This document shows, piece by piece, positions 1 to 64,000 of a DNA stretch of 64,000 bases. Origin of the DNA: Pseudovibrio axinellae (GTDB lineage: Bacteria > Pseudomonadota > Alphaproteobacteria > Rhizobiales > Stappiaceae); the NCBI RefSeq assembly GCF_900110875.1, contig NZ_FOFM01000005.1, positions 1 through 64,000 of the forward strand. The letters are read 5' to 3'. Made by a program: the position numbers and the translations under genes. The notes under the pieces were generated by a model. That model was not told the origin of the DNA. It saw nothing but the letters and a program-made list of their open reading frames with translations, and searched no databases. Position 1 is the stretch's first letter. Each line of letters begins with the position of its first letter.

Positions 1-771
1 CGCTGCTAAAGTGTGGCGGTTGTTATAAGCAGTCGATAGCCCGTCCTTGTTTTCTTTAACAAGCGTTTTGGAATAGCCAAATTCGGTCGAACCGGGAATA
101 AGCGCAACACCGCTTAATTGTTCTTCCTCGTAGCCAACGGCGCGCACAACTTCAAACGTCATTTGCGGCAACCGGTTGCCATATTCAGCAAGTGCCAGCT
201 CTTCAAACACAACATAAGCAAGGCCGCGATACGCTGGAATATTGGCCGTACCCTGCTTTGCAGCAATGAGAGGGTCTGCATCCTGTGTTTCGCTGCCCTT
301 GTAAACGCGCATGGTGATTTTCGTCAGGTCAACTTCTTTACCATCTGCCCATACACGCAAAATTTGCGAGATTGGCCCCTCACAGATCCCAACGGCAAAG
401 TTGGCAGAGTAGCTATAAGTTGTTTGTGTCACGGTTGAAGAAGGCCCGCCGCCTTTGCCGCCTGTCTTTTCCGTTGTGGTGGTCACAACCTCATGCAGAC
501 TTGTTGCCCAGATAACCTGCCCGGAGACACGCGCACGCCCTGCCACAATCGGAATTGACGCGCCCTCATTGGAGCCCATCACCTGCAGGCTGTCCAGCCG
601 CTGCCCCTCTACATGGCTCTTACTGCCCGGTGTAAACGCGGAGACAATCAGGCTATCAAGATATGCGCCCGCAACACTTGCAGCTGCAGTAATAGCAAAG
701 GACGCAACCGTCCCCGCCCCGGTTGCACCAATTACAGCACTTGCGGCCGCTGATAAAACGACGGTAGCCAT
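1..771 (-). CDS. GTA-like host-specificity / distal tail hub protein, N-terminal part (truncated by window edge)
   Basis: An open frame starts with ATG at 771 and runs off the left edge, so only about 257 N-terminal residues are visible. The start is a small-residue-rich stretch (MATVVLSAAASAVIGATG), followed by the pattern of gene transfer agent ORFg15-type tail tip proteins: VEGQRLDSLQVMGSNEGASI, a V-x-G-R-A-R segment, a GGKGGG loop, YSYSANFAVGICEGPI and AYRGLAYVVFEELALAEYGN. In that family a TIM-barrel and hub domain follow, and the protein forms the receptor-contacting tail tip. It begins 4 bases after the NlpC/P60 gene, as in GTA and related siphophage clusters. It reads as intact up to the edge. 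Confidence 0.85.
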   Translation of the reverse strand, partial: MATVVLSAAASAVIGATGAGTVASFAITAAASVAGAYLDSLIVSAFTPGSKSHVEGQRLDSLQVMGSNEGASIPIVAGRARVSGQVIWATSLHEVVTTTTEKTGGKGGGPSSTVTQTTYSYSANFAVGICEGPISQILRVWADGKEVDLTKITMRVYKGSETQDADPLIAAKQGTANIPAYRGLAYVVFEELALAEYGNRLPQMTFEVVRAVGYEEEQLSGVALIPGSTEFGYSKTLVKENKDGLSTAYNNRHTLAA

Positions 772-775
772 ATAA

Positions 776-1213
776 TCACCTGTCTGGAAAAGAAAAGGCA
801 GCTACCGCCCGGCGCTGCCACCACCCCGAAAAGGGAACTTCAACGACCCCGGCGCGCTCTTGCGCATGGATCATCCGGCCCGGCCCGCTTATAAGCCCCA
901 CATGCTTTGCAATGGCATGGGGCCGCACCCTGAACACAATCACACTGCCAAGGCCGGGCGGGTCCAGTCCTGCACGCTGGAAGTGCGTTTGACCCGCCTC
1001 TAAAAGCGTTTCATGTGTTCCAACCTCTCCCCAGTCAGGGGAATAGGTCGGGATCGCTTGCGGCTCTTGTCCGTAAAGTTCCCGCCAGATCCCGCGTAGC
1101 AAACCAAGACAATCACACCCCGCCCCCTTACAGCTGGCTTGATGGTGGTAAGGCGTGCCAAGCCACCCGCGAGCAAGCGCAACAACCTCATTTGACAATC
1201 GCAGAACCGTCAT
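776..1213 (-). CDS. NlpC/P60-family phage tail peptidase (GTA ORFg14-like)
   Basis: A small cysteine peptidase of about 145 residues. It carries the NlpC/P60 catalytic cysteine in GAGCDCLGLLRGIW and the histidine in AKHVGLISGPGRMIHA. In siphophages and GTAs this gene lies between the DUF2163 and tail-tip genes, and the product is thought to trim peptidoglycan or process the tail tip during DNA delivery. The open frame extends to 1237, but the methionine at 1213 (MTVLRLSNEVVALARGWLG) fits the family N-terminus and limits the overlap with the upstream gene to 26 bases. An AGGA lies about 10 bases before it. The alternative starts at 1225 and 1237 are possible. Confidence 0.88.
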   Translation of the reverse strand: MTVLRLSNEVVALARGWLGTPYHHQASCKGAGCDCLGLLRGIWRELYGQEPQAIPTYSPDWGEVGTHETLLEAGQTHFQRAGLDPPGLGSVIVFRVRPHAIAKHVGLISGPGRMIHAQERAGVVEVPFSGWWQRRAVAAFSFPDR

Positions 1214-2081
1214 TGGTTTGTTCATCCTGAGTTGCATAAGCTGTTACAAAATCAGCGCCGGGCATATGGGGAAAGCCGCGATAGTTAAGCGCGTTGTCAA
1301 ACTTGTCTGCACACGCCGCAAAAGTGTGGGCACATCCAGCAAAAACATTGAAGGTATCGCCCGGTGCAATCGGCCTTGCCGGGGCTTGCCACAAGGAAAG
1401 CTCTGCAGCCCCCTCACTGGTGATCTTGTGCACCTTCACCTTGACCCGTGCGCCTTGATTTGCCCCGCTCAACCAAACCACAGACCCCCATGAAAACAAA
1501 TCAGCGTCAAAGCCGTCTAATCCCGCGCATACAAACACGCGCCCGCTCACACCAGCCACACTGCCAGCCCCAAAATAGGAGGCAGAAAGCAAATTAACCC
1601 CGCAACGCTCATCACCTAACTCAGCGTCACAACCATATTGAAACGTGCGCCCGGTGTTCTGGTTAAGCCTATGGGAAAGGCTGCGCATTTCTGCACTAAA
1701 GGCCAACTCTCCCCGGCTCACCTCGCCAATGTTCCCCCGTTGCATCACCGCACGCTGCGCCGGATCACTCCAATTCACCCGGTAAAGGATTATTGCTGCA
1801 TCATCATAAAGCCCGGCCGCAATATCAGCCTCAATAATCACATCAGAAGAAAGCGCGCCTTCAACTTCCATATTGTCAACGGCAAGCCCTAAACCCGCCT
1901 CAATGTCAGATCCGGTAAAACCAGATGAAGCCTCAAACGTCACACCGTCAAACTCTATTGGCCGGTCATGATCTGTAAACCCAAGTGTAACCCCATCGCG
2001 GCGCGTGACCTGCCAGCACCAACACAGCGTTGTGCACGCCCCGCTTAAATGCTCTTCAAAACCTGCAGAGAACGTTTTCAT
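1188..2081 (-). CDS. DUF2163 / phage BR0599-like distal tail protein (GTA ORFg13-like)
   Basis: A 297-residue protein with the DUF2163 (phage BR0599 family) pattern: an N-terminal MKTFSAGFEEHLSGACTTLC with LCWCWQVTRRDGVTLGFTDHD, a middle cysteine-bearing segment (FQYGCDAELGDERCGVN), and a C-terminal cysteine-containing half (FAGCAHTFAACADKFDN-like). In GTA particles the homologue is a hub protein of the distal tail/baseplate. It is translationally coupled to the preceding DUF2460 gene: the TAATG junction shares one base at 2081. It overlaps the NlpC/P60 gene downstream. Confidence 0.88.
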   Translation of the reverse strand: MKTFSAGFEEHLSGACTTLCWCWQVTRRDGVTLGFTDHDRPIEFDGVTFEASSGFTGSDIEAGLGLAVDNMEVEGALSSDVIIEADIAAGLYDDAAIILYRVNWSDPAQRAVMQRGNIGEVSRGELAFSAEMRSLSHRLNQNTGRTFQYGCDAELGDERCGVNLLSASYFGAGSVAGVSGRVFVCAGLDGFDADLFSWGSVVWLSGANQGARVKVKVHKITSEGAAELSLWQAPARPIAPGDTFNVFAGCAHTFAACADKFDNALNYRGFPHMPGADFVTAYATQDEQTNDGSAIVK

Positions 2082-2722
2082 TAAAGCACCTCTACAACTG
2101 GAATATTGGGCACACTGCCAAGTGTGTGCGCGGCAAGGGAGACTTCTAAAATGTCACTGTCAAAGCGTGCTGGAACATCAAATTGAAAACCGGCAGTCAC
2201 CTGCACGCCCACATCTGGCGCGTTTTCAAACGTCACAACACCCGTTAAAGGGTCAGTTTCAAAACCCGCTGTCATCACACCATCAAGAGCAACCAGATGA
2301 TCTGCCTCAAGGTCTGGCAAGGTGATTGAACGCGCATAAGGTGCAAAGGCCGCCCCATAGGTTTTAATGAGCTGGAACTGCGTTTGCGCCCCGTCACCAA
2401 CACCAATGATCTGATCAGCCGCGCTGATCTGATCACCGGGCGCACAACTTTTATAGTCGCTCCAATCCTTCCAACGAAACGCGAACATTCGCCCGCGCCG
2501 CTCTTCAAAAAAGGCAATCACCTGATAAAGATCGTTTACAGAGCGCACACCCTTGGCCGCATTATAGCGGCGGCGACTGTCTGCCCATTGCTGATTGCGG
2601 TTTTCCCGGCCGTTGCCTCTGATTACAATTTGCGTTTTACGTTCCGGCCCGCCTTTCGCTCCAAGGGAGATATCAGGCGGAAAACGGGTGTCATGAAATT
2701 CAGTAAGCATCAAAAGCCCCAA
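2081..2722 (-). CDS. DUF2460 distal tail protein (GTA ORFg12-like)
   Basis: A 213-residue homologue of the DUF2460 / TIGR02217 family, recognisable from FHDTRFPPDISLGAKGGPER, the RRRYNAAKGVRSVNDLYQVI segment, FFEERRGRMFAFRWKDWSDY and a beta-rich C-terminus. In GTAs and related siphophages this is the distal tail protein ring under the tail tube. The gene directly follows the tape measure gene (10-base gap) and is coupled to DUF2163 downstream. The start could be the methionine at residue 5, because the first residues (MGLLMLTEFHD) are variable. Confidence 0.87.
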   Translation of the reverse strand: MGLLMLTEFHDTRFPPDISLGAKGGPERKTQIVIRGNGRENRNQQWADSRRRYNAAKGVRSVNDLYQVIAFFEERRGRMFAFRWKDWSDYKSCAPGDQISAADQIIGVGDGAQTQFQLIKTYGAAFAPYARSITLPDLEADHLVALDGVMTAGFETDPLTGVVTFENAPDVGVQVTAGFQFDVPARFDSDILEVSLAAHTLGSVPNIPVVEVL

Positions 2723-2732
2723 TTCTCACCTG

Positions 2733-4418
2733 TTAGCGGTTGCGTTGCCCGCGTCCGATTGCGTCAAACATCATTGCCGCAACTTGTCCCTGAGATTGCC
2801 GGAAGCTTTCAACGTCCTGCGTTTGGATGTTGAATTGAACGTTCAGCGGGGCAGAACCACCGCCAAACGCATCCTGATTAGAGATAATCTTTGCAGGTCC
2901 CACCACCGGCTCAACGCCATTTTCACCTGCAAGCCCCCATTCTCCGGCCCCAAGAGTACCGCCTTGCGCAAAGAACCCTTTAAACCCGCTAATAAGTGCC
3001 GTTGTCACGTTCGCTTCTGGCGAGCTTCCAAACGTTGAAGCAAGCGGCCCTTGCCCCAAAAAGGCAGCCTGCAGGGCAGCTTCTGCAAGCGTTGCAATCA
3101 AGTTACCGGCCGCTGTATCAGCAAGCCCCAGCGCGCCAACCAGCTCACTTATGGAATCCGTTGCAACGTCACCAAACAGGCCCGCCAGATCGTTCACCTG
3201 TTGCTGCGCCAAAGCTTGCGCATGGATCTCATCTGTTATCTTAATCAGCTCCTGGCCCTGCTGGCTGCTTGCCTCAACCCCGGCAAGCCTTAAGGCATTC
3301 ATGCGCCGTTGTTCCTGCGCATTCATCCCAAGCAAGTCTTGCTCGCGCTGCAGCTGCTCTAATACGCGTGCGTATTGGTCAATTCGGGCTACGCTTGATG
3401 AGGTTTTTTCTGACTTTTGCGGAATAATTGTAGGCTTGTCTTTTGCCCCTTCAAAAGCTGTAAAACCCTGCCCGATACGATTAGAAAAATCTAAAATCCG
3501 ATCGCCTTTGCCTTGTGAATTTGCACGCCCTAAATCAAGGTCAGTCAGCATGCTACGATCAATCAGGCCGTACCGGTCCAAAAAGCGGTTGGCGTCCTTC
3601 CAAATGTCAGCATTGCCAAACTCAGCAAGCGAGGCCTCCAACTTTTCATACTCATCAAACAATTGGCGAAAGCCCGAAACGGCTTGAAGAGTTGCCCGCT
3701 TCGCACCAACTTCAAAAGTGCGCCACACCTTTGCAAATTCATCATCAATTTGCTCAGCCTTACGCAGCAATTCCTCTTCAATTACACCGCCTGCCTCATC
3801 AGCGGCCCGCATCAGTTCGCCCAAACCTTCAGAACCATTCTTCAAAGCAAGAACCAGCCCTGCGCCCTCACGGTCAAAAGCTTTAAACGAAAGCAAGAGC
3901 CGCTCTTGCTCAGAGCCTGCGTTCTTAATCAGATCCGCATATTCGGCTAATATCTGCCCTTGTGACTTCATTTTGCCAGTCACATCGCGCAGTTCAATTC
4001 CGTTAGCCTTTAAAACATCATTCAGCACACCGGAGCCGTTGGCAGCTTCACCAATCCGCCGCGAAAACCGTTGCAACGCTGTATCAGTTGTACCCGCTGC
4101 AACACCGGTTAACTCAAAGCCATAGCGTAAGCGTTGCAACTCATCAGTGGTCACGCCCACCTTATCGGCAACTTTGGCAAGGCTTGAGGCGTCCGAAATC
4201 GTTTTGCGAGTGGCTACACCCAAAGCAACAACGGCCGCCGTAACAGAGGTGATGCCAACGGCTTTCAATCCCCCCATAGAACGGCCTAACAAGCTCATAT
4301 CCGTATTTAAAAGCTGCGTTTCCCGGCGTGTCTTTTGCAAAGAGCGCCGGTTGCCTTCAAAGGCCGCGCGGGATTTATCATTAGCCCGCACATTATAGAC
4401 AAGATCCGGCACGGTCAT
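2733..4418 (-). CDS. tail tape measure protein (lambda-like family)
   Basis: A 561-residue protein with the N-terminal tape-measure pattern (MTVPDLVYNVRANDKSRAAF, then LLGRSMGGLKAVGITSVTAA), long helical Glu/Lys/Gln/Arg-rich segments, a hydrophobic patch near residues 48-70 and a Gly/Ala-rich C-terminal part. Tape measures set tail length and pass into the envelope during DNA entry. The position between the tail chaperone and the DUF2460 gene is diagnostic. Its ATG overlaps the stop codon of the frameshifted chaperone reading (ATGA at 4415-4418), which couples the two. As one continuous helix it would span roughly 80 nm, an inferred upper bound on tail length. Confidence 0.9.
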   Translation of the reverse strand: MTVPDLVYNVRANDKSRAAFEGNRRSLQKTRRETQLLNTDMSLLGRSMGGLKAVGITSVTAAVVALGVATRKTISDASSLAKVADKVGVTTDELQRLRYGFELTGVAAGTTDTALQRFSRRIGEAANGSGVLNDVLKANGIELRDVTGKMKSQGQILAEYADLIKNAGSEQERLLLSFKAFDREGAGLVLALKNGSEGLGELMRAADEAGGVIEEELLRKAEQIDDEFAKVWRTFEVGAKRATLQAVSGFRQLFDEYEKLEASLAEFGNADIWKDANRFLDRYGLIDRSMLTDLDLGRANSQGKGDRILDFSNRIGQGFTAFEGAKDKPTIIPQKSEKTSSSVARIDQYARVLEQLQREQDLLGMNAQEQRRMNALRLAGVEASSQQGQELIKITDEIHAQALAQQQVNDLAGLFGDVATDSISELVGALGLADTAAGNLIATLAEAALQAAFLGQGPLASTFGSSPEANVTTALISGFKGFFAQGGTLGAGEWGLAGENGVEPVVGPAKIISNQDAFGGGSAPLNVQFNIQTQDVESFRQSQGQVAAMMFDAIGRGQRNR

Positions 4419-4890
4419 GATTGAGCTTCCCCGGTAACTTTAAGGTAGATGGACCATTCTAAAAGCTCAGGTTCCGGCCAGTCTTCAAGGTCGCAAACCC
4501 GCATATGCAAGCGATCCGCAAGCCTGAAAAGAAACAAGCGCCACGGATCGCCCCTTAGTTTTTTTCCAGCACCTTTGCATCAGCCGGGGCAAGCATCTGC
4601 AGCGCAACACGGCCAATTATCGCGCCATCTGCCTGCGTTAAAAGCTTGTGTTTATCATCAGCATTAAACAGCAATTCGCCGGTCTCATCCTGGCTCTTCA
4701 TAATCAACACATCAACAAAAGCCTCAGAGTTTAAATCTGAATGATCGCCAGAAATGCGCGTGCGTTGTCGCGGTGTCATTGGGTCATAAAAGACCTTAAA
4801 CGGCGCACCGTCTTCACCCCACTCAGGCACTTCAACAACCTGATTTTTTGCCCGTTTGTAATGGCTGTTCACACGCTCAATCGCACGCAT
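4415..4890 (-). CDS. tail assembly chaperone, long form (gpG-T) made by -1 ribosomal frameshift
   Basis: Reading from ATG 4890 in frame 0 and shifting -1 at the heptamer A-AAA-AAC (4558-4564) adds 47 residues and ends at TGA 4415-4417, giving about 158 residues. The extension (LRGDPWRLFLFRLADRLHM, then DLEDWPEPELLEWSIYLKV) is compact and looks like a real tail-chaperone T domain. Its stop overlaps the tape measure start. Long-tailed phages use this two-product arrangement: G plus G-T bind the tape measure before tube assembly. The slippery site is directly seen. That it is used in vivo is inferred from family knowledge. Confidence 0.8.
4555..4890 (-). CDS. tail assembly chaperone, short form (gpG-like)
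   Basis: The frame-0 product is about 111 residues (MRAIERVNSHYKRAKNQ to ADAKVLEKN) and stops at TAA 4555-4557 immediately after the slippery heptamer. The open frame extends upstream to 4968, but those codons translate the terminator-like repeat at 4910-4950. The ATG at 4890 has a strong AAGGAG 7 bases upstream, so it is chosen. The product resembles small phage tail assembly chaperones found just before the tape measure (central EVPEWGEDGAPFKVFYDPMT). Its normal neighbour, the major tail protein, is separated from it here by an inserted gene (5000-5782). Confidence 0.82.
   Translation of the reverse strand: MRAIERVNSHYKRAKNQVVEVPEWGEDGAPFKVFYDPMTPRQRTRISGDHSDLNSEAFVDVLIMKSQDETGELLFNADDKHKLLTQADGAIIGRVALQMLAPADAKVLEKN
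4558..4564 (-). other. -1 ribosomal frameshift site (A AAA AAC)
   Basis: On the minus strand the codons GAA AAA AAC TAA end the short chaperone. The heptamer A-AAA-AAC fits X-XXY-YYZ in the correct phase and lies directly before the stop. Slipping one base back opens a 47-codon extension that ends in the tape measure start. A run of seven A also makes sequencing or replication slippage possible, but the single base difference needed and the gene position are those of phage G/GT genes. Confidence 0.8.
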
Positions 4891-4909
4891 ATTTGCACTC
4901 CTTGTCTCT

Positions 4910-4950
4910 GCGCTAAACAAAAAGGCAGCCTGCACAAACAGACTGCCTTC
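4910..4950 (-). terminator. terminator-like hairpin, repeat copy 1
   Basis: On the minus strand the stem AAGGCAG pairs with CTGCCTT, followed by TTTTGTTT. It lies just downstream of the inserted gene (stop at 5000) and before the chaperone's ribosome binding site. The 40-base unit recurs at 5852-5892 with about three mismatches. Confidence 0.65.
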
Positions 4951-4999
4951 GATTATTTTGGGATCCACTTGGTCAAAGACCTATGCGGAACATTCCGAA

Positions 5000-5782
5000 C
5001 TAGTTGGTAAGGCGTATCCAGATACCGCCCATTTTATATTCAGTATCACCAACTTTCAGTTCAGATTTATTGTCCAAATTATTTTTGGCAATTTCTGAAA
5101 CATTTCCGGTCGCTGGGTCATAAACACTGCATTTATTTTGATCATCAACACTTTGAACAACTGCGATCCAATGCATAGCCCCGGTATCTTCATATCTGAC
5201 CATCAGTGCATCTACGCCACCATTTGAAGGAGACGTGTAATGATCTTTCTTAGTCCTTTTTATTTCATGATTTATTTTCTCAACCAGCTTAATCTCTACG
5301 TCAAATAAGTTTTTGTTGTCACTGCCTTCATTTACGACAGGCTTATAGCCTTCGAATTCAGCTTTTGCTGAATTTGTGTAAAAAAGCTCTACCTTGTCTT
5401 TCTTTTCACCATTCAACTGATAAGCAACCTGTATGAGGCCTGAAGGGCTGTTACTGTAAAATCCATTCGCATATTTGGCTCTTTTTTCCGGGCAGTTCAT
5501 AATGAGATTTCCAGTTACGGAATAACTATCTCGTGCTGCGAGTTGGGCCTCTCCCTGTCTCTGGTTTTCCGGTGAGCTTGCTACTTCTTTCAGGTTGATT
5601 TTCACGGCGAACAGGCCATCAGTGTATCCTTCTGAGATATTGTCATATTCCAACAAACTGACACTTGTTTCACCTGGAGATATACCCAACTGGAGCAGAC
5701 TTGCATTGACTACATATGCACCACATTCAAGAATTGAATGCTGTGAAACATCTTTGTATGCGCGAAAGGCTGCCATCTTCAT
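5000..5782 (-). CDS. unrecognised moron; candidate papain-like cysteine peptidase
   Basis: A 260-residue protein inserted between the major tail protein and chaperone genes, which are normally neighbours. No family is certain. It has an ordered Cys-His-Asp layout like papain-fold or C39-like peptidases: Cys20 in SILECGAYVVNASLLQLG, His204 in GAMHWIAVVQSV and Asp222 in CSVYDPATGNVSE. I see no signal peptide or membrane segment. Lys/Asn/Ser usage and A+T content are higher than in the tail genes, suggesting separate acquisition. It has its own upstream gap (5783-5851) with an A+T-rich TATAAA, and a repeated hairpin on each side. An AAGGG precedes the ATG. It could act on the host cell, on a rival phage, or as a secreted effector. 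Confidence 0.6.
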   Translation of the reverse strand: MKMAAFRAYKDVSQHSILECGAYVVNASLLQLGISPGETSVSLLEYDNISEGYTDGLFAVKINLKEVASSPENQRQGEAQLAARDSYSVTGNLIMNCPEKRAKYANGFYSNSPSGLIQVAYQLNGEKKDKVELFYTNSAKAEFEGYKPVVNEGSDNKNLFDVEIKLVEKINHEIKRTKKDHYTSPSNGGVDALMVRYEDTGAMHWIAVVQSVDDQNKCSVYDPATGNVSEIAKNNLDNKSELKVGDTEYKMGGIWIRLTN

Positions 5783-5851
5783 GTATCCCTTATTTTTATT
5801 GATACAAAGAAAGACGGTTGAATTTTATAGTTGTGATCCTTCTCCATTTTC

Positions 5852-5892
5852 GCGCTAAACAAAAAGGCAGCCTGTACACACAGACTACCTTT
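5852..5892 (-). terminator. terminator-like hairpin, repeat copy 2
   Basis: On the minus strand AAGGTAG pairs with CTGCCTT (one G-U pair), followed by TTTTTG. It sits downstream of the major tail gene (stop at 5918). It is a near-identical direct repeat of 4910-4950, so the pair brackets the moron at 5000-5782. It probably limits readthrough from the abundant major tail transcript. Confidence 0.65.
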
Positions 5893-5917
5893 CTCACTTC
5901 ACCGGAAAAAACCGGAG

Positions 5918-6310
5918 TTAAGGCACTTCTTCCTGTGCCAGCTCACCATTGCCTGTAAACTCAAAGGTTAGATCAACGGTATCGGTGCGCCCCTGTGCAT
6001 GGCTAATGCTGGTAATTGTCGCCGTGCCGGAATAGTAGTTTTCGCCGCTAATCTCGCCATTGTCATATAGATGCAGCATCACAGACGCCCCGGCGCTAAG
6101 CTCCTCTTGCCCCGCATCATCTGTAACCCGTTTTGCATTAATCGAACCAGACCAGCGTTTAGGTGCGCCGGCTAAATGGGTTTCCCACTCTTCACCCATT
6201 GCCGTTGCATCTGAAACAGGGGCTTCAATGCTCAAATTGAAGCTTTGCACCTTGCCCACATTTTCACCGCCTGCAGTTACACTGCCTTTATTCCCATGCA
6301 CCAAAGCCAT
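5918..6310 (-). CDS. major tail tube protein (TP901-1 / GTA ORFg9-like)
   Basis: A 130-residue tail tube protein. The pattern MALVHGNKGSVTAGGENVGK, then SFNLSIEAPVSDATAMGEEW, GAPKRWSGSI and a C-terminal VDLTFEFTGNGEL matches the TP901-1 family of major tail proteins found in alphaproteobacterial siphophages and GTAs. It polymerises into the tube around the tape measure. It lies between the tail terminator-like gene and the terminator hairpin at 5852-5892. Confidence 0.88.
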   Translation of the reverse strand: MALVHGNKGSVTAGGENVGKVQSFNLSIEAPVSDATAMGEEWETHLAGAPKRWSGSINAKRVTDDAGQEELSAGASVMLHLYDNGEISGENYYSGTATITSISHAQGRTDTVDLTFEFTGNGELAQEEVP

Positions 6311-6368
6311 TTGAATGCTCTCCTTTAGTTTTGAAAATCAAAGTACCAGCCACCCGCTACATGCTGGA

Positions 6369-6818
6369 TTAATGCGCGGTTTGCGGGTCTGCTTCCGGCG
6401 TTACTGCAAGCACTGTAAAACTCAGCGTTAAAACGCCCGTTCGCTTTTCGCCTCGATCCCGGCCGGTTGCTAAATTCAAATTGCTGGATTGCAGGTAAAG
6501 CTCTTTCACCAGCCCGTTTAAATAGTGACTGCCAGCAAGAGCGCCCTCTACCTCAACTGCAATTTGGTCAAGTTCATCGTCAAAGCCCCTGCCATCTGCA
6601 ATCGCTTCAACGGTAATGCTCATTTGCCGTTCAATATCGCGGCCCGGCCCCATTTCTGCAGGCTGGCTTTGTTCATCCAAAATATAAATAAGCAAGGCAG
6701 GTAAGCGCTTATGTTCCAACGGATATGTACGAGTGACAAAAACCCGCTCTGCAGTGCTTGGCAGCCCTTTTAACGCAGCCTCCACCGCATCACGCACCTG
6801 TGTTCTGATATGTGCCAT
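6369..6818 (-). CDS. tail terminator / minor tail protein U-like
   Basis: A 149-residue protein with an N-terminal MAHIRTQVRDAVEAALKGLP helix, a beta strand region (RVFVTRTYPLEHKRLPALLI), and RQMSITVEAIADGRGFDDEL with a downstream helix. This is the fold pattern of tail terminator proteins (lambda gpU / DUF3168-like), which cap the tail tube and join it to the head. The slot between the head-tail joining gene and the major tail gene is right for this role. The family assignment is from pattern and position. Confidence 0.65.
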   Translation of the reverse strand: MAHIRTQVRDAVEAALKGLPSTAERVFVTRTYPLEHKRLPALLIYILDEQSQPAEMGPGRDIERQMSITVEAIADGRGFDDELDQIAVEVEGALAGSHYLNGLVKELYLQSSNLNLATGRDRGEKRTGVLTLSFTVLAVTPEADPQTAH

Positions 6819-6826
6819 ACCTGCCC

Positions 6827-7138
6827 CTATTCGCGTTCTAACACGATCTCGCTTAAGCCTGCCCCGTCACTCATGGGAGCGCTCGCAGCTGTAAAGCGCT
6901 GCCCGTCAATTAAAAGCTCTGCGCCCTCGCCAAACTCATCGGGGATTTCAGAGGTCTTCACCGCAAACACAGGCTTAGACGTGAGCATGCCAGCCTCACC
7001 AAAAGGGGTTTCTTCCCCCTCATTGGACAAGATCCCAACAAGCGGCCCGTTGCTCCCGTTTTGCAACGCGTAGGTTGCGTTTGTGGCAAACTCATCAGTG
7101 TTCAGCAGGGCGTTCAAGTCATCGTCAAAATCAATCAT
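6827..7138 (-). CDS. head-tail joining protein (gpFII-like)
   Basis: A 103-residue beta-rich protein (MIDFDDDLNALLNTDEF, AVKTSEIPDEFGEGAELLID). Size, composition and position after the capsid genes resemble lambda gpFII-type head-tail attachment proteins. It starts at ATG 7138, which overlaps the stop of the 47-residue gene upstream (ATGA), so the two are coupled. It ends 8 bases before the tail terminator-like gene. Confidence 0.6.
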   Translation of the reverse strand: MIDFDDDLNALLNTDEFATNATYALQNGSNGPLVGILSNEGEETPFGEAGMLTSKPVFAVKTSEIPDEFGEGAELLIDGQRFTAASAPMSDGAGLSEIVLERE

Positions 7139-7278
7139 TGCCGCTTCACCAGTACTTGCCCGCCCTTAACCCCAATTGCCCGGTTTACAGGGGCTTTTCC
7201 CATGGCCCGCGCCAACTCTTTAGGCGTTAGGGGTTTGGGCTGTGTCAGCCTGGTTGTGTTCGCCAAGTCTTTTTTCAT
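7135..7278 (-). CDS. small phage head protein of unknown function (47 aa)
   Basis: A short frame starting at ATG 7278 encodes MKKDLANTTRLTQPKPLTPK followed by ELARAMGKAPVNRAIGVKGG and a short basic end. It is preceded by GGTGAG and its TGA overlaps the start of the gpFII-like gene. Basic composition (many Lys/Arg) and full use of an otherwise empty slot in a tightly packed operon support it. I do not recognise a family; a capsid-completion or decoration role is only a guess. Confidence 0.6.
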   Translation of the reverse strand: MKKDLANTTRLTQPKPLTPKELARAMGKAPVNRAIGVKGGQVLVKRQ

Positions 7279-7306
7279 CGGTACGCTCTCACCTTCCAAG
7301 ATCCAA

Positions 7307-7337
7307 GATAAACGGGAGGCACTGCCCCCCGTTTATC
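7307..7337. other. perfect 10-bp inverted repeat
   Basis: GATAAACGGG and CCCGTTTATC face each other across 11 bases between two small head genes. No T-run follows on the minus strand, so it is more likely an RNA-processing or attenuating hairpin than a terminator. Confidence 0.45.
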
Positions 7338-7355
7338 TCTCATAAAAGCCGGGGT

Positions 7356-7559
7356 TTAATTCCCGCTTGGGTCAGGCTCCGGCGCTTTTTCCGGTGCCTT
7401 GGCTTTGCCAACCGCCTTCTTTGTTTCTTCCGCTTTGCCCAGATTAATCAAAAAATTAGCCTCTTTTTCAGGGGCGTTCACCACATCACCGGGCCCAACG
7501 TTTTCACCGTCGCAAACCGTGCGCTTTACAATTACAATCTTCTTCTTAGCATTCGCCAT
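7356..7559 (-). CDS. small Lys/Pro-rich phage head protein (67 aa)
   Basis: A 67-residue protein (MANAKKKIVIVKRTVCDGEN, GPGDVVNAPEKEANFLINLG) with a Lys/Ala/Pro/Glu-rich tail. Similar small proteins with a V-x-GD-V-x-x-x-E-x-x-x-L-x-x-x-G-K-A pattern are common just after major capsid genes in tailed phages, and their exact role is unknown. It lies downstream of the capsid terminator at 7600-7629, so it may be expressed at a reduced level or from its own promoter. Confidence 0.65.
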   Translation of the reverse strand: MANAKKKIVIVKRTVCDGENVGPGDVVNAPEKEANFLINLGKAEETKKAVGKAKAPEKAPEPDPSGN

Positions 7560-7599
7560 AACATGACCTCTTAAGTGTTTGAGTAATCAAAGGAAGTTC

Positions 7600-7629
7600 A
7601 AAAAAAGCAGCCGGGTTGCCCGGCCGCTT
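7600..7629 (-). terminator. rho-independent terminator after the capsid gene
   Basis: On the minus strand AAGCGGCCGGG pairs with CCCGGCTGCTT around a 3-base loop and runs into TTTTT. It begins about 15 bases after the protease-capsid stop, where it could cap the most abundant structural transcript. Confidence 0.75.
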
Positions 7630-7643
7630 AAGGGCTGGAAAGC

Positions 7644-9485
7644 TTAAGCTTGGAATGAATGACAGAAGCTTTGCGGGTGGCGGGTTGCAAAATCTACATC
7701 TTGCATTGCAACAACGCGCACCGTGCTACTTGTTGCCTGTGTGAACGGGTCAATGGTCAAATCAACACCGGTCCAGATCGCAATTAAAAGATCTGCCCAG
7801 TTACCAAAAAAGGCATTGCTATTAAGCACTTGGTTGGAAATACCGGCATTATAACCGTTTACCGTATTGCCCCGTTCCCAGATAAACTGCGCTGTACCCG
7901 CTGCCTTTTCCGTGGTCTTTAGCGCCCCGCGCATCTCTGCATTGAGCACATAGCCAAGCGCCCCAATATCCGCATCATCGCTTGCAACAGAGGATTCCAT
8001 TTCAACCACCTCTGTAAAAGTTGGTGCACTTGCTGCAAACGTTGTTGAGTTAATGCCGGTTGTGGCTGCAATGCCCTTGGCTGCGTTGCCTGAACCATCA
8101 CTGTGCAAAGCTGCCCGGTTGATTTCCAACCCGATCACCTTAGCCAGATCATCACGCACCAACGCCTCAACATCTAGTGAGGATTGAATAAGCAACTTAC
8201 GGGAATAATCGGTGAAGGCCCCAAGTGTCTTGGGCGTTAGGGCGACCTGATCAAACGCAGCTGCGCTTTTGGTCACGTCATCACCTTCACCAACCCAATA
8301 TGCCGTTGCACCCCCAACCATGCGCGGAATAAGCAAATCACCTTGCAAATCATTGAGCATATGAGCGCCCATATTCATCACAACAGCACGCTTGCGCAGC
8401 AATTCAATAAACGAGCCTGCAATCAAATCCTCTGAAACCAGAGCCCCACCGCTCGCAATGGTGCCGGTGTTAAGGTTGCGCGTTTGCCCAAGCACATTGG
8501 CGCGCATCACATCAGCAGGCACAAGCAACCCACCTGCAGATTTACCGCGCTTTCTTGCAGCCTCATCAGAGCATTCATATTCAAATTTTGCCGCCTCCAC
8601 ATATTCCTTGTTGTGTGGGTTTGCCAGGGCATTGAGCGCGCGCACAAACGAGAACTTTTTGCGCTCTTTGCCAGTCAGGCCAATATCAGCAGCCCCGGAG
8701 ATTTTTTCTTGCCCGCGCTCGCCCATTTGCAAAAGCACTTTGCTAGAAAATTCACCAGCAGACAAACCCGAACGGATCGCATCTGCAGCCAGGTCACGAC
8801 AGTTCCAGCTTGCCGCTGTGGCTTCAATTTCACGAATGCGTGTGGCCTCATTTGCAGCCGTTTCAGAACGGATTTGCGCAAGCTCTTCTTCTGAAGGGCC
8901 GTTATTTGTATTTTCAAGTGGTGCAGGCATTGCAGCAGCCTTTCTTTCAAGTGCAATGGAAACAACAGCCCCCTCAAATTGTGAGCGTCCCACCCCCACA
9001 GAAGGATCTGCAGGAACGGATACAATTGAAATTTCATGAGGGGTCCAGCGGGTGACGCGGTACACGTCTAAATCATCGTCATTTTCTTCTTCAAGCCGGG
9101 CTTTGTGGATCTGATAACCAACAGAAACATTGGTAAGCTCACCATCCAGAACACGGCTTTTAATCTCTTGCGCCCGCTCGGTTTTACCAAAGCGAACAAA
9201 GGCCCGGCCCTTGCCGTTCTTGACTTCAACGCGCTCAATCACGCCCACCTGATTATCTACGCTTGCGCGGTGATCAATCAGCAACGGCGCACGCCCGCTC
9301 CCAATAAATTCAAGGTCAATTTCGCCGGCCTCGTGACCCAGAATTTCAACGCCCCAATAGGTGCGAATAGGGGAGTCACTGGAAAAGGAAAGCTCTAAAA
9401 GGTCTTCTTCTGCGCCCTCTTGCGCGCGCACGAAAGCACCCTGCCGGAACAACCGTTCCGGCAGCTTCAGGTTATTTGTTGGCAT
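7644..9485 (-). CDS. prohead protease fused to HK97-fold major capsid protein
   Basis: One 613-residue frame carries two functions that are usually separate genes. Residues about 1-170 match the S78/U35 prohead protease: His72 in LLIDHRAS, Ser121 in LTNVSVGYQ and Glu151 in TPHEISIVSVPAD correspond to the HK97-type H-S-E triad. After a charged alpha-helical scaffold-like part (about 190-270), residues about 275-613 are an HK97 major capsid domain (ALVSEDLIAGSFIELLRKRA, YWVGEGDDVTKSAAAFDQV, ending in VDFATRHPQSF). The protease presumably cuts itself away during prohead maturation. There is no stop or frameshift between the parts. Such fusions are known in other phages. Confidence 0.92.
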   Translation of the reverse strand: MPTNNLKLPERLFRQGAFVRAQEGAEEDLLELSFSSDSPIRTYWGVEILGHEAGEIDLEFIGSGRAPLLIDHRASVDNQVGVIERVEVKNGKGRAFVRFGKTERAQEIKSRVLDGELTNVSVGYQIHKARLEEENDDDLDVYRVTRWTPHEISIVSVPADPSVGVGRSQFEGAVVSIALERKAAAMPAPLENTNNGPSEEELAQIRSETAANEATRIREIEATAASWNCRDLAADAIRSGLSAGEFSSKVLLQMGERGQEKISGAADIGLTGKERKKFSFVRALNALANPHNKEYVEAAKFEYECSDEAARKRGKSAGGLLVPADVMRANVLGQTRNLNTGTIASGGALVSEDLIAGSFIELLRKRAVVMNMGAHMLNDLQGDLLIPRMVGGATAYWVGEGDDVTKSAAAFDQVALTPKTLGAFTDYSRKLLIQSSLDVEALVRDDLAKVIGLEINRAALHSDGSGNAAKGIAATTGINSTTFAASAPTFTEVVEMESSVASDDADIGALGYVLNAEMRGALKTTEKAAGTAQFIWERGNTVNGYNAGISNQVLNSNAFFGNWADLLIAIWTGVDLTIDPFTQATSSTVRVVAMQDVDFATRHPQSFCHSFQA

Positions 9486-9492
9486 GGTGTGG

Positions 9493-11040
9493 TTAGTCCT
9501 CTAAAGCGCTATCTTTATCAGGAACCGGGGCAACCTTGCTCCCAGCTGAAAGCACGGCTTCAAGATCAATGCCGCGATCCTTAGCAAGCTGGCTTGCCTC
9601 TGCAAAATCGTCGTAGATATCTTCAAGGGTGCGCCCGCGTTCGCTTGCTACTTCCTGAGGGCTTTTAATGCGGGTTTCCATATTGGTTTTATTGGCGGTT
9701 GCATCGTCTTTCGGGTTGACCGATTGCCAGCCCCGGCCTGTCCATTCAATTGCGTTAAACCGCTCGCGCTGCGTCATAGACAAAGGCAATTTGCGCGTTA
9801 GCATCGCCATATTCAGCCAGTCTGAAACAATCGCCCCGCAATAGTGATCTGCAAACCAGCTTTGCAATACACCCCATTGCTCACGCTCTTCACCAAGCCC
9901 GGCCCGCAGCGATGAAAAATTAGCCTTTTCCAAATCGCTTGAAAGGGATGAATAAGCAACATCCAGCCCGGTTGCTACGCCGCGCAACATGATTTTCATG
10001 AAGGGTTCCATTTCCCCGCTTGGGTAGGCTGGATCGAAGGTTTTAAAGTCGTAGCCTTGCGGCAATTCCTCTAAAACCCCACCTTCCATTTCTTCCAGCC
10101 GGGGCCGCTCTTCCTCGTCCAAATATGCCTCACCCTCTGCGCCGCCACCTTCTGCAGTCGTAGCCCCGGTTTGATCACTGCCTAACAGTTCATCCGGGTC
10201 AGCATCAGCAGAGCGGGTGTAAAAACCCATCTTTTGCGCGCCATAAACCGCATTGGAAAGCGCAGCCTCTTCAAAGCGGTTCATTTGGCTTAAGCGGCGC
10301 AAAGCCGTGTGAGCCCACGGCACCCCAATCACCGGGGCCGTTTGGTCGTAAGGTGCAAACAAATGCACGATCTCTTGCGCTGGAATGCGAATGCGTTCAC
10401 CGCGCCCGCCAAAACGGGAGGGGTTGCGCTTGAACATGTGATAGGCAACCGGCCTGTCAACTGCGTTACACTCAACCCCTGCAAGAATATAATGCCCCGC
10501 CCCTAGGTCCTTGTTCAGTTCAATATCAAGCATGGTGATATCAAGGTGTTGCAGCTGAAAGCCAAAGGCCCCGAACTCCGGCCCCAAATATTTGCGCGCC
10601 AGAAAATTACCGTCACGGGCAACAGATGTAAGCGCAATGCGCTGGCTATCAGCAAACGAGAACTTGCCGCACGTTGTACACGTTCCCCGTTTACTCCAAT
10701 CCAAAAAAGCCCGGCGAATAGCCTTGTTGCTTTCCCGGTCTAAGCTTTCATCTTCAAAGCGTACAACCGGCTTGATAAGCAGGCCACCACGGCCCACCAC
10801 ATTGCGCCGCAAATGAGAATAAAAGCCCTTCAGATAGTCGTTGTTCTGGCTTTGCTCTCTGCTATGGGAAACCAAACCCAAAAGGTCCTCTTGCGCATCG
10901 TGCATCAAAGAGGAATAAAACCCCATAGCCTTGAAATTTGCCAGGCGATCCGGCCGCGCTGCCTTAAATTTCCGCTCAGCCTTGCGCGGCTGTTTTACAG
11001 GTGCTTTGCCTGTGCGAAAGAGCCTTGCCAATACACCCAT
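9493..11040 (-). CDS. portal protein (lambda gpB family)
   Basis: A 515-residue portal of the lambda family, seen from SREQSQNNDYLKGFYSHLRR, NVVGRGG, FQLQHLDITMLD, RIPAQEIVHLF and GVATGLDVAYSSLSSDLEKA. It forms the dodecameric ring at the capsid vertex through which the terminase packs DNA. It ends 7 bases before the capsid fusion gene and its start abuts the end of the gpW-like gene (shared base 11040). This TerL - connector - portal - protease order is the lambda-type head module. Confidence 0.93.
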   Translation of the reverse strand: MGVLARLFRTGKAPVKQPRKAERKFKAARPDRLANFKAMGFYSSLMHDAQEDLLGLVSHSREQSQNNDYLKGFYSHLRRNVVGRGGLLIKPVVRFEDESLDRESNKAIRRAFLDWSKRGTCTTCGKFSFADSQRIALTSVARDGNFLARKYLGPEFGAFGFQLQHLDITMLDIELNKDLGAGHYILAGVECNAVDRPVAYHMFKRNPSRFGGRGERIRIPAQEIVHLFAPYDQTAPVIGVPWAHTALRRLSQMNRFEEAALSNAVYGAQKMGFYTRSADADPDELLGSDQTGATTAEGGGAEGEAYLDEEERPRLEEMEGGVLEELPQGYDFKTFDPAYPSGEMEPFMKIMLRGVATGLDVAYSSLSSDLEKANFSSLRAGLGEEREQWGVLQSWFADHYCGAIVSDWLNMAMLTRKLPLSMTQRERFNAIEWTGRGWQSVNPKDDATANKTNMETRIKSPQEVASERGRTLEDIYDDFAEASQLAKDRGIDLEAVLSAGSKVAPVPDKDSALED

Positions 11041-11618
11041 TATTTAAACCCCACCTTGATAAAGCGGTGACTTGCGCGCCCTGTGCGTTTGCGCTCTTCA
11101 ATCGCCAGCAGCTTGCGGTAATGCGTGTGCCAGTCGGCAAGCTCTTTCGGGCTGAGCTTCGTCAACTTGCGCCCTGCAATCTCATAGGCGGCAACATTGG
11201 ATTTTGCCCGCCCTTCCAAAAGCGCTTCAATTTGATCCAGCATGCGCCGGTTATGGCTGCGCGCGTCCGGCAAGTCTCCGGCCCACAAATTAGGCAACAC
11301 TTCAAACCGGCCGCTGTCTACGCTTAAGCGCTCACTGTCACTCTTGCGGGTAATAAAGGCCGCCCACCGGTACGCCCCTGCAATCCAACCGCTGTTTTCA
11401 TCAGCCCCAAGGCTCACAAAAAAACCGCCATCAAGGGCGGTTGCGGCAAACTCGATTTTTTCCGGGGCTTTCCCTTCCAGTGTTCCCACATAGGAAAGCG
11501 TATAATCAACAGGTGGAAAATCCTGTGCCAGATCATCCCGCCGCCATGAGATAAAGTCACCGGCCCGCATCGTCTTAGGCTCGGCACTTAAAGGTTCATC
11601 AAATCCATTTCCTGCCAT
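11040..11618 (-). CDS. head protein with a C-terminal gpW-like connector domain
   Basis: A 192-residue protein between TerL and portal, the place of lambda gpW. The C-terminal third (VAAYEIAGRKLTKLSPKELA, then HYRKLLAIEERKRTG and a basic end) has the gpW pattern of two helices around a beta hairpin. Residues 1-120 form an added beta-rich domain (DFISWRRDDLAQDFPPVDYT, GGFFVSLGADENSGWIAGAY) that I recognise only from similar phage proteins of unknown role. Typical gpW is about 70 residues, so this is an extended form. GAGGGGG precedes the start. Confidence 0.65.
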   Translation of the reverse strand: MAGNGFDEPLSAEPKTMRAGDFISWRRDDLAQDFPPVDYTLSYVGTLEGKAPEKIEFAATALDGGFFVSLGADENSGWIAGAYRWAAFITRKSDSERLSVDSGRFEVLPNLWAGDLPDARSHNRRMLDQIEALLEGRAKSNVAAYEIAGRKLTKLSPKELADWHTHYRKLLAIEERKRTGRASHRFIKVGFK

Positions 11619-11627
11619 ACATCCCCC

Positions 11628-13844
11628 TCACAACCCGGCAAGCATGCCGCCTCTGCGCCTTGGCCGCCTGCGTGCTTTCTTCGCAGGCAGCCGCTTTGGT
11701 TTTATCGTTGTTGCAGTTTCTGACTTTTCCGTCTTCGTCTCCGGCGCTTGCGCCTGTACTGGCAAACTTTCAGGCACACTTTCCCCGGCAAGATCCGTTG
11801 AACCCGCCTCACGGCTTGTCTCTTGCTTTGGTCTAAGTGCAGCAAAACTATTGGTTTCCATAGATCGCGCCCAAATCGGCGGGCGCTTCCAGTTGATTTC
11901 TTCACCCTTAAGAACCAGCACCAAAGCCAGCCCGTAAACGCCCAGATCAAGCGCCTCGTTTCGCTTGCGCCCCTTGCGAAGCACCCAGCCTTTCGGGGTG
12001 CGCCGCTCTGCGCAAAACTCTTCAAACACTTCACCAGGTAGGTTGCGGGTCAGGTGATAGGCATCTGCGCCCGGATCTTCACGGGCAAGGCTTGCAGTAA
12101 CTTCAGATTTAAGCCGCCATGTTCCAACGCGCACAATCTTTAAATCAGTGCGTTTAACCCGCTTGCCCTCTACTTTTTCAGGGGTCACTTCTTTGGCCCG
12201 GTCGCGCTCCCAACCATTCAGACCTTTGGCAAGAAACACCCGCCTGCGCAGGCCAAGCTTGCGCGATTTACGATAAAAAGCATAAGCATTCTTCGTCACA
12301 CCATCCGCCCCGCCGCTATCTACGATCAGCGCAGCCGGTTTGATCTGGTAGCCACTGCCCGCAACCGGATAGTACTTTTCCAGTAAAGGCAAAAGCGCGT
12401 CCCAGTCTTCTTTGTATTTTGCCGGGTCAATCGCGCGTGCGTCGGCGCTTGGTGCTCCTGCAGGCGGGGCGTGAATGTCAAAGCGATCTATCAACCAGCG
12501 TTCCAGCCCCGGCCCCCATGCATCCACTTGGCACACAAAGCGACCCTTTTGCACGTCAACCGCAATGGTAAGAAAGCGGGTTTCCGGTGGTGCGACCTTA
12601 AGCAGATATTGCTCTGCCTTGTCCTTCAGTTGCTTCACGCTCAAATCGTCATCATCTTCCACCATGCGCGATGAATAAGGCTTGCCCTGATCAACGTTCA
12701 CAGTGGTCTTTAATGAGGTTTCATCTCCGGTTTGCTGGAACTCCTGCCAAGCTGTCTCATATCTGGAAACCAAGGACGCCCACGGCTGGAAGGCAGCGGC
12801 CGCCCCTTTTAGCCAGTAAGTGACAAGATCCGTTTCCCGCAAAGCCTCATCATGAACGCTCACCAAATCCCCGGCTTTGCTTTCATGCAACCAGCGGCCC
12901 GCCCGGTTTAGCTCCACTTTATGCCGTGGTGCAAAGATTGCACCGCAATGCGGACACGCCATCACAGCAGCAAGGCCGCGCTCTTTCGGGCTGCCTTCAT
13001 CTGGAAAATGCAATAACTCATAGTCTGGTTCAAAAACCTCTGAGCAATCCGGGCAAGTCCAGTAATAGCGCCCACGGGTGCCCCGGTTATAAAGCGCTAA
13101 AATACCCGTTGCCGGTGGTGCCATATGGGGCGCACCCTCAGGCGGCAAGAAGTCATTATCTTCAATCAGACGGCCCGGAGAACTTTCTGCAATCGCCATC
13201 CCGCGAGAACCGAAAGTTTCCGTACGCTTCAAGGCAAGGTCAAACAGGTTGCCTTCCCCTTCAATGTCTTCCGGCGCACGGTCATAGTCAGTCAGCAGCA
13301 TTAAAGGCAGGTCAGAAGCAGACACTTTGGAGACCACCGGCCAACCGATATCCAGCGTCATGCCGCCCTGAAAACGCTTGTCTAATATGTTGTTGTCGAA
13401 CCGGCCCCGGCCTAAGCGCCGCTTTATTGAAGGCGTGTAGTTGATCAGCGCCCCTACTTTTTTCAAGGCAAATTCACGCGCCGCGTTTCTGTCCATATGA
13501 ATGACACGCATGTCGCACGGCTCACAGCAGATCGCCTGCCCTATGCGGTTGATTATCAGAGCGTCCGTTTTGCCAGTACGCGCAGGCCCGGCAAACACCG
13601 TCCCCCGGAAGCGCCGGGACGCACTCATGTCCATAGGCTCTACCATGTAAGGTGTTACCTTGTTATCCCACGCAATGATTGCCCCATTGTCCCGCAGCTT
13701 GCGCTCACCACCTGCCCAACTTGATACCGACATACGCCGCACCGGCGCAAGGATTGGCAGCGCATCAGCAAGGCACCCGGCCGCACTCGCATAAGCAGGC
13801 GGCCGCCAACCGTGCAAACGGGGCGGAAGTTCGAATGAGGGCAT
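11628..13844 (-). CDS. terminase large subunit (lambda gpA family)
   Basis: A 738-residue packaging motor. The ATPase has a Walker A variant (AGPARTGKT, about residues 85-93) and Walker B LMLLTDYDRAPED (181-193). A zinc-ribbon pair (CPDCSEVF, CPHCGAIF) follows, and the C-terminal nuclease starts at LTIAVDVQKGRFVCQVDAWG. The last 60 residues are Lys/Arg-rich. The gpA/GpA-like family cuts concatemers and drives DNA into the prohead. It starts the head operon in the direction of transcription, with a gap of 140 bases on the other side facing an oppositely oriented moron. Confidence 0.93.
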   Translation of the reverse strand: MPSFELPPRLHGWRPPAYASAAGCLADALPILAPVRRMSVSSWAGGERKLRDNGAIIAWDNKVTPYMVEPMDMSASRRFRGTVFAGPARTGKTDALIINRIGQAICCEPCDMRVIHMDRNAAREFALKKVGALINYTPSIKRRLGRGRFDNNILDKRFQGGMTLDIGWPVVSKVSASDLPLMLLTDYDRAPEDIEGEGNLFDLALKRTETFGSRGMAIAESSPGRLIEDNDFLPPEGAPHMAPPATGILALYNRGTRGRYYWTCPDCSEVFEPDYELLHFPDEGSPKERGLAAVMACPHCGAIFAPRHKVELNRAGRWLHESKAGDLVSVHDEALRETDLVTYWLKGAAAAFQPWASLVSRYETAWQEFQQTGDETSLKTTVNVDQGKPYSSRMVEDDDDLSVKQLKDKAEQYLLKVAPPETRFLTIAVDVQKGRFVCQVDAWGPGLERWLIDRFDIHAPPAGAPSADARAIDPAKYKEDWDALLPLLEKYYPVAGSGYQIKPAALIVDSGGADGVTKNAYAFYRKSRKLGLRRRVFLAKGLNGWERDRAKEVTPEKVEGKRVKRTDLKIVRVGTWRLKSEVTASLAREDPGADAYHLTRNLPGEVFEEFCAERRTPKGWVLRKGRKRNEALDLGVYGLALVLVLKGEEINWKRPPIWARSMETNSFAALRPKQETSREAGSTDLAGESVPESLPVQAQAPETKTEKSETATTIKPKRLPAKKARRRPRRRGGMLAGL

Positions 13845-13984
13845 GGTGGGGAACCTGAGTTACTTGCAGTTCTAGCTATATATTTTTGACAATTGTACTC
13901 AAAATCACTGAGTACCACCTAATAAGTCTTCAGGGAAAGGAGCCCTGAAGTTTAAACTCAATCCAATAGGAAAGGTCACACCTT

Positions 13985-14563
13985 ATGAATCGCCCCGAAA
14001 AAATCACTCGTACAATCACTGACTTTGAGAAACTGCCTATTCAATTTCCGACCCATATGCATCCACCAGAGTTTTGGGAGCAACTAGGTAGAACAATAGG
14101 CACTTTTGGTTTTCTAGAGGAAATACTTGCCAAAGCAATTTTGGTTTTCACTGGAACAACACCCTATACTGAGGACAAAATCCAAGAGGCATATGAGGAA
14201 TGGGACCGAAAGTTAGAACGCACGCTTACAGACCCGCTATATCATTTGGCTAACACCTATCAGAAAGCAGTGAAAAGCAATCCCGCATCAACAATCGAAG
14301 ACATTGACGACCTAGTTTCTATGATCAAAGAATCTATTAAGATCAGAAACGTCTTATGCCATGGATCATGGAACCAAACACCCGATGCAAATGGCGCGAG
14401 TATACCATTCTACTTTCGCAAAGAGGGAAATGATCAGCTCGAATTTGAGACACCAATTAACATTATGTTTTTAAAGCAGACGCAAAAGCAGGTTGCCGAT
14501 CTTTGTTGTAAAGTGATTAAATCAGTTACCGATATGGGCTACCAGTTTCCAGGCGGGTCGTGA
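13985..14563 (+). CDS. HEPN-like moron, function unknown
   Basis: A 192-residue, mostly helical protein encoded opposite to all surrounding structural genes, between the large and small terminase genes. It carries an R-x4-H motif, RNVLCH (residues 121-126), followed by GSW; this matches the RNxxxH signature of HEPN RNase domains. An upstream helix FGFLEEILAKAIL also fits HEPN. The gene is more A+T-rich than its neighbours, has an AAGG upstream of the ATG, and splits a normally continuous packaging module. It may be a toxin or an anti-phage RNase, but no partner antitoxin is seen beside it. Confidence 0.65.
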   Translation: MNRPEKITRTITDFEKLPIQFPTHMHPPEFWEQLGRTIGTFGFLEEILAKAILVFTGTTPYTEDKIQEAYEEWDRKLERTLTDPLYHLANTYQKAVKSNPASTIEDIDDLVSMIKESIKIRNVLCHGSWNQTPDANGASIPFYFRKEGNDQLEFETPINIMFLKQTQKQVADLCCKVIKSVTDMGYQFPGGS

Positions 14564-14734
14564 CCTGGTCGAAAATTCGTTCTCACCCCTAGTGAAGAAA
14601 AGCCCAACTAGATTGCTTTTGACAGCTTGAGCTGCATAATTTTCCACCCGCGATTTTACGAAGCACATCCACATTGCAAGGCTGGTCGAAAGAAAACCAG
14701 CAGACCAGTTCCTTGCGTTGTAATCTCTCTGCAT

Positions 14735-15358
14735 CTACTCCGCAGCTTCCATAATCGCAGCTTGCCCGGTGTTCTCTTCCGCGCTCATTCCCTGCATGAA
14801 TTCAGAAAGCTCCCGGTGAAGTTCCGCCAGCAGATCATCAGCAACCACAACCGCCGCCTCTGACTGGCGACCATCCAAACCAACATCCCTAGACAAACGG
14901 TCAGGCATGCCGTTCACCGCATTGCGAACCGCTGAGAAAGTCCGTTCCAGCAACGCCACCACATCAGCACAGGCGATCAGCTCACCACGCGATTGTGCAA
15001 GCTTGTTATAGGCTGCCTCAGTCTCATAAAGTTCCTTGCGCTGCCGTGGTGTCAGCGCCATTTCAGAATTGCCAGATCCGCCACCCAGCAACGCCATCTG
15101 CATTTGCCGGATATTGCTTTGAATCTTCTCTTCTTCCGCAGCCTCTGAAGCTTCCCTTTCCTTCTGCCATGCATAGCAAACCGAAAGCCGGAACTCATAA
15201 GCCTGCCCATTGGTGCCCTTGCTCTCACAAGGCATCCCCTCGCAAATCCACTGATCTATGGTGGGCAGGCTCTTCTTAAAAGCCTCCGCAAGGTGGCGCT
15301 TATTCACCACCACATCTTCCACACCATCAGGGAGCGGATAGCGTTCAACATTCTCCAT
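14735..15358 (-). CDS. terminase small subunit (Nu1 / DUF1441-like)
   Basis: A 207-residue protein with an N-terminal winged-helix DNA-binding region (VVNKRHLAEAFKKSLPTIDQ, then WICEGMPCESKGTNGQAYEF), a helical middle and an acidic end. The pattern is that of Nu1/DUF1441-type small terminases, which mark the packaging start (cos or pac) and hand DNA to TerL. In this phage the TerS and TerL genes are separated by the HEPN-like moron on the opposite strand. A cos or pac site is expected close by, but I cannot point to it. Confidence 0.82.
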   Translation of the reverse strand: MENVERYPLPDGVEDVVVNKRHLAEAFKKSLPTIDQWICEGMPCESKGTNGQAYEFRLSVCYAWQKEREASEAAEEEKIQSNIRQMQMALLGGGSGNSEMALTPRQRKELYETEAAYNKLAQSRGELIACADVVALLERTFSAVRNAVNGMPDRLSRDVGLDGRQSEAAVVVADDLLAELHRELSEFMQGMSAEENTGQAAIMEAAE

Positions 15359-15518
15359 GCACGCCCCCTCTCATCTGGAACAACAACAGAAACGAAAACA
15401 CCAAGTGCTCCCACACCCCACACAACCCAAAGCCCCGCAGTTCCGAACTACCCGCAGGCCGGGGCAGGTCCAGGAAGGACCCAAAGCTTTTCAGAATATG
15501 GAAACGCGCCCCCAAGTT

Positions 15519-16145
15519 TTAACGGGCAGTTTTCAGAGCCTTCTGCATTGCACGCCGGAAGTTGCGTTTCATCCGGGCGTCTGCAGTCTTGCGTGCACCT
15601 TCTTCAAAGCGCAGGCGCGGTTGGTAGTCTGCGCTCTTCTCATAGGCAACCAGCAGCTTTAAACCTGTGCGGCCCTTGGTGCCCCGCGAGCTATCCCGGC
15701 GCTTGCCGCGCTTAGGGCGCTGCCAGATTCCCTCAACCCCGTTGATCTCACCTTGAAACACATCCGGGCGTTTCAACAGCCGGTCAATACTGCGCCGTGG
15801 TAGGTTGCCGTATTTGTTGAGCCGCTGTGAGAACGGAACCGCCAGCACCTTCCGCTTTGGCTTCCTCGTTCCACCCTTCTCCTGCAGTTCCAAATAATCC
15901 GCCTGTCTGTCCTTGAAGAAGACAACGGCCGAAAGGTTGCGCTTACTTGCCCGCTTCAATGCAAGGCCACGTTTGGTGAAGGGTGTGGGGCGATCAAGTC
16001 GCCTGCTTAAGGTCTTTTCGGTGTTGGTCTTGATATCCTGTGCGGTCGCATTCAACGCTAAGCTGATCGCATAGGGCACCTGCCGTTGTTCCGCTTTGGT
16101 CAGCCCCTTGGCGACCTCACTAAAGTTTACGGTGTACTGGAACAT
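15519..16145 (-). CDS. phage protein, tail-completion (gpZ)-like, uncertain
   Basis: A 208-residue basic protein (many Arg/Lys; MFQYTVNFSEVAKGLTKAEQ, ISLALNATAQDIKTNTEKTL, YLELQEKGGTRKPKRKVLAV, LRFEEGARKTADARMKRNFR). The N-terminal layout resembles minor tail Z / HK97 gp10-type tail completion proteins, which also begin with a short helix and a T-A-x-D-I pattern. The position upstream of the small terminase is unusual for such a protein. The annotation is therefore tentative. Confidence 0.5.
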   Translation of the reverse strand: MFQYTVNFSEVAKGLTKAEQRQVPYAISLALNATAQDIKTNTEKTLSRRLDRPTPFTKRGLALKRASKRNLSAVVFFKDRQADYLELQEKGGTRKPKRKVLAVPFSQRLNKYGNLPRRSIDRLLKRPDVFQGEINGVEGIWQRPKRGKRRDSSRGTKGRTGLKLLVAYEKSADYQPRLRFEEGARKTADARMKRNFRRAMQKALKTAR

Positions 16146-16420
16146 GCAGCCCCCAACGAAAAAGCGCCCTCAGGTAGTAACCTGAAAGCGCAATTATTCA
16201 TCATCGCTGAATCATGCCGATTAGTGCTGCAGTTGTCAATGCAGCTTTACCGACTAACAAGGCTTCGTGTTAAACATTTTGCATTTTAACGATTGGCTTC
16301 CAGCTCTATTATAACGTGTGCGCAATCATTATACTCTCTTGTCGTTATATGGCACATATTAGAAAATAAGCATTGAATGCGATTCAAATATTACTATTTT
16401 TCATTACGGGGTGCCCAGAC

Positions 16421-18772
16421 ATGAATTCAGTGACCTCACATAATAAAAAAAAAATAAACGTTAATGAAGGAGAGGTAGATTTTTTCTCTGATCTTATAAC
16501 TGGAGAAAGTGCCCTAAAAAAAGAGTTCACAATTCAAAAGAGGCCCTATTACGTTAAAAGTGTAAAAAACACTGAAACTACAGCTGAATATTCCAAAGGT
16601 TGGGAAGTTATTCGGACTGGAAAAATAAGTACACGCCTCAAAAAACTAAAAACTCATGACCAGTTATTGGAGAGTAGAGTTTGGTGTCTTTTGAGGAAGA
16701 TGGGATTTAGTACTTTAAGTGGTTCTAACTTCAAAATCAGTTTTACACGTGATAATGGAACCATTGGAAATAAGCAAATTGATGTATACGCAGAAGATGA
16801 TGACGTAATATTTATTGTAGAGTGTAAAAGTAAAGAAAAACGTGGAAGACGAACTCTGCAGAAAGATATACAAGAAACGATTTCTCTTCAGGATTACATA
16901 AGAAAAACTATTTTTAGACGATTTAGTGACTTACCAAAACCAAAAATTGTCTGGATCTACGCTACAAGTAATATTTTATGGTCTGCGCCCGACCTGGAGC
17001 GCGCAGAGGACGGCAATATTCACGTCATTACTGAGAATGAGCTTCAATATTATGAAACTTTTACAAAACACATGGGGCCAGCAGGCCGATATCAAATAAT
17101 TGGTGAATTTTTAAAAGGTCAGAAAATACCTGGTTTATCAAACATGAAAGTACCCGCAATACGAGGAAAAATTGGAGGCGAAAAATTTTATAGTTTTGTG
17201 ACGACTCCTCGCAACCTTCTCAAAATTGCGTATGTGAACCACCAAGCATTAAACAATCCAGATCAAAAGCCAGCTTATCAGCGGATGGTGTCTGCCAAAA
17301 GAGTCAAGGAAATTGGCGAGTTCATCTCTAAAGGCGGATATTTTCCAACCAACATCCTTATAAATTTGACAGATAAACCTAAATTTGAACTGATTTCTGA
17401 TAACGAAAATACTGATCCTAATTTAAAATTTGGTTGGATTACACTTCCATCAAAATTTAGGTCAGCTTGGGTGATTGATGGACAACACCGATTATTTGGC
17501 TTTTCACATTTAAGCGATGAGTATCTTGACCAGAGCTTATTTGTTCTTGCTTTTCAACAAATGCCGACCCGCAAAGAAGCTGATCTATTCATTACAATCA
17601 ATCATGAGCAGAAAAGTGTCCCCAAAGGGCTCCTAATGAGCCTTCTTGCAGACATCAGAATGGGTGATGACGACCCGTCAACAGCATTATCAGCCTTGGC
17701 CTCAGCAGTAATCAGAGCACTAAACGACACTAAGTCTAGTCCTTTGTTTGGGAGATTTGTTAAACCAGGGGTTCCACCTGAACCGGAACAGAACTTAACA
17801 ATCTCCGAAGGCATAAACGGGTTGAGAAGGTCTGGCTTAATTGGAAGAGTAAACGGTAAATACTTAATGCCCGGACCATTATCTGGTGCAACAGATTCAG
17901 AGACAGTCGAGCGAGCACAATACATACTCTCCACATACTTCGACAAAGTCTTATTGGCAAATCCAGATAGATGGGAAGCTGGCCGAGAAGCCTACATTTC
18001 AACTAACCCTGGGATCAGAGCACATATGACTGTAATCTCCGAAGTCATCAATCATATTACGAGCAAACAATCCCTAGACTTTCAATTAATAAATCAAACT
18101 GAAGCGGCAGGACACCTAACAGAATTCTGCCAACCCGTATTTGATTTAGTCGAGAGTTGCCCAGATGATCAAATTAAAACCATGTTTTCAAGGCGTTTTG
18201 GTGAGGGCGGAGTGAAAGAATATATATTTCACCTACTTAAGCCACTAAATGAACATCGTCCCGATTTTGGCAATGAAGAATTTCAACGCTGGATAGAACA
18301 AAGCACCTCTGAAAAAATTGACCAATATAACCAGTTCCTTATGAAGCTAGCTGAACGTCTTACAAACTACGTTATTGATACACTTAAGGAAGTACACGGA
18401 CAACACCGATTAGATAGTGACGAACCGGCTTACTGGGAACTGGGTGTTCAAAGTGCACGTATCCGAAAAAATGCCTATGAAAAACAGCAAAGAGACGATA
18501 AGCGCAGGAAACCAAAAGAAGCCTATCTTGATATCGTAGATCTTGAAGAAATTGTTCGACAGAAAAACAACTGGATCCGCTTTGAAGCTGTGTTTAATAA
18601 TCCTAGAGAGGGTGACAGAAAAGGCCAGAAGTATTACCTTAGTTGGATACAAAACTTTAATGAGCTGCGAAATATCGCTGCACATAAAAATCAGCTAAAA
18701 ACCTATACAGATGACGACTTGGAGTTTATCGAGTGGCTCCGTACGACTGTCAGTCCGAAAGTCCCAGAATGA
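16421..18772 (+). CDS. nuclease-DGQHR-HEPN-like protein of a putative phage-borne defence module
   Basis: About 783 residues from ATG 16421, chosen for the GGGGTG 7 bases upstream; the frame opens at 16373. Three parts are visible. First, a PD-(D/E)XK-like nuclease core: Asp121 (IDVYAEDDD) and Glu134-x-Lys136 (IFIVECKSKEK). Second, a DGQHR domain: DGQHR at 353-357, then FVLAFQQMPTRKEADLFITI and NHEQKSVP, the DndB/DptB ParB-like pattern. Third, a C-terminal helical part ending with RNIAAH (750-755), an R-x4-H HEPN-like motif. Strongly A+T-rich compared with flanking phage genes. Its TGA overlaps the ATG of the methyltransferase, so the pair is one unit. The joint function is inferred. Confidence 0.82.
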   Translation: MNSVTSHNKKKINVNEGEVDFFSDLITGESALKKEFTIQKRPYYVKSVKNTETTAEYSKGWEVIRTGKISTRLKKLKTHDQLLESRVWCLLRKMGFSTLSGSNFKISFTRDNGTIGNKQIDVYAEDDDVIFIVECKSKEKRGRRTLQKDIQETISLQDYIRKTIFRRFSDLPKPKIVWIYATSNILWSAPDLERAEDGNIHVITENELQYYETFTKHMGPAGRYQIIGEFLKGQKIPGLSNMKVPAIRGKIGGEKFYSFVTTPRNLLKIAYVNHQALNNPDQKPAYQRMVSAKRVKEIGEFISKGGYFPTNILINLTDKPKFELISDNENTDPNLKFGWITLPSKFRSAWVIDGQHRLFGFSHLSDEYLDQSLFVLAFQQMPTRKEADLFITINHEQKSVPKGLLMSLLADIRMGDDDPSTALSALASAVIRALNDTKSSPLFGRFVKPGVPPEPEQNLTISEGINGLRRSGLIGRVNGKYLMPGPLSGATDSETVERAQYILSTYFDKVLLANPDRWEAGREAYISTNPGIRAHMTVISEVINHITSKQSLDFQLINQTEAAGHLTEFCQPVFDLVESCPDDQIKTMFSRRFGEGGVKEYIFHLLKPLNEHRPDFGNEEFQRWIEQSTSEKIDQYNQFLMKLAERLTNYVIDTLKEVHGQHRLDSDEPAYWELGVQSARIRKNAYEKQQRDDKRRKPKEAYLDIVDLEEIVRQKNNWIRFEAVFNNPREGDRKGQKYYLSWIQNFNELRNIAAHKNQLKTYTDDDLEFIEWLRTTVSPKVPE

Positions 18773-19581
18773 GTACTAAGCCGCTTAGACCCTTTTTAAA
18801 ATGGGCAGGAGGAAAACGCTGGCTTTTTGAGAAGCAACTGTTCTCCGCCCCACACTATAGTGGCAAATACATAGAGCCCTTTCTTGGAGGAGGCGCTGTT
18901 TTTTTTCAGCTACTCCCCTCTTTTGCGTTATTAAGTGATGCAAATGGTAGATTAATCGAACTTTATACTGTAATTCGCGATGAACTCCTTGAATTTGAAG
19001 CAGAATTAAAGACACATGCAGCATTGCATTGTAAAGATTATTACTATGCAATAAGAGGGAAATCCTTTAAGAAACCGGTGGAACGAGCCGCACAGTTTAT
19101 GTACTTAAATCGCACATGCTGGAACGGTTTATATCGTGAGAACCAAAAAGGACAGTTTAACGTCCCAATAGGCACCAAGCTTAATGTATTTTTGCCTAGT
19201 GATAACTTTACTTCTTGGTCCAAGGCTCTATCGAAAACAACACTGTTGCATCAGGATTTTGAGTTAAGCATCGATACTGCAATGGAAGGGGATTTCATAT
19301 TTGCTGATCCTCCATACACTGTGCGCCATAACATGAATGGCTTCGTAAAATACAATCAGAATATTTTTGCATGGGAAGATCAAATTCGTTTGTGCAATGC
19401 CCTATCTAGAGCTGATGAACGAGGCGTGCAATTTGCTTTAACAAACGCAGATCACGAAAGTATTCGAGAGCTATATCGTGGAATAGGTATACAGACCCAA
19501 CTAACTAGACACAGCCGCATAGCAGCCAGCTCTCAACATCGCTCAAATTCTACAGAAATACTGATAAGCAACACATCATAA
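18769..19581 (+). CDS. D12-class DNA adenine-N6 methyltransferase (Dam-like)
   Basis: A 270-residue methyltransferase with the D12-class (alpha order) motifs: FLKWAGGK at 9-16 and EPFLGGGAVFF near 36-46 for S-adenosylmethionine binding, and DPPY at 180-183 as the catalytic motif. The family methylates adenine N6, often in GATC, but the target here cannot be read from sequence. The start is ATG 18769, overlapping the stop of the nuclease-DGQHR gene, which shows co-translation. In context it most likely protects self DNA, or provides the mark read by its partner. Codon use is A+T-rich like its partner. Confidence 0.93.
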   Translation: MSTKPLRPFLKWAGGKRWLFEKQLFSAPHYSGKYIEPFLGGGAVFFQLLPSFALLSDANGRLIELYTVIRDELLEFEAELKTHAALHCKDYYYAIRGKSFKKPVERAAQFMYLNRTCWNGLYRENQKGQFNVPIGTKLNVFLPSDNFTSWSKALSKTTLLHQDFELSIDTAMEGDFIFADPPYTVRHNMNGFVKYNQNIFAWEDQIRLCNALSRADERGVQFALTNADHESIRELYRGIGIQTQLTRHSRIAASSQHRSNSTEILISNTS

Positions 19582-19651
19582 ATCTCAATTCGTAACCTCT
19601 GAACAGCCAACACATACGCACCAATTAGATATCTTCCTCACACCTCTCCGT

Positions 19652-20152
19652 TCACCCTACGAACTCCCCCGCCACATGCCCCAGGCCATTGCGCATGAGG
19701 CGGGAGACGTAGTCGCGGGTGGCTCTGCTTGGGGCGCCAGCCTCCCGCTTGGCTTCGTTCTCCTCAAAGCCGATAGCTGCTTCTGTGATGGATAGGCCCT
19801 GCCCGGCGATTGCGAAGACTGCCTGAGATTGATCAGGCCCTAGCAGGGCCGCGATCCGTTCTAGGGTTCTGTTTGCGTCTGTGGTGGAGACAAGAAGCCA
19901 ATCGCGCACTTTGCGGCTGCAATCTACGCGGGGTTGTGTGAAGTCGATGGAGCTGGCTTGCCCCTCGCATTCAGCATACAGCGCCCGAATTTTACAGCCT
20001 GCCAGGTACTGCAGCTTGGTGATGTGTTTGTTGTTGTAAAGCCATTCCAGCGCCTGCCCGCGTTGGTACTTTGCCCGGCGCAGTGCTTCCTGCTTTTGCT
20101 CTTTCTTGGTGCCGCGTAAGCGGAGTGGATCTGTATTCTTAGAGCTCAACAT
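19652..20152 (-). CDS. DUF6456-like phage regulator/replication-region protein
   Basis: About 166 residues from ATG 20152 (GGAG upstream), overlapping the end of the preceding gene. The basic N-terminal half (LRGTKKEQKQEALRRAKYQR, LEWLYNNKHITKLQYLAGCK) is followed by a helical C-terminal domain with R-x2-E-R-I-x-x-L-L-G-P and VSRLMRNGLGHVAGEF. The latter pattern is like DUF6456 of alphaproteobacterial phage and chromosomal proteins. It is the last gene of the leftward early module. A transcriptional role (late-gene control) is plausible from position but not shown. Confidence 0.6.
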   Translation of the reverse strand: MLSSKNTDPLRLRGTKKEQKQEALRRAKYQRGQALEWLYNNKHITKLQYLAGCKIRALYAECEGQASSIDFTQPRVDCSRKVRDWLLVSTTDANRTLERIAALLGPDQSQAVFAIAGQGLSITEAAIGFEENEAKREAGAPSRATRDYVSRLMRNGLGHVAGEFVG

Positions 20153-20804
20153 CCTGCATCTCCCCATGTCGTAAAACTTCTTTAGCAATCAGACCTGCCA
20201 GCCGTTCACGCCGCCGCTCAAATGTATCTGCCATCAACTGAATTGGATGGTTTGGCGGGAGCGCTGCGAGCTCCCGCGTGGTTTCCCCGCGCAGCACGTC
20301 CAGAGCAGTCTTCACCTGCCCGGCCACGCGTCGGTTGCGCTCCATTGTGGCGACCACGAGAGTTTCAGTTTCCACCATATCCGGCATGCGCTTTTCCCGG
20401 CGCACAAAGTCCACCAGATCCGCTTGCCAGCCAGCAATACAGGCGGAAAGCGCAACATCCGCATCAGCTCCCACCATGACCTTAATCGCCACATGCTCCG
20501 GCCATGGATAGCCGCCCACCTGCAGGCTTGGTTCCGGTGCGCCTTCCAGCTGCCGTTGTGCCTCTGTGCAGGCCTTCACGCACTCTCCAACAAACGGCCA
20601 GACAGTGCTTTTTGCAGCCAACACCAATGCATCCGCTCCGGCTTTCAGTACGTCCTCTGAAAACCCGCTCAGCTTCTCCCGCAAAGAGGTGAAATAAGCT
20701 TCTTCGTTGCTGCCTGGCACCTTTTTGAAAGTACCGCCCAACGTGCTCAAAAAGTACAGCGCTATGAGGTCATTGGCTGATTTTGTCTGTGTGGCCGCGC
20801 TCAT
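20139..20804 (-). CDS. replication-module protein, possible helicase-loader-like
   Basis: A 221-residue protein overlapping the replication initiator-like gene upstream (by four bases) and the DUF6456-like gene downstream. I do not recognise a family with certainty. The layout FKKVPGSNEEAYFTSLREKL, SGFSEDVLKAGADALVLAAK, WPFVGECVKACTEA resembles lambda P-type loaders, in which a short helical domain with a wP-x-x-x-E-F-x-x-x-C pattern precedes a charged C-terminal part. The position directly after a winged-helix initiator also fits. No ATPase motif is visible. Confidence 0.45.
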   Translation of the reverse strand: MSAATQTKSANDLIALYFLSTLGGTFKKVPGSNEEAYFTSLREKLSGFSEDVLKAGADALVLAAKSTVWPFVGECVKACTEAQRQLEGAPEPSLQVGGYPWPEHVAIKVMVGADADVALSACIAGWQADLVDFVRREKRMPDMVETETLVVATMERNRRVAGQVKTALDVLRGETTRELAALPPNHPIQLMADTFERRRERLAGLIAKEVLRHGEMQDVEL

Positions 20805-21694
20805 GCATAGCCCTCACCAAACACTTTGGTAATCGCCGCCCGGCAACGCTCTGCGGATCTGTCCAGATCCCGCGCCCGCGCTGCTTTTGCCTTGCTACCA
20901 TCAGGGATAAACCGGCCTTCAATCTTGCCCAGTTCTTCCCGGCTTCGTTTGGCCGCAAGAATGGCGCGGGTGAAGTAGTTGAGGCTGCGCGGTTGCTCCG
21001 GCGCACGCCCCAAAACATGGGCAATTGTGGGTTTTACGTCCTTTTCAAGATCGCACCCATGGATCAGCCAGCCCCAAACCGGATTTAGGCCGCCCCGCAC
21101 CTGTGCTGTGGTTGGGTCCAACCCAAGTGACTTTAGAAACCGGCTACAGCCCTCAACAAACCTCTGCCCGGCCCTATCCGCAATTGTGGGAGCCTGTGAG
21201 AGTGGAGAAGTGTTTTCGCATAAAGACCCACTCGCAGCCGCTTTGTCTTCTTCTTCTTTAGGTTTTAAGGACTCGTTCTTATAGGTGCCGATCTGGGGTG
21301 GCAGGGCCTGCCGATTTTCATTCGAAGCTTTAAGCTCATTTACATGGGCAGTGTGCGGAGCATCCTCGATGAGGTCGCCCTGCTCTTCCTCCTCCTCTTT
21401 GAGTGCCCGCATCACACGGTAGGTGTGGGAGCAGCTGCCTCCATCAGGGCGGATACCAGCCATCACCCGGAGCCACCCAGCCTTAGCCAGGTTGCCAATG
21501 GATTTTTGCACCGTAGAACGCGCAATCTCCAACTGCCGAGCAATCTTCACCTGACTGCGATAGGTCACGCCGTTGCCGTCCGTGGAGCAGCACAGGACAC
21601 CCAGCACCTGAATATCACGCGGTTTCAACCGCCGGTCCTCAAACACACCAGCAGGAATAAAAGACAAACGGGGACGATTAACAGGTCTAGGCAT
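20801..21694 (-). CDS. winged-helix phage replication initiator-like protein
   Basis: A 297-residue protein. Residues about 15-95 form a helix-turn-helix region (LKPRDIQVLGVLCCSTDGNG, VTYRSQVKIARQLEIARSTV, QKSIGNLAKAGWLRV) typical of phage replication protein O or HTH_36-type proteins. An acidic linker and a helical basic C-terminal part follow. It is the second leftward gene after Cro, the usual place for initiators, so origin binding is a fair inference. In such phages the origin often lies inside this gene; I did not identify iterons by eye. Confidence 0.65.
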   Translation of the reverse strand: MPRPVNRPRLSFIPAGVFEDRRLKPRDIQVLGVLCCSTDGNGVTYRSQVKIARQLEIARSTVQKSIGNLAKAGWLRVMAGIRPDGGSCSHTYRVMRALKEEEEEQGDLIEDAPHTAHVNELKASNENRQALPPQIGTYKNESLKPKEEEDKAAASGSLCENTSPLSQAPTIADRAGQRFVEGCSRFLKSLGLDPTTAQVRGGLNPVWGWLIHGCDLEKDVKPTIAHVLGRAPEQPRSLNYFTRAILAAKRSREELGKIEGRFIPDGSKAKAARARDLDRSAERCRAAITKVFGEGYA

Positions 21695-21841
21695 TTTATA
21701 ACCTCCTGAGCAGTGCGGATAATTGGATAAGTGAGAACTAGAAAATCAGTGGCGGAATACGCGCTCTGATTACAAAGGGATTGAAGCTAACAAGGTGACT
21801 TGTAACTATACCCTCAGAACAGCCCTAGCGGCTTGTAGCGG

Positions 21842-22066
21842 TCACGGTCCCATAGCTTTCCGTCTCCCGTTGCCATGTCTCCAATTGAAGAGATGGCGTG
21901 GCAGTTCCACATCAGCGGCAAGCGCCAACTGTTCCATCTCATGAAACCACGAAGCAGGAAATTGTCCTCGCATCACGGCAGCGCTTACAGCGCCCGACTT
22001 AACCCCGAGAGCATTTTGCAAACTGCCTCTTCCTAGTTTCTGCGCGATCATCCTAGCTGTAGTCAT
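21842..22066 (-). CDS. Cro-like DNA-binding protein
   Basis: A 74-residue protein read divergently from the repressor gene. MTTARMIAQKLGRGSLQNAL, then VKSGAVSAAVMRGQFPASWF, fits the small Cro/CI-fold helix-turn-helix with recognition helix near SGAVSAAVMRG. It is the first gene of the leftward early operon. Its start is 9 bases from the operator at 22075-22095, so its promoter should be repressed by the phage repressor. Cro assignment rests on size, divergent position and operators. Confidence 0.72.
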   Translation of the reverse strand: MTTARMIAQKLGRGSLQNALGVKSGAVSAAVMRGQFPASWFHEMEQLALAADVELPRHLFNWRHGNGRRKAMGP

Positions 22067-22074
22067 ACGACGAG

Positions 22075-22095
22075 TATTCTAATAAATTTAGAATA
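22075..22095. promoter_or_regulatory. phage operator, perfect palindrome
   Basis: TTCTAA-N5-TTAGAA flanked by TA on both sides, giving 8-base perfect arms. It lies just before the cro-like gene. The same core recurs at 22781-22799 and 22811-22829, and in degenerate form at 22120-22136, which marks it as the binding site of the phage repressor and/or Cro. Confidence 0.82.
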
Positions 22096-22119
22096 CGTCA
22101 ATATGTTATCTGAGCGGTG

Positions 22120-22136
22120 GTCTAAGAAATGTAGAA
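22120..22136. promoter_or_regulatory. degenerate phage operator before the repressor gene
   Basis: GTCTAA-N5-GTAGAA has one mismatch in each half-site against TTCTAA-N5-TTAGAA. It sits 18 bases ahead of the repressor ATG, where a weak site would give negative autoregulation. Confidence 0.55.
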
Positions 22137-22153
22137 TGTGTTAATCTAAGCTC

Positions 22154-22486
22154 ATGACAAAAAAGCTAAAAAATATTTCTGGACCTTTTGCGGAAATCGC
22201 AATCCGCCTTCGTGCGGTTGAAACATATGTAGGCATGTCACAAAAAGAGTTTTCAGAGTCTGCAGGTGTTCAGCAAAAATCCATGAGCCAATGGCAAAGT
22301 GGTGATTTCCGAATTTCTATTCAGGGGGCTCTTAAGCTGCGGGAGAGATACGGAATATCATTGGATTTCATATACTGCGGCAATATAGATGCATTACCAA
22401 CCAAAATGGCTAATGAGCTTTCATCCATATTACGCGATAGCATTTCCAGCAGGTCAAATGACAATGGTGATCTACAAGCCCCATAA
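22154..22486 (+). CDS. XRE/CI-type phage repressor
   Basis: A 110-residue protein with a helix-turn-helix domain (IRLRAVETYVGMSQKEFSES, AGVQQKSMSQWQSGDFRISI, ALKLRERYGISLDFIYCG) typical of XRE-family regulators. It lacks a LexA-like peptidase domain, so RecA-driven self-cleavage is not expected. Divergence from the cro-like gene, with shared palindromic operators between and beyond them, supports a lysogeny repressor role. Confidence 0.78.
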   Translation: MTKKLKNISGPFAEIAIRLRAVETYVGMSQKEFSESAGVQQKSMSQWQSGDFRISIQGALKLRERYGISLDFIYCGNIDALPTKMANELSSILRDSISSRSNDNGDLQAP

Positions 22487-22780
22487 TACAATAACTTGTA
22501 TCGCCGATCCTCATCCATGACCACCTCCTGAACTATCTACTCATTTCCACCAATCAAAATTCCAATATTGTTCTTTTTAAATTCTCAATCGCCATCATGT
22601 TTCTGCCGAAACATGTCCGAAGTGAGACGCTAGTAGCTTTATATCTGCTACTGATCAAATAATTGCATTCCGCATAAAAGCATGTTGCGCGTGTATTGCC
22701 TACCCATTTCAGGTGCGCCATTTTGTGCACCCCTTAAACAAAACTTGTCTCCCCGAATATAGCCAAGCGAGTTTTTGTGT

Positions 22781-22799
22781 TTTCTAATTTATTTAGAAA
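22781..22799. promoter_or_regulatory. phage operator, perfect palindrome
   Basis: A 19-base site TTTCTAA-N5-TTAGAAA. It is seven bases upstream of the -35 box of the rightward early promoter and shares the TTCTAA-N5-TTAGAA core with the cro/repressor sites. Confidence 0.78.
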
Positions 22800-22805
22800 T
22801 GTATA

Positions 22806-22835
22806 TTGACATTCTAAATTTATTAGAATTAGGAT
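22806..22835 (+). promoter_or_regulatory. rightward early promoter (TTGACA - N18 - TAGGAT)
   Basis: A consensus -35 TTGACA at 22806-22811 and a -10 TAGGAT at 22830-22835. The operator at 22811-22829 fills the whole spacer, so repressor binding should block RNA polymerase. It would drive the genes from 22938 to 23998. Confidence 0.65.
22811..22829. promoter_or_regulatory. phage operator overlapping the early promoter
   Basis: A 19-base site ATTCTAA-N5-TTAGAAT, perfect palindrome, between the -35 and -10 boxes. Confidence 0.8.
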
Positions 22836-22937
22836 GAGTGGTATTTTCTAGCATACCAAGAAGTAGAGCCGCATAAAACGACGGCCATTTTCCTGAATAA
22901 CAAGTCCCGAAGCTTTCTTTTACGAAAGGAATAGGCA

Positions 22938-23159
22938 ATGCATGTTTTTCATAACTTCGAAGATGGGGGCGTCACCCACAAGAGCCCACACAGCCTTTCC
23001 AGCTACTACAGCTTATTGCAGCCAGAAATATTCAGCCTCGAACGGCTGATTGAGGCTGCACCTCTCCCCTTAAGTGAACGTGGCGAACTTGCGCAAATAA
23101 TCGCAATCCGCTTTTCCAGCGGAGCAAGCCGCGCCCTTTCCATAGCTCCAACTCAGTGA
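22938..23159 (+). CDS. small early phage protein of unknown function (73 aa)
   Basis: A 73-residue protein (MHVFHNFEDGGVTHKSPHSL, SYYSLLQPEIFSLERLIEAA, LSERGELAQIIAIRFSSGAS) with AAAGGA before the ATG. First gene of the rightward early operon, ending 8 bases before the GapR-like start. I do not recognise it. Homologous short proteins may accompany DUF2312 genes in alphaproteobacterial phages, but I cannot verify this here. Confidence 0.6.
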   Translation: MHVFHNFEDGGVTHKSPHSLSSYYSLLQPEIFSLERLIEAAPLPLSERGELAQIIAIRFSSGASRALSIAPTQ

Positions 23160-23167
23160 GGTTCAAC

Positions 23168-23725
23168 ATGGCACCTCGCAAAACCACCCCAGAAGCGGAA
23201 TCAGTATCCGAAGAAACCAAGCAGGCACAAAGCACCAAAGCTGCAACCACCAAGCCTAAGGCCAAGACCACCCCGGCAAAGACTGCCCCGAAAAAGGCAA
23301 CACCAGCCAAAACGCAAACCGGGTCAAACAGCTCCGGCATTGCCGCCGATCATCTGCAAAGTTTCTTTGATCGCATTGAGCGGCTGGAAGGCGAGAAAAA
23401 GGGCATTGCAGACGACATCAAAGACGTCTTTGCTGAAGCTAAAGGCAACGGGTTTGATGTGCCCACCATGCGGGCAATTCTGAAAATCAAAAAGCAGAAG
23501 CCGTCAGAGCGCGAAGAGAAGGAATCCATGCTGGACCTCTACATGCACGCCCTTGGCATGCTGGAAGGAGACCTGGACGAAGCCCAACAACTTGGCATAG
23601 ACGCAGCAAGCGCAGGCAAAGCAGTCACGGACAATCTCTACATAACCGAAGATCCGCGCTTCAAAAAATGGGAACAAGGCTGGCAAATGCAAACAGCTTT
23701 CCTAGCAGCGCAAGACAACCAGTAA
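23168..23725 (+). CDS. GapR/DUF2312-family nucleoid protein with a histone-H1-like tail
   Basis: A 185-residue protein. Residues about 60-130 match DUF2312/GapR: AADHLQSFFDRIERLEGEKK, IADDIKDVFAEAKGNGFDVP, TMRAILKIKKQKPSEREEKE. In Caulobacter GapR encircles overtwisted, A+T-rich DNA and supports replication and segregation. Here the N-terminal 55 residues are a Lys/Ala/Thr/Pro-rich tail (KAATTKPKAKTTPAKTAPKK) like histone H1, and there is a C-terminal extension of about 50 residues. Chromosomal GapR is about 90 residues. ATG 23168 is preferred (GAGG upstream) to the frame opening at 23156. A role in phage replication or host nucleoid takeover is inferred. Confidence 0.85.
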   Translation: MAPRKTTPEAESVSEETKQAQSTKAATTKPKAKTTPAKTAPKKATPAKTQTGSNSSGIAADHLQSFFDRIERLEGEKKGIADDIKDVFAEAKGNGFDVPTMRAILKIKKQKPSEREEKESMLDLYMHALGMLEGDLDEAQQLGIDAASAGKAVTDNLYITEDPRFKKWEQGWQMQTAFLAAQDNQ

Positions 23726-23761
23726 GCCTCAGCGATCAAAGCCACGGGAGCGGCGCAGGTC

Positions 23762-23998
23762 ATGCAGCCCAATCACCAAAATCAAATAAAGCTGCCTGCG
23801 GCCCCTCCTCTCCCCACACGGGAAGACCTAGAAACCGCCCTCAACCTCTTCGCCAAACTCGTCGATAAATACGGCACAGACTACCTCCCCTTCTTCCTGC
23901 GCATAGAGCGGGAGCTGATCGCACTGGAAGAAGAAAAAGATGCCCTTTCACGTGCAAAGGCACGGGCGCGTTTACAGGGGTCTACAAGGCGAGCCTAA
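23762..23998 (+). CDS. small early phage protein (78 aa), unknown
   Basis: A 78-residue mostly helical protein (REDLETALNLFAKLVDKYGT, DYLPFFLRIERELIALEEEK), following the GapR-like gene after 36 bases in the same direction. GGCGCAGG precedes the ATG. The R-E-x2-E-x-A-L-x2-F-A pattern is repeated in small alphaproteobacterial phage proteins of unknown function. Confidence 0.65.
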   Translation: MQPNHQNQIKLPAAPPLPTREDLETALNLFAKLVDKYGTDYLPFFLRIERELIALEEEKDALSRAKARARLQGSTRRA

Positions 23999-24045
23999 AA
24001 TGGGTCAACTGGAAAGCAGCCGGACTGCGGGACTAAGAAATACGA

Positions 24046-24426
24046 TCAGTCGCCATAGTCTCGCTCTACCGATGAGTTTTCTGTCACCCAGTAGCTTTCG
24101 TGTCTTTTTTTATCGTAGGCATGATAGCGCTTCGAGAATGCCTTCAAAGCCTTATCGTATTGAACCATCACCAAGACGGCATCACTGTTCTGCGGCAGGT
24201 CATCCTCATCCAGCAAATCTAGATACTTTGCCTCCGCCTCATCACCCAAGACTTCCTTGAGGTCTTCGAGCACCCTGTTGAGAAGCTTCACCTTACCCTT
24301 GCTAAGCGTCGCATCAGCCTTCTTCTTTGAGAGTTCTCTCATTTCGGCAAGCAGGCCGGAAAACACGCCTATTGCCGCTCGATACGTTGCGACCTTCGCC
24401 GTGCTCGTTACGGGTTGATCTGCCAT
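24046..24426 (-). CDS. small acidic paralogue B of the nuclease-linked operon
   Basis: A 126-residue acidic helical protein, last of three leftward genes. It shares a clear core with the protein upstream: ELSKKKADA, a K-x-K-x-x-x-L-N-x-V-L helix, VLG, then D-E-D-D-L-P-Q-N-S-D-A-V-L-V-M-V-Q-Y. This shows a gene duplication. The start ATG overlaps the upstream stop (TAATG at 24424-24428), so translation is coupled. I do not recognise a family; paired small proteins may be regulators, inhibitors or sensors of the nuclease-like protein encoded first. Confidence 0.65.
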   Translation of the reverse strand: MADQPVTSTAKVATYRAAIGVFSGLLAEMRELSKKKADATLSKGKVKLLNRVLEDLKEVLGDEAEAKYLDLLDEDDLPQNSDAVLVMVQYDKALKAFSKRYHAYDKKRHESYWVTENSSVERDYGD

Positions 24427-24806
24427 TAGCCTTTACCTCGCGTTTTTGCATCCGCCAAGATTTCGCTCGGATTACCTTCGATCAGATAGACCCACTTGTA
24501 GTCATGGTTGACAACATTGTCTGTCCTAAACCTCTCAATCTCTTCAAGATACTGCGCAATAACAAAAACCACATCACTATTTGATGGCAGCTCGTCCGTG
24601 TCGAAGGCTTCGAAGTCCTCGAACGGCCGATAGTCTGATCCAAGTACATCATTGGCAGAAGCAATAACCTTGTTGATCATACCTAATTTGAACTTATTGA
24701 CGGCATCATTCTGAGACTTCTTCGAAAGAAGTGACATTTCGCCGTGAACAGCCTTGAGCTGCCCTATTGTTTTCTCAAGTTTTTCAATATCTTCAATACT
24801 CTTCAA
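24426..24806 (-). CDS. small acidic paralogue A of the nuclease-linked operon
   Basis: A 126-residue protein starting with TTG at 24806, 5 bases after a full AAGGAGG that overlaps the stop of the upstream nuclease-like gene. Coiled N-terminal half (KSIEDIEKLEKTIGQLKAVH), then MSLLSKKSQNDAVNKFKLG, VLGSDYRPFEDFEAFDTDEL, PSNSDVVFVIAQYLEEIERF. Paralogous to the next gene. The unusual start codon and strong ribosome binding site could set its dosage relative to the nuclease. Function unknown. Confidence 0.66.
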   Translation of the reverse strand: MKSIEDIEKLEKTIGQLKAVHGEMSLLSKKSQNDAVNKFKLGMINKVIASANDVLGSDYRPFEDFEAFDTDELPSNSDVVFVIAQYLEEIERFRTDNVVNHDYKWVYLIEGNPSEILADAKTRGKG

Positions 24807-24815
24807 TATTCCTCC

Positions 24816-26195
24816 TTAAGGACAAGCCCTTCTAAATTCGACATATTTTTTGACGATGACATCAAGCGGATCGCGTTGATTGCTGTCAAAGACCTCGACC
24901 ATCTGCTCGATATCAGCGTCCGTTAGAGCAACAATCGCCTTTCGCTGCCCCGACCACAAATCAACCGTGCTTGAAAAACGCGCCTTCTTCAAAGGATTAC
25001 GCGTCACGAAAACTCCAAAGTTTCCCAAGTTGTCCTTCAGATACCGGTTAAGCTGATCGACATGCTTGGTCTCGATAGCCTTCACGTTCTTCATTTCGAA
25101 CGTAATCTGCCTCGAACCATAGTCCGTCATAAGTTCCTGGAGAAACGGGTGCGTCCGACTGTTGTAGAAGATCAGATCACGGATGCTCACGCCGCTGTCG
25201 GTGCGCGCCTGTTCCTGGGCAAAATCGAGCTGCGGATACAGGAGCGACGGAAGAAGCTGCCCGATCAACTTCTCATAGGCAATGTCCGCCCCATCGTCTT
25301 TGCCGGTCGGCAGTTTCTTGATCGCCGCCAGCTTTCGGCGGGCCCACAGCGCCGGAATCTGCGAGAAAAGAGGGTCGTTTTTGCAGTCTTCCAAAGATCG
25401 CTCTCGCGCCTGCACATAAGCATCCACGACTGCATAGTTATCGCGGTTGTAGATTTGCACTCTAACGCGGGTTAGTTCTTCGCCCTCGTGCGCTATGTCG
25501 TCCTGGGGGCAGAAATTACGAAAATAGGTATCATAGTTGATCCAAGGAACGTGCCGAAGCCAACGCTTCGGGACAAACAACACGGGCAATCCAGTTTCAG
25601 GATGTATAGGAACTTCGGCCTGAACGTCCTCGAACATCAGCGAGGATGGATTGTAGACGTTTGAGACCACGGTTCGCTTCAGCCCGACGCCCAACGCTTG
25701 ACATTCCTGTGCCGTGTAGTCGATCAGGAAACTCTTGATGAAGTTGCAGGCAATATCGCTGATCCGATCCTTACCGATACCATCAACAAATAGCTGGACT
25801 TCTTCGAAGTGGCGAAAGCCATGGTCTCGGTAGTAGGGTATCCGTTCGAAAAGGCTGAGAACCTCTTCTGCCTTAGCGCGACCGATCCGCGTCCCTTTTT
25901 TGGTTGCGGAAGTCCCTAGTCCCACTTCATCGCATTCCGACGCGGCGATGAGTTGCTGAATAGCTTGTTCCTGGTTGCCCGATTTGGAAAGAACTCCAAT
26001 GTTATTGAAGGCTCCCAAAATCATCTGGTGCAACCCTTTATCTTGAAGGCTAGGGGAACGCCACAAGAGAAAAGGATCGACATAGAGAGGAATGTCTTCG
26101 TCTAGGAACGGGATCGCAAAGTCGAGCTCAGCTTGCGGAACAAAGATATCGTGAAATTCTGTAAATCTCGGGCGAATTATGTTCATGTATGTCAT
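24816..26195 (-). CDS. PD-(D/E)XK-like nuclease protein heading a three-gene cargo operon
   Basis: About 459 residues from ATG 26195; the frame opens at 26231 and a second candidate ATG lies at 26186. Numbering from 26231, the C-terminal part has a restriction-endonuclease-like core: helix YEKLIGQLLPSLL, RTDSGVSIRDLIFYNS with Asp352, then ITFEMKNVKAIETKHVDQLN with Glu379-x-Lys381, and strand GVFVTRNPL. The N-terminal half (FTEFHDIFVPQAELDFAIPF, LDEDIPLYVDPFLLWRS) is unrecognised, perhaps a sensor. It is the first gene, followed at 9 bases by two small paralogues. It lies beside the integrase, a common phage cargo site. A defence role is inferred from motif and place. Confidence 0.68.
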   Translation of the reverse strand: MTYMNIIRPRFTEFHDIFVPQAELDFAIPFLDEDIPLYVDPFLLWRSPSLQDKGLHQMILGAFNNIGVLSKSGNQEQAIQQLIAASECDEVGLGTSATKKGTRIGRAKAEEVLSLFERIPYYRDHGFRHFEEVQLFVDGIGKDRISDIACNFIKSFLIDYTAQECQALGVGLKRTVVSNVYNPSSLMFEDVQAEVPIHPETGLPVLFVPKRWLRHVPWINYDTYFRNFCPQDDIAHEGEELTRVRVQIYNRDNYAVVDAYVQARERSLEDCKNDPLFSQIPALWARRKLAAIKKLPTGKDDGADIAYEKLIGQLLPSLLYPQLDFAQEQARTDSGVSIRDLIFYNSRTHPFLQELMTDYGSRQITFEMKNVKAIETKHVDQLNRYLKDNLGNFGVFVTRNPLKKARFSSTVDLWSGQRKAIVALTDADIEQMVEVFDSNQRDPLDVIVKKYVEFRRACP

Positions 26196-26524
26196 TCTGA
26201 CGTGAATTGCTCGTTTGCCGATGCGTTGCATTCGACAAAGCTTACCCGTTGAGGTCGAAACAATCCAGAAAGATACCCGACGATTCCGTTTTAAGCACCG
26301 CTTTTGTTAAACCAGAGGGCAAGGCGGCCAACGCAGCGAATTTCCGCTTTCCGCCTAAAGCAACATGCCAACCTAGATCAAGATTAAGTTGTGTATCGGA
26401 CTGGTTCGAACTCCCAGACTTCAGATTGAATGTCCGCAATGGTCACCTTGCGACATGCAGCGCTAGCGAAGGCCAGCGCCCTCACTGATGATAGCAAAGG
26501 GCTCAAACAAGCAACTCTCGCGAC
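26196..26524. other. 329-base non-coding gap between cargo operon and integrase
   Basis: Expected to hold the cargo operon promoter. No tRNA, repeat or convincing gene is seen; short frames here look like chance. Confidence 0.5.
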
Positions 26525-27910
26525 TTAATCCGACCGGCAAGAACTGGCACTATTTGCCTTTATCCGCTCAAATAACTCCATAGAAAAGCCAAGCTGAATC
26601 TTCCGCAGCTCCCCGGCACGATACGCCATAGATCCACCATCCCCGTATTCCGGCCGGTCAATAGCATGCCCCATCAACAGGCACCGCAGCTCATAGTCTA
26701 ACTTGGCTTCTTTCATGCGGGTTTCAAAGGCATGGCGCAGCGAATAAATCCGGTGGTTCTCAGAGGGTAATAACCCCGCCCGCCGGAAAGCCTTCATAGC
26801 CGTTGCAGAAAAGTTGTTTTCCTTATCTACATAGCGCGGGAAGCCCTCAGGCGCCCGCCGCATCGCTTCATAAGACACGCCGATCAGAGGAATATCACGC
26901 ACGCTGGATTCCGTTTTAATGGCGCGATCCGGCTTAAACTTGATGGAGATATAGGGCACCTTGGCGTCAAGATGGATCTGACGCGCGGAAATATTGCAAA
27001 GCTCGGAAGGACGGCAGCCGGTTTCAATGCACGCTAGCACAATCAGTGCTGCATCTCTATTCAGCGAGGCCAGCGCTCCAGGTTCAAGAATTTTCTGTTG
27101 TATCCAAGAGGCAGGAAAAGGCGGCACATCCTGCCGCAAGGCTTTGGGACTGCGGAAATTGAGGTTTCTAAAGGGATTCTCTCGCTCTTCCTCCCCGACC
27201 CTCTCAAAATAGGCACTATAGAGCTTGCGCATATTGCCAACATCGCGATTGGCAGAATTACCGGAAAGTGGCTTTTCCCCTCCCTTGCCAGTCACACGAT
27301 CTTGCCACCAGTTGAAAAACTGCAAGGCATCCTCGCGGGTCACCTCTTCCAGGTCTTTATCGCCAACAATCTTGATGAAGTTGCTCACAGCCCGGTTCTT
27401 GACTTTCTCAAAGCTCTTTTTCTGAGCTGCACTCATGCCCTTTTGCTCATCCGGTGCAATCTCAGCCAAATAAACATCCATGGCCCTAGAAACCGTCACA
27501 GAAGGGCGTTTAGCAGTGCCTAGCAATGCCTGCGCATCTGATTGCAAACCAGCCTCAGGCCGCCCTACCAACGCCAATGCACGCGCCACTACATCCACCA
27601 CCGGGGCCGCTTCCAGCTCAAAGGCAGGCTTAAATACAAAACCAAGCGCAAGCGCTCGATGCTGCGCTGCCTTATAGTTTGCATCAGCAACGTCCAGCAC
27701 AGCTTCACCACCGCCCTGCAGAGACAGCCAGTAAAGCCTATCAGCTTCTGCAAGTGCATCGCGCCGCGCACAGGCTTCTTCTAAGGATGATGTTTCGAGA
27801 GAGAGTTCAATTTTGCCGCGTTGGTCTAAATGCGCAACCTTCTTAGGCACGCGCCTGATGTAGTACCAGCGACTACCCCGCAACTTTAGGTATTTGTCTG
27901 ACCCCTGCAT
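26525..27910 (-). CDS. tyrosine-recombinase phage integrase
   Basis: About 461 residues from ATG 27910 (GGGGG upstream; the frame opens at 27928). Arm-binding/N-terminal SAM-like domain is followed by the catalytic domain with Arg300 in IETGCRPSEL, YSLRHAF with Arg392, LMGHAIDR with His415 and the nucleophile Tyr430 in SMAYRAGEL. This type carries a Y-S-L-R in place of the usual H-x-L-R. It integrates the phage by site-specific recombination; the tRNA-Leu end 130 bases away is the likely target. The gene points away from the tRNA, as in many prophages. Confidence 0.93.
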   Translation of the reverse strand: MQGSDKYLKLRGSRWYYIRRVPKKVAHLDQRGKIELSLETSSLEEACARRDALAEADRLYWLSLQGGGEAVLDVADANYKAAQHRALALGFVFKPAFELEAAPVVDVVARALALVGRPEAGLQSDAQALLGTAKRPSVTVSRAMDVYLAEIAPDEQKGMSAAQKKSFEKVKNRAVSNFIKIVGDKDLEEVTREDALQFFNWWQDRVTGKGGEKPLSGNSANRDVGNMRKLYSAYFERVGEEERENPFRNLNFRSPKALRQDVPPFPASWIQQKILEPGALASLNRDAALIVLACIETGCRPSELCNISARQIHLDAKVPYISIKFKPDRAIKTESSVRDIPLIGVSYEAMRRAPEGFPRYVDKENNFSATAMKAFRRAGLLPSENHRIYSLRHAFETRMKEAKLDYELRCLLMGHAIDRPEYGDGGSMAYRAGELRKIQLGFSMELFERIKANSASSCRSD

Positions 27911-27929
27911 AAAACCCCCAATTTGCAAA

Positions 27930-27962
27930 TGTAGGGCAGTTTGTAGGGCAATTTGTAGGGCA
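27930..27962. repeat. three direct repeats TGTAGGGCA, 12-base period
   Basis: TGTAGGGCA at 27930-27938, 27942-27950 and 27954-27962, separated by 3 bases (G/A-T-T). They lie between integrase start and the tRNA. Helically phased repeats at this place suggest integrase arm-type sites or an operator of the integrase promoter. Confidence 0.7.
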
Positions 27963-27985
27963 GAAAGTGCGGTTTAGTAAACCCG

Positions 27986-28038
27986 CAAAAACAAAAACGG
28001 CGCTTTGCTAAGTAATATCAATCACTTAGCAAAGCGCC
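27986..28038 (-). terminator. tRNA-Leu intrinsic terminator
   Basis: A perfect 15-base stem (27999-28013 with 28024-28038, GGCGCTTTGCTAAGT and its complement) and 10-base loop. On the minus strand it is followed by GTTTTTGTTTTT. It starts 3 bases after the tRNA CCA. It may be of phage or host origin, depending on where the crossover lies. Confidence 0.85.
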
Positions 28039-28041
28039 GGT

Positions 28042-28128
28042 TGGTGCGGCCGAGAAGACTCGAACTTCCACGGGTGTTACCCCACAGCGACCTCAACGCT
28101 GCGCGTCTACCAATTCCGCCACGGCCGC
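28042..28128 (-). tRNA. tRNA-Leu (anticodon GAG)
   Basis: An 87-base leucine tRNA with encoded CCA. Acceptor stem GCGGCCG pairs with CGGCCGC. The loop TTGAGGT gives anticodon GAG (codons CUC/CUU), and a long variable arm (GGGGTAACACCC) is typical of class II tRNA-Leu. The TTCGAGT T-loop is present. Its 3' end faces the integrase, so it most likely contains the attachment core, leaving the tRNA intact after insertion. Confidence 0.93.
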
Positions 28129-28308
28129 AAAACCTTGGCTTGCCTCCGGTTTGTTTGGCTCGTTGGCCTCGCCCCGTCGGCTGGTGAGCGGTGATATAGC
28201 CAACCCCTCGGACCAGCGCAAGTACCCTTTTTCAGAAATTCACAGGGCTATGCAAAAAAATCGAAAAAACCTCGCTTTGACCGTGACTTATCCACTATCT
28301 GCGATATT

Positions 28309-28575
28309 TCAGATCCGATCTTCCATGTTTACGGGTCGCATTTCCACAGCGCGCTCCAAAACCTTTGTGATGACAATGCCAACTTTATCGCCAACAACAG
28401 TGACCTGCCCCTCAGCGACCGGCGTATTATTCGCCAAAATCATAACATCATCAGCTTCATGCGTGTCCAACTCGATCACAGCACCTCGCCCCATGCGTAA
28501 AAGCTGATGCACTGGCATTTCCGATTTACCCAGCACCACCGAAATATCGACGGAGATATCATCGAACCTATTCAT
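28309..28575 (-). CDS. fliN: FliN-type SpoA-domain protein (flagellar motor switch)
   Basis: An 88-residue protein with the SpoA/FliN pattern: ISVDISVVLGKSEMPVHQLL, RMGRGAVIELDTHEADDVMI, NNTPVAEGQVTVVGDKVGIV. In flagellar motors FliN with FliM and FliG forms the C-ring that sets rotation direction. At 88 residues it contains only the domain, without the N-terminal extension of many FliN proteins. No other flagellar gene is near. It is read toward the tRNA and stands alone. The symbol reflects homology; an independent role cannot be excluded. Confidence 0.8.
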   Translation of the reverse strand: MNRFDDISVDISVVLGKSEMPVHQLLRMGRGAVIELDTHEADDVMILANNTPVAEGQVTVVGDKVGIVITKVLERAVEMRPVNMEDRI

Positions 28576-28718
28576 ATCTGCCTTCCAGCATCCAAGAGAA
28601 TAAAATGCACCCCGACTTGCTCTGTGAGTTGGTGCCCTGTGATTTTTAGTGTAGACGCTTACATCTCATTAGGGCAAACCAACTCACCGAAATCCGCAGA
28701 TCATTTTGGGATAACAAC

Positions 28719-29459
28719 ATGGCAGATCGTCAAACCCTCAAAACAGACTTCTTACCCAAAGAAGGCTCCCCTCCTGTTGAGTGGGTTATAGATGATGAAC
28801 TTGTACCCTATGAGGTTGCACAAAAGGAGATGGAAGAGCGCGTCGCAGCTATTGCCGCTGGCAAGGCAGCAGAACGCGTCTGGCTTCTTGAGCACCCTCC
28901 TCTTTATACTGCAGGCACGAGCGCAGATCCGGTCGATCTCATCGCCAAGGATCGCTTTCCAGTCTATGAGACTGGCCGCGGAGGGCAATATACCTATCAT
29001 GGCCCTGGCCAGCGCGTTGCCTATGTTATGCTTGACTTAAAACGCAGGCAACAAGATGTACGCGCGTTCGTAGCCGCGCTAGAACAATGGCTTATCGATA
29101 CCCTCTGGCAGCACCACGTGCGCGGAGAACGCCGGGAAGACCGCGTTGGTGTGTGGGTTCAACGCCCACAAAAGGGCCCGGACGTCGAAGATAAAATCGC
29201 TGCCATTGGCATCCGGCTGCGCAAATGGGTCACCTTCCACGGTATCTCGCTAAACGTAGATCCCGATCTCGAACACTTCTCTGGGATCGTCCCATGCGGC
29301 GTGCAAAAACATGGCGTCACAAGCCTGATAGACTTGGGCCTGCTACTCACCATGCCGGAAGTAGACGTGATACTGCGCGAACAGTTTGAGAAGATTTTTG
29401 GTGCAACGGTGTTGGTTGGCCCTTCTGGCCTGGCTCTAAGAAGCGATCCAGATACCTAA
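28719..29459 (+). CDS. lipB: octanoyl-ACP:protein N-octanoyltransferase
   Basis: A 246-residue LipB. It moves octanoate from acyl carrier protein to the lipoyl domains of 2-oxoacid dehydrogenases and the glycine cleavage H protein, the first step of lipoate synthesis. Family motifs: [53 protein letters not shown] with the catalytic Lys, and GIVPCGV with the acyl-binding Cys. It ends 4 bases into the convergent acylphosphatase gene. A stretch of 140 bases separates it from the fliN-like gene. Confidence 0.95.
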
Positions 29460-29725
29460 TATTCAACTCGGAAAGGTCCCACTTCGTCGGGGACCTTTTC
29501 CAAAAGGCTCACCGATTTTACACTTGCCCCTGATGGCCCTTTTTGAACGGCCATCAGCAATGCATCTACCTTTTCCTGCTCACCAGTAACAACCACCTCA
29601 ACCGACCCGTCCTCTCTGTTTTTACACCAACCGGACACTCCGAGCAGCTCCGCTTTTCTGTGGAGCCAGGCACGATATCCAACCCCCTGCACCAATCCTG
29701 AAATGGAAAAGTGTGAGGTTTTCAT
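29456..29725 (-). CDS. acyP: acylphosphatase
   Basis: An 89-residue enzyme that hydrolyses acyl phosphates. The signature [20 protein letters not shown] holds the phosphate-binding Arg and [17 protein letters not shown] the catalytic Asn. The start at 29725 ([10 protein letters not shown]) is preferred to 29731 because AGGAG lies 6 bases ahead of it. Convergent with lipB with a 4-base overlap. Confidence 0.92.
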
Positions 29726-29883
29726 TGGCATCTCCTAATGTCCTGACGGGTCACACAAACAAAAATCGTCTCGTTGAGCAGCAGATTAATCACCCAGATC
29801 GACCATTCGCAGCTCTAGATTGCAAGCCATAAAAAAAACATCAATTCCCATATCTAATAGGTTGAAACTTTAGGAGATACTCT

Positions 29884-31149
29884 ATGAATTTTTTGAAGGT
29901 CAGCCTTATTGCCCTAACTGTTTGTGCAACGACAACCATCCTTCCAACCGATACATCAGCGGCAGAAAACACCTCCAAGCTGTTCAGTAAGACGGTCGAA
30001 ACCGCCACATATAAGCAAGGCATCTCGGCTATCGCCCTACAAGCCCGGCAGAACCCAGCAGACAGCGAAGCGGTTTTTGCCTTAGGCGCCTTGCAGTTCC
30101 TAAATGCATTAGAAGGCTTGCAGCACGACCTTTACCGATATGGAGCAGGCAACGCAGACATTGATCGCAACCTGCGCTCATTCCTGCCTATTCTCAGAAT
30201 TCCTGTCTCCCCCAACCCCTCGCCTGAGCCCATCACCTACGAGAAAACACGAGAGATCTTTAAAACCTTTGTTGCTGGTATGGAGCAAGCAAACCAGACA
30301 CTTGCAGCTCTCCCAGATAAACCAGTCAAACTACCTGTCGACCTGCTTAAAATATCGCTCGATGCTGATCGAAGTGGCACCATAGAGCCTTACGAAAACC
30401 TCGCAACTGTCCTCGGCAGCCTTTCAAGATCGCGAAATTTCAAGGTCGAAGGCGAGGCCCAATCATTCCCGGTCACTTTTGATCAAGCGGATGCAAAGTG
30501 GCTTCAAGGTTATTCAAACCTGCTCATGTCAACAGCCAACTTCCTGCTCGCTTTCGATTTTGAGCCAACTTACGACCTCGCCTTCCATAGTGTATTTGGA
30601 CCCTCAGCGACAAACTACGGCAAATTGCTGGAAGAAAAGGGGAAGCGCAAGACCGGCCGCGACTTCGAAACAATCGCAGCGGCCCTCAACTTCGTTCATA
30701 GCGTCAACTGGCAAGTTGATGAGCCAGACCGCCTCGAAGCAACGCGTCAGAACCTGCTGAAAGTTATGCAACTCAATTATGAGACCTGGGATCTTGTCAG
30801 CAAAGAAACCGACGACGACAACGAATGGCTACCAAACCCAAACCAGACAAGCCCCTTTCAGGCTCTACCCGTTACACAGCCGACAATTGATGCATGGCTC
30901 CAAAATGTTAAAGCAGCAGAACATGTGCTGAATGGAGATCTTCTCATCCCCTCAATGTCTTTTGAAGGGGGGATTAACATGAAGACGTTTTTCCAAACCG
31001 CACAAACATTCGACATAGTCCTCTTTATCACCGGTCCAAATTCAGCCGACTATATTGAGGACGGTGAAGTATCGGATGGCAACTTCATGAGAACCATCAC
31101 AAGACCGATGGGGAGAAACTTCGGCTCCTTTGCCATCTGGTTTAATTAG
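29884..31149 (+). CDS. secreted protein with an EF-hand-like loop, function unknown
   Basis: A 421-residue protein with a Sec signal peptide (NFLKVSLIALTVCATTTILP, cleavage near SAAENTS). Around residue 160-171 the loop DADRSGTIEPYE matches the Dx[DN]x[ST]G-x-I-x-x-x-E calcium-binding EF-hand pattern. The rest is helical, with LLMSTANFLLAFDFEPTYDL. I know similar uncharacterised exported proteins in marine alphaproteobacteria, but no function. GGAG precedes the start. It stands alone, ends at a bidirectional terminator shared with ribN. Confidence 0.7.
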   Translation: MNFLKVSLIALTVCATTTILPTDTSAAENTSKLFSKTVETATYKQGISAIALQARQNPADSEAVFALGALQFLNALEGLQHDLYRYGAGNADIDRNLRSFLPILRIPVSPNPSPEPITYEKTREIFKTFVAGMEQANQTLAALPDKPVKLPVDLLKISLDADRSGTIEPYENLATVLGSLSRSRNFKVEGEAQSFPVTFDQADAKWLQGYSNLLMSTANFLLAFDFEPTYDLAFHSVFGPSATNYGKLLEEKGKRKTGRDFETIAAALNFVHSVNWQVDEPDRLEATRQNLLKVMQLNYETWDLVSKETDDDNEWLPNPNQTSPFQALPVTQPTIDAWLQNVKAAEHVLNGDLLIPSMSFEGGINMKTFFQTAQTFDIVLFITGPNSADYIEDGEVSDGNFMRTITRPMGRNFGSFAIWFN

Positions 31150-31162
31150 GTCTTTGAGATAC

Positions 31163-31192
31163 AAAAAAGCCCGGCGAACATGCCGGGCTTTT
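31163..31192. terminator. bidirectional intrinsic terminator
   Basis: AAAAAGCCCGGC and GCCGGGCTTTT around a 6-base loop, with A-run on one side and T-run on the other. It lies between the convergent EF-hand-like gene and ribN, ending both transcripts. Confidence 0.85.
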
Positions 31193-31194
31193 CA

Positions 31195-32094
31195 TTAAGT
31201 GGATTTGCGTTCCACATGAACAATGTAGAGTGAAGCCCCGATAATCAAAGCGGCTCCAAGCCACAAGTTACCTGGTGGAACCCACCCAAAAACAAGGAAA
31301 CCACAAAGCACATTCAGCGGCAGCTTCAAGTGATCGAACGGCTGCAGATAAGCTGCGTCAACACGCTGATAAGCCATAGCCAGAGACCCTTGTGCAATTG
31401 CCCCAAGCAAACCTGCCAGAACCACCAGCCACCACATATTCATACCAACAGGCAGGGCCAAACCACTTGGTGCGAGCAATGCCAATGCAAGGTTGATCGG
31501 GGTCAGAAGCAACAGCAAGTACAATGTCACCGACTGAGGGCTATCATTCTCTTCCAGCTTCTTCATGCATAAGATAGAAGAGCCCCACAACAGCGCTGCA
31601 ACAATTGGCAAGAATGCAACGAGCTGGAACGTATCGTCCCACGGACTAAGAATAATCATCCCGCCAACAAATCCAACGACAGTCGCCAGCCAGCGCTGCC
31701 CACTGGCCTTCTCACCAAGAAACGCGGCTGCACCAATGGTTACAAAAAACGGTGACGTCATCAACAGCGCTATGGCCTGCCAGATCGGAACGCCATTCGC
31801 CAACCCGGCAACCCAAAACTGAACGCCAAGGGCAGCCAAAACCACGCGAAACACATGCAAACCGAGTTGTTTGGTTCTCAGCCCGGCAAACCCGATACGC
31901 CAGATAACCGGAACCATCGCGATAAGAGAGATAAGATACTGCCAAAACGTTGCACTGGTGGAACTAAGTCCCTGTGTCATCGTCAAGTACTGCATGGCAG
32001 AGTTGGTAATGGCGAATGCCGCACCGGCGAAGATCATCCAGCTGGCGCCAACAACAGCAGCGGAGGCGCGCGCAGAGCTGCGTGATGTACTCAT
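31195..32094 (-). CDS. ribN: riboflavin importer of the EamA/DMT superfamily
   Basis: A 299-residue membrane protein with about ten predicted helices (WMIFAGAAFAITNSAMQYLT, FWQYLISLIAMVPVIWRIGF, VVGFVGGMIILSPW and others) in two EamA repeats. RibN of rhizobia is an EamA-type riboflavin importer under an FMN riboswitch. Here an FMN riboswitch lies directly upstream on the same strand, so this specific identity is strongly supported; substrate itself is inferred. Under high FMN the riboswitch should shut the gene. Confidence 0.87.
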   Translation of the reverse strand: MSTSRSSARASAAVVGASWMIFAGAAFAITNSAMQYLTMTQGLSSTSATFWQYLISLIAMVPVIWRIGFAGLRTKQLGLHVFRVVLAALGVQFWVAGLANGVPIWQAIALLMTSPFFVTIGAAAFLGEKASGQRWLATVVGFVGGMIILSPWDDTFQLVAFLPIVAALLWGSSILCMKKLEENDSPQSVTLYLLLLLTPINLALALLAPSGLALPVGMNMWWLVVLAGLLGAIAQGSLAMAYQRVDAAYLQPFDHLKLPLNVLCGFLVFGWVPPGNLWLGAALIIGASLYIVHVERKST

Positions 32095-32235
32095 ACACGC
32101 ACCTCATTCAAATCAAGCATAAACAGATTGGACATAAACATCTTTCTGATCCAAAGAGCAGCAAAAAAGCTGCAAAGTTCCATTGAATCAGGACGCGTAA
32201 GCAAACAGTGCCCTTGCGAACACTCCCTCACCTAC

Positions 32236-32378
32236 ATTCTCTTTCATCCGGACTATAACCGTCGGTTCCGGGTTCTCACCGGATCTGCTGACCCTTCCTG
32301 CAAGCAGGAAAGCGCTCGTGGACTTAGGGCCCAAAACTGCCTATCACCACCGGTAGGGAATTGCACCCCGCCCTGAGA
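32236..32378 (-). promoter_or_regulatory. FMN riboswitch (RFN element)
   Basis: On the minus strand the conserved RFN blocks occur in order: AGGGCGGGGTGCAATTCCC, ACCGGTGGT, CCACGAGCG, GTCAGCAGATCCGGTGAGAA, CCGACGGTTATAGTCCGGAT and GAAAGAG. It is about 140 bases upstream of the ribN start. It binds FMN and lowers expression of riboflavin synthesis or uptake genes. Confidence 0.95.
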
Positions 32379-32486
32379 ATTAGCCCTCCCTTAAAGAAGG
32401 ACCACTGTTATCTAACAGATTCTCAGAAAATTGCGAGTGGTCTTTCAGTCTAACTGAAACCAACAATGATAAACAAAATGCGCTTG

Positions 32487-32909
32487 CTAACGCAGATCCC
32501 ACTGACGCAGCTCTTCCCGGTAGGTCTCTGGAAACTCCCAGTGTTCACAAGCAGATAAAACCCCTTCCCACGCCTTAAGCTGCGGCTTGCCGGTTTTGGC
32601 TGTCCGGCTCACATAGATAATTGCAGACTTGCTCTGCAAACCGTGGCGAATGGGGAGGAATACTTTGTCCAATCCTTTACGGAAAAGCGCTTCTGCGCCA
32701 TCAACCACCGTGATTTCACCGATCCGGCAATCCCAAAGCACCCCGTGGACGGTTTTGCCCGGTGCCTTTACCATGGACGGCACTCCTTCTGACGTCACGA
32801 TAAAACGATATCCATCCATAAAGGCCAGCCCCAACGCTTTGGCATTTGGACAGCGGCTTGCCATAATCTTCGGATCCATCAAACGGCCATACGCAAAATA
32901 AATCGGCAT
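32487..32909 (-). CDS. gamma-glutamylcyclotransferase-like protein (AIG2/GGCT fold)
   Basis: A 140-residue protein with the fold's N-terminal loop IYFAYGRLMDPKIMASRCPN (normally Y-G-S-N-L) and MDGYRFIVTSEGVPSMVKAP, VHGVLWDC, and a C-terminal helical end. The family acts on gamma-glutamyl peptides or amines. The Ser-Asn of the usual YGSN is replaced with Arg-Leu, so activity may differ. ATG 32909 is used (the frame opens with a second ATG at 32912). It follows the HAD gene after about 26 bases. Confidence 0.78.
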   Translation of the reverse strand: MPIYFAYGRLMDPKIMASRCPNAKALGLAFMDGYRFIVTSEGVPSMVKAPGKTVHGVLWDCRIGEITVVDGAEALFRKGLDKVFLPIRHGLQSKSAIIYVSRTAKTGKPQLKAWEGVLSACEHWEFPETYREELRQWDLR

Positions 32910-32935
32910 CAATGTTACTCTTGAATCAAACAGGT

Positions 32936-33598
32936 TTAGGAGACGAGGCTTTTGGCAAGGTGAGCAGCAAGCTCAGCTGGCGAAGAAACAACAGCACCGG
33001 CCTTATGTTCAGCCAACTCCTCAGCAGATCCATAGCCCCAGAGCACACCAATCGACGCGACGCCATTTTCAGAGGCCGCGATGAGATCATGCTTCCGGTC
33101 CCCGATCATAATGGTTTTGGAGGGATCAAGGTTTTCTTGTTCCAGCAGGTAGGCCAACAGATCAATCTTATTGCCGCGTGTCATATCCAGCTCGCAGCCA
33201 TAGGTCTTTTCAAAAAAGCCATCCAGCTCAAAGTGAGCGATAATCTTTTCCGCATAAACCCAAGGCTTCGACGTACACACAAACAGGCGATCACCGCGAG
33301 TTTTTGCCTCCTGAAGCAACTCGACTATTCCCTCATAGCGCTCGTTTTCATAAAGTCCAACAGTAGTAAAACGCTCACGGTAGAGGCGGATAGCCTCGAA
33401 GATTAGCTCTTCGTCATCTGTATTCAAAAGCTGGCGATACGTCTCAGTCAGCGGAGGACCAATTACAAAATTGAGCTCTTCTGCCGGAGGAACCTCCCAG
33501 CCAAGCTTCTCAAGCGCATATTGAACACTTGTAACAATGCCAACAAATGGGTCTGTCAGCGTTCCATCCAAATCAAAAAGTAGAGTGCGCAAAGCCAA
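32936..33598 (-). CDS. HAD-superfamily phosphatase, phosphoglycolate phosphatase-like
   Basis: A 220-residue HAD hydrolase. Motif I LLFDLDGTLTDPFVGI holds the two aspartates, motif II FVCTSKPWVYAEKII, motif III K in RGNKIDLL and motif IV MIGDRKHDLIAASENGV. The helical cap (residues about 15-85) is like Gph-type enzymes, which clear 2-phosphoglycolate. Substrate not determined by sequence. It lies downstream of pccA in the same direction, 35 bases after it. Confidence 0.85.
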   Translation of the reverse strand: MALRTLLFDLDGTLTDPFVGIVTSVQYALEKLGWEVPPAEELNFVIGPPLTETYRQLLNTDDEELIFEAIRLYRERFTTVGLYENERYEGIVELLQEAKTRGDRLFVCTSKPWVYAEKIIAHFELDGFFEKTYGCELDMTRGNKIDLLAYLLEQENLDPSKTIMIGDRKHDLIAASENGVASIGVLWGYGSAEELAEHKAGAVVSSPAELAAHLAKSLVS

Positions 33599-33633
33599 AT
33601 CCTTAAATTGAGAATTGGCTTCGCGCCAACCCC

Positions 33634-35646
33634 TTATTCAAATTCCATGATTACAGCATCAACAGCCAGACTATCACCCGGAGCCGCCTTGATTGCGCTT
33701 ACCACACAATCCCGCTCTGCTCGAAGCACATTTTCCATTTTCATGGCTTCAACAATTGCTAACTGCTCCCCAGCTTTGACTTCCTGTCCCTCATTTACGT
33801 GAAGAGAAACAACAAGCCCCGGCATTGGGCAAAGCAATAGATTGGATGTATCAGGAGCGACTTTTTCAGGCATCAAAGCAGCAAGCTCAGCAATGCGCGG
33901 GCTCATAACCTGTGCAACAACCGAGAAGCCCTGCCAGTCAAGCTGATAGCCATTATCAACAGCTCTCACCTGAACGCTGACATTACGCTCACCCACCTGC
34001 CCTTTCCAGAGCATTTCACCTGGAGCCCAGCTGGAGGCAACCCGCTCATTCGCCCCGCCATCAACGCAGATGTCCAAATCCACTGGAGTAGCTGCCAAAC
34101 CCTCAACAAGCTCGGCTTTCAATGTTTCACCGTCAATACGGACAGCCCACTCGCGCCGTACAGCGCCGTGATGCGGGCGCAACCGACCCGGCAAATGATC
34201 CAACCGTTCGCGTTCAATCAAATGCATAGAGAGTGCAACAGATGCCAACACCGAATTGGCTTCAGCATCTGGCGTTGCAGGCTCAAATCCATCTGGATAT
34301 TCATCAGCAATAAAGCCGGTAGATATCTCACCAGAGCGCCAACGCGGATGTTTCATAAGCGAAGCAAGGAACGGCACATTATGTTGAATGCCATCAACCT
34401 GGAACTCATCTAGCGCAGTACTCATTCCCTCAATGGCTTCTGCCCGTGTTGCAGCATGCGTTACAAGCTTAGCAATCATAGGGTCATAGAACATAGAGAT
34501 CTCAGATCCCTCAACAACACCGGTATCATTACGAACCAGATAGTTGCCATGCTTGCCTTCAACCGGCGGACGGTAGTGGGTCAGGCGACCAATGGATGGC
34601 AGGAAGTTCCGGTACGGGTCTTCAGCATAAATACGGCTCTCAATAGACCAGCCATTCAGCTTCACATCCTCCTGCTTGATGGACAGTGCTTCCCCAGCAG
34701 CCACCCGGATCATCTGCTCAACCAGATCAACACCTGTAACCAGCTCAGTGACAGGGTGCTCCACCTGCAAACGTGTGTTCATTTCTAAGAAGAAGAAGCT
34801 CTTATCCTGCCCAGCTACAAACTCAACAGTGCCGGCACTGTCGTAATCAACCGCCTTTGCAAGAGCAACAGCCTGCTCGCCCATTTTGCGGCGGGTTTTT
34901 TCGTCCAGAAGCGGGGATGGAGCTTCCTCAATCACCTTCTGGTTACGGCGCTGGATCGAACACTCGCGCTCGCCCAGATAAACAGCATTGCCATGCTTAT
35001 CACCCATCACCTGAATTTCGATATGGCGTGGGTTCTCAATAAACTTCTCAATGAAGATCCGGTCATCACCAAAGGAGTTAATGGCCTCAGACTTTGCACG
35101 ATCAAAGCCATCCATAGCCTCTTCATCGTTCCAGGCGATACGCATACCTTTACCGCCGCCGCCAGCAGATGCTTTAATCATCACTGGGTAACCGACCTCG
35201 GCTGCAATACGCTTAGCATCCTGCGGAGTTTCAATCAGGCCCATATAGCCTGGAACAGTAGAGACATTCGCCTCAGCTGCAAAACGCTTGGATGTGATCT
35301 TATCACCCATGACTTCAATAGCTTTAGGGTTTGGCCCGATAAAGACAATCCCTTCCTGCTTCAAGCGTTCGCAAAACTCTGCGCGCTCGGAAAGGAAGCC
35401 ATAGCCTGGGTGAACTGCTTCTGCACCGGTTTGCTTACACGCATCAATAATCTTATCGATCACAAGGTAAGACTTCGCCGCAGTTGGCTCACCAATATGA
35501 ACGGCCTCATCAGCCATTTCCACATGAAGCGCATCCCGGTCCGCATCAGAATAAACAGCAACCGTCTTGATTCCCATCGCCTTTGCGGTCTTGATGACAC
35601 GACAAGCGATTTCTCCACGGTTTGCGATCAGAATTTTTGAAAACAT
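33634..35646 (-). CDS. pccA: propionyl-CoA carboxylase, biotin carboxylase/carrier (alpha) subunit
   Basis: A 670-residue biotin-dependent carboxylase alpha chain. N-terminal biotin carboxylase (SKILIANRGEIACRVIKTAK, HPGYGFLSERAEFCERLKQE, the glycine-rich MIKASAGGGGKGMRIAW and EMNTRLQVEHPVTELVTGVD), a BT domain, and biotin carrier with EAMKMEN, Lys636 biotinylated. With pccB it carboxylates propionyl-CoA to methylmalonyl-CoA. The frame opens at 35895, but ATG 35646 gives the conserved MFSKILIANRG start with GGATGGG ahead. pccB is 2.3 kb away behind a block of + strand genes. Confidence 0.93.
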   Translation of the reverse strand: MFSKILIANRGEIACRVIKTAKAMGIKTVAVYSDADRDALHVEMADEAVHIGEPTAAKSYLVIDKIIDACKQTGAEAVHPGYGFLSERAEFCERLKQEGIVFIGPNPKAIEVMGDKITSKRFAAEANVSTVPGYMGLIETPQDAKRIAAEVGYPVMIKASAGGGGKGMRIAWNDEEAMDGFDRAKSEAINSFGDDRIFIEKFIENPRHIEIQVMGDKHGNAVYLGERECSIQRRNQKVIEEAPSPLLDEKTRRKMGEQAVALAKAVDYDSAGTVEFVAGQDKSFFFLEMNTRLQVEHPVTELVTGVDLVEQMIRVAAGEALSIKQEDVKLNGWSIESRIYAEDPYRNFLPSIGRLTHYRPPVEGKHGNYLVRNDTGVVEGSEISMFYDPMIAKLVTHAATRAEAIEGMSTALDEFQVDGIQHNVPFLASLMKHPRWRSGEISTGFIADEYPDGFEPATPDAEANSVLASVALSMHLIERERLDHLPGRLRPHHGAVRREWAVRIDGETLKAELVEGLAATPVDLDICVDGGANERVASSWAPGEMLWKGQVGERNVSVQVRAVDNGYQLDWQGFSVVAQVMSPRIAELAALMPEKVAPDTSNLLLCPMPGLVVSLHVNEGQEVKAGEQLAIVEAMKMENVLRAERDCVVSAIKAAPGDSLAVDAVIMEFE

Positions 35647-35846
35647 GCGCCCATCCCAAATACACGTATTCCTAATATGTAATGCTGGGTTGTAGGCATC
35701 TCTTTTCAACTCCGCAACCTCACAATAGGGCGAAGAAGCATTGCACTTTCGTGACTGTGAGATCCTCGCCGAAAATTCTCCGATCCTCTTCAAAACACCT
35801 GTTATTTTGCCATTTTTGATCGCATAGCATTGAGTTCGCCCGCAAC

Positions 35847-35869
35847 CTCTGGCAACACAGAAGCCAGAG
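35847..35869 (+). other. hairpin in the pccA-folB intergenic region
   Basis: CTCTGGC and GCCAGAG with a 9-base loop, 30 bases before folB. It could be a 5'-leader structure or protein-binding inverted repeat. No other motif seen in this divergent promoter region. Confidence 0.35.
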
Positions 35870-35898
35870 CGACCAAAGAATAGAAGCGGAGACACCTA

Positions 35899-36279
35899 AT
35901 GAATGAGAACAAGATCTACCTGGAAGGCCTTTCTTTCTTCGCGTTTCACGGCCTATTTGATGAAGAGGCTAAACTGGGCCAACGTTTCATCGTAGATCTC
36001 ACTTGCTGGGCTGATTTTGAACAAGCCACACATTCTGACAAATACGAAGACACGATCTGTTATGGAACACTTGCAAAGACTGTTGAGACCGTCGTCACAA
36101 AATCTCGTTTCAATTTATTAGAGCGCTTAGCGGGCGCAATTTGTGAAGCCGTATTCCAGATGGATCCACGCATCTCCAAAATCACAGTTAAGGTCAACAA
36201 GCCCTCTGCGCCTGTACCGGTTCATGTAGGCGGGTTTGCAGTTGAAATTACCCGCAACCGACCTGCAACCTCGTCTTAA
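35899..36279 (+). CDS. folB: dihydroneopterin aldolase
   Basis: A 126-residue FolB. It splits 7,8-dihydroneopterin to hydroxymethyl-dihydropterin in folate synthesis. Signs: KIYLEGLSFFAFHGLFDEEA with the catalytic region, GQRFIVDLTCWADF, YEDTICYGTLAKTVE and NLLERLAGAICEAVF, KVNKPSAPVPVHVGGFAVEI with the invariant Lys. GGAG precedes the start. It is read divergently from pccA. Confidence 0.93.
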   Translation: MNENKIYLEGLSFFAFHGLFDEEAKLGQRFIVDLTCWADFEQATHSDKYEDTICYGTLAKTVETVVTKSRFNLLERLAGAICEAVFQMDPRISKITVKVNKPSAPVPVHVGGFAVEITRNRPATSS

Positions 36280-36418
36280 ATCAGCAATTTTTCTTTCAAG
36301 ACCTACTAACCACTGCAAGGTTTCGCGCTCGCCTTATCCGCCAATGCCTGCAAAACAGAGTAGATAGCGGCTTTTTAAGTCAGTGAATAACTTCTGTTTG
36401 GAAAGGTTAGTAAACGTC

Positions 36419-36721
36419 ATGCGAAACGTCTCCACTCTCATTCTCGCCGGCACTTTCCTCTCTGTGTCCTGGTACACTCCAGCGAACGCTCAAGTAAGAC
36501 CAGACACAAGAAATATGACCTGCGAGCAGGCTAGGCAACTTGTCATTGACGACGGTGGAGTATTACTCTCCACTGGCCCCAGAACCTTCGACCGCTATGT
36601 AAGTGGCGTCCGGTATTGTGAGTATAACGAAATACTGCAGCGCCGATGGGTTCAAACAACAGACGATCATACCTGTCTGGTTGGATTTAGTTGCAAGCCA
36701 CGCACACATGAAGATCAGTAG
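36419..36721 (+). CDS. small secreted four-cysteine protein, paralogue 1
   Basis: 100 residues from ATG 36419 with a Sec signal peptide (RNVSTLILAGTFLSVSWYTP, cleavage after ANA). Mature part: RPDTRNMTCEQARQLVIDDG, VLLSTGPRTFDRYVSGVRYC, RRWVQTTDDHTCLVGFSC. Four Cys. The same pattern occurs in the next gene (36727) and in 37602-37892. I know this as an uncharacterised small secreted family of alphaproteobacteria. The frame opens at 36383. The next gene starts 5 bases after its stop. Confidence 0.72.
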   Translation: MRNVSTLILAGTFLSVSWYTPANAQVRPDTRNMTCEQARQLVIDDGGVLLSTGPRTFDRYVSGVRYCEYNEILQRRWVQTTDDHTCLVGFSCKPRTHEDQ

Positions 36722-36726
36722 AAAAT

Positions 36727-37038
36727 ATGAGCAAGATCACAGCGATGGCCCTATCGGGGGCCATCGTCCTCCTCATTTCCACGTCAACATATGCAAGACC
36801 GGACACCAGAAAGATGTCCTGTCAGGAAGCACGCTCGCTCGTCGCTCGTTCTGGGGGTGTTGTGTTGTCGACTGGCGCACGCACCTATGATCGTTTTGTC
36901 GCCAGCATTCGGTTTTGCCAACCTTACGAGCGTTTAAAGAGGCGTTGGGTTCCGACTCGAGATCAGAAAAGCTGCTTCATCGGTTATTCATGTGAGCCCG
37001 CAGACGACAGTTACGACGGCATATTCGGATACGATTAA
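36727..37038 (+). CDS. small secreted four-cysteine protein, paralogue 2
   Basis: 103 residues with a signal peptide (KITAMALSGAIVLLISTSTY, cleavage near AR). Mature: RPDTRKMSCQEARSLVARSG, VVLSTGARTYDRFVASIRFC, RRWVPTRDQKSCFIGYSC, acidic tail. Near-parallel to paralogue 1 with all four Cys kept, and in the same operon (5-base gap). Periplasmic or secreted role unknown. Confidence 0.75.
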   Translation: MSKITAMALSGAIVLLISTSTYARPDTRKMSCQEARSLVARSGGVVLSTGARTYDRFVASIRFCQPYERLKRRWVPTRDQKSCFIGYSCEPADDSYDGIFGYD

Positions 37039-37601
37039 AACCTGGCGCCTGGATATGCGCCCGAACGCATTTAAATTTAAGATTCGCGACCAGCACCCAT
37101 TGCATGAGAGCAGATGCACAAAACAAAAACACGTTTTCACGTAATGCTGCTCCTCAAGCATCCATAACGCTCCACACCTGGTCTCTTTTTTCTCCCACAA
37201 CCAAGCAAAACTGTGAGCTTCATCACAGACAGCCAAGTAATCCCCAAAATTACTAAGACACGAACTCGTGAGCGCTTGATATTTCAAGTTGTAAAAAGAT
37301 GAATTTGTGTCCCACAACACATCTTACTAATTTTTTCTAACTATATTAACAAACATCAACGAACAACAATAAGAAAACAAATCAATAATAATAGTATATA
37401 GGCAACATCAGCCTGTTTAATATGCAGATAAACTACAAATAAATAGATCTAAGACGGCATAGATCTGCCTTAGATCAATCAAAAAAATAAAAAGACATGC
37501 TGACAAGACAACAAACGTCAGCACCCCTTAAGGGAAAGACTTATCCTCCCGGTCTTTCCCTCAAAAAATGACAAATACGATATAGAACTGAAAGTAAAAC
37601 A
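37039..37601. other. 563-base A+T-rich non-coding region
   Basis: No convincing gene on either strand. A strongly A+T-rich middle (37320-37520) is probably promoter/UP-element DNA for the gene at 37602. A stem GGGAAAGAC / GTCTTTCCC (37532-37560) lies in the likely 5' leader (separate entry). Confidence 0.6.
37532..37560 (+). promoter_or_regulatory. leader hairpin before paralogue 3
   Basis: A 9-base perfect stem (37532-37540 and 37552-37560) with an 11-base loop, followed by TCAAAAAATG, 40 bases before ATG 37602. With no T-run it is not a simple terminator; a leader structure that tunes stability or translation is possible. Confidence 0.4.
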
Positions 37602-37892
37602 ATGAAAAAGATCGCTCTGACACTCTCCATCCTCGGCCTTGTATCCGCTGCTTCTGTCGCTCAAGCTGCTTTGATCAACACAGCAAACTTGACCTCCTCC
37701 GAGGCAAAAGCACTAGTACAAGATAAAGGCGCAATCGTACTGACAACCACCCCTGGCATCTACGATCGGTACGTTGCAAACGGCTCTTACTGTGCACCAC
37801 ACGAAGAAGCTGAGCGCGCCTATGTTGTTACCAAGGACTCCAACCGTTCCCTCATTGGATACACTTGTGTAATGGGCAACAACGAAAGCTAA
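37602..37892 (+). CDS. small secreted two-cysteine protein, paralogue 3
   Basis: 96 residues with a signal peptide (KKIALTLSILGLVSAASVAQ, cleavage after QAA). Mature: INTANLTSSEAKALVQDKGA, VLTTTPGIYDRYVANGSYC, VVTKDSNRSLIGYTC. Same family as paralogues 1 and 2 but separate by 560 bases and with Cys 1 and 3 replaced by Ser. It has its own promoter region and ends in a terminator 40 bases later. Confidence 0.78.
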   Translation: MKKIALTLSILGLVSAASVAQAALINTANLTSSEAKALVQDKGAIVLTTTPGIYDRYVANGSYCAPHEEAERAYVVTKDSNRSLIGYTCVMGNNES

Positions 37893-37933
37893 GCCTAACC
37901 CGCCCCTGGTTAGGTACGTTCCCCCATCGACGC

Positions 37934-37971
37934 AAGCCCCGGCCTTCTCCCGAAGGCCGGGGCTTTTTTTA
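37934..37971. terminator. strong intrinsic terminator
   Basis: AAGCCCCGGCCTTC pairs with GAAGGCCGGGGCTT around TCCC and runs into TTTTTTT on the + strand. It ends the paralogue 3 transcript and lies just beyond the end of the convergent pccB. Confidence 0.9.
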
Positions 37972-37996
37972 TCCATTAAACTTTGAGACCGCGCTT

Positions 37997-39529
37997 CTAG
38001 AGCGGAATGTTATCGTGCTTACGCCATGGCATCTGCTGGTTCTTGGTACGCAGCATTGCAAGCGCACGCGAAATCCGCATACGCGTCGACTGAGGCATAA
38101 TCACCTCGTCAATGTAGCCACGCTCTGCCGCAACAAATGGGTTTGCAAACCTGTCTTCGTAATCTTTGGTTCGTTCAGAAATCTTCTCGGCATCACCCAA
38201 CTCAGAGCGATAAAGAATCTCAACAGCTCCCTTTGCCCCCATCACTGCAATTTCAGCAGACGGCCATGCATAGTTTACATCGCCGCGAATATGCTTGGAG
38301 CTCATCACATCATAAGCACCGCCATAAGCCTTACGAGTGATCACTGTGATTTTTGGAACAGTGGCTTCTCCATAAGCAAATAGAAGCTTGGCACCGTGTT
38401 TGATCAACCCGCCATATTCCTGCGCAGTCCCCGGCAAGAATCCAGGAACATCAACAAACGTCACAAGTGGAATATTGAAGCAGTCGCAGAACCGAACAAA
38501 GCGCGCGGCTTTGCGGCTTGCATCGCTATCCAACACACCAGCAAGAACCATTGGCTGGTTTGCTACAATTCCGACAGTGCGTCCTTCAACGCGGCCAAAT
38601 CCAGTGATGATATTACCGGCAAAACTCTCCTGAATCTCAAAGAAATCCTGTTCATCGACAGTCTTCAGGATCAGCTCGCGCATGTCATAAGGCTTGTTAG
38701 GGTGGTCTGGCACCAGCGTATTCAAGCTCTCATCTAAACGTGAGGGGTCATCATAAACTTCCAGTTCAGGAAGCGATGCCTGATTATTCATTGGCAGATA
38801 ATCGACCAAACGCCGTATCTGCAACAACGCTTCCACATCATTATCAAAAGCACCATCAGCGATTGATGACTTCGTTGTGTGGATACTCGCACCACCCAGC
38901 TCCTCAGCCGTCACCGTTTCATTGGTCACGGTTTTCACAACATCCGGGCCAGTGACAAACATGTAGGATGTATCACGCACCATAAAGATAAAGTCAGTCA
39001 TGGCAGGTGAATACACATCACCACCAGCGCACGGACCCATGATCACAGAAATCTGCGGAATCACACCAGAGGCCTGAATATTGCGCCAAAAAACCTCACC
39101 ATACCCACCAAGAGCAGCAACACCCTCCTGAATACGCGCGCCACCAGCATCGAAAATTCCGATAATAGGCGCACGATTCTGCAACGCCATGTCCTGGATT
39201 TTCATAATTTTCTCTGCGTGGGTCTCTGAAAGCGAGCCACCAAACACAGTAAAATCTTTTGAAAACAAATAAACAGTACGACCGTTGATCGTACCCCAAC
39301 CCGCAACGACACCATCCCCTGGGAAATGGCTATCCTCCATACCGAATTCGGTACAGCGATGCTGCTTGAACATATCAAATTCTTCGAAGGAACCTTCGTC
39401 TAGCAGAATTTCAATTCGCTCTCGTGCGGTCAGCTTTCCTCGTTTGTGCTGCGCGTCAATGCGGCGCTGTCCCCCACCAAGTCGCGCTTCATCACGTCTT
39501 TTTTCTAATTCAGCCAGAACTTCCTTCAT
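37997..39529 (-). CDS. pccB: propionyl-CoA carboxylase, carboxyltransferase (beta) subunit
   Basis: A 510-residue carboxyltransferase subunit. Motifs: [20 protein letters not shown], the acyl-CoA region [80 protein letters not shown] and [17 protein letters not shown], typical of PccB. With PccA it moves CO2 to propionyl-CoA. Expected hexamer alpha6-beta6 in the cytoplasm. It shares the strand of pccA but is separated from it by folB and the small secreted genes. Confidence 0.95.
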
Positions 39530-39897
39530 AAGATATCTCAGCTCCCAATCTATCTGGCTTATCTCCTAGCACGCCCCTAAGCAAAAAAACTAGTAAGCCG
39601 TTGGATTGAGAAGCTTATGTCACGACAACCCGGAGGATCAGCCTCCCAACACCCCAAGACCCGCAGAAAACCGAGCATTCACAACGAAAAAGGGTGAAGC
39701 ATACGCGCCAACTCAAACCCACTTGGCCTCATTGCAGAATCTACACCTTTTGTGTATTTTCCCGCCCCGCCACAATGAAGACCCACAAAAAGAGCTGGAA
39801 GTTCAACGCAACACTGGTTCAAGACACAAATCGCGCATACAAAAAAGGGCCACCCGCGTGGCAGCCCTTCAAAATACATCGCATTGAAACGAGTGCC
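39530..39897. other. 368-base gap between pccB and bfr
   Basis: It contains the bfr terminator (39841-39870) and the pccB upstream region. Short frames on the + strand here lack gene-like composition. Nothing else is recognised. Confidence 0.6.
39841..39870 (-). terminator. bfr terminator
   Basis: On the minus strand GAAGGGCTGCCACGCGGGTGGCCC forms a stem (AAGGGC/GCCCTT with inner CCAC/GTGG) that runs into TTTTTT, 28 bases after the bfr stop. Confidence 0.75.
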
Positions 39898-40383
39898 TTA
39901 TTCGCCTTGATCGGCTGATTTGGCGTTAAGCGCACCGTAGTTTTGCTCGCCAATTTTCTCAAGGAGATCTAGCTGGGTTTCAAGAAAATCAATATGACCT
40001 TCTTCATCTGCCAGCAGATCATCAAACAGTTTCATAGTGACGTAATCGCCCTCACCGTCACATACTTCACGGCTCTTTTTATAGGAAGCGCGCGCTTCGT
40101 GCTCACCAGATAGATCTGCTTCCAGCACTTCTTTCAAGTTTGTCCCGATTTTCAATCCGCCAATGCTCTGCATATTGGGATGACCACCAAGGAAGAGAAT
40201 GCGCTCGACCAGCTTGTCTGCGTGCTGCATTTCCTCAATGGATTCCTCGCGCTCCTTCTGCGCAAGCTTACCAAAACCCCAATCGTCGAGCAGACGATAA
40301 TGCAACCAGTATTGATTCACCGCGCCAAGTTCCAAACGCAACGCTTCATTAAGCCGCTCAATAACTTTTTCGTTATGTTTCAT
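39898..40383 (-). CDS. bfr: bacterioferritin
   Basis: A 161-residue heme-containing ferritin that oxidises and stores iron in a 24-mer shell. Ferroxidase ligands include Glu18 ([13 protein letters not shown]), Glu51 and His54 ([20 protein letters not shown]), and later Glu residues in [20 protein letters not shown]. Met52 is the heme ligand. Length matches Bfr. It is monocistronic with its own terminator; a Fur/Irr-type site may lie in the A+T-rich region upstream but I could not pick one with confidence. Confidence 0.95.
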
Positions 40384-40791
40384 CGGCGGAATTCCTCATT
40401 TTTATTTGAATAGGACTGTCATAGATAATGTGATTGTTTTAAACGACCACACTTGCGTCACGCGTACTGCAGAATGCACATTTGAGCAGATTCGATAGTA
40501 TCACAGCAATCGAAATCCAAGTGCCCACATGCTACAATCCTTTGATTTCTTTCTACGATATTCGAAGAGTGCACCTTTAGTAAACGTTGAGCGCTGCCTA
40601 TTTATGTTTGTAATGCCAAAGCGTATTCCAAAAAATCAGCCCCGATGTCGCAGGGCAATAAAATGGGGTACGCAGTGCTCAAATATATAGGTCAAGCGCT
40701 AATCATTTCCATCTGTGAAGCCACTGCCTTGCAATAAAAAAGCGCAGCAAGGAGCTGCGCTTTGAAACAAACTATAAAATAGCCTGCTATC
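40384..40791. other. 408-base gap between bfr and ATP12-like gene
   Basis: It holds the bfr promoter region and the ATP12 operon terminator (40735-40764). No other structure recognised. Confidence 0.6.
40735..40764 (-). terminator. terminator of the ATP12 operon
   Basis: On the minus strand AAAGCGCAGC pairs with GCTGCGCTTT around a 5-base loop and runs into TTTTTT, 30-50 bases after the ATP12-like stop. Confidence 0.85.
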
Positions 40792-41586
40792 TTAGGTCTC
40801 TTCTGGAGCGCCAATGAGAATAAGAACCGCAGCTGCAAATTCATCACTTTTAAAACGACGAACACGGGCAGCTTCATCATCCTGCCCCCAAAGCTCGATA
40901 TTCCAATCTTCATCCACATGAGCAGCAGACCAAACGGTTTCCGCATCATACGCCTTCTCAGCAAGTGCAAGAGCAAGTAGTGCGGAGCCACAAATGGAAG
41001 TAACCGTATGAATCGCTGCCAATTGAAGCGCATGATAGCGATCTAGTTGGCGGCGATACGCAGCGATGACCACATCATCCTGCGTCACATGCATGATCCC
41101 TTCAGCAAGCTTCAAACGCCCACCAAGCAGCTGCTCTGCCCACTCCAGAATACAGTCCCACTGTTCTTTCTGGCGTTTGACTAATTCTGCAGGAGCGTCT
41201 GCGCGATAGCACAAGTAATCATTACCGGCATAACGGGTAATTTCGTCTGCAACTTCATTGAATTTATCTTCAACCGCATCAATTGCAGAGTGCGCAATGC
41301 GCGTCAGCGGCATTGTGCCGGGATCGATTTCCTCTTCCTGCAACTCCCACTCTGCTGCAATACCTTCTGCAATGCCCTCGTCTTTGAACACCAGTTCATT
41401 CCGGGCAGGCGTTTTGATCATGCGTCCATCGAGCAGCACAGCAAATTCACTATCTTTGGCCGTAACACTTACACGCTCATAAAAGCGCTTCGGCAGATTG
41501 CGCTTGCTGTGCTCGCGCGCCGCCTGAACAGCATCAACTGGCCCTTTTGCAATATCATCTGCAATTTGGTCAAATATATCGCGCAT
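40792..41586 (-). CDS. ATP12-family F1-ATPase assembly chaperone
   Basis: A 264-residue member of the ATP12 family, which binds F1 alpha subunit before assembly. Signs: KRFYERVSVTAKDSEFAVLL, DGRMIKTPARNELVF, AEWELQEEEIDPGTMPLTRI, YAGNDYLCYRADAPAELVKR, QWDCILEWAEQLLG, and a helical C-terminus. The family is restricted to mitochondria and alphaproteobacteria, which supports the taxonomic reading. It shares a base with the HAD gene upstream (stop/start at 41586). Confidence 0.9.
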   Translation of the reverse strand: MRDIFDQIADDIAKGPVDAVQAAREHSKRNLPKRFYERVSVTAKDSEFAVLLDGRMIKTPARNELVFKDEGIAEGIAAEWELQEEEIDPGTMPLTRIAHSAIDAVEDKFNEVADEITRYAGNDYLCYRADAPAELVKRQKEQWDCILEWAEQLLGGRLKLAEGIMHVTQDDVVIAAYRRQLDRYHALQLAAIHTVTSICGSALLALALAEKAYDAETVWSAAHVDEDWNIELWGQDDEAARVRRFKSDEFAAAVLILIGAPEET

Positions 41587-42266
41587 TATGCGGCTTCCTT
41601 ATTCCAACTAAAGTGCTTGCTAAGCACTGGAATGAGTTCATTAAAATGGTCGATAACATAGGAAGCACCCGCGTTTTTCACGTCCTTGGCGCTATGATAA
41701 CCCCATGTCACCCCGATAGACTCTACGCCAGCGTTGCGTGCCATCTGCATGTCAAACGTCGTATCACCGATCATAATGGTGTTTTCAAGGTCGACGCCGG
41801 TTTCACTCATCGCTTGAAATATCATACCGGGGTTTGGCTTCGACGGTGCAACATCAGCTGTCTGCATTGTGGTAAAGAAACCTTCCAGCCCATGCAGGCC
41901 AATCAGATGCTTCATGCCGCGTGAATGCTTGCCAGTTGCAACACCGAGCAATACATCCTCTCGCTCTGCCAATGCGTTCAGCGCCTCTAGCGCCCCGTCG
42001 TACAAAGGATCATAATCCCGGCCTTTGGAGCGCATGTCCCAGACGACCTGCTGGTATCCTTTGACGAGCTTTGCAATCAGTTCCGGGTCGCTATGTCCCA
42101 GCAATTGTTCAAACGCCACATTCAACGTCAAACCAACAGTAGAAAGTATCTGATCGCGTGATGGCACCGGCAGATCAACAGATCGATAAGCGGCAGTAAA
42201 ACCAATCATGATATTGTCTTGGCTGTCCGCGAGCGTGCCGTCGCAGTCAAAAACAATAAGGTACAT
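41586..42266 (-). CDS. HAD-superfamily phosphatase (Gph-like)
   Basis: A 226-residue HAD hydrolase: LIVFDCDGTLADSQDNIMIG (motif I), GVATGKHSRGMKHLIGLHGL (motif II), PSKPNPGMIFQAM with Lys (motif III), and TIMIGDTTFDMQMARNAGVE (motif IV). Cap domain residues about 15-90. Substrate unknown. It is coupled to the ATP12-like gene and lies just after the pseudouridine synthase, an arrangement common in Hyphomicrobiales. Confidence 0.86.
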   Translation of the reverse strand: MYLIVFDCDGTLADSQDNIMIGFTAAYRSVDLPVPSRDQILSTVGLTLNVAFEQLLGHSDPELIAKLVKGYQQVVWDMRSKGRDYDPLYDGALEALNALAEREDVLLGVATGKHSRGMKHLIGLHGLEGFFTTMQTADVAPSKPNPGMIFQAMSETGVDLENTIMIGDTTFDMQMARNAGVESIGVTWGYHSAKDVKNAGASYVIDHFNELIPVLSKHFSWNKEAA

Positions 42267-42292
42267 GAGGAGCAGCCCGTCTTTACTTGTAC

Positions 42293-43342
42293 TTATTCCG
42301 GTTCATTGATGTCAGGATCATATTCCTTCACATCCATGCCAAGCAAGTTCCAGCTCTGCTGCATATGCGGTGGCAGCGGCGCTGATACGTCAATTGAACC
42401 GTTGCCCGATGGGTGCGGTATCACGATGCGACGCGCCAAAAGGTGCAGCTTGTTTTGAATACCGCCCGGCAGTTCCCAGTTCTTAATATTGAAGTACTTT
42501 GGATCACCAACAATCGGACAGCCAATGTGTGCAGCATGCGCACGCAACTGGTGTGTACGGCCAGTCACAGGCTTTAAGCTAACCCAGGACAGTTTCTGAC
42601 CAGACTGCTCAACCACGTTGTACAGGCTGACGGCATGTTGTGCTTCCTCGTCCCCATGACGAGCCACTTTCATACGCTCTTCACTCTCATCACGAGCCAG
42701 ATACGTCGAGATGCGGCCCTGACGAGGTTTAGGCACACCAGCAACCATTGCCCAGTAGATCTTGCGTGTGTTCCGGTGACGGAAGGCCTTCGTCAGCTCC
42801 TGAGCTGCACGGCGTGTTTTCGCAACCATCAAAATGCCAGAGGTTTCACGGTCCAGGCGGTGAACAAGACGAGGCTTGTCACCTTTCTGGTTAGTGAATG
42901 CGTCAAGCATACCGTCCACATGGCGGGTTAGGCCTGACCCACCTTGAACAGCAAGACCGGCTGGTTTGTTCAGCACCATCACATGGGCATCTTCAAACAG
43001 GACCATCTGCTCAATTGCTTCACGATCACTATCAACCAGCTTTCGAGGCCGAGGGCGTGCGTTGGCTCTGTCATCTGCTGCCAGCTCGACGCCAAGCGGC
43101 GGAATGCGGACTTCCTGCCCTTCTTCCAGTCGGGTGGAGCTTTCTGCGCGTTTACCGTTTACACGAACCTGCTTTGTGCGCAGCAGCTTTTGCAACCGGC
43201 CAAAACCAAGCTCGGGAAAATTCTCTTTAAACCAGCGATCAAGACGCATACCAGCCTCGTCGGCATCAACACGGCGCATTTCGATCTTAACGGGGCTGCC
43301 ACCATTGTTTTGCGGCGCTTCTTTTTTCTGGGAGCCACTCAT
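42293..43342 (-). CDS. RluA-family 23S rRNA pseudouridine synthase (RluC/D-like)
   Basis: About 349 residues from ATG 43342. An S4 RNA-binding domain (LGFGRLQKLLRTKQVRVNGK) precedes the synthase domain with HRLDRETSGILMVAKTRRAA, which holds the catalytic Asp, KIYWAMVAGVPKPRQGRIST and VSLKPVTGRTHQLRAHAAHI. It isomerises specific uridines in 23S rRNA; the particular site (RluC vs RluD type) is not determined. The frame opens upstream at 43381. Confidence 0.9.
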   Translation of the reverse strand: MSGSQKKEAPQNNGGSPVKIEMRRVDADEAGMRLDRWFKENFPELGFGRLQKLLRTKQVRVNGKRAESSTRLEEGQEVRIPPLGVELAADDRANARPRPRKLVDSDREAIEQMVLFEDAHVMVLNKPAGLAVQGGSGLTRHVDGMLDAFTNQKGDKPRLVHRLDRETSGILMVAKTRRAAQELTKAFRHRNTRKIYWAMVAGVPKPRQGRISTYLARDESEERMKVARHGDEEAQHAVSLYNVVEQSGQKLSWVSLKPVTGRTHQLRAHAAHIGCPIVGDPKYFNIKNWELPGGIQNKLHLLARRIVIPHPSGNGSIDVSAPLPPHMQQSWNLLGMDVKEYDPDINEPE

Positions 43343-43525
43343 GAGTGAAGATCCTGACTTTTTAGTGCGGCGGCAGCACAAAAGGTGCGCCAGCCGTCCT
43401 TATTAAATCTGTTGGCGCTCATTTGGCATCTGAAGCACAAACATGCAAGCCTTTCGCGCCGATTCTACTCGCCAAAAGCAAAAACCATCAAGTTTATATG
43501 AGATTTCGCTGCCCACCTGAAAAAA

Positions 43526-43906
43526 TCAGGCAAGAACCTGCCGTGTTAGATAAAGACCTGCAAACAATGCTGAGACCGAAAAGAAAAGTGAACCCATCAC
43601 ATAAAGAGCCGCAGTAAAAGGCTCTCCGCGTTCCCATAGCACAGCGACGTCAAGCGAAAATGTCGAAAAGGTTGTAAAGCCGCCCAGAAAGCCGGTCGCA
43701 ATCAGATAACGCAGTTCAGATGAGGCATTCATGCGCTGAGCAAGAACCTCAACAAAGACCCCCATCAGCAGAGACCCAAGTATATTAACGGTGATCGTGC
43801 CCCACGGGAAAGATGAACCAAGAAGACGAAGTCCGGCCATTGAAACCAGATGCCGACAAACCGCTCCTGTCCCACCACCAAGTGCAATTAGGATGAGTTC
43901 TTTCAT
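43526..43906 (-). CDS. crcB: fluoride ion channel
   Basis: A 126-residue four-helix membrane protein of the Fluc/CrcB family, which exports fluoride as a dual-topology dimer. Signature LIALGGGTGAVCRHLVSMAG, WGTITVNILGSLLMGVFVEV, and GFLGGFTTFSTFSLDVAVLW with the Phe/Thr/Ser pore pattern. No fluoride riboswitch is apparent in the 50 bases upstream. Only one copy here. GGAG precedes the start. Confidence 0.94.
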   Translation of the reverse strand: MKELILIALGGGTGAVCRHLVSMAGLRLLGSSFPWGTITVNILGSLLMGVFVEVLAQRMNASSELRYLIATGFLGGFTTFSTFSLDVAVLWERGEPFTAALYVMGSLFFSVSALFAGLYLTRQVLA

Positions 43907-43959
43907 GTCTCCTCACTATCGGATTTCAACCGATGTGTCTTGCCCAAACTGTGCTCTTG

Positions 43960-46338
43960 CTAACAACTCTTCGAAAAGACAGTATCAATACGTTCCCTGC
44001 AAGTTTGTATCAGTTTACTCTGAGTTTTCAGATGCCCCTCTTCCTCATCAAGGATCTCATTCAACAAAATACGCAAGTGCCCATCACCTTCAGGCTTGAT
44101 CCTTTGCACAGTCCCATCGTGAGTGTCATAGACATCTCGCAGCAACCTTACCAGTTGCTCAGCTGCGTTAAGCCGCCCCCATAGATAATCATGTTCGCGC
44201 CACCCTTCGTTGAAGAAGGCACCAAACATCTGAAGCTGCGCACCCTTTAGCTGGACCCCGCCCGGACAAAGCAATTGAGCATCAATCGGACTAATACGCC
44301 CGACTTCAATTTTGCGCAGTTCAAAGGCATTAAGTGCCTGCTGAACGGGAAACATGCTCGTGTCGAAAAAGGGGAACCCGATATAGGCTTCAAGAATTTC
44401 TTGCGCCACACGAAGTCCGCCCAGTCGCTCCACGCCCTCAAACACAATAGAATCTGTGAGCCGATCCAGATCGGGAAGACCCATACGCACGAAAAGAAGC
44501 CCCAGAACTTCACCCACGGCATTCCGTCGCTGCCCTGTTTTCTTCAACAACTCAGCAAGATGAATGGTCTGTTTTCCGTAAAATACTCTTGAGTACCTGC
44601 TCCTTAGGTGTGTGATCTGCAAGTAAAGGTCTCGTTTAAAGGCATCCAGATGTCGGACGCATTCAATTGAGCCAACAATCTCTTCATGATGATAAAACGT
44701 GTTGATTTGCTCGATTAAAAAGCGGAGTTGGCGCACCCGATAATCAACATCAAGCCTTTTAAGTTCGCTCAGTGTTTTAGCTTGATCAAGCTGCACTTCC
44801 CCGCCAACTTTTTGAGAGAAGGTCAACGCATTCACAACCAGCTCCTCCACCCTCTCCTGCGTCCAGCCAGACCCTTCCTCGGCCTGTTGTGTGTCAGAGA
44901 GCAGGAAAATCAGGGAGGCAAGGCGTTGTGCCAGATGCCGTAACCGAAGCTGCAAATACCCGGCATTTGCAAAGCCTGCCTGTTCCATTGCAGCTAGGTC
45001 GGCACCTTGATGTATCCCTGAAAAATCTCGCTCAGTCTCAGGCAGGTATCCGTGCTTACCCAACAACACCCGCACCTCACGGCGCACCATAGGAAGAGCA
45101 GCATCCGCAACCTCTTTGAGGCGCTGGACCTTCATATTGATGTTCACAATTTCCTGTAACTCGTCCCCAATTGGCCTATTATGGGGTAGGCGAGACAGTG
45201 AAGCAAATACACTGCGAAAGAAACCTGGCGGCTTTGGTTCCGCTGGCACAGCCCCAAGCGCGAGGGGTTTGGGATCAAGGTAAAGCAATCGCCGCACAAC
45301 CTCGCGCTCCGCTGAGCGGTGTGCAATGGATTCAATAAGCGGCTCGAAAGGCTTATTCATTACCAACCCCCCATCCATAAAGATACGATCACCCTTTTCA
45401 TCGTGATGGGCATGAAGGATGTCTTTTATAAAAGCGTCTTTGTTGTTCCATTCCAAATCATTGGCCGCAAGGATGGAATCCATTTCTGCAATTCTCATCG
45501 GCTTGAAAGCGCCAGGGAAACTGGAAGTAGCGCGAGCAGCGAACACCAAATCAGGAATATAATCGCTTCCCATTTGACTTTCCAAACCGCCTGGCACTTT
45601 ATGGTGTGCGCTGAACTTCAAAATACGCCTGTGATCAAGTTCCTCAACAAACTCAGGATCGCGCAGCGCGATACGCCGCGTAACACCATAAAAGTCTGTT
45701 AGTGTCACAAACAGCTCAAGTCGCTGCCCCGATGGAATGAGTGTTGTACCGCGATCATACTCATCCATCGCCTTGCAGGCTTTCACCATCCAGCCAGCAA
45801 AGCGCTCGCCTGAAAACGGCGCGGTAAACCAATTGGAACTCAGGAAATCGCGCAGTTTGCTTCGCGTTTCCGCATTATTAGAAACATCGCGTCCCATCAG
45901 CAGCAGCAGTTTATCCACCAAAGGCGCAACGGCAGGTTTGGCATACTTACGAAAGCCATACATTTCGTTGGCCAGCTTATTCACGTCTGCAAGTGTAAGC
46001 CACAAGTCGCTATGGTGTTTGAGAGGCAGGTCATGCGCTAAAGCGCGTGCCAGCATAATAGCATTTATGCCTCCTGCAGAAACGCCAGAGATCGCATCAA
46101 TCACAACGCGCATATCCAGCTTCGGGCTGAAGCTTTCCAGAAGGTCATAATAGGCTTGAACCGATCCATCCAGCTCAAGGTCAATCTCAACACCTTGCAA
46201 ACGCTCCTTTAGCACCCGGTGAAGGGCGCGCGAGGCGCGTTGCAAATTTAGCAACTCGCGAGTAACTCCGTGCATGTAAATGGCGAGCGAAACACCGCCG
46301 TAAAGCACAAGTCCTAACCTTAGTTCAAGCTGCCTCAT
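43960..46338 (-). CDS. large patatin-related protein (DUF3376 type)
   Basis: About 792 residues from ATG 46338 (MRQLELRLGLVLYGGVSLAI); the frame opens at 46410. Patatin-like lipase N-terminus: oxyanion-type Gly-rich loop YGGVSLAIYMHG, nucleophile elbow GVSAGGINAIMLA with Ser, and Asp in DGGLVMNKPFEPLIES. Long C-terminal helical part of about 400 residues. The family (TIGR03607) is widespread in alphaproteobacteria and actinobacteria; the lipid substrate is unknown. It follows crcB and precedes rarA on the same strand. Confidence 0.9.
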   Translation of the reverse strand: MRQLELRLGLVLYGGVSLAIYMHGVTRELLNLQRASRALHRVLKERLQGVEIDLELDGSVQAYYDLLESFSPKLDMRVVIDAISGVSAGGINAIMLARALAHDLPLKHHSDLWLTLADVNKLANEMYGFRKYAKPAVAPLVDKLLLLMGRDVSNNAETRSKLRDFLSSNWFTAPFSGERFAGWMVKACKAMDEYDRGTTLIPSGQRLELFVTLTDFYGVTRRIALRDPEFVEELDHRRILKFSAHHKVPGGLESQMGSDYIPDLVFAARATSSFPGAFKPMRIAEMDSILAANDLEWNNKDAFIKDILHAHHDEKGDRIFMDGGLVMNKPFEPLIESIAHRSAEREVVRRLLYLDPKPLALGAVPAEPKPPGFFRSVFASLSRLPHNRPIGDELQEIVNINMKVQRLKEVADAALPMVRREVRVLLGKHGYLPETERDFSGIHQGADLAAMEQAGFANAGYLQLRLRHLAQRLASLIFLLSDTQQAEEGSGWTQERVEELVVNALTFSQKVGGEVQLDQAKTLSELKRLDVDYRVRQLRFLIEQINTFYHHEEIVGSIECVRHLDAFKRDLYLQITHLRSRYSRVFYGKQTIHLAELLKKTGQRRNAVGEVLGLLFVRMGLPDLDRLTDSIVFEGVERLGGLRVAQEILEAYIGFPFFDTSMFPVQQALNAFELRKIEVGRISPIDAQLLCPGGVQLKGAQLQMFGAFFNEGWREHDYLWGRLNAAEQLVRLLRDVYDTHDGTVQRIKPEGDGHLRILLNEILDEEEGHLKTQSKLIQTCRERIDTVFSKSC

Positions 46339-46424
46339 TGCACGCACCAGCCGTCTTTTGCTACGAGTGTGCAAATATGGGTGCCTGAATGCAAACAGAA
46401 ACCCAAACAAAGTTACTTATTGTT

Positions 46425-47735
46425 TTAGCGACCGCCGCGTTCTGCTCTCAAACGATCCCAATATGCCAGACGTTTTTGGATGTCTCGTTCAAAGCCACGT
46501 GCATTGGGCTCATAGTAGCGTTGGCGCCCCATCTTCTCTGGAAAGTAATCCTGACCAGAGAACGCATCTGGTGCATCATGGTCATATTGATAACCCTCAT
46601 TATAACCCATTTGCTTCATCAACTTGGTTGGAGCATTCAAAATGTGCTTGGGCGGCACCAGCGAGCCATGTTCGCGCGCAGCCATCCGCGCGGCTTTATA
46701 AGCCATATATGACGCATTAGATTTGGGAGCCGTCGCCAGATAAACCGCGGCTTGCGCAAGTGCATACTCCCCCTCGGGAGACCCCACCAACTGATAAGCA
46801 TGACGGGCAGCATTCACCTGTACAAGCGCATTTGGATCAGCCATGCCAATATCTTCAGAGGCAATTACAGTGAGACGGCGAATAATGTAAAGCGGGTCTT
46901 CACCACCTTCCAACATACGGCACATCCAGTACAGCGTCGCATCTGGGTCAGATCCGCGGATAGACTTATGAAGCGCTGAGATCAGGTTATAATGCCCGTC
47001 CTTGGTCTTGTCATAAATCGGCGCCCGGCGCTGCACCACTTCAGCTAGGCGTGCACTATCAAAAACCTCATCATCACCTGCAGTACGCCATACATCCTCA
47101 GCCAGCGTCAGGGCAGAACGCCCATCACCGTCTGCCATTCGAACGAGCGACAAACGCGCCTCTTCATCCAATGGCAGATCGCGTCCCATTTCTGCTTCCG
47201 CTTTGCTTAGCAGGTCAATCAACGCCTCTTCATCCAGTGACTTGAAAGTCAAGACATGAGAACGGGACAACAACGCCGCATTCAATTCAAAGCTCGGGTT
47301 TTCCGTCGTTGCTCCAACGAGCGTGATGGTTCCATCTTCCATCACCGGCAAAAAGCTATCCAGTTGCGCGCGGTTAAAACGATGGATCTCGTCCACGAAC
47401 AATAAGGTTCGCTTACCTGAGATGCGCCGCCCCCTTGCCCGTTCAAAACACTTTTTTAGGTCTGCAACCCCAGAGAAAATTGCAGAGATCTGCTCAAATT
47501 CAAGCTCGGTCTCATTAGCCAATAAGCGGGCAACTGTCGTCTTGCCTGTGCCAGGTGGGCCCCAGAAAATGAGAGAACCCAACGAGCCTGAGCGCAGCAT
47601 ACGACTTAAAATACCACTTTCACCCAATAGGTGACTTTGGCCGACAACATCCTCCAGAACACAAGGCCGCAAGCGATCTGCCAGCGGCCGGTGTTCTGGT
47701 TGATCCATCCCATTTACAGAAAACAGATCACTCAT
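46425..47735 (-). CDS. rarA: replication-associated recombination protein A (AAA+ ATPase)
   Basis: A 436-residue AAA+ protein, RarA/MgsA. LRPCVLEDVVGQSHLLGESG, Walker A WGPPGTGKTTVARLLANE, Walker B TLLFVDEIHRFNRAQLDSFL, sensor 1 GATTENPSFELNAALLSRSH, and the C-terminal tetramerisation region (GYQYDHDAPDAFSGQDYFPE). It works at stalled forks, interacting with SSB and clamp loader. It lies 38 bases after the DegP-like gene. Confidence 0.94.
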   Translation of the reverse strand: MSDLFSVNGMDQPEHRPLADRLRPCVLEDVVGQSHLLGESGILSRMLRSGSLGSLIFWGPPGTGKTTVARLLANETELEFEQISAIFSGVADLKKCFERARGRRISGKRTLLFVDEIHRFNRAQLDSFLPVMEDGTITLVGATTENPSFELNAALLSRSHVLTFKSLDEEALIDLLSKAEAEMGRDLPLDEEARLSLVRMADGDGRSALTLAEDVWRTAGDDEVFDSARLAEVVQRRAPIYDKTKDGHYNLISALHKSIRGSDPDATLYWMCRMLEGGEDPLYIIRRLTVIASEDIGMADPNALVQVNAARHAYQLVGSPEGEYALAQAAVYLATAPKSNASYMAYKAARMAAREHGSLVPPKHILNAPTKLMKQMGYNEGYQYDHDAPDAFSGQDYFPEKMGRQRYYEPNARGFERDIQKRLAYWDRLRAERGGR

Positions 47736-47773
47736 GGTCTTTCAACAGTCCTCTTTGCTGCACGCAAGCAGCA

Positions 47774-49219
47774 TTATCTCAAAGTCACCTGACGCAGCTG
47801 ACCAGCACGCTTAAACGTTATATGCCATGTGCGTTGCGGTACCGCAGAAACTTTAGACAGGTCTTTGGTCCGTTCAACTTTACTGCCATTCACCTCAACA
47901 ATGATGTCGCCGGGTTTAAAGCCAACATAGGCAGCTTTGCTGCGGGCCTGAATATCAGCAATCACAACGCCGGAAAACTCATTGTACATACGCAGCTCTT
48001 CTGCAACTGCCGGAGAAAGGTTCATAACCTTTACGCCAGCAAAGGGCGAGCTACCATTAATCTCAAGGGCCTCTCTAGCCACAGTTTCCGGTGCGCGCTC
48101 AAGATTTACATCAACGCGAAAGGCTTCCCCGTTTCGCAAAATCTCAAAAGAAGTCACACCGCCAACCTTCTTCGTCGCAAGGCGGTAACCATAAGCATCA
48201 GGGTCATCAACGTTGATGTCTCCAACAGATAGGATCAGATCACCAACGCGAATGCCTGCACGCTCTGCCGGGCTGCCCTCTTGGATACGTGTTACAAGGA
48301 CGCCGCTCGGGCGCTCCAATGCCAAACTTGCGGCAATATCAGCGCCAACTGGCTGCACACTTGTGCCGACCCACGGACGACGAACAATACCGCCATCATC
48401 TGCCGCTGAAGAAACCACCTCTACCATATTGGCCGGAATGGCAAAGCCAATGCCATTAGAGCCACCAGAGCGCGAGAAGATCGCGGTATTAACGCCAACA
48501 AGGCGGCCTTTCAAATCAACCAGCGCACCACCGGAGTTACCCGGATTAATCGCGGCATCAGTCTGAATAAAGAACTGGTAGTCAGACACGCCCACCTGAT
48601 TTCGTGCCACCGCTGAAACGATCCCTTGCGTTACAGTCTGCCCAACGCCAAACGGGTTACCGATAGCAAGCACCAGATCACCCACTTCCAATTCGTCAGA
48701 GTTGGCAAATGGCACAACCGGGAAAGCACCCTCCGCATCACGTACCTTTAAGACTGCAAGATCAGTTCGCTCATCTTTTAAGATAACATCTGCATCAAAC
48801 TCACGGCGATCAGAAAGAGCAACACGCACCTCATCAGCCCCGGCAATCACATGGTGGTTGGTGATAATTGTCCCATCAGCTGAAACGATCACACCTGAGC
48901 CCAAAGAGCTCTGGACGCGGCTGCGCGAGCGCGGCGCAAAGCGGTCAGACTGATCGCCAAAAAACCGGCGGAAAAAAGGATCATCCAGAAAAGGTGAAAC
49001 TCTGCGCCGTTCCTGCACTGTACGGCTGGCATATACGTTAACAACCGCTGGCGAGACTTTCTTCACCACAGGCGCAAACGACAGAGAAATCTCGCCTTGA
49101 GAGGTAGGTACCGTCTTCTCTGCAGCCAGTGCATGCATGTTCTGCGTTACGAAGGCACCACTCGTTCCAACAACCGAACAAAAAAGCAAGCGAGCAGCAC
49201 ACTTTCTGAGTTGACCCAT
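47774..49219 (-). CDS. periplasmic Do/DegP-like serine protease with two PDZ domains
   Basis: About 481 residues from ATG 49219, chosen because AAGGGA lies 7 bases ahead (frame opens at 49252). Signal peptide (CAARLLFCSVVGTSGAFVTQ). Trypsin-like triad: His in TNHHVIAGADEV, Asp in DERTDLAVLKVRDAE, Ser in NPGNSGGALVDLKG. PDZ1 about 280-370 and PDZ2 near the C-terminus (VVIADIQARSKAAYVGFKPG). The family degrades or refolds misfolded envelope proteins. Immediately upstream of rarA, a conserved order in Hyphomicrobiales. Confidence 0.92.
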   Translation of the reverse strand: MGQLRKCAARLLFCSVVGTSGAFVTQNMHALAAEKTVPTSQGEISLSFAPVVKKVSPAVVNVYASRTVQERRRVSPFLDDPFFRRFFGDQSDRFAPRSRSRVQSSLGSGVIVSADGTIITNHHVIAGADEVRVALSDRREFDADVILKDERTDLAVLKVRDAEGAFPVVPFANSDELEVGDLVLAIGNPFGVGQTVTQGIVSAVARNQVGVSDYQFFIQTDAAINPGNSGGALVDLKGRLVGVNTAIFSRSGGSNGIGFAIPANMVEVVSSAADDGGIVRRPWVGTSVQPVGADIAASLALERPSGVLVTRIQEGSPAERAGIRVGDLILSVGDINVDDPDAYGYRLATKKVGGVTSFEILRNGEAFRVDVNLERAPETVAREALEINGSSPFAGVKVMNLSPAVAEELRMYNEFSGVVIADIQARSKAAYVGFKPGDIIVEVNGSKVERTKDLSKVSAVPQRTWHITFKRAGQLRQVTLR

Positions 49220-49429
49220 TCTCATATCCCTTCGACAAAAGCCCCAATCCAAAATGAATTTCCTTCAAAAAAATTCGGGAGCAACAGGTTACAGATAAGT
49301 CTGCAACAAAGAAATAAAAAGGCCAATCTGTCGGTTTTCAGAACTACCTGCACGTTCCCAAAAACAGATTAATGTTGCTCGATGAGAACACCCCCTCATG
49401 GTCATCCCACTCATAAAGGACGTCAAAAC

Positions 49430-49457
49430 GCAAAACGCCGGGTCCCCCCGGCGCTTC
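49430..49457 (-). terminator. terminator of the chemotaxis receptor gene
   Basis: On the minus strand CGCCGGG pairs with CCCGGCG around a short loop and runs into TTTTGCGTTTTG, about 30 bases after the receptor stop. Confidence 0.7.
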
Positions 49458-49485
49458 ACTCATCCTAAAGGTAGGTCAGCTGAAT

Positions 49486-51684
49486 TTAAGCTGTCCGGAT
49501 ATTTTCAAGATACTCTTCAACCATGCTCCGAAGAACTTCAGACTGGTGGGTCAACTGATTGGCGGCACCAAGCACGTTCTCTGCTTCATGTCCGGCATCA
49601 CTAGCAATCATGCTCACACGAGTGATCGACTGAGCGACCTCAGAGCTGCCTGAGCTCACCTGCTGGATGTTGCTTGAGATGTCAGTTGCAGTAACCGCCT
49701 GTTCTTGAACAGCGCCTGCGATCGCAGTCGCTGCTTCATTCACATTCGCAATCACAGAGCTGATTTCCTTGATCGCAGCAACAGCCTTTTCAGTTTCAGC
49801 CTGCACGGACTGGATCTGCACACTGATCTCGCCAGTCGCCTGCCCTGTCTGGTTCGCAAGGCCCTTCACTTCAGAAGCCACAACCGCAAAGCCTTTTCCA
49901 GCTTCTCCCGCACGAGCGGCCTCAATGGTTGCATTCAGCGCAAGAAGGTTCGTCTGGTCTGCAATGTCATTGATCAGAGAAACCACCTCTCCGATGCGCT
50001 GAGCTGCTTCCAGCAAGCCATTCACAGAAACCTCGGCAGCCTCAGCTTTTTCAGCTGCTTGCTTAGACACATCAGCTGAACGTCGCACCTCGCGGTCGAT
50101 TTCGCCAACAGTTGCAGAAAGCTCTTCAGCTGCACCTGCAACGGCCTGCAAGTTCATCAAAGACTGTTCACTTGCTGACGATACGGTTTGAGCTTCGGAG
50201 TTGGTCTGCTCAGAGATGCTTGCCATGCTTTTCGCAGTGGTCTCAAGATTACCACCCGCATCCGTAACAGTGGTTAGAACATCGCGAACACCGACATCAA
50301 AGCGCTCATTGAGCGCATCAACACGCTTCACTCGCTCTTCCTGTTCCTTCTGCTCTTGCTCCTGCTTGGCATCCAGTTCTTTCGCCCGAATAAGACCAGC
50401 CTGGAACGACTGAACAGCACGGCCAATGTCACCAATTTCGTCTTTGCGCTGTGCGGCCACAATCGCCACATCCAAATTACCATCGGCAATCTGCTTGAGG
50501 TTAAAGGACAAACGGTTCAGCGGTGTAGACAAGCTGCGGGCCATAAAGATGCCGACTGCAGCAACAACCGCCAATACCAGCAGACCACTAATGATGATCT
50601 CTTTGGCCAAGGCATAAACAACAGACAACGCTTCGCTGACATTAGTTTTTGCAACAATCACGCTTGGGAGTTTTTCAAAACCAAGTGGCAGCGCAAGCAC
50701 GAACTGATCATGAACTTCAGCAAAGCCTACATTCGTTTCTGTGTTTGCACGAAGGTCAGCAACGACCTTTTGAACCACTTCAGGATCGTCTTTCTTAACC
50801 AACGCTGTCGGTACATCCGAAAGAACCTGGTTGGAAAGGATTGTCCCATCTATACGCGCGAGATAAGTTTGCCCGGTTTCCCCCATATTCTCACGACTTT
50901 GAAGAACACCGTCAAAGAAGGAAGAATCAAGGCGAACCGTTACCACACCTTTGAAAACACTCTCAGTGAAGTCCTCAACAAAGACCGGAGCTGAAATCAG
51001 CAACGCGGGAGAATTTCCATCCGGCTCATACTGTGCAATCTCAGAATAAAAGACCTCGCCTTCAGCTGCCTTCGATGCCTTTGCAAATTCCGCGCTCAGT
51101 AGACTTCCTGCAAGCTCACCGTCTTTCACATTTTCAAGGAACTCATCAGACTTCGTCGCGGAATAGATCACAAGACCATTAGCATCTGTAATGATGATAT
51201 CGGCGTAACCACCGCCGTTAACACTCGCTACAAAGTCAGGATGTACAACCGCATGGCGCCAGGAGTAGAGGGTCTTATTGCCCGCCCCCGTCAGCTCAAG
51301 TCGTTCAGCTGCCGTAGAACCACTCTTTTGGAAGTAGCCTACGATATCAGCTTTATCGACACCCAGCGAACCAACCGAGGCCAGAAGGTCGGTCATAGCA
51401 ACACGCATCGCGCTGCTTTTCACAAGGCGCTTGATATCGCTATCAACATACAGAAGCTTTTTATCTAGCGTATCACGACGTGCTTGAGCGACAAGTACCA
51501 GCTGCTGCTTGCTCGCCTCAGTCAACGCGCTTTCGGCACGAGTATACCCGAGGAACGCAACAACGGCACTGGCAATGATCGCAAGCCCAACCATGATAAA
51601 TGGTAGGCGAACAGCAATACGATTAAAATTATTCTTGACTCTTGAAGAGGAGGTAGAGCCGCTATCATCAGATTTAGAACGCAT
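49486..51684 (-). CDS. methyl-accepting chemotaxis protein with a periplasmic dCache-type sensor
   Basis: About 732 residues from ATG 51684 (GGGGG ahead; frame opens at 51720). TM1 [20 protein letters not shown], a large periplasmic region of about 310 residues with helical N-terminal part and two beta-rich modules, TM2 [24 protein letters not shown] ([20 protein letters not shown]), and a long cytoplasmic coiled coil with the signalling hairpin [22 protein letters not shown]-type motif. No NWETF-like CheR/B pentapeptide at the end. It stands between rplQ and the DegP-like gene, interrupting an otherwise conserved order. Confidence 0.92.
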
Positions 51685-52033
51685 ATGAGCCCCCGAGTAG
51701 TTCGTTGGCCATATATTCAACTTATAGTATTAAACTCTGCTTAAAACAATTATATAAAATACCATTCAAATCGCAGAAATGACAAATAAATGAAGGATCT
51801 ACCTGCGACGGCTGTCGAACGACACACAAATCCACAGCGGTACCTGCGGTCATCTACGTACGACCGGAAGTGACGCTCAAAACTCTTCCGTATACGTCAG
51901 GATATCCTAATCCATTCAAAAATATAGCAATGCGAAGTTCCGTGCTGGAATCCCCGAACATGAAAATCGTTCAGTCACAAAAAAAGGCAGCCAATTGGCC
52001 GCCTTTTTTCAAATCGCTTATGCAAATAGCAAA
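51685..52033. other. 349-base gap between chemotaxis receptor and rplQ
   Basis: It contains the promoter region of the receptor, and at its right end the terminator of the ribosomal operon (51979-52010). No gene seen. Confidence 0.6.
51979..52010 (-). terminator. terminator of the ribosomal protein/rpoA operon
   Basis: On the minus strand AAAAAAGGC(G)GCC pairs with GGCTGCCTTTTTTT around AATT, 25 bases past the rplQ stop. Confidence 0.87.
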
Positions 52034-52465
52034 CTATGCAGCAACGTCAGCTTCAGCAGCTTCATCGGCAGCAACGCGTGCACGATCTTCAGCGCCTTTT
52101 GCTTCTACGTCGCGGTCAACCAGCTCAATAACAGCCATAGGTGCGTTATCACCATGACGGAAGCCAGCCTTCAGCACGCGAGCGTAACCACCCTCACGGT
52201 CTGCGTAACGCTCTGCAAGAGTATCGAACAACTTCGATACCATTGCGATGTCACGGATCTGGGAAATAGCTTGACGACGTGCATGCAGGTCGCCGCGCTT
52301 GCCCAGAGTGATGAGCTTCTCGATGATTGGACGCATCTCTTTTGCTTTCGGAAGCGTCGTAACAATCTGCTCATGCTGGATGAGCGAAGCTGCCATGTTA
52401 GCGAACATCGCTTTACGGTGGCTTGACGTCCGATTGAGCTTGCGGCCGGATTTACCGTGGCGCAT
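52034..52465 (-). CDS. rplQ: 50S ribosomal protein L17
   Basis: A 143-residue bL17, recognisable from [20 protein letters not shown] and [20 protein letters not shown] and [20 protein letters not shown]. It sits near the tunnel exit on the 50S subunit. It is the last gene of the cluster, after rpoA as in most bacteria. The C-terminal end is Ala/Glu-rich, an extension common in alphaproteobacteria. Confidence 0.97.
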
Positions 52466-52547
52466 GGCCCTCTCCTTTGTTAAGTCAATTGCGATCTAGT
52501 ATATCAGACCGCCGGAACCTCACGCAAAGCGCTCGGTTCCTGTTCCT

Positions 52548-53570
52548 TTAATATTGGTGGTCTTCATAGCGCTTAGCAAGCTCATCGATATTTTCAGGCG
52601 GCCAGTTAGCCACTTCCATACCGAGATGCAGGCCCATCTGCGCCAGAACTTCTTTGATCTCGTTGAGAGACTTACGACCGAAGTTCGGTGTGCGAAGCAT
52701 TTCTGCTTCAGTCTTCTGAATGAGATCGCCAATATATACGATATTGTCGTTCTTCAGGCAGTTTGCCGAACGTACAGACAACTCAAGCTCATCAACCTTT
52801 TTCAGCAGTGCTGGGTTGAATGCAAGTTCTGCAACTGTATCTTCCGGAACTTCACGCTGTGGCTCTTCGAAGTTAACGAAGATAGACAGCTGATCCTGCA
52901 GAATGCGCGCAGCAAATGCCACAGCATCTTCAGGGATCAAAGATCCGTCAGTTTCAACAGTCATAGTCAACTTATCATAATCAAGAACCTGACCTTCACG
53001 GGTGTTCTCAACCTTGTAAGAAACCTTCTTAACCGGAGAATAAAGGCTGTCAACCGGAATCAGACCGATTGGAGCGTCTTCTGGACGGTTAGCAGCGGCA
53101 GCAACATAACCCTTGCCGGTGTTTACAGTGAATTCGATGCGAACTTCCGCACCTTCATCAAGGTTACACAGCAGCAGACCTGGGTTAAGAACCTCAACGT
53201 CGCCTACAGTTTCAATATCGCCAGCGTAGACCGCACCAGGACCCTGCTTACGCAGAACCATACGTTTTGGTCCCTCGCCTTCCATGCGAAGTGCGATTTC
53301 CTTGATGTTCAAGATGATGTCAGTCACATCTTCACGAACGCCAGGAATCGACGAAAACTCATGGAGAACGCCATCGATCTGAACCGCAGTTACTGCAGCA
53401 CCCTGAAGGGAGCTAAGCAGAACACGGCGCAGCGCGTTACCAAGAGTAAGGCCGTAACCACGCTCAAGCGGCTCTGCAATCACAGATGCTTTGAAGCGTG
53501 CGTCTTCGCCCACACGAACGTCGAGTTTGGTTGGCTTGATAAGTTCTTGCCAATTTTTCTGAATTGTCAC
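52548..53570 (-). CDS. rpoA: RNA polymerase alpha subunit
   Basis: A 340-residue alpha subunit with the N-terminal dimerisation domain ([60 protein letters not shown]) and the C-terminal DNA/activator-binding domain ([40 protein letters not shown]). It nucleates assembly of the core enzyme. Length is usual for alphaproteobacteria. Nearly the full complementary strand is also open, a shadow of the coding bias. Confidence 0.98.
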
Positions 53571-53650
53571 GTTTAAAAACCCTCTGGCTATCCCGTAGGC
53601 CTATTGGCCAACAATTCCTTGCCTGGGTGGAAAACTTGCCTAACGAACTG

Positions 53651-54040
53651 TTAGACGCGGCGACGCTTGCGTGGACGGCAACCGTTGTGCGGGATCGGAG
53701 TTACATCACGGATAGATGTAATTACGAAACCAGCAGCCTGGAGTGCACGCAGAGCGGATTCACGTCCAGAACCTGGACCACGCACTTCTACTTCGAGAGT
53801 ACGCATGCCGTGCTCAGCAGCCTTACGACCAGCGTCTTCGGCAGCGACCTGTGCAGCATAAGGGGTAGACTTACGAGAACCCTTAAAGCCGAGCGCGCCG
53901 GCAGACGACCAAGAGATCGCATTACCCTGTGCATCGGTGATGGTGATCATGGTGTTGTTGAACGTAGAGTTCACATGCGCGACACCAGAAGAAATATTCT
54001 TCCGTTCGCGACGGCGCACACGCGCCGAATCTTTAGCCAT
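53651..54040 (-). CDS. rpsK: 30S ribosomal protein S11
   Basis: A 129-residue uS11 ([60 protein letters not shown]), on the 30S platform near the Shine-Dalgarno helix. It is between rpsM and rpoA, the standard alpha-operon order. The N-terminal Lys/Arg-rich segment is a normal extension. Confidence 0.97.
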
Positions 54041-54104
54041 TCTTTTTCCTAACTTCGATATCTACACCGCCGTAGTGCGGCGGCTCCACCGGATAACCGG
54101 CAAC

Positions 54105-54473
54105 TTACTTCTTCTTACCAGCGATCGCTTTAGCAGGACCCTTACGGGTACGCGCGTTGGTGTGTGTGCGCTGACCACGAACTGGCAGACCACGACGGTG
54201 GCGAAGGCCACGGTAGCAACCAAGGTCCATGAGACGCTTAATGTTCATTGCAGTTTCACGACGCAGATCACCTTCTACAAGGTAGTCAGCATCAATTGCT
54301 TCACGGATCTTCAGAACTTCTGCGTCAGAGAGTTCGTTAACGCGACGCTCAGCAGCAATACCGGTTTTCTCGGTGATTTCCTGCGCGAACTTCGCACCAA
54401 TGCCATGAATGTACTGCAGCGCGATAACTACGCGCTTATTCGTCGGAATGTTGACGCCAGCAATACGTGCCAC
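54105..54473 (-). CDS. rpsM: 30S ribosomal protein S13
   Basis: 122 residues from GTG 54473, which gives the conserved (V/M)[20 protein letters not shown] start, with GGAG 9 bases ahead. The frame opens upstream at a TTG (54488), which is less likely. [20 protein letters not shown] and a Lys-rich end match uS13 at the 30S head. It is the first gene of the alpha block downstream of adk, with about 200 bases of intergenic DNA between. Confidence 0.96.
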
Positions 54474-54683
54474 GTTTGTTTTCTCCAATTACGAGGGAAC
54501 GATCTGTACCCTCTCCCATTTTTTTCGCCGAATAACCACCATCAATCCTGCGGATCAAAGGCGCACCTTTAGACAGCAAAAACATAAGCCCCGGTTTCCC
54601 AAGGAAAACCGGCGCCAATCGATTATGGTGTCGATGTGCGCCGGCTATACTTTATTATAAAGACAAGCGCAAGCGCCTGCCTT

Positions 54684-54709
54684 TAAAAAGCACGGAATTA
54701 AACCGTGCT
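54684..54709 (-). terminator. terminator hairpin overlapping the adk stop codon
   Basis: On the minus strand AGCACGG (54703-54709) pairs with CCGTGCT (54689-54695), then TTTTT. The loop TTTAATT contains the adk TAA stop codon. It stands between the spc-type block and the alpha block. Confidence 0.75.
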
Positions 54710-55270
54710 CAAAATCGTGTCGATCTCTGCAGCAACCTCATCAACGGATTTCATACCGTCAACGCTCATAAGCATATTCCGCTTGCTGTAATAATCAACA
54801 AGAGGTGAAGTCTGCTCGCTGTAAACTGCAAGGCGCTTCTTCAATGAATCTGCGTTGTCGTCAGAACGAGCTTGCGCACTCTCACGAGCCCGCGTTTCGA
54901 TCCGTTCAAGAAGGATCCCTTCATCAACTTTCAGCTGAACAACAGCATCCAGTCTCTGGTCTTTCTTTTCAAGCAGCTCATCAAGAGCATCAGCCTGAGC
55001 AATGGTCCGTGGGAAACCGTCCAAGATGAATCCCTTTGCGCAATCATGATCATCAATACGATCAGAAATGATTGAGCAAATCAGGTCATCAGAAACAAGT
55101 TCGCCACGAGTAAGAACGTCTTTAACCTTTAAACCAACTTCGGTTTCAGCTGCTACAGCTGCCCGAAGCATGTCACCAGTTGAAAGCTGAACAATACCAT
55201 GCGTTGCTACAAGCCGACCTGCCTGTGTACCTTTACCGGCACCAGGAGGGCCAAGAAGAATCAATCTCAT
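54698..55270 (-). CDS. adk: adenylate kinase, short-LID form
   Basis: A 190-residue kinase that converts ATP + AMP to 2 ADP. P-loop [20 protein letters not shown]-binding [20 protein letters not shown] and [20 protein letters not shown]. The LID segment is short and lacks the Zn-type cysteine cluster, as in alphaproteobacterial Adk. It starts 4 bases before the end of secY (overlap 55267-55270). The last codons form the left arm of a terminator hairpin. Confidence 0.96.
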
Positions 55271-56607
55271 CTACGTTTCCCCCTCAACTTTGTTTTCTTC
55301 ACCAAGCCTTCGTACTGATGCGCAAGAAGGTGCCCCTGGATCTGAGAAACGGTATCCATGGTAACGCTAACAACAATGAGCAGAGACGTACCACCGAAGT
55401 AGAACGGAACACCCGTTGCTGAGATCAGGAACTCTGGCAACAAACAAATGAGAGTTATGTATATTGCACCAACAACCGTAATGCGAGTTAGCACATGGTC
55501 AATGTACTGCGCAGTACGTTCGCCTGGACGAATCCCTGGAATGAAGCCACCATGCTTCTTGAGGTTGTCTGCTGTCTCTGTCGGATTGAAAACAATCGCA
55601 GTGTAAAAGAAGCAGAAGAAGATGATCAATGCAGCGTAAAGCGCCATGTAGGCCGGCTGACCGTGACCAAGCAAAGCAGTGACAGTCGTCAACCACCCCA
55701 TCGCACCAGTGCTATCACCGGTTTGAAAGCTTGCTACGGTCGCAGGCACCAACAACAAGGAGCTTGCAAAAATTGGTGGAATAACACCAGCCGTATTGAG
55801 TTTGAGTGGCAGGAACGAAGTGTTCCCCTCAAACATCTTATTACCTTGCTGACGTCGTGGATACTGAATCAGCAAACGACGCTGAGCACGCTCCATGAAT
55901 ACAATTACGCCAATAACCAACACAGACAGTATAACAACTGCAAGGATGATCGGCGTTGCAAGAGCACCCTGACGACCGAGTTCCAAAGTGGACGCAATCG
56001 CAGAAGGAAGCCCGGCAACAATACCGGCGAAAATGATCAAAGAAATGCCGTTACCAATGCCGCGGGAAGTGATTTGCTCACCCAGCCACATCAGGAACAT
56101 AGTACCACCAACAAGGGTAAGAACCGTTGCAATACGGAAGAACCAGCCCGGATCGATAACAATGTTCGCACCAGCTTCAAGGCCAACGGAAATACCGTAG
56201 GCTTGGAAGGTAGCCAGAATCACTGTTCCGAAACGTGTATACTGGTTAATTTTTTTCCGGCCCTGCTCACCCTCTTTCTTCAGCTGTTCCAAAGAAGGAA
56301 CAACAGAAGTCATGAGCTGGATAATAATCGACGCTGAAATGTAAGGCATAATGCCAAGGGCAAAAATAGCCATACGCTCGACAGCGCCACCGGAAAACAT
56401 GTTGAACAGACCGACAATGCCGGTCTGTACGTTTCCGAAGGCCTGCGCGAGCGCGTCAGGATTAATTCCAGGCAGAGGTATATAGGTTCCGAACCGATAA
56501 ACCAGAAGCGCGCCTAGCGTGAACCAGATCCGCTTCTTCAGTTCCTCGGCTTTCGCAAAGGCAGAAAAGTTAAGGTTTGAAGCAAGTTGCTCGGCAGCAG
56601 AAGCCAT
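55267..56607 (-). CDS. secY: Sec translocase pore subunit SecY
   Basis: A 446-residue ten-helix membrane protein, the channel of the general secretory system. Signs: [20 protein letters not shown] (TM1 region), [40 protein letters not shown], and [20 protein letters not shown] near TM8. Located between rplO and adk in the usual spc operon order. Ends with a basic C-terminus ([12 protein letters not shown]). Confidence 0.97.
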
Positions 56608-56654
56608 TCCGCGCTCCGGTCAGTTTGGATACACCCCAAAAAAAGACAAGGCTG

Positions 56655-57122
56655 TTAAGCCTTGCCTTCCTTGATGACGACTTTGCCGCCGGCCTTCTCA
56701 ACTGCTTCAACAGCAGTTTTAGACGCGCCAGCAATTTCGAAGTTCACAGCAGTTTTCAGCTCACCGTCGGACAGAAGGCGAACGCCATCTAGAACGCGGC
56801 GAACAACGCCAGCTGCGACAAGTGTTTCAACTGTAACTGTAGCGGAAGCATCAAGCTTACCAGCTTCAATCGCAGTCTGAACACGACCCAAGGACACAAT
56901 GTTAAGGTCCTTAGCAAAAATGTTGGTGAAGCCGCGTTTTGGAAGACGACGGTGCAATGGCATCTGCCCGCCTTCAAAACCCTTAATTGCTACACCCGAA
57001 CGGGACTTCTGACCTTTGACACCACGGCCGCCAGTCTTGCCCTTGCCAGAACCGATACCGCGTCCTACGCGGGTCCGATCCTGTACTGCACCCGGATTAT
57101 CCCGGAGTTCGTTGAGCTTCAT
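56655..57122 (-). CDS. rplO: 50S ribosomal protein L15
   Basis: A 155-residue uL15 ([60 protein letters not shown]). It organises 23S rRNA domains late in assembly. Upstream of secY, after rpmD, as in the conserved spc order. Confidence 0.97.
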
Positions 57123-57141
57123 GATAGTTCTCCCGGTCCGC

Positions 57142-57336
57142 TTATGCTTCGTCTACAACGCGAACCAGATGCTGAACCTTACGGATCATGCCGCGTACTT
57201 CTGGAGTATCCTTCAGAGTACGACGACGGTGCATCTTGTTCAGACCCAGACCAACCAGCGTTGCGCGCTGATCAGCAGGACGGCGAAGCGGGCTACCGAT
57301 CTGTTCGACCGTTACGGTCTTTTCAGTATTAGCCAT
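57142..57336 (-). CDS. rpmD: 50S ribosomal protein L30
   Basis: A 64-residue uL30 ([53 protein letters not shown]), complete and with the standard place between rpsE and rplO. L30 is a small 50S protein missing in some lineages. Confidence 0.97.
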
Positions 57337-57374
57337 GACACTAACCCTTGTTCATCAATCAGTAAGATCGAGGC

Positions 57375-57938
57375 TTACGCCCCTGCCTTCACTGGTGCCG
57401 CATCATCGTTGTCACGACGGCGTGCCTGTAAGGTAGATACCTTAAGACCACGACGTGCTGCAACAGAACGCGGGCTGTCTTCTTTTTTCAGTGCATCAAA
57501 GGTGGCACGAACCATGTTGTATGGGTTGGAAGTTCCGAGGGACTTCGCAACAACATCCTGAACACCAAGTGTTTCAAACACAGCACGCATTGGACCACCA
57601 GCAATGATACCGGTACCGGCTGGAGCCGCACGCAGGATAACTTTACCTGCGCCATGACGACCTTCAACATCGTGATGAAGCGTCCGACCTTCGCGAAGTG
57701 GCACACGAACCATAGTACGCTTAGCAGCTTCTGTTGCTTTGCGGATGGCTTCTGGCACTTCACGAGCCTTACCGTGACCAAAGCCTACGCGGCCCTTCTG
57801 ATCACCAACTACTACAAGGGCAGCAAAGCCGAAACGACGACCACCCTTAACTACTTTAGCGACGCGGTTGATGTGAACAAGCTTATCGACAAACTCGCTG
57901 TCGCGCTCTTCACGATCCCGATTATCCTGTCTCGCCAT
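57375..57938 (-). CDS. rpsE: 30S ribosomal protein S5
   Basis: A 187-residue uS5 with the dsRBD-like region ([60 protein letters not shown]) and the C-terminal half with [20 protein letters not shown]. It affects decoding accuracy. Slightly longer at the C-terminus than E. coli, as usual in alphaproteobacteria. Confidence 0.97.
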
Positions 57939-57979
57939 AATAATGTTTCCCGTTCTCTAGGAGCACCTACAGGCGCCGA

Positions 57980-58333
57980 TCAGAAGTTCAGACCGCCTTC
58001 ACGTGCTGCATCTGCCAAGGCCTTTACACGGCCATGGTAGATGTAACCACCACGATCAAACACGACTTCTTTAATGCCAGCAGCGATAGCACGTTCAGCA
58101 ATTAGCTTGCCAACAACAACAGCAGCATCTTTGTTGCCACCGTATGCTATCTTCACGTCTTTCTCAATGGTAGACGCTGACGCAAGGGTCACGCCCTTGG
58201 CATCGTCGATGATCTGAGCGTAAATCTGCTTGGATGAGCGGAAAACGGATAGTCGAGCACGACCATTCGCTACCTTTGTGATCGAACGGCGCACACGGGC
58301 GCGACGACGTTCGAAAGAATTTCCATTCGCCAT
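57980..58333 (-). CDS. rplR: 50S ribosomal protein L18
   Basis: A 117-residue uL18 ([60 protein letters not shown]), the 5S rRNA-binding protein. Placed between rplF and rpsE. Confidence 0.97.
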
Positions 58334-58344
58334 GGTCCGTACCG

Positions 58345-58878
58345 TTACTTCTTCTTGCCTTCTTTACGGACGATAAACTCATCCGCATAACGAATACCCT
58401 TGCCCTTGTATGGCTCGGGTGGGCGATATTCGCGAATATTCGCGGCAACCTGCCCTATTTGTTGCTTATCAATGCCGTTGATGACAATTTCTGTCGGCTT
58501 CGGACATTTGATTTCAACACCCTCAGGGATGTCAAATTTGACATCGTGAGAGAAGCCAAGAGCTAGATTAAGGGTTTTACCCTGAACCTGAGCACGGTAA
58601 CCAACACCGGTAATCGCCAGCTGCTTTTCGAAGCCGGAGGTCACACCAGTGATAAGGTTAGCAACCATAGTGCGGGACATTCCCCACAAAGAACGCGCGT
58701 TCTTGGTCTGGTTGCGCGGATCAAGACGGATACCATCATCCGTCATATCGACCGAAACGAGATCGTTGACCACGAAGGAGAGTTCCCCCTTCGGGCCTTT
58801 AACGATAACATTCTGGCCGTTGATCGTTGCCGTTACCCCGCTTGGCACGGGGACTGGCTTCTTGCCAATTCGAGACAT
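58345..58878 (-). CDS. rplF: 50S ribosomal protein L6
   Basis: A 177-residue uL6 ([59 protein letters not shown] end), near the GTPase-associated centre. Standard spc order. Confidence 0.97.
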
Positions 58879-58922
58879 AAGATCAACCTGTCTGTTATTT
58901 TAGTTAATCGTGCTATGCCGCG

Positions 58923-59321
58923 TCAGAAGACGCGGCAGAGTACTTCACCACCCACATTTTTCTCACGTGCATCGTAGTCTGCCATAACGCCCTGAGGAGT
59001 TGACAGAATAGAAACACCCAAGCCGTTTGCAACGTGTGGGATGTTCTTGACTGAAGAATACACACGACGACCAGGTTTTGAAACGCGCTCGATGGTGCGA
59101 ATCACTGGCGTACCGTCGAAGTACTTCAGTTCAATTTCTAGTTCGGACTTTCCGCCACCGAAGTCTACTTCAGTGTAACCGCGGATATATCCTTCCGCAG
59201 CTAGAACGTCCAGGATGCGTGCACGCAGCTTAGAAGCGGGTGTGCTTACTTTAGATTTGCGACGCATTTGCGCATTACGGATGCGCGTGATCATATCCCC
59301 GACTGGATCGGAAATCGACAT
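58923..59321 (-). CDS. rpsH: 30S ribosomal protein S8
   Basis: A 132-residue uS8 ([49 protein letters not shown]). It binds 16S helix 21 and, in many bacteria, the spc mRNA to repress translation of the operon; a regulatory site is not identified here. Confidence 0.97.
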
Positions 59322-59333
59322 AGCAGTAACTCC

Positions 59334-59639
59334 TTACCAGCTCGACTTCACGAGACCCGGGATCTTGCCCATGGAACCCAACTCACGAAGCGCAATACGC
59401 GACATCTTGAGCTTGCGGTAGTAACCGCGTGGGCGACCTGTGACTTCACACCGGTTGCGTACCCGTGTAGGCGCAGAATTGCGCGGCAGCTTTGCAAGCT
59501 GTAGCCGGGCAGTAAACCGCTCCTCCAGGGAAAGACTCTCGTCCTTGGCCATCGCCTTCAGGGCAGCGCGTTTTGCAGCAAACTTGCTTACAAGTTGCTC
59601 ACGCCGCTTATTTTTCTCGACCGCGCTTTTCTTCGCCAT
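59334..59639 (-). CDS. rpsN: 30S ribosomal protein S14, zinc-independent form
   Basis: A 101-residue uS14 ([57 protein letters not shown]). Only one Cys remains in the region where the 61-residue zinc form has four, so it is the C-minus type. Confidence 0.97.
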
Positions 59640-59672
59640 CGTCTGTCCTCGTTCCTTTCCCGTATACCGCTT

Positions 59673-60230
59673 TTATTTGCGGAACGGGAAGTTGAACGCG
59701 CGCAGCAGTTCACGCGCTTCGTCATCGGTTTTAGCATTGGTACAAACAACAATGTCCATACCCCACATTTGATCTACTTTATCGTAGTCAATTTCAGGGA
59801 AAACAATGTGTTCTTTAAGTCCCATAGCGTAGTTGCCACGTCCGTCGAAGCTCTTCGGATTCAGGCCGCGGAAATCACGTACACGCGGAAGCGCGATTGT
59901 GATCAAACGATCCATGAATTCGAACATCTGATTACGACGAAGAGTAACTTTAGTACCCAGTGGCATATCTTCACGAACCTTAAAGGTCGCGATAGATTTC
60001 CTAGCACGGGTAATAACCGCCTTTTGACCAGCAATCAAGCTAAGATCTTCAGCAGCGATACGAGCTTTCTTACTATCACCAACAGCTTCACCAACACCCA
60101 TGTTCAAAACGATCTTTTCGACCGAAGGGATCATCATTGGGTTGGTGTAGTTAAACTTCTCCTGAAGCTGGCCACGCACTACATCTTTGTAGTGCGCTTT
60201 GAGCCGTGGAGTGTAGGTAGCGTCAGCCAT
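59673..60230 (-). CDS. rplE: 50S ribosomal protein L5
   Basis: 185 residues from ATG 60230 ([20 protein letters not shown]), overlapping the rplX stop by 8 bases. [60 protein letters not shown] are uL5 signatures. It carries 5S rRNA with L18 into the 50S. The frame opens with a TTG at 60233, unlikely. Confidence 0.97.
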
Positions 60231-60540
60231 CAATCACGTCTCCTGAACGCTTAGCGACACGAACCGTGGCGCCTGCATCATTAGTCGTGAAACCGACGCG
60301 GGTCGGCTTGCCATCCTTAGGATCAGCAATGGCAATATTGGAAAGCTGAATTGGAGCTTCCTTAGTGATGATTCCACCTTCGCTCTGCTGGGTCTGGCGC
60401 TGGTGACGTTTCACCAAGTTAACGCCACGCACGACAGCGCGGTTTTCGGATGGAAGCATCTGGATAACTTCCCCAGACTTTCCTTTGTCACGACCGGCTA
60501 TTACGACGACATTGTCGCCTTTTTTGATCTTCGCGGGCAT
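60223..60540 (-). CDS. rplX: 50S ribosomal protein L24
   Basis: A 105-residue uL24 with KOW motif ([40 protein letters not shown]), an assembly initiator at the 5' part of 23S rRNA. Overlaps rplN by one base and rplE by 8. Confidence 0.97.
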
Positions 60541-60908
60541 CAGAGCACCTCCGGCGCAAGCGAAATGATCTTCATGTGATTCTTGCCACGCAGTTCACGA
60601 GGAACTGGGCCAAAAATACGTGTTCCGATCGGTTCTTTGTTGTTGTTGATCAGCACGGCCGCATTGCGGTCGAAACGGATCACACTGCCGTCAGCACGAC
60701 GGATGTCTTTAGCCGTGCGAACGACGACCGCTTTCATCACGTCGCCCTTTTTAACACGACCCCGTGGAATTGCTTCTTTGACGGAGACAACAATTACGTC
60801 GCCAACGCCAGCATACTTCCGTTTGGAGCCGCCGAGCACTTTGATGCACATGACACGACGTGCGCCTGAATTATCGGCTACGTCGAGGTTTGTTTGCATC
60901 TGAATCAT
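60540..60908 (-). CDS. rplN: 50S ribosomal protein L14
   Basis: A 122-residue uL14 ([59 protein letters not shown] end). It is at the subunit interface (bridge B8). Standard place after rpsQ. Confidence 0.97.
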
Positions 60909-60966
60909 GACTCGTCGCCTTATTCTTTCTCAGTGTCCTAAAAATTAGGAGCACTGGATGCGTTCA

Positions 60967-61209
60967 CTAGCTCGCTGCTTCCGAAGAAACAACGGTCCAT
61001 TTCTTATTCTTAGAAATTGGAGCACACTCTTCAATCTGAACCGTGTCACCAACCTTGTAAGAATTATTTTCGTCATGCGCACGATACTTCTTCGAACGGC
61101 GCACAACTTTTTTCAGCAATGGGTGGGTAAAGCGACGCTCTACCTTCACCGTTACTGTTTTCTCGTTCGCATCGCTAACAACGACACCCTGCAAAATACG
61201 CTTTGGCAT
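60967..61209 (-). CDS. rpsQ: 30S ribosomal protein S17
   Basis: 80 residues from ATG 61209. [40 protein letters not shown], and [17 protein letters not shown] are uS17 signatures. The frame is open up to 61272 but the AAGGAG just ahead of 61209 and the conserved start decide. A second ATG follows at once (61206). Confidence 0.96.
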
Positions 61210-61219
61210 CATTAGCTCC

Positions 61220-61420
61220 TTATGCGTTATCAGACATACGCTTGTCGCGCAGTACTGTCTGGATCCGCGCAATGTCCCGCCGAACCTGACGGACTCGGGC
61301 GGTGTTTTCGAGCTGACCAGTTGCTCTCTGGAAGCGTAGGTTGAACTGTTCTTTTTTCAGTCCTTCCAAGCTATCTTTGAGCTCATCAGAGGTCTTAGCT
61401 CTTACGTCGCTAGCCTTCAT
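61220..61420 (-). CDS. rpmC: 50S ribosomal protein L29
   Basis: A 66-residue uL29 ([60 protein letters not shown]), at the tunnel exit near the trigger-factor dock. Between rplP and rpsQ. Confidence 0.97.
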
Positions 61421-61444
61421 GGCTTTTTCCTTTCGATGCCCGAC

Positions 61445-61858
61445 TTACTCACCGATGCGCTGGACGAACCGGCACTTGATCGGGAGCTTGGCGGCGGCCA
61501 GACGGAATGCTTCACGAGCAATCTCTTCGGACACACCATCAACTTCGAACATGATACGGCCCGGTTTTACCCGGCAAGCCCAGTACTCAGGAGAGCCTTT
61601 ACCCTTACCCATACGGACTTCCGCAGGCTTGGTGGACACAGGCACGTCCGGGAAAATTCTAATCCACACGCGACCCGCACGCTTCATGTAACGGGTCATT
61701 GCACGACGGGCTGCCTCAATTTGGCGAGCGGTGATCCGCTCTGGTTCCAAGGCTTTCATGCCAAAAGAACCAAAATTGAGGTCCGTACCACCCTTGGCGT
61801 TGCCATGGATGCGGCCCTTGTGCTGCTTGCGGAACTTAGTACGCTTTGGTTGCAGCAT
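61445..61858 (-). CDS. rplP: 50S ribosomal protein L16
   Basis: A 137-residue uL16 ([60 protein letters not shown]), near the A-site tRNA elbow. Placed between rpsC and rpmC. Confidence 0.97.
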
Positions 61859-61902
61859 CGCTTTTCTCTCGCTTTAATAGTTAAGCCGTGTGAAGGCGCT
61901 GC

Positions 61903-62619
61903 TTACGCAGCGCGCTCACGCCGACCGCCACCTTGGCGTTCGCTCTTGCCACCACCTTCGGTCGCACGACGTTCAGAAGCCATTGGATCATGCTCAAGGA
62001 TTTCGCCCTTGAAGATCCAGACTTTAACGCCACACGCGCCGTAAGCGGTGTGTGCTGTAGCAGTACCGTAGTCGATGTCTGCACGAAGAGTGTGCAGAGG
62101 CACACGACCTTCACGGTACCATTCGATACGTGCGATTTCCGCACCACCAAGACGACCACCGCAGTTAATACGGATGCCCTGGGCGCCAAGACGCATTGCA
62201 GACTGAACTGCACGCTTCATGGCACGGCGGAATGCAACACGACGCTCGAGCTGCTGAGCGATAGATGCTGCAACAAGCGCTGCATCAGTTTCCGGCTTGC
62301 GCACTTCAACGATGTTGAGGTGCACTTCCGAATTCGTCATCTCGGACAGCTTCTTACGAAGACGTTCGATGTCTGCACCTTTTTTACCGATAACAACACC
62401 TGGACGACCAGAGTGAATAGTTACACGGCATTTCTTGTGCGGACGTTCGATGACGACCTTGGAAATAGCCGCCTGCTTAAGTTCTTTAAGCAGGTATTCG
62501 CGGATGCGAAAATCTTCATGAAGAAGATCGCCGTATTCGTTCTTGCCGGCAAACCAACGAGAATCCCAGGTCCGGTTAATACCAAGGCGGAAGCCAATTG
62601 GATTAATCTTCTGTCCCAT
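61903..62619 (-). CDS. rpsC: 30S ribosomal protein S3
   Basis: A 238-residue uS3 with KH domain ([60 protein letters not shown]). Helps mRNA entry and helicase function. The C-terminal tail is Arg/Gly-rich ([17 protein letters not shown]). Its start abuts rplV. Confidence 0.97.
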
Positions 62620-62999
62620 CAGGCAGTCTCCTCAACTTCCCGAACAACGATAGTCAGGTTGGAAAACGGCTTTTGAATCCGTCCAACGCGACCACGCGCC
62701 CGTGGCTGAAAACGCTTCATTACAAGCGCCTTGCCAACGAAGGCCTCGGCGACGACGAGATTGTCGACGTCGAGATCGTGATTGTTTTCCGCATTTGCAA
62801 TGGCTGACATCAAAGTCTTTTTGACATCGCCAGAGATACGCTTGCGAGAGAAGGTAAGGTCAGCAAGAGCTGCGCCAACCTTCTTACCGCGGATCGATGC
62901 AGCAACGAGATTTAGCTTCTGCGGGGAAACCCGCAGCATCCGGCATACTGCCTTCGCCTCGCTGTCGGCGAGCGTCCGCTCACGCTTCTGCTTGCCCAT
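62619..62999 (-). CDS. rplV: 50S ribosomal protein L22
   Basis: A 126-residue uL22 ([60 protein letters not shown]), whose loop lines the nascent-peptide tunnel (macrolide site). Between rpsS and rpsC. Confidence 0.97.
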
Positions 63000-63001
63000 C
63001 T

Positions 63002-63280
63002 TTACTTCCTCTTTGACTTTTTGTCAGCACCATGACCGTAGTAAGTACGAGATGGAGCGAATTCGCCCAACTTGTGACCCACCATGTCTTCGCTGATCAA
63101 AACGGGAATGTGCTTCTGACCGTTATATACGCCAAAAGTCAACCCCACAAAGTGCGGCAGAACGGTAGAACGACGGCTCCAGGTCTTAATGACCTCATTC
63201 CGGCCGGATTCACGAACCTTTTCCGCTTTCTTCAGGAGGTAACCGTCGATGAACGGCCCTTTCCAGATCGAACGTGCCAC
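63002..63280 (-). CDS. rpsS: 30S ribosomal protein S19
   Basis: A 92-residue uS19 ([60 protein letters not shown]), on the 30S head near P-site contact. Between rplB and rplV. Confidence 0.97.
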
Positions 63281-63291
63281 GATCCGTTCCT

Positions 63292-64000
63292 CTACTTCTT
63301 ACGCGCGTGACGAGAACGAACGATAAACTTATCGCTGGACTTGTTACTGCGTGTGCGTTTGCCTTTGGTCGGTTTACCCCAAGGAGTAACCGGATGACGT
63401 CCGCCTGATGTACGACCTTCACCACCACCATGAGGGTGATCGACAGGGTTCATAGCAACACCGCGAACATGTGGACGACGGCCCAACCAACGGGAACGAC
63501 CAGCCTTACCAAGGTTGATGTTCGAGTGGTCCTGGTTGGAAACCGCACCAACGGTTGCCATACAGGTGCCGAGTACACGACGCTGTTCGCCGGAAAGCAG
63601 ACGGATTACTGTGTAACCAGCGTCACGACCAACGATTTGAGCATAGGCACCAGCGGAACGTGCAAACTGTGCACCTTTGCCTGGCTTAAGCTCAATGTTG
63701 TGAACGATCGTACCAACTGGGATAGAAGCCAGCGGCATAGCGTTGCCCGGCTTAATATCTACAGCTTCACCCGCTACAATCTTATCACCGGCAGCAAGAC
63801 GCTGTGGTGCAAGAATGTAAGCCTGCTCACCATCATCATAAGTGATGAGAGCGATGAACGCGGTACGGTTCGGATCGTATTCAAGACGCTCAACAGTGCC
63901 GACAACATCGAATTTACGACGTTTGAAGTCAACCAAACGGTATGTGCGCTTATGCCCACCACCGATGTTGTTTGCAGTCTTGCGACCGTAGTTGTTACGA
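63292..64000 (-). CDS. rplB: 50S ribosomal protein L2, 5' part beyond the window
   Basis: The frame is open to the right edge ([20 protein letters not shown] precedes [20 protein letters not shown]), so about 236 C-terminal residues are seen. [19 protein letters not shown]-like peptidyl-transferase region ([20 protein letters not shown]) and basic end ([10 protein letters not shown]) identify uL2. It helps form the peptidyl transferase centre. The N-terminal 40 or so residues lie outside. Confidence 0.97.

What the first reader, a model, noticed from the sequence alone, without database searches (positions are those of the whole stretch)
16421..19581. Two-gene phage cargo: PD-(D/E)XK - DGQHR - HEPN-like protein overlapping a D12 adenine methyltransferase
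A single protein appears to combine a DNA nuclease core (Asp121, Glu134-x-Lys136), a DGQHR/DndB-like ParB-fold domain (353-357) and a C-terminal RNxxxH (RNIAAH, 750-755) HEPN-like motif. Its stop overlaps the start of a Dam-class DNA methyltransferase. DGQHR proteins are known mostly from DNA phosphorothioation (DndB, DptB) and dpd-type modification systems, where they control modification. Here the partner is a base methyltransferase and no dnd genes are near. The module is A+T-rich, on the opposite strand to the phage genes, and splits the early and late modules, so it looks like a mobile anti-phage or restriction-modification-like system. I know the families but no named system with this layout.
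Basis: partly seen in the sequence, partly recalled or inferred. Interest (0 to 1): 0.87.

Follow-up and report, generated by a model that had tools for sequence, protein, structure and literature searches.

The report
Phage-borne methylase-guarded nuclease defence pair
A dormant virus in this bacterial genome carries two side-by-side genes that look like an unusual immune system: one marks the cell's own DNA, the other looks built to destroy DNA and perhaps RNA when that mark is missing.

Summary
Window 16421-18772 (+) encodes 783 residues with a PD-(D/E)XK-like nuclease region, a strong DGQHR (DndB/ParB-like) domain (E 2.5e-43) and a weakly matched Swt1-like HEPN tail; it overlaps by 4 nt a Dam-family adenine methyltransferase (18769-19581).

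The pair recurs. Of 22 (near) full-length loci, window included, 17 have the D12 methyltransferase adjacent, 1 an MT-A70 methyltransferase, 4 a radical-SAM gene. The nuclease Lys is kept in 18 of 18 methyltransferase-linked proteins and lost in 4 of 4 others (two lineages). Starting from the methyltransferase, 9 of 9 decidable loci carry a DGQHR gene, against 0 of 75 generic D12 loci. Related prophages carry other methyltransferase, AbiH or SMEK cargo at the same site.

Best reading: a two-gene restriction-modification-like defence system whose nuclease is gated by a ParB/DndB-type domain, with HEPN as possible fail-safe. Function is inferred, not shown. A ParB-HEPN fusion was listed in 2013; I found no description of the nuclease domain, the methyltransferase pairing or the partner swapping in the papers searched.

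The parts
16240..19661 (.). cargo segment occupying a variable site of the prophage
   Evidence: six related prophage contigs (L169-L174) match the window up to about 16146-16239 and differ beyond; in three (L170, L171, L173) the match resumes at 19662-19664; G+C drops to 0.39-0.41
16421..18772 (+). effector gene, 783 aa (P0001): PD-(D/E)XK-like + DGQHR + HEPN-like
   Evidence: start codon not proven (TTG at 16373 also in frame)
16628..17065 (+). PD-(D/E)XK-like nuclease region (residues 70-215; E84, D121, E134-x-K136)
   Evidence: of 19 members scanned (window included) 14 match Pfam Card1_endonuc, best E 1.8e-6; 12 Hjc; 4 Mrr_cat; 4 NERD; 3 HSDR_N_2; alignment
17156..18046 (+). DGQHR (DndB/ParB-like) domain, residues 246-542; DGQHR at 353-357
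   Evidence: TIGR03187 E 2.5e-43; pentapeptide identical in all 22 loci
18335..18703 (+). HEPN-like (Swt1/Abi2 type) tail, residues 639-761, R750-x4-H755
   Evidence: HEPN_Swt1 E 0.051 here, 8 of 19 members, best 1.3e-4; AbiD E 0.0013
18769..19581 (+). Dam-family (D12) adenine DNA methyltransferase, 270 aa (P0002)
   Evidence: TIGR00571 E 4.4e-70; closest solved relative DpnM 2dpm E 3.8e-45
15519..16145 (-). left flank: minor tail protein gene of the prophage
   Evidence: phrog_1924 E 7.6e-55
19652..20188 (-). right flank: early-side phage gene of unknown kind
   Evidence: phrog_21451 E 3.8e-7; conserved in L170, L171, L173

Best explanation
A two-gene restriction-modification-like defence system carried as prophage cargo. 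The Dam-family enzyme methylates adenine in host (and prophage) DNA at its site, possibly a GATC-type site. The effector is a modular restriction protein: its DGQHR (DndB/ParB-fold) domain binds DNA and/or NTP and acts as the switch, its PD-(D/E)XK domain cuts DNA lacking the methyl mark, and its HEPN-like tail may cleave RNA as a fail-safe when restriction is overwhelmed. Shown by computation: the DGQHR and methyltransferase domains, the linkage, the joint absence of methyltransferase and nuclease Lys, and the variable-site location. Inferred: that the methylation protects against this nuclease, that DGQHR is the switch, and the HEPN role.
For: Methyltransferase directly next to the effector (gaps about -64 to +52 nt between longest open frames, both gene orders) in 17 of 22 loci (16 of 21 without the window), and a methyltransferase of another family (MT-A70) 27 nt away in 1 more. 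All 18 methyltransferase-linked effectors keep the catalytic Lys (one with QxK), all 4 without a methyltransferase lack it, in two separate lineages: an intact nuclease site is not seen without a methylase. Methyltransferase-first searches: 9 of 9 decidable loci, the window's included, have a DGQHR gene, against 0 of 75 generic D12 loci. The same phage site carries m5C methyltransferase + GHKL ATPase, D12 methyltransferase + ORC/CDC6-like ATPase, AbiH + m5C methyltransferase + Vsr, or SMEK-domain cargo in related prophages. The host genome shows no other Dam-family match. Occurrence is rare and scattered: 5 of 297 genomes of the order hold it over most of its length, the window's own and two broken copies included.
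Against: No experiment. No structure model could be made and no PDB chain matches the protein or a profile of its three regions at E below 0.1. The joint loss rests on only 2 independent events, too few for a sign test. Nothing tests a shared recognition site; effector and methyltransferase divergence are not correlated (14 pairs, Mantel r 0.11, 1401 of 5000 permutations as high), which a strictly co-evolving pair would show, although the methyltransferases are almost equidistant so the test is weak. HEPN motif is missing in 2 of 21. The 48% line for 'the subfamily' was drawn after seeing the gap in the lists, and one linked methyltransferase (L055, 38-39%) falls in the identity range of the controls.
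Confidence: 0.62

Rival explanations
1. Modification-activated defence, in the manner of SspE: the methyl mark on host DNA licenses or stimulates the ParB-like NTPase/nuclease, which then attacks invading DNA; without the mark the effector is idle.
For: Relatives of the DGQHR domain include GmrS/DUF262 (ParB/Srx fold; PMC4619093 passages); SspE 'relies on PT modification in host DNA' (start of abstract only, PMC9646914). DGQHR genes accompany several modification types.
Against: It predicts the same linkage; the present data do not separate it from the protective model, which explains the joint loss of methylase and nuclease Lys more directly.
Confidence: 0.17
2. A toxin-antitoxin-like abortive system: the HEPN RNase is the killer and the methyltransferase or the DGQHR domain is the restraint; the nuclease region only binds DNA.
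For: RxxxxH kept in 19 of 21 readable relatives, including 3 of the 3 readable ones whose nuclease Lys is lost. Related methyltransferase-DGQHR loci carry a small membrane protein instead of a nuclease.
Against: L054 and L055 keep the nuclease residues and the methyltransferase but lack the HEPN motif, so HEPN is not the constant part.
Confidence: 0.11
3. A phage-benefit module: the methyltransferase shields the phage from host restriction and the DGQHR protein is a DndB-like regulator of it.
For: Phages often carry D12 enzymes (106 phage records at E 1e-30). DndB is reported as a regulator of dnd genes (PMC10853773 passages).
Against: Generic phage D12 loci do not carry a DGQHR neighbour (0 of 75). 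The pair also occurs on contigs not called viral (their prophage status was not checked), and a kept PD-(D/E)XK triad is not needed for a regulator.
Confidence: 0.07
4. Chance neighbours or a decaying fragment with no joint function.
For: Rare in sampled genomes; some relatives are broken (L031, L033, L054).
Against: Overlapping genes, 17 of 22 linkage in records of at least three phyla, and 9 of 9 in the reverse search.
Confidence: 0.02

Closest known systems
Swt1-like HEPN fused to ParB, 'Saro_3948' (Anantharaman et al. 2013, PMC3710099, table passages seen)
   Same: ParB-fold domain with an Swt1/Abi2-type HEPN; the tag points to Novosphingobium aromaticivorans, whose plasmid pNL1 carries homologue L002 (probably the same protein; the tag was not matched in any call)
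   Different: The table passage names no PD-(D/E)XK domain and no Dam-family partner; L002 itself has a radical-SAM/GHKL-ATPase cassette nearby and lacks the nuclease Lys
Type II restriction-modification with a DpnII/Dam-type methyltransferase
   Same: Adjacent adenine methyltransferase of the Dam family (best solved match DpnM) and a putative endonuclease
   Different: The nuclease carries a ParB/DndB-type domain and a HEPN-like tail; site specificity and NTP need unknown
GmrSD / SspE (ParB-fold DUF262 + HNH-type nuclease)
   Same: Coupling of a ParB/Srx-type NTP-binding domain with a DGQ[HQ]R motif to a nuclease (GmrSD: PMC4619093, PMC12373910 passages)
   Different: HNH-type rather than PD-(D/E)XK nuclease; no DUF262 or HNH match here; from recall, GmrSD has no cognate methyltransferase and SspE works with phosphorothioation genes
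DndB / DGQHR_dnd_1 / DpdB
   Same: Shared DGQHR domain; all accompany DNA modification
   Different: Far below all three cut-offs (22/328, 92/450, 76/300 bits); extra nuclease and HEPN-like regions; partner is a base methyltransferase
HEPN MAE_28990 'in operon with a ParB nuclease and DNA methylase genes' (PMC3710099, table passage)
   Same: Methylase + ParB-like + HEPN as separate genes; resembles the three-gene phage cassette in L056-L067
   Different: Separate genes, N6_N4 methyltransferase, no PD-(D/E)XK seen; the third gene gave no MAE_28990 match and no similarity to this HEPN tail

Membership tests
DGQHR domain family (TIGR03187) | score over curated cut-off and DGQHR pentapeptide | tested here: met
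   148.8 bits against 58.85; pentapeptide in all 22 loci
DndB (TIGR03233), DGQHR_dnd_1 (TIGR04172), DpdB (NF041060) | score over curated cut-off | tested here: not met
   22.3/328, 91.9/450, 75.8/300 bits
Dam-family D12 adenine methyltransferase (TIGR00571) | score over cut-off; DPPY motif | tested here: met
   236.4 bits against 114.85; DPPY in alignment
Dam-family D12 adenine methyltransferase (TIGR00571) | GATC specificity | not testable with these tools
   NGL-x-R ... FNVP segment shared with Dam and DpnM in the printed alignments, but the following residues differ
PD-(D/E)XK nuclease superfamily | D...(E/Q)xK active site conserved | tested here: met
   18 of 18 methyltransferase-linked proteins; lost in the 4 others
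PD-(D/E)XK nuclease superfamily | fold / family cut-off | tested here: inconclusive
   Card1_endonuc 20.0 bits against 26.4 for the window region; 14 of 19 members match at E up to 0.1; structure prediction switched off
HEPN superfamily (Swt1-like) | R-x4-6-H motif | tested here: met
   RNIAAH; 19 of 21 readable relatives
HEPN superfamily (Swt1-like) | family cut-off / fold | tested here: inconclusive
   14.3 bits against 27.5; 8 of 19 members at E up to 0.1
Type II restriction-modification system | methyltransferase and nuclease genes linked across genomes | tested here: met
   17 D12 + 1 MT-A70 of 22
Type II restriction-modification system | methylation blocks cleavage at one shared site | not testable with these tools
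   needs biochemistry or a methylome
GmrSD / SspE | DUF262 domain with HNH-type nuclease | tested here: not met
   no DUF262 or HNH family listed at E up to 1

The most novel reading that the evidence does not exclude
DGQHR proteins form a modification-agnostic sensor core. The same fold is coupled on one side to many DNA-marking enzymes (D12, MT-A70 and N6/N4 methyltransferases, phosphorothioation genes, perhaps a B12-type radical-SAM enzyme) and on the other to exchangeable effectors (PD-(D/E)XK+HEPN fusion, HEPN-like protein, multi-helix membrane protein). The window's pair would be the compact two-gene form, and restriction-modification immunity would extend to systems that read missing methylation but respond by attacking RNA or the membrane instead of cutting DNA. 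(Probability lowered from 0.33 on checking, because several standalone DGQHR loci showed no marking enzyme among those probed.)
Probability: 0.3. Interest if true: 0.86.

Novelty: new variant of a known kind. Interest (0 to 1): 0.7.

Why it matters
What DGQHR/DndB proteins do is debated even in the well-studied phosphorothioation systems (PMC10853773 passages). A two-gene system in which this domain is fused to a nuclease and paired with a plain adenine methyltransferase would make the question testable with ordinary tools (methylome, mutants, plaque assays). The joint loss of the nuclease Lys and the methyltransferase gives a clear prediction. A membrane protein in place of the nuclease beside the same methyltransferase subfamily suggests a modular immune design that PADLOC's 2023 profiles do not name (for this pair they give DpdB, a weak AbiD and mostly generic methyltransferases).

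Tried and rejected
PDB sequence searches with the protein and with profiles of its three regions gave only chance-level hits. Profile comparison of the HEPN tail with the third gene of the three-gene cassette gave no similarity, so I do not claim those are one family. A Mantel test for co-divergence of effector and methyltransferase was negative. The promoter/terminator scan found no more sites than shuffled sequence. 'Chance neighbours' was rejected on the linkage counts. Reading the D12 gene as a generic phage Dam was rejected because generic ones lack a DGQHR neighbour. Against a universal DGQHR-modification link: in the five standalone-DGQHR genome loci for which I fetched more flank (L035, L050-L053) none of my methyltransferase or radical-SAM probes matched (dnd and dpd genes were not probed), and none is annotated beside the DGQHR genes of L163, L164 and L166. 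Literature searches for this layout; neither the listings nor the passages that I opened describe the pair; the library lacks most subscription papers and bioRxiv.

Rows left out before counts: L008 (truncated contig) from the 22; L080 (contig ends inside the methyltransferase) from the 9; re-fetched copies of counted loci (for example L001, L009, L015-L019, L029, L044-L046, L069-L072, L076-L078, L156-L159); plasmid records H2, H4, H5 (same loci or near copies of L002/L003) and H40 (partial, not examined). The Mantel test used 14 of the 17 pairs (without L033, L041, L054). A4 lacks L033, L041, L048; A6 lacks L031, L033, L041. The 17-of-22 count is effector-first with the window added, the 9-of-9 count is methyltransferase-first; the '21 of 21' Fisher value printed mixes both and is not used. 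L040 and L041 (96% identical) count as two of the 22.
Full report
What is there. The window lies in contig C55 of an unnamed 5.13-Mb bacterial genome, in which the effector search found one match. The effector gene runs 16421-18772 (+), 783 aa; an in-frame TTG at 16373 means that the start is not proven. Its end overlaps the ATG of the methyltransferase gene 18769-19581 by 4 nt.

Domains. Residues 246-542 are a clear DGQHR domain (TIGR03187 E 2.5e-43; Pfam DndB E 2.3e-14), but the protein is far below the cut-offs for DndB, DGQHR_dnd_1 and DpdB. Residues 70-215 match PD-(D/E)XK families only weakly in this protein. In 19 members scanned one by one, the window's included, the recurring families at E up to 0.1 were Card1_endonuc (14 of 19, best E 1.8e-6), Hjc (12), Mrr_cat (4), NERD (4) and HSDR_N_2 (3), which from recall all belong to the PD-(D/E)XK superfamily; nine other families matched one member each. 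E84, D121 and E134 are among the invariant or nearly invariant columns. The C-terminal tail matches HEPN_Swt1 in 8 of 19 members (best E 1.3e-4) and Abi_2 in 3 of 19, and PADLOC AbiD at E 0.0013: moderate support.

The methyltransferase. It is a Dam-family D12 enzyme (TIGR00571 E 4.4e-70), nearest in the PDB to DpnM (E 3.8e-45) and then to chains named DNA adenine methylase. The NGL-x-R ... FNVP segment is shared with those in the printed alignments; from recall this segment lies in the target-recognition part, so a GATC-like site is possible but not shown. No other match to TIGR00571 was found in this genome.

Linkage, effector first. Counting the window, 22 distinct loci hold all or nearly all of the protein (one more, L008, is truncated and undecidable). 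A D12 methyltransferase gene lies directly beside it in 17 of 22 (L004, L005, L006, L007, L033, L034, the window = L036, L037, L038, L039, L040, L041, L047, L048, L049, L054, L055), on the same strand, about -64 to +52 nt away by longest open frames, after the effector in 9 and before it in 8. In L032 an MT-A70 methyltransferase (Pfam E 9.3e-28) takes its place, 27 nt away. In 4 of 22 (L002, L003, L031, L042) there is instead a radical-SAM gene, on the same strand in L003, L031 and L042 and convergent in L002, with a GHKL/Hsp90-like ATPase in three and a second small DGQHR gene in two. The radical-SAM naming rests on record annotation (L002, L003) and Pfam matches below cut-off, with a B12-binding match in L042 and B12-type radical-SAM families in NCBIfam. 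Some copies are damaged: L033's effector is split by a 3-kb insertion, L031's has a TAG, L054's methyltransferase is in two frames.

Joint loss. All 18 methyltransferase-linked proteins keep the catalytic Lys (ExK; QxK in L048; L033 read from its first piece). All 4 radical-SAM-linked ones lack it (ECR, ECT, ECT, ECR), and L042 also has Asn for Asp121. Fisher P is 1.4e-4 if sequences were independent, which they are not: on the tree the change happens twice, in L002/L003/L031 and in L042, whose sisters L040/L041 have both methyltransferase and Lys; two independent pairs agree, too few for significance. This is what one expects if an active nuclease is tolerated only with a protecting methylase. 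The HEPN motif is kept in 19 of 21 readable proteins and lost in L054 and L055.

Linkage, methyltransferase first. In the alignment of 14 methyltransferases 12 are 48-54% identical to P0002, and L055 39%. Searching with them: plasmids gave two distinct loci above 50% identity (Roseateles, and a Zymomonas plasmid in four records), the next of the 40 rows listed (of 841 records) being at 39% or less; viral contigs gave five at 48% or more, one cut by a contig end; 308 genomes of the class gave three at E 1e-75 or better, the window's among them. All 9 decidable loci have a DGQHR gene next to the methyltransferase or one gene away. Control: the other 75 D12 loci kept from the same viral search (26-40% identity) have none in the flanks held, 70 of 75 with at least 1 kb on both sides.

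Swapped effectors. In Roseateles (L074), phage contig L079 and genome G282 (L025) a methyltransferase of this subfamily (56%, 48% and 49% identical to P0002) is followed by a 174-189 aa protein with several hydrophobic segments and a standalone DGQHR protein of about 385 aa. A membrane protein 66% identical to that of L025, with its DGQHR gene, lies near a BglII/BstYI-family endonuclease and an MT-A70 gene on pRiA4 (L160); a similar set with a 'DNA adenine methylase' is on Acinetobacter pTR3_1 (L161), and a comparable pair beside phosphorothioation genes in Ruegeria (L165). The DGQHR proteins of these six loci group together (97/98 support), apart from the fused clade (99/100). Among the 14 standalone-DGQHR viral loci (L056-L067) have an N6_N4-type methyltransferase directly before the DGQHR gene and 11 of these a third gene after it, which matches HEPN weakly in 2 of 8 scanned; L043 and L068 do not. 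L065-L067 look like near copies. So DGQHR proteins go with several marking enzymes and several putative effectors. But in five wider genome loci (L035, L050-L053) no marking enzyme matched my probes, and the records of L163, L164 and L166 show none beside the gene. The helix counts rest on a simple hydropathy window.

Variable site. Six IMG/VR prophage contigs have a minor tail protein 79-95% identical to the window's; the same gene is in 5 of 16 genomes of the genus, own included, but the contigs' own hosts are not named. Their aligned flanks are about 71-93% identical in DNA, yet from about window 16146-16239 on they differ: L170 has an m5C methyltransferase + GHKL ATPase; L171, and by eye L173, a different D12 methyltransferase + ORC-CDC6-like ATPase; L174 AbiH + m5C methyltransferase + Vsr; L169 a SMEK-domain protein with a NACHT-like part (below cut-off) + radical SAM; L172 only a 194-aa ORF without Pfam match. 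Pfam was run on ten of these proteins. The match resumes at window 19662-19664 in L170, L171 and L173; L172 matches again from 20964; in L169 and L174 the fetched stretch ends before the right edge. This makes a defence-cargo role likely.

Prior knowledge. The 2013 HEPN survey lists a Swt1-like HEPN fused to 'ParB (Saro_3948), mostly active' and a HEPN family 'in operon with a ParB nuclease and DNA methylase genes' (PMC3710099, passages). GmrS/DUF262 resembles the DGQHR domain and a ParB/Srx fold (PMC4619093, passages). A DndB-like protein binds ATP and GTP (PMC12704722, passages). PMC10853773 and PMC12839542 (passages and, for the first, the outline) discuss DndB as possible NTPase, nuclease or regulator but, in what I saw, not this pair. 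The passages seen of PMC13092281 and PMC12373910 do not describe it either. Hence 'new variant of a known kind': an R-M-like system with a listed but, as far as I saw, unstudied ParB-HEPN fusion, a nuclease domain and a dedicated methyltransferase.

Mechanism, ranked. Protective R-M with a ParB-type switch (0.62) is favoured by the joint loss and the dedicated methyltransferase. A modification-activated, SspE-like mode (0.17) predicts the same linkage and must be separated by experiment. HEPN-abortive (0.11) is weakened by L054/L055, which lack the motif. Phage-benefit regulation (0.07) is weakened by the 0 of 75 control and the kept nuclease triad.

Noticed in passing
window 13850-14730; ORF 13985-14563 (+): A second variable site between terminase small and large genes: the interval between aligned flanks is about 880 bp here and about 328-1858 bp in six related prophages. 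The window's ORF there (192 aa) lies on the opposite strand and has an RNVLCH (HEPN-like) motif but no PHROG or usable Pfam match.
   Followed up: partly
L002 8224-12493, L003 8362-12585, L031 2636-5832, L042 10213-11448: Radical-SAM gene, with GHKL/Hsp90-like ATPase (three of four) and small DGQHR gene (two of four), beside effectors without the nuclease Lys; possibly a different DNA-marking chemistry.
   Followed up: partly
L056-L067: Three-gene phage cassette: N6_N4-type methyltransferase + standalone DGQHR + about 300-aa protein; methyltransferase in 12 of the 14 standalone-DGQHR viral loci, third gene in 11 of those 12.
   Followed up: partly
L074 4980-7530, L079 4998-7503, L025 1345-3843, L160 2956-4661, L161 2830-4604, L165 3435-5209: Small protein with several hydrophobic segments directly before a standalone DGQHR gene, next to D12, BglII/BstYI-type R-M or phosphorothioation genes.
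   Followed up: partly
L171 1109-5891, L173 1111-5893: Cargo of four genes at the same site: D12 methyltransferase, a gene that looks like a metallophosphoesterase (by eye), ORC-CDC6-like ATPase and a gene of unknown kind; looks like another unnamed system (Pfam run on two genes of L171 only).
   Followed up: partly
L040 12528-15771, L041 11128-14028: A second, small DGQHR gene and an MT-A70-like gene lie about 1-5 kb downstream of the main pair on the opposite strand.
   Followed up: no
window 24816-26231 (-): 471-aa protein on the early side of the phage genes, phrog_27295 (unknown function), with only a chance-level PDDEXK_3 match.
   Followed up: no
L033 6400-9367: The effector gene of G117 is split by a 3-kb insertion carrying what look like a transposase-type gene and an ImmA-like protease (by eye).
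   Followed up: no
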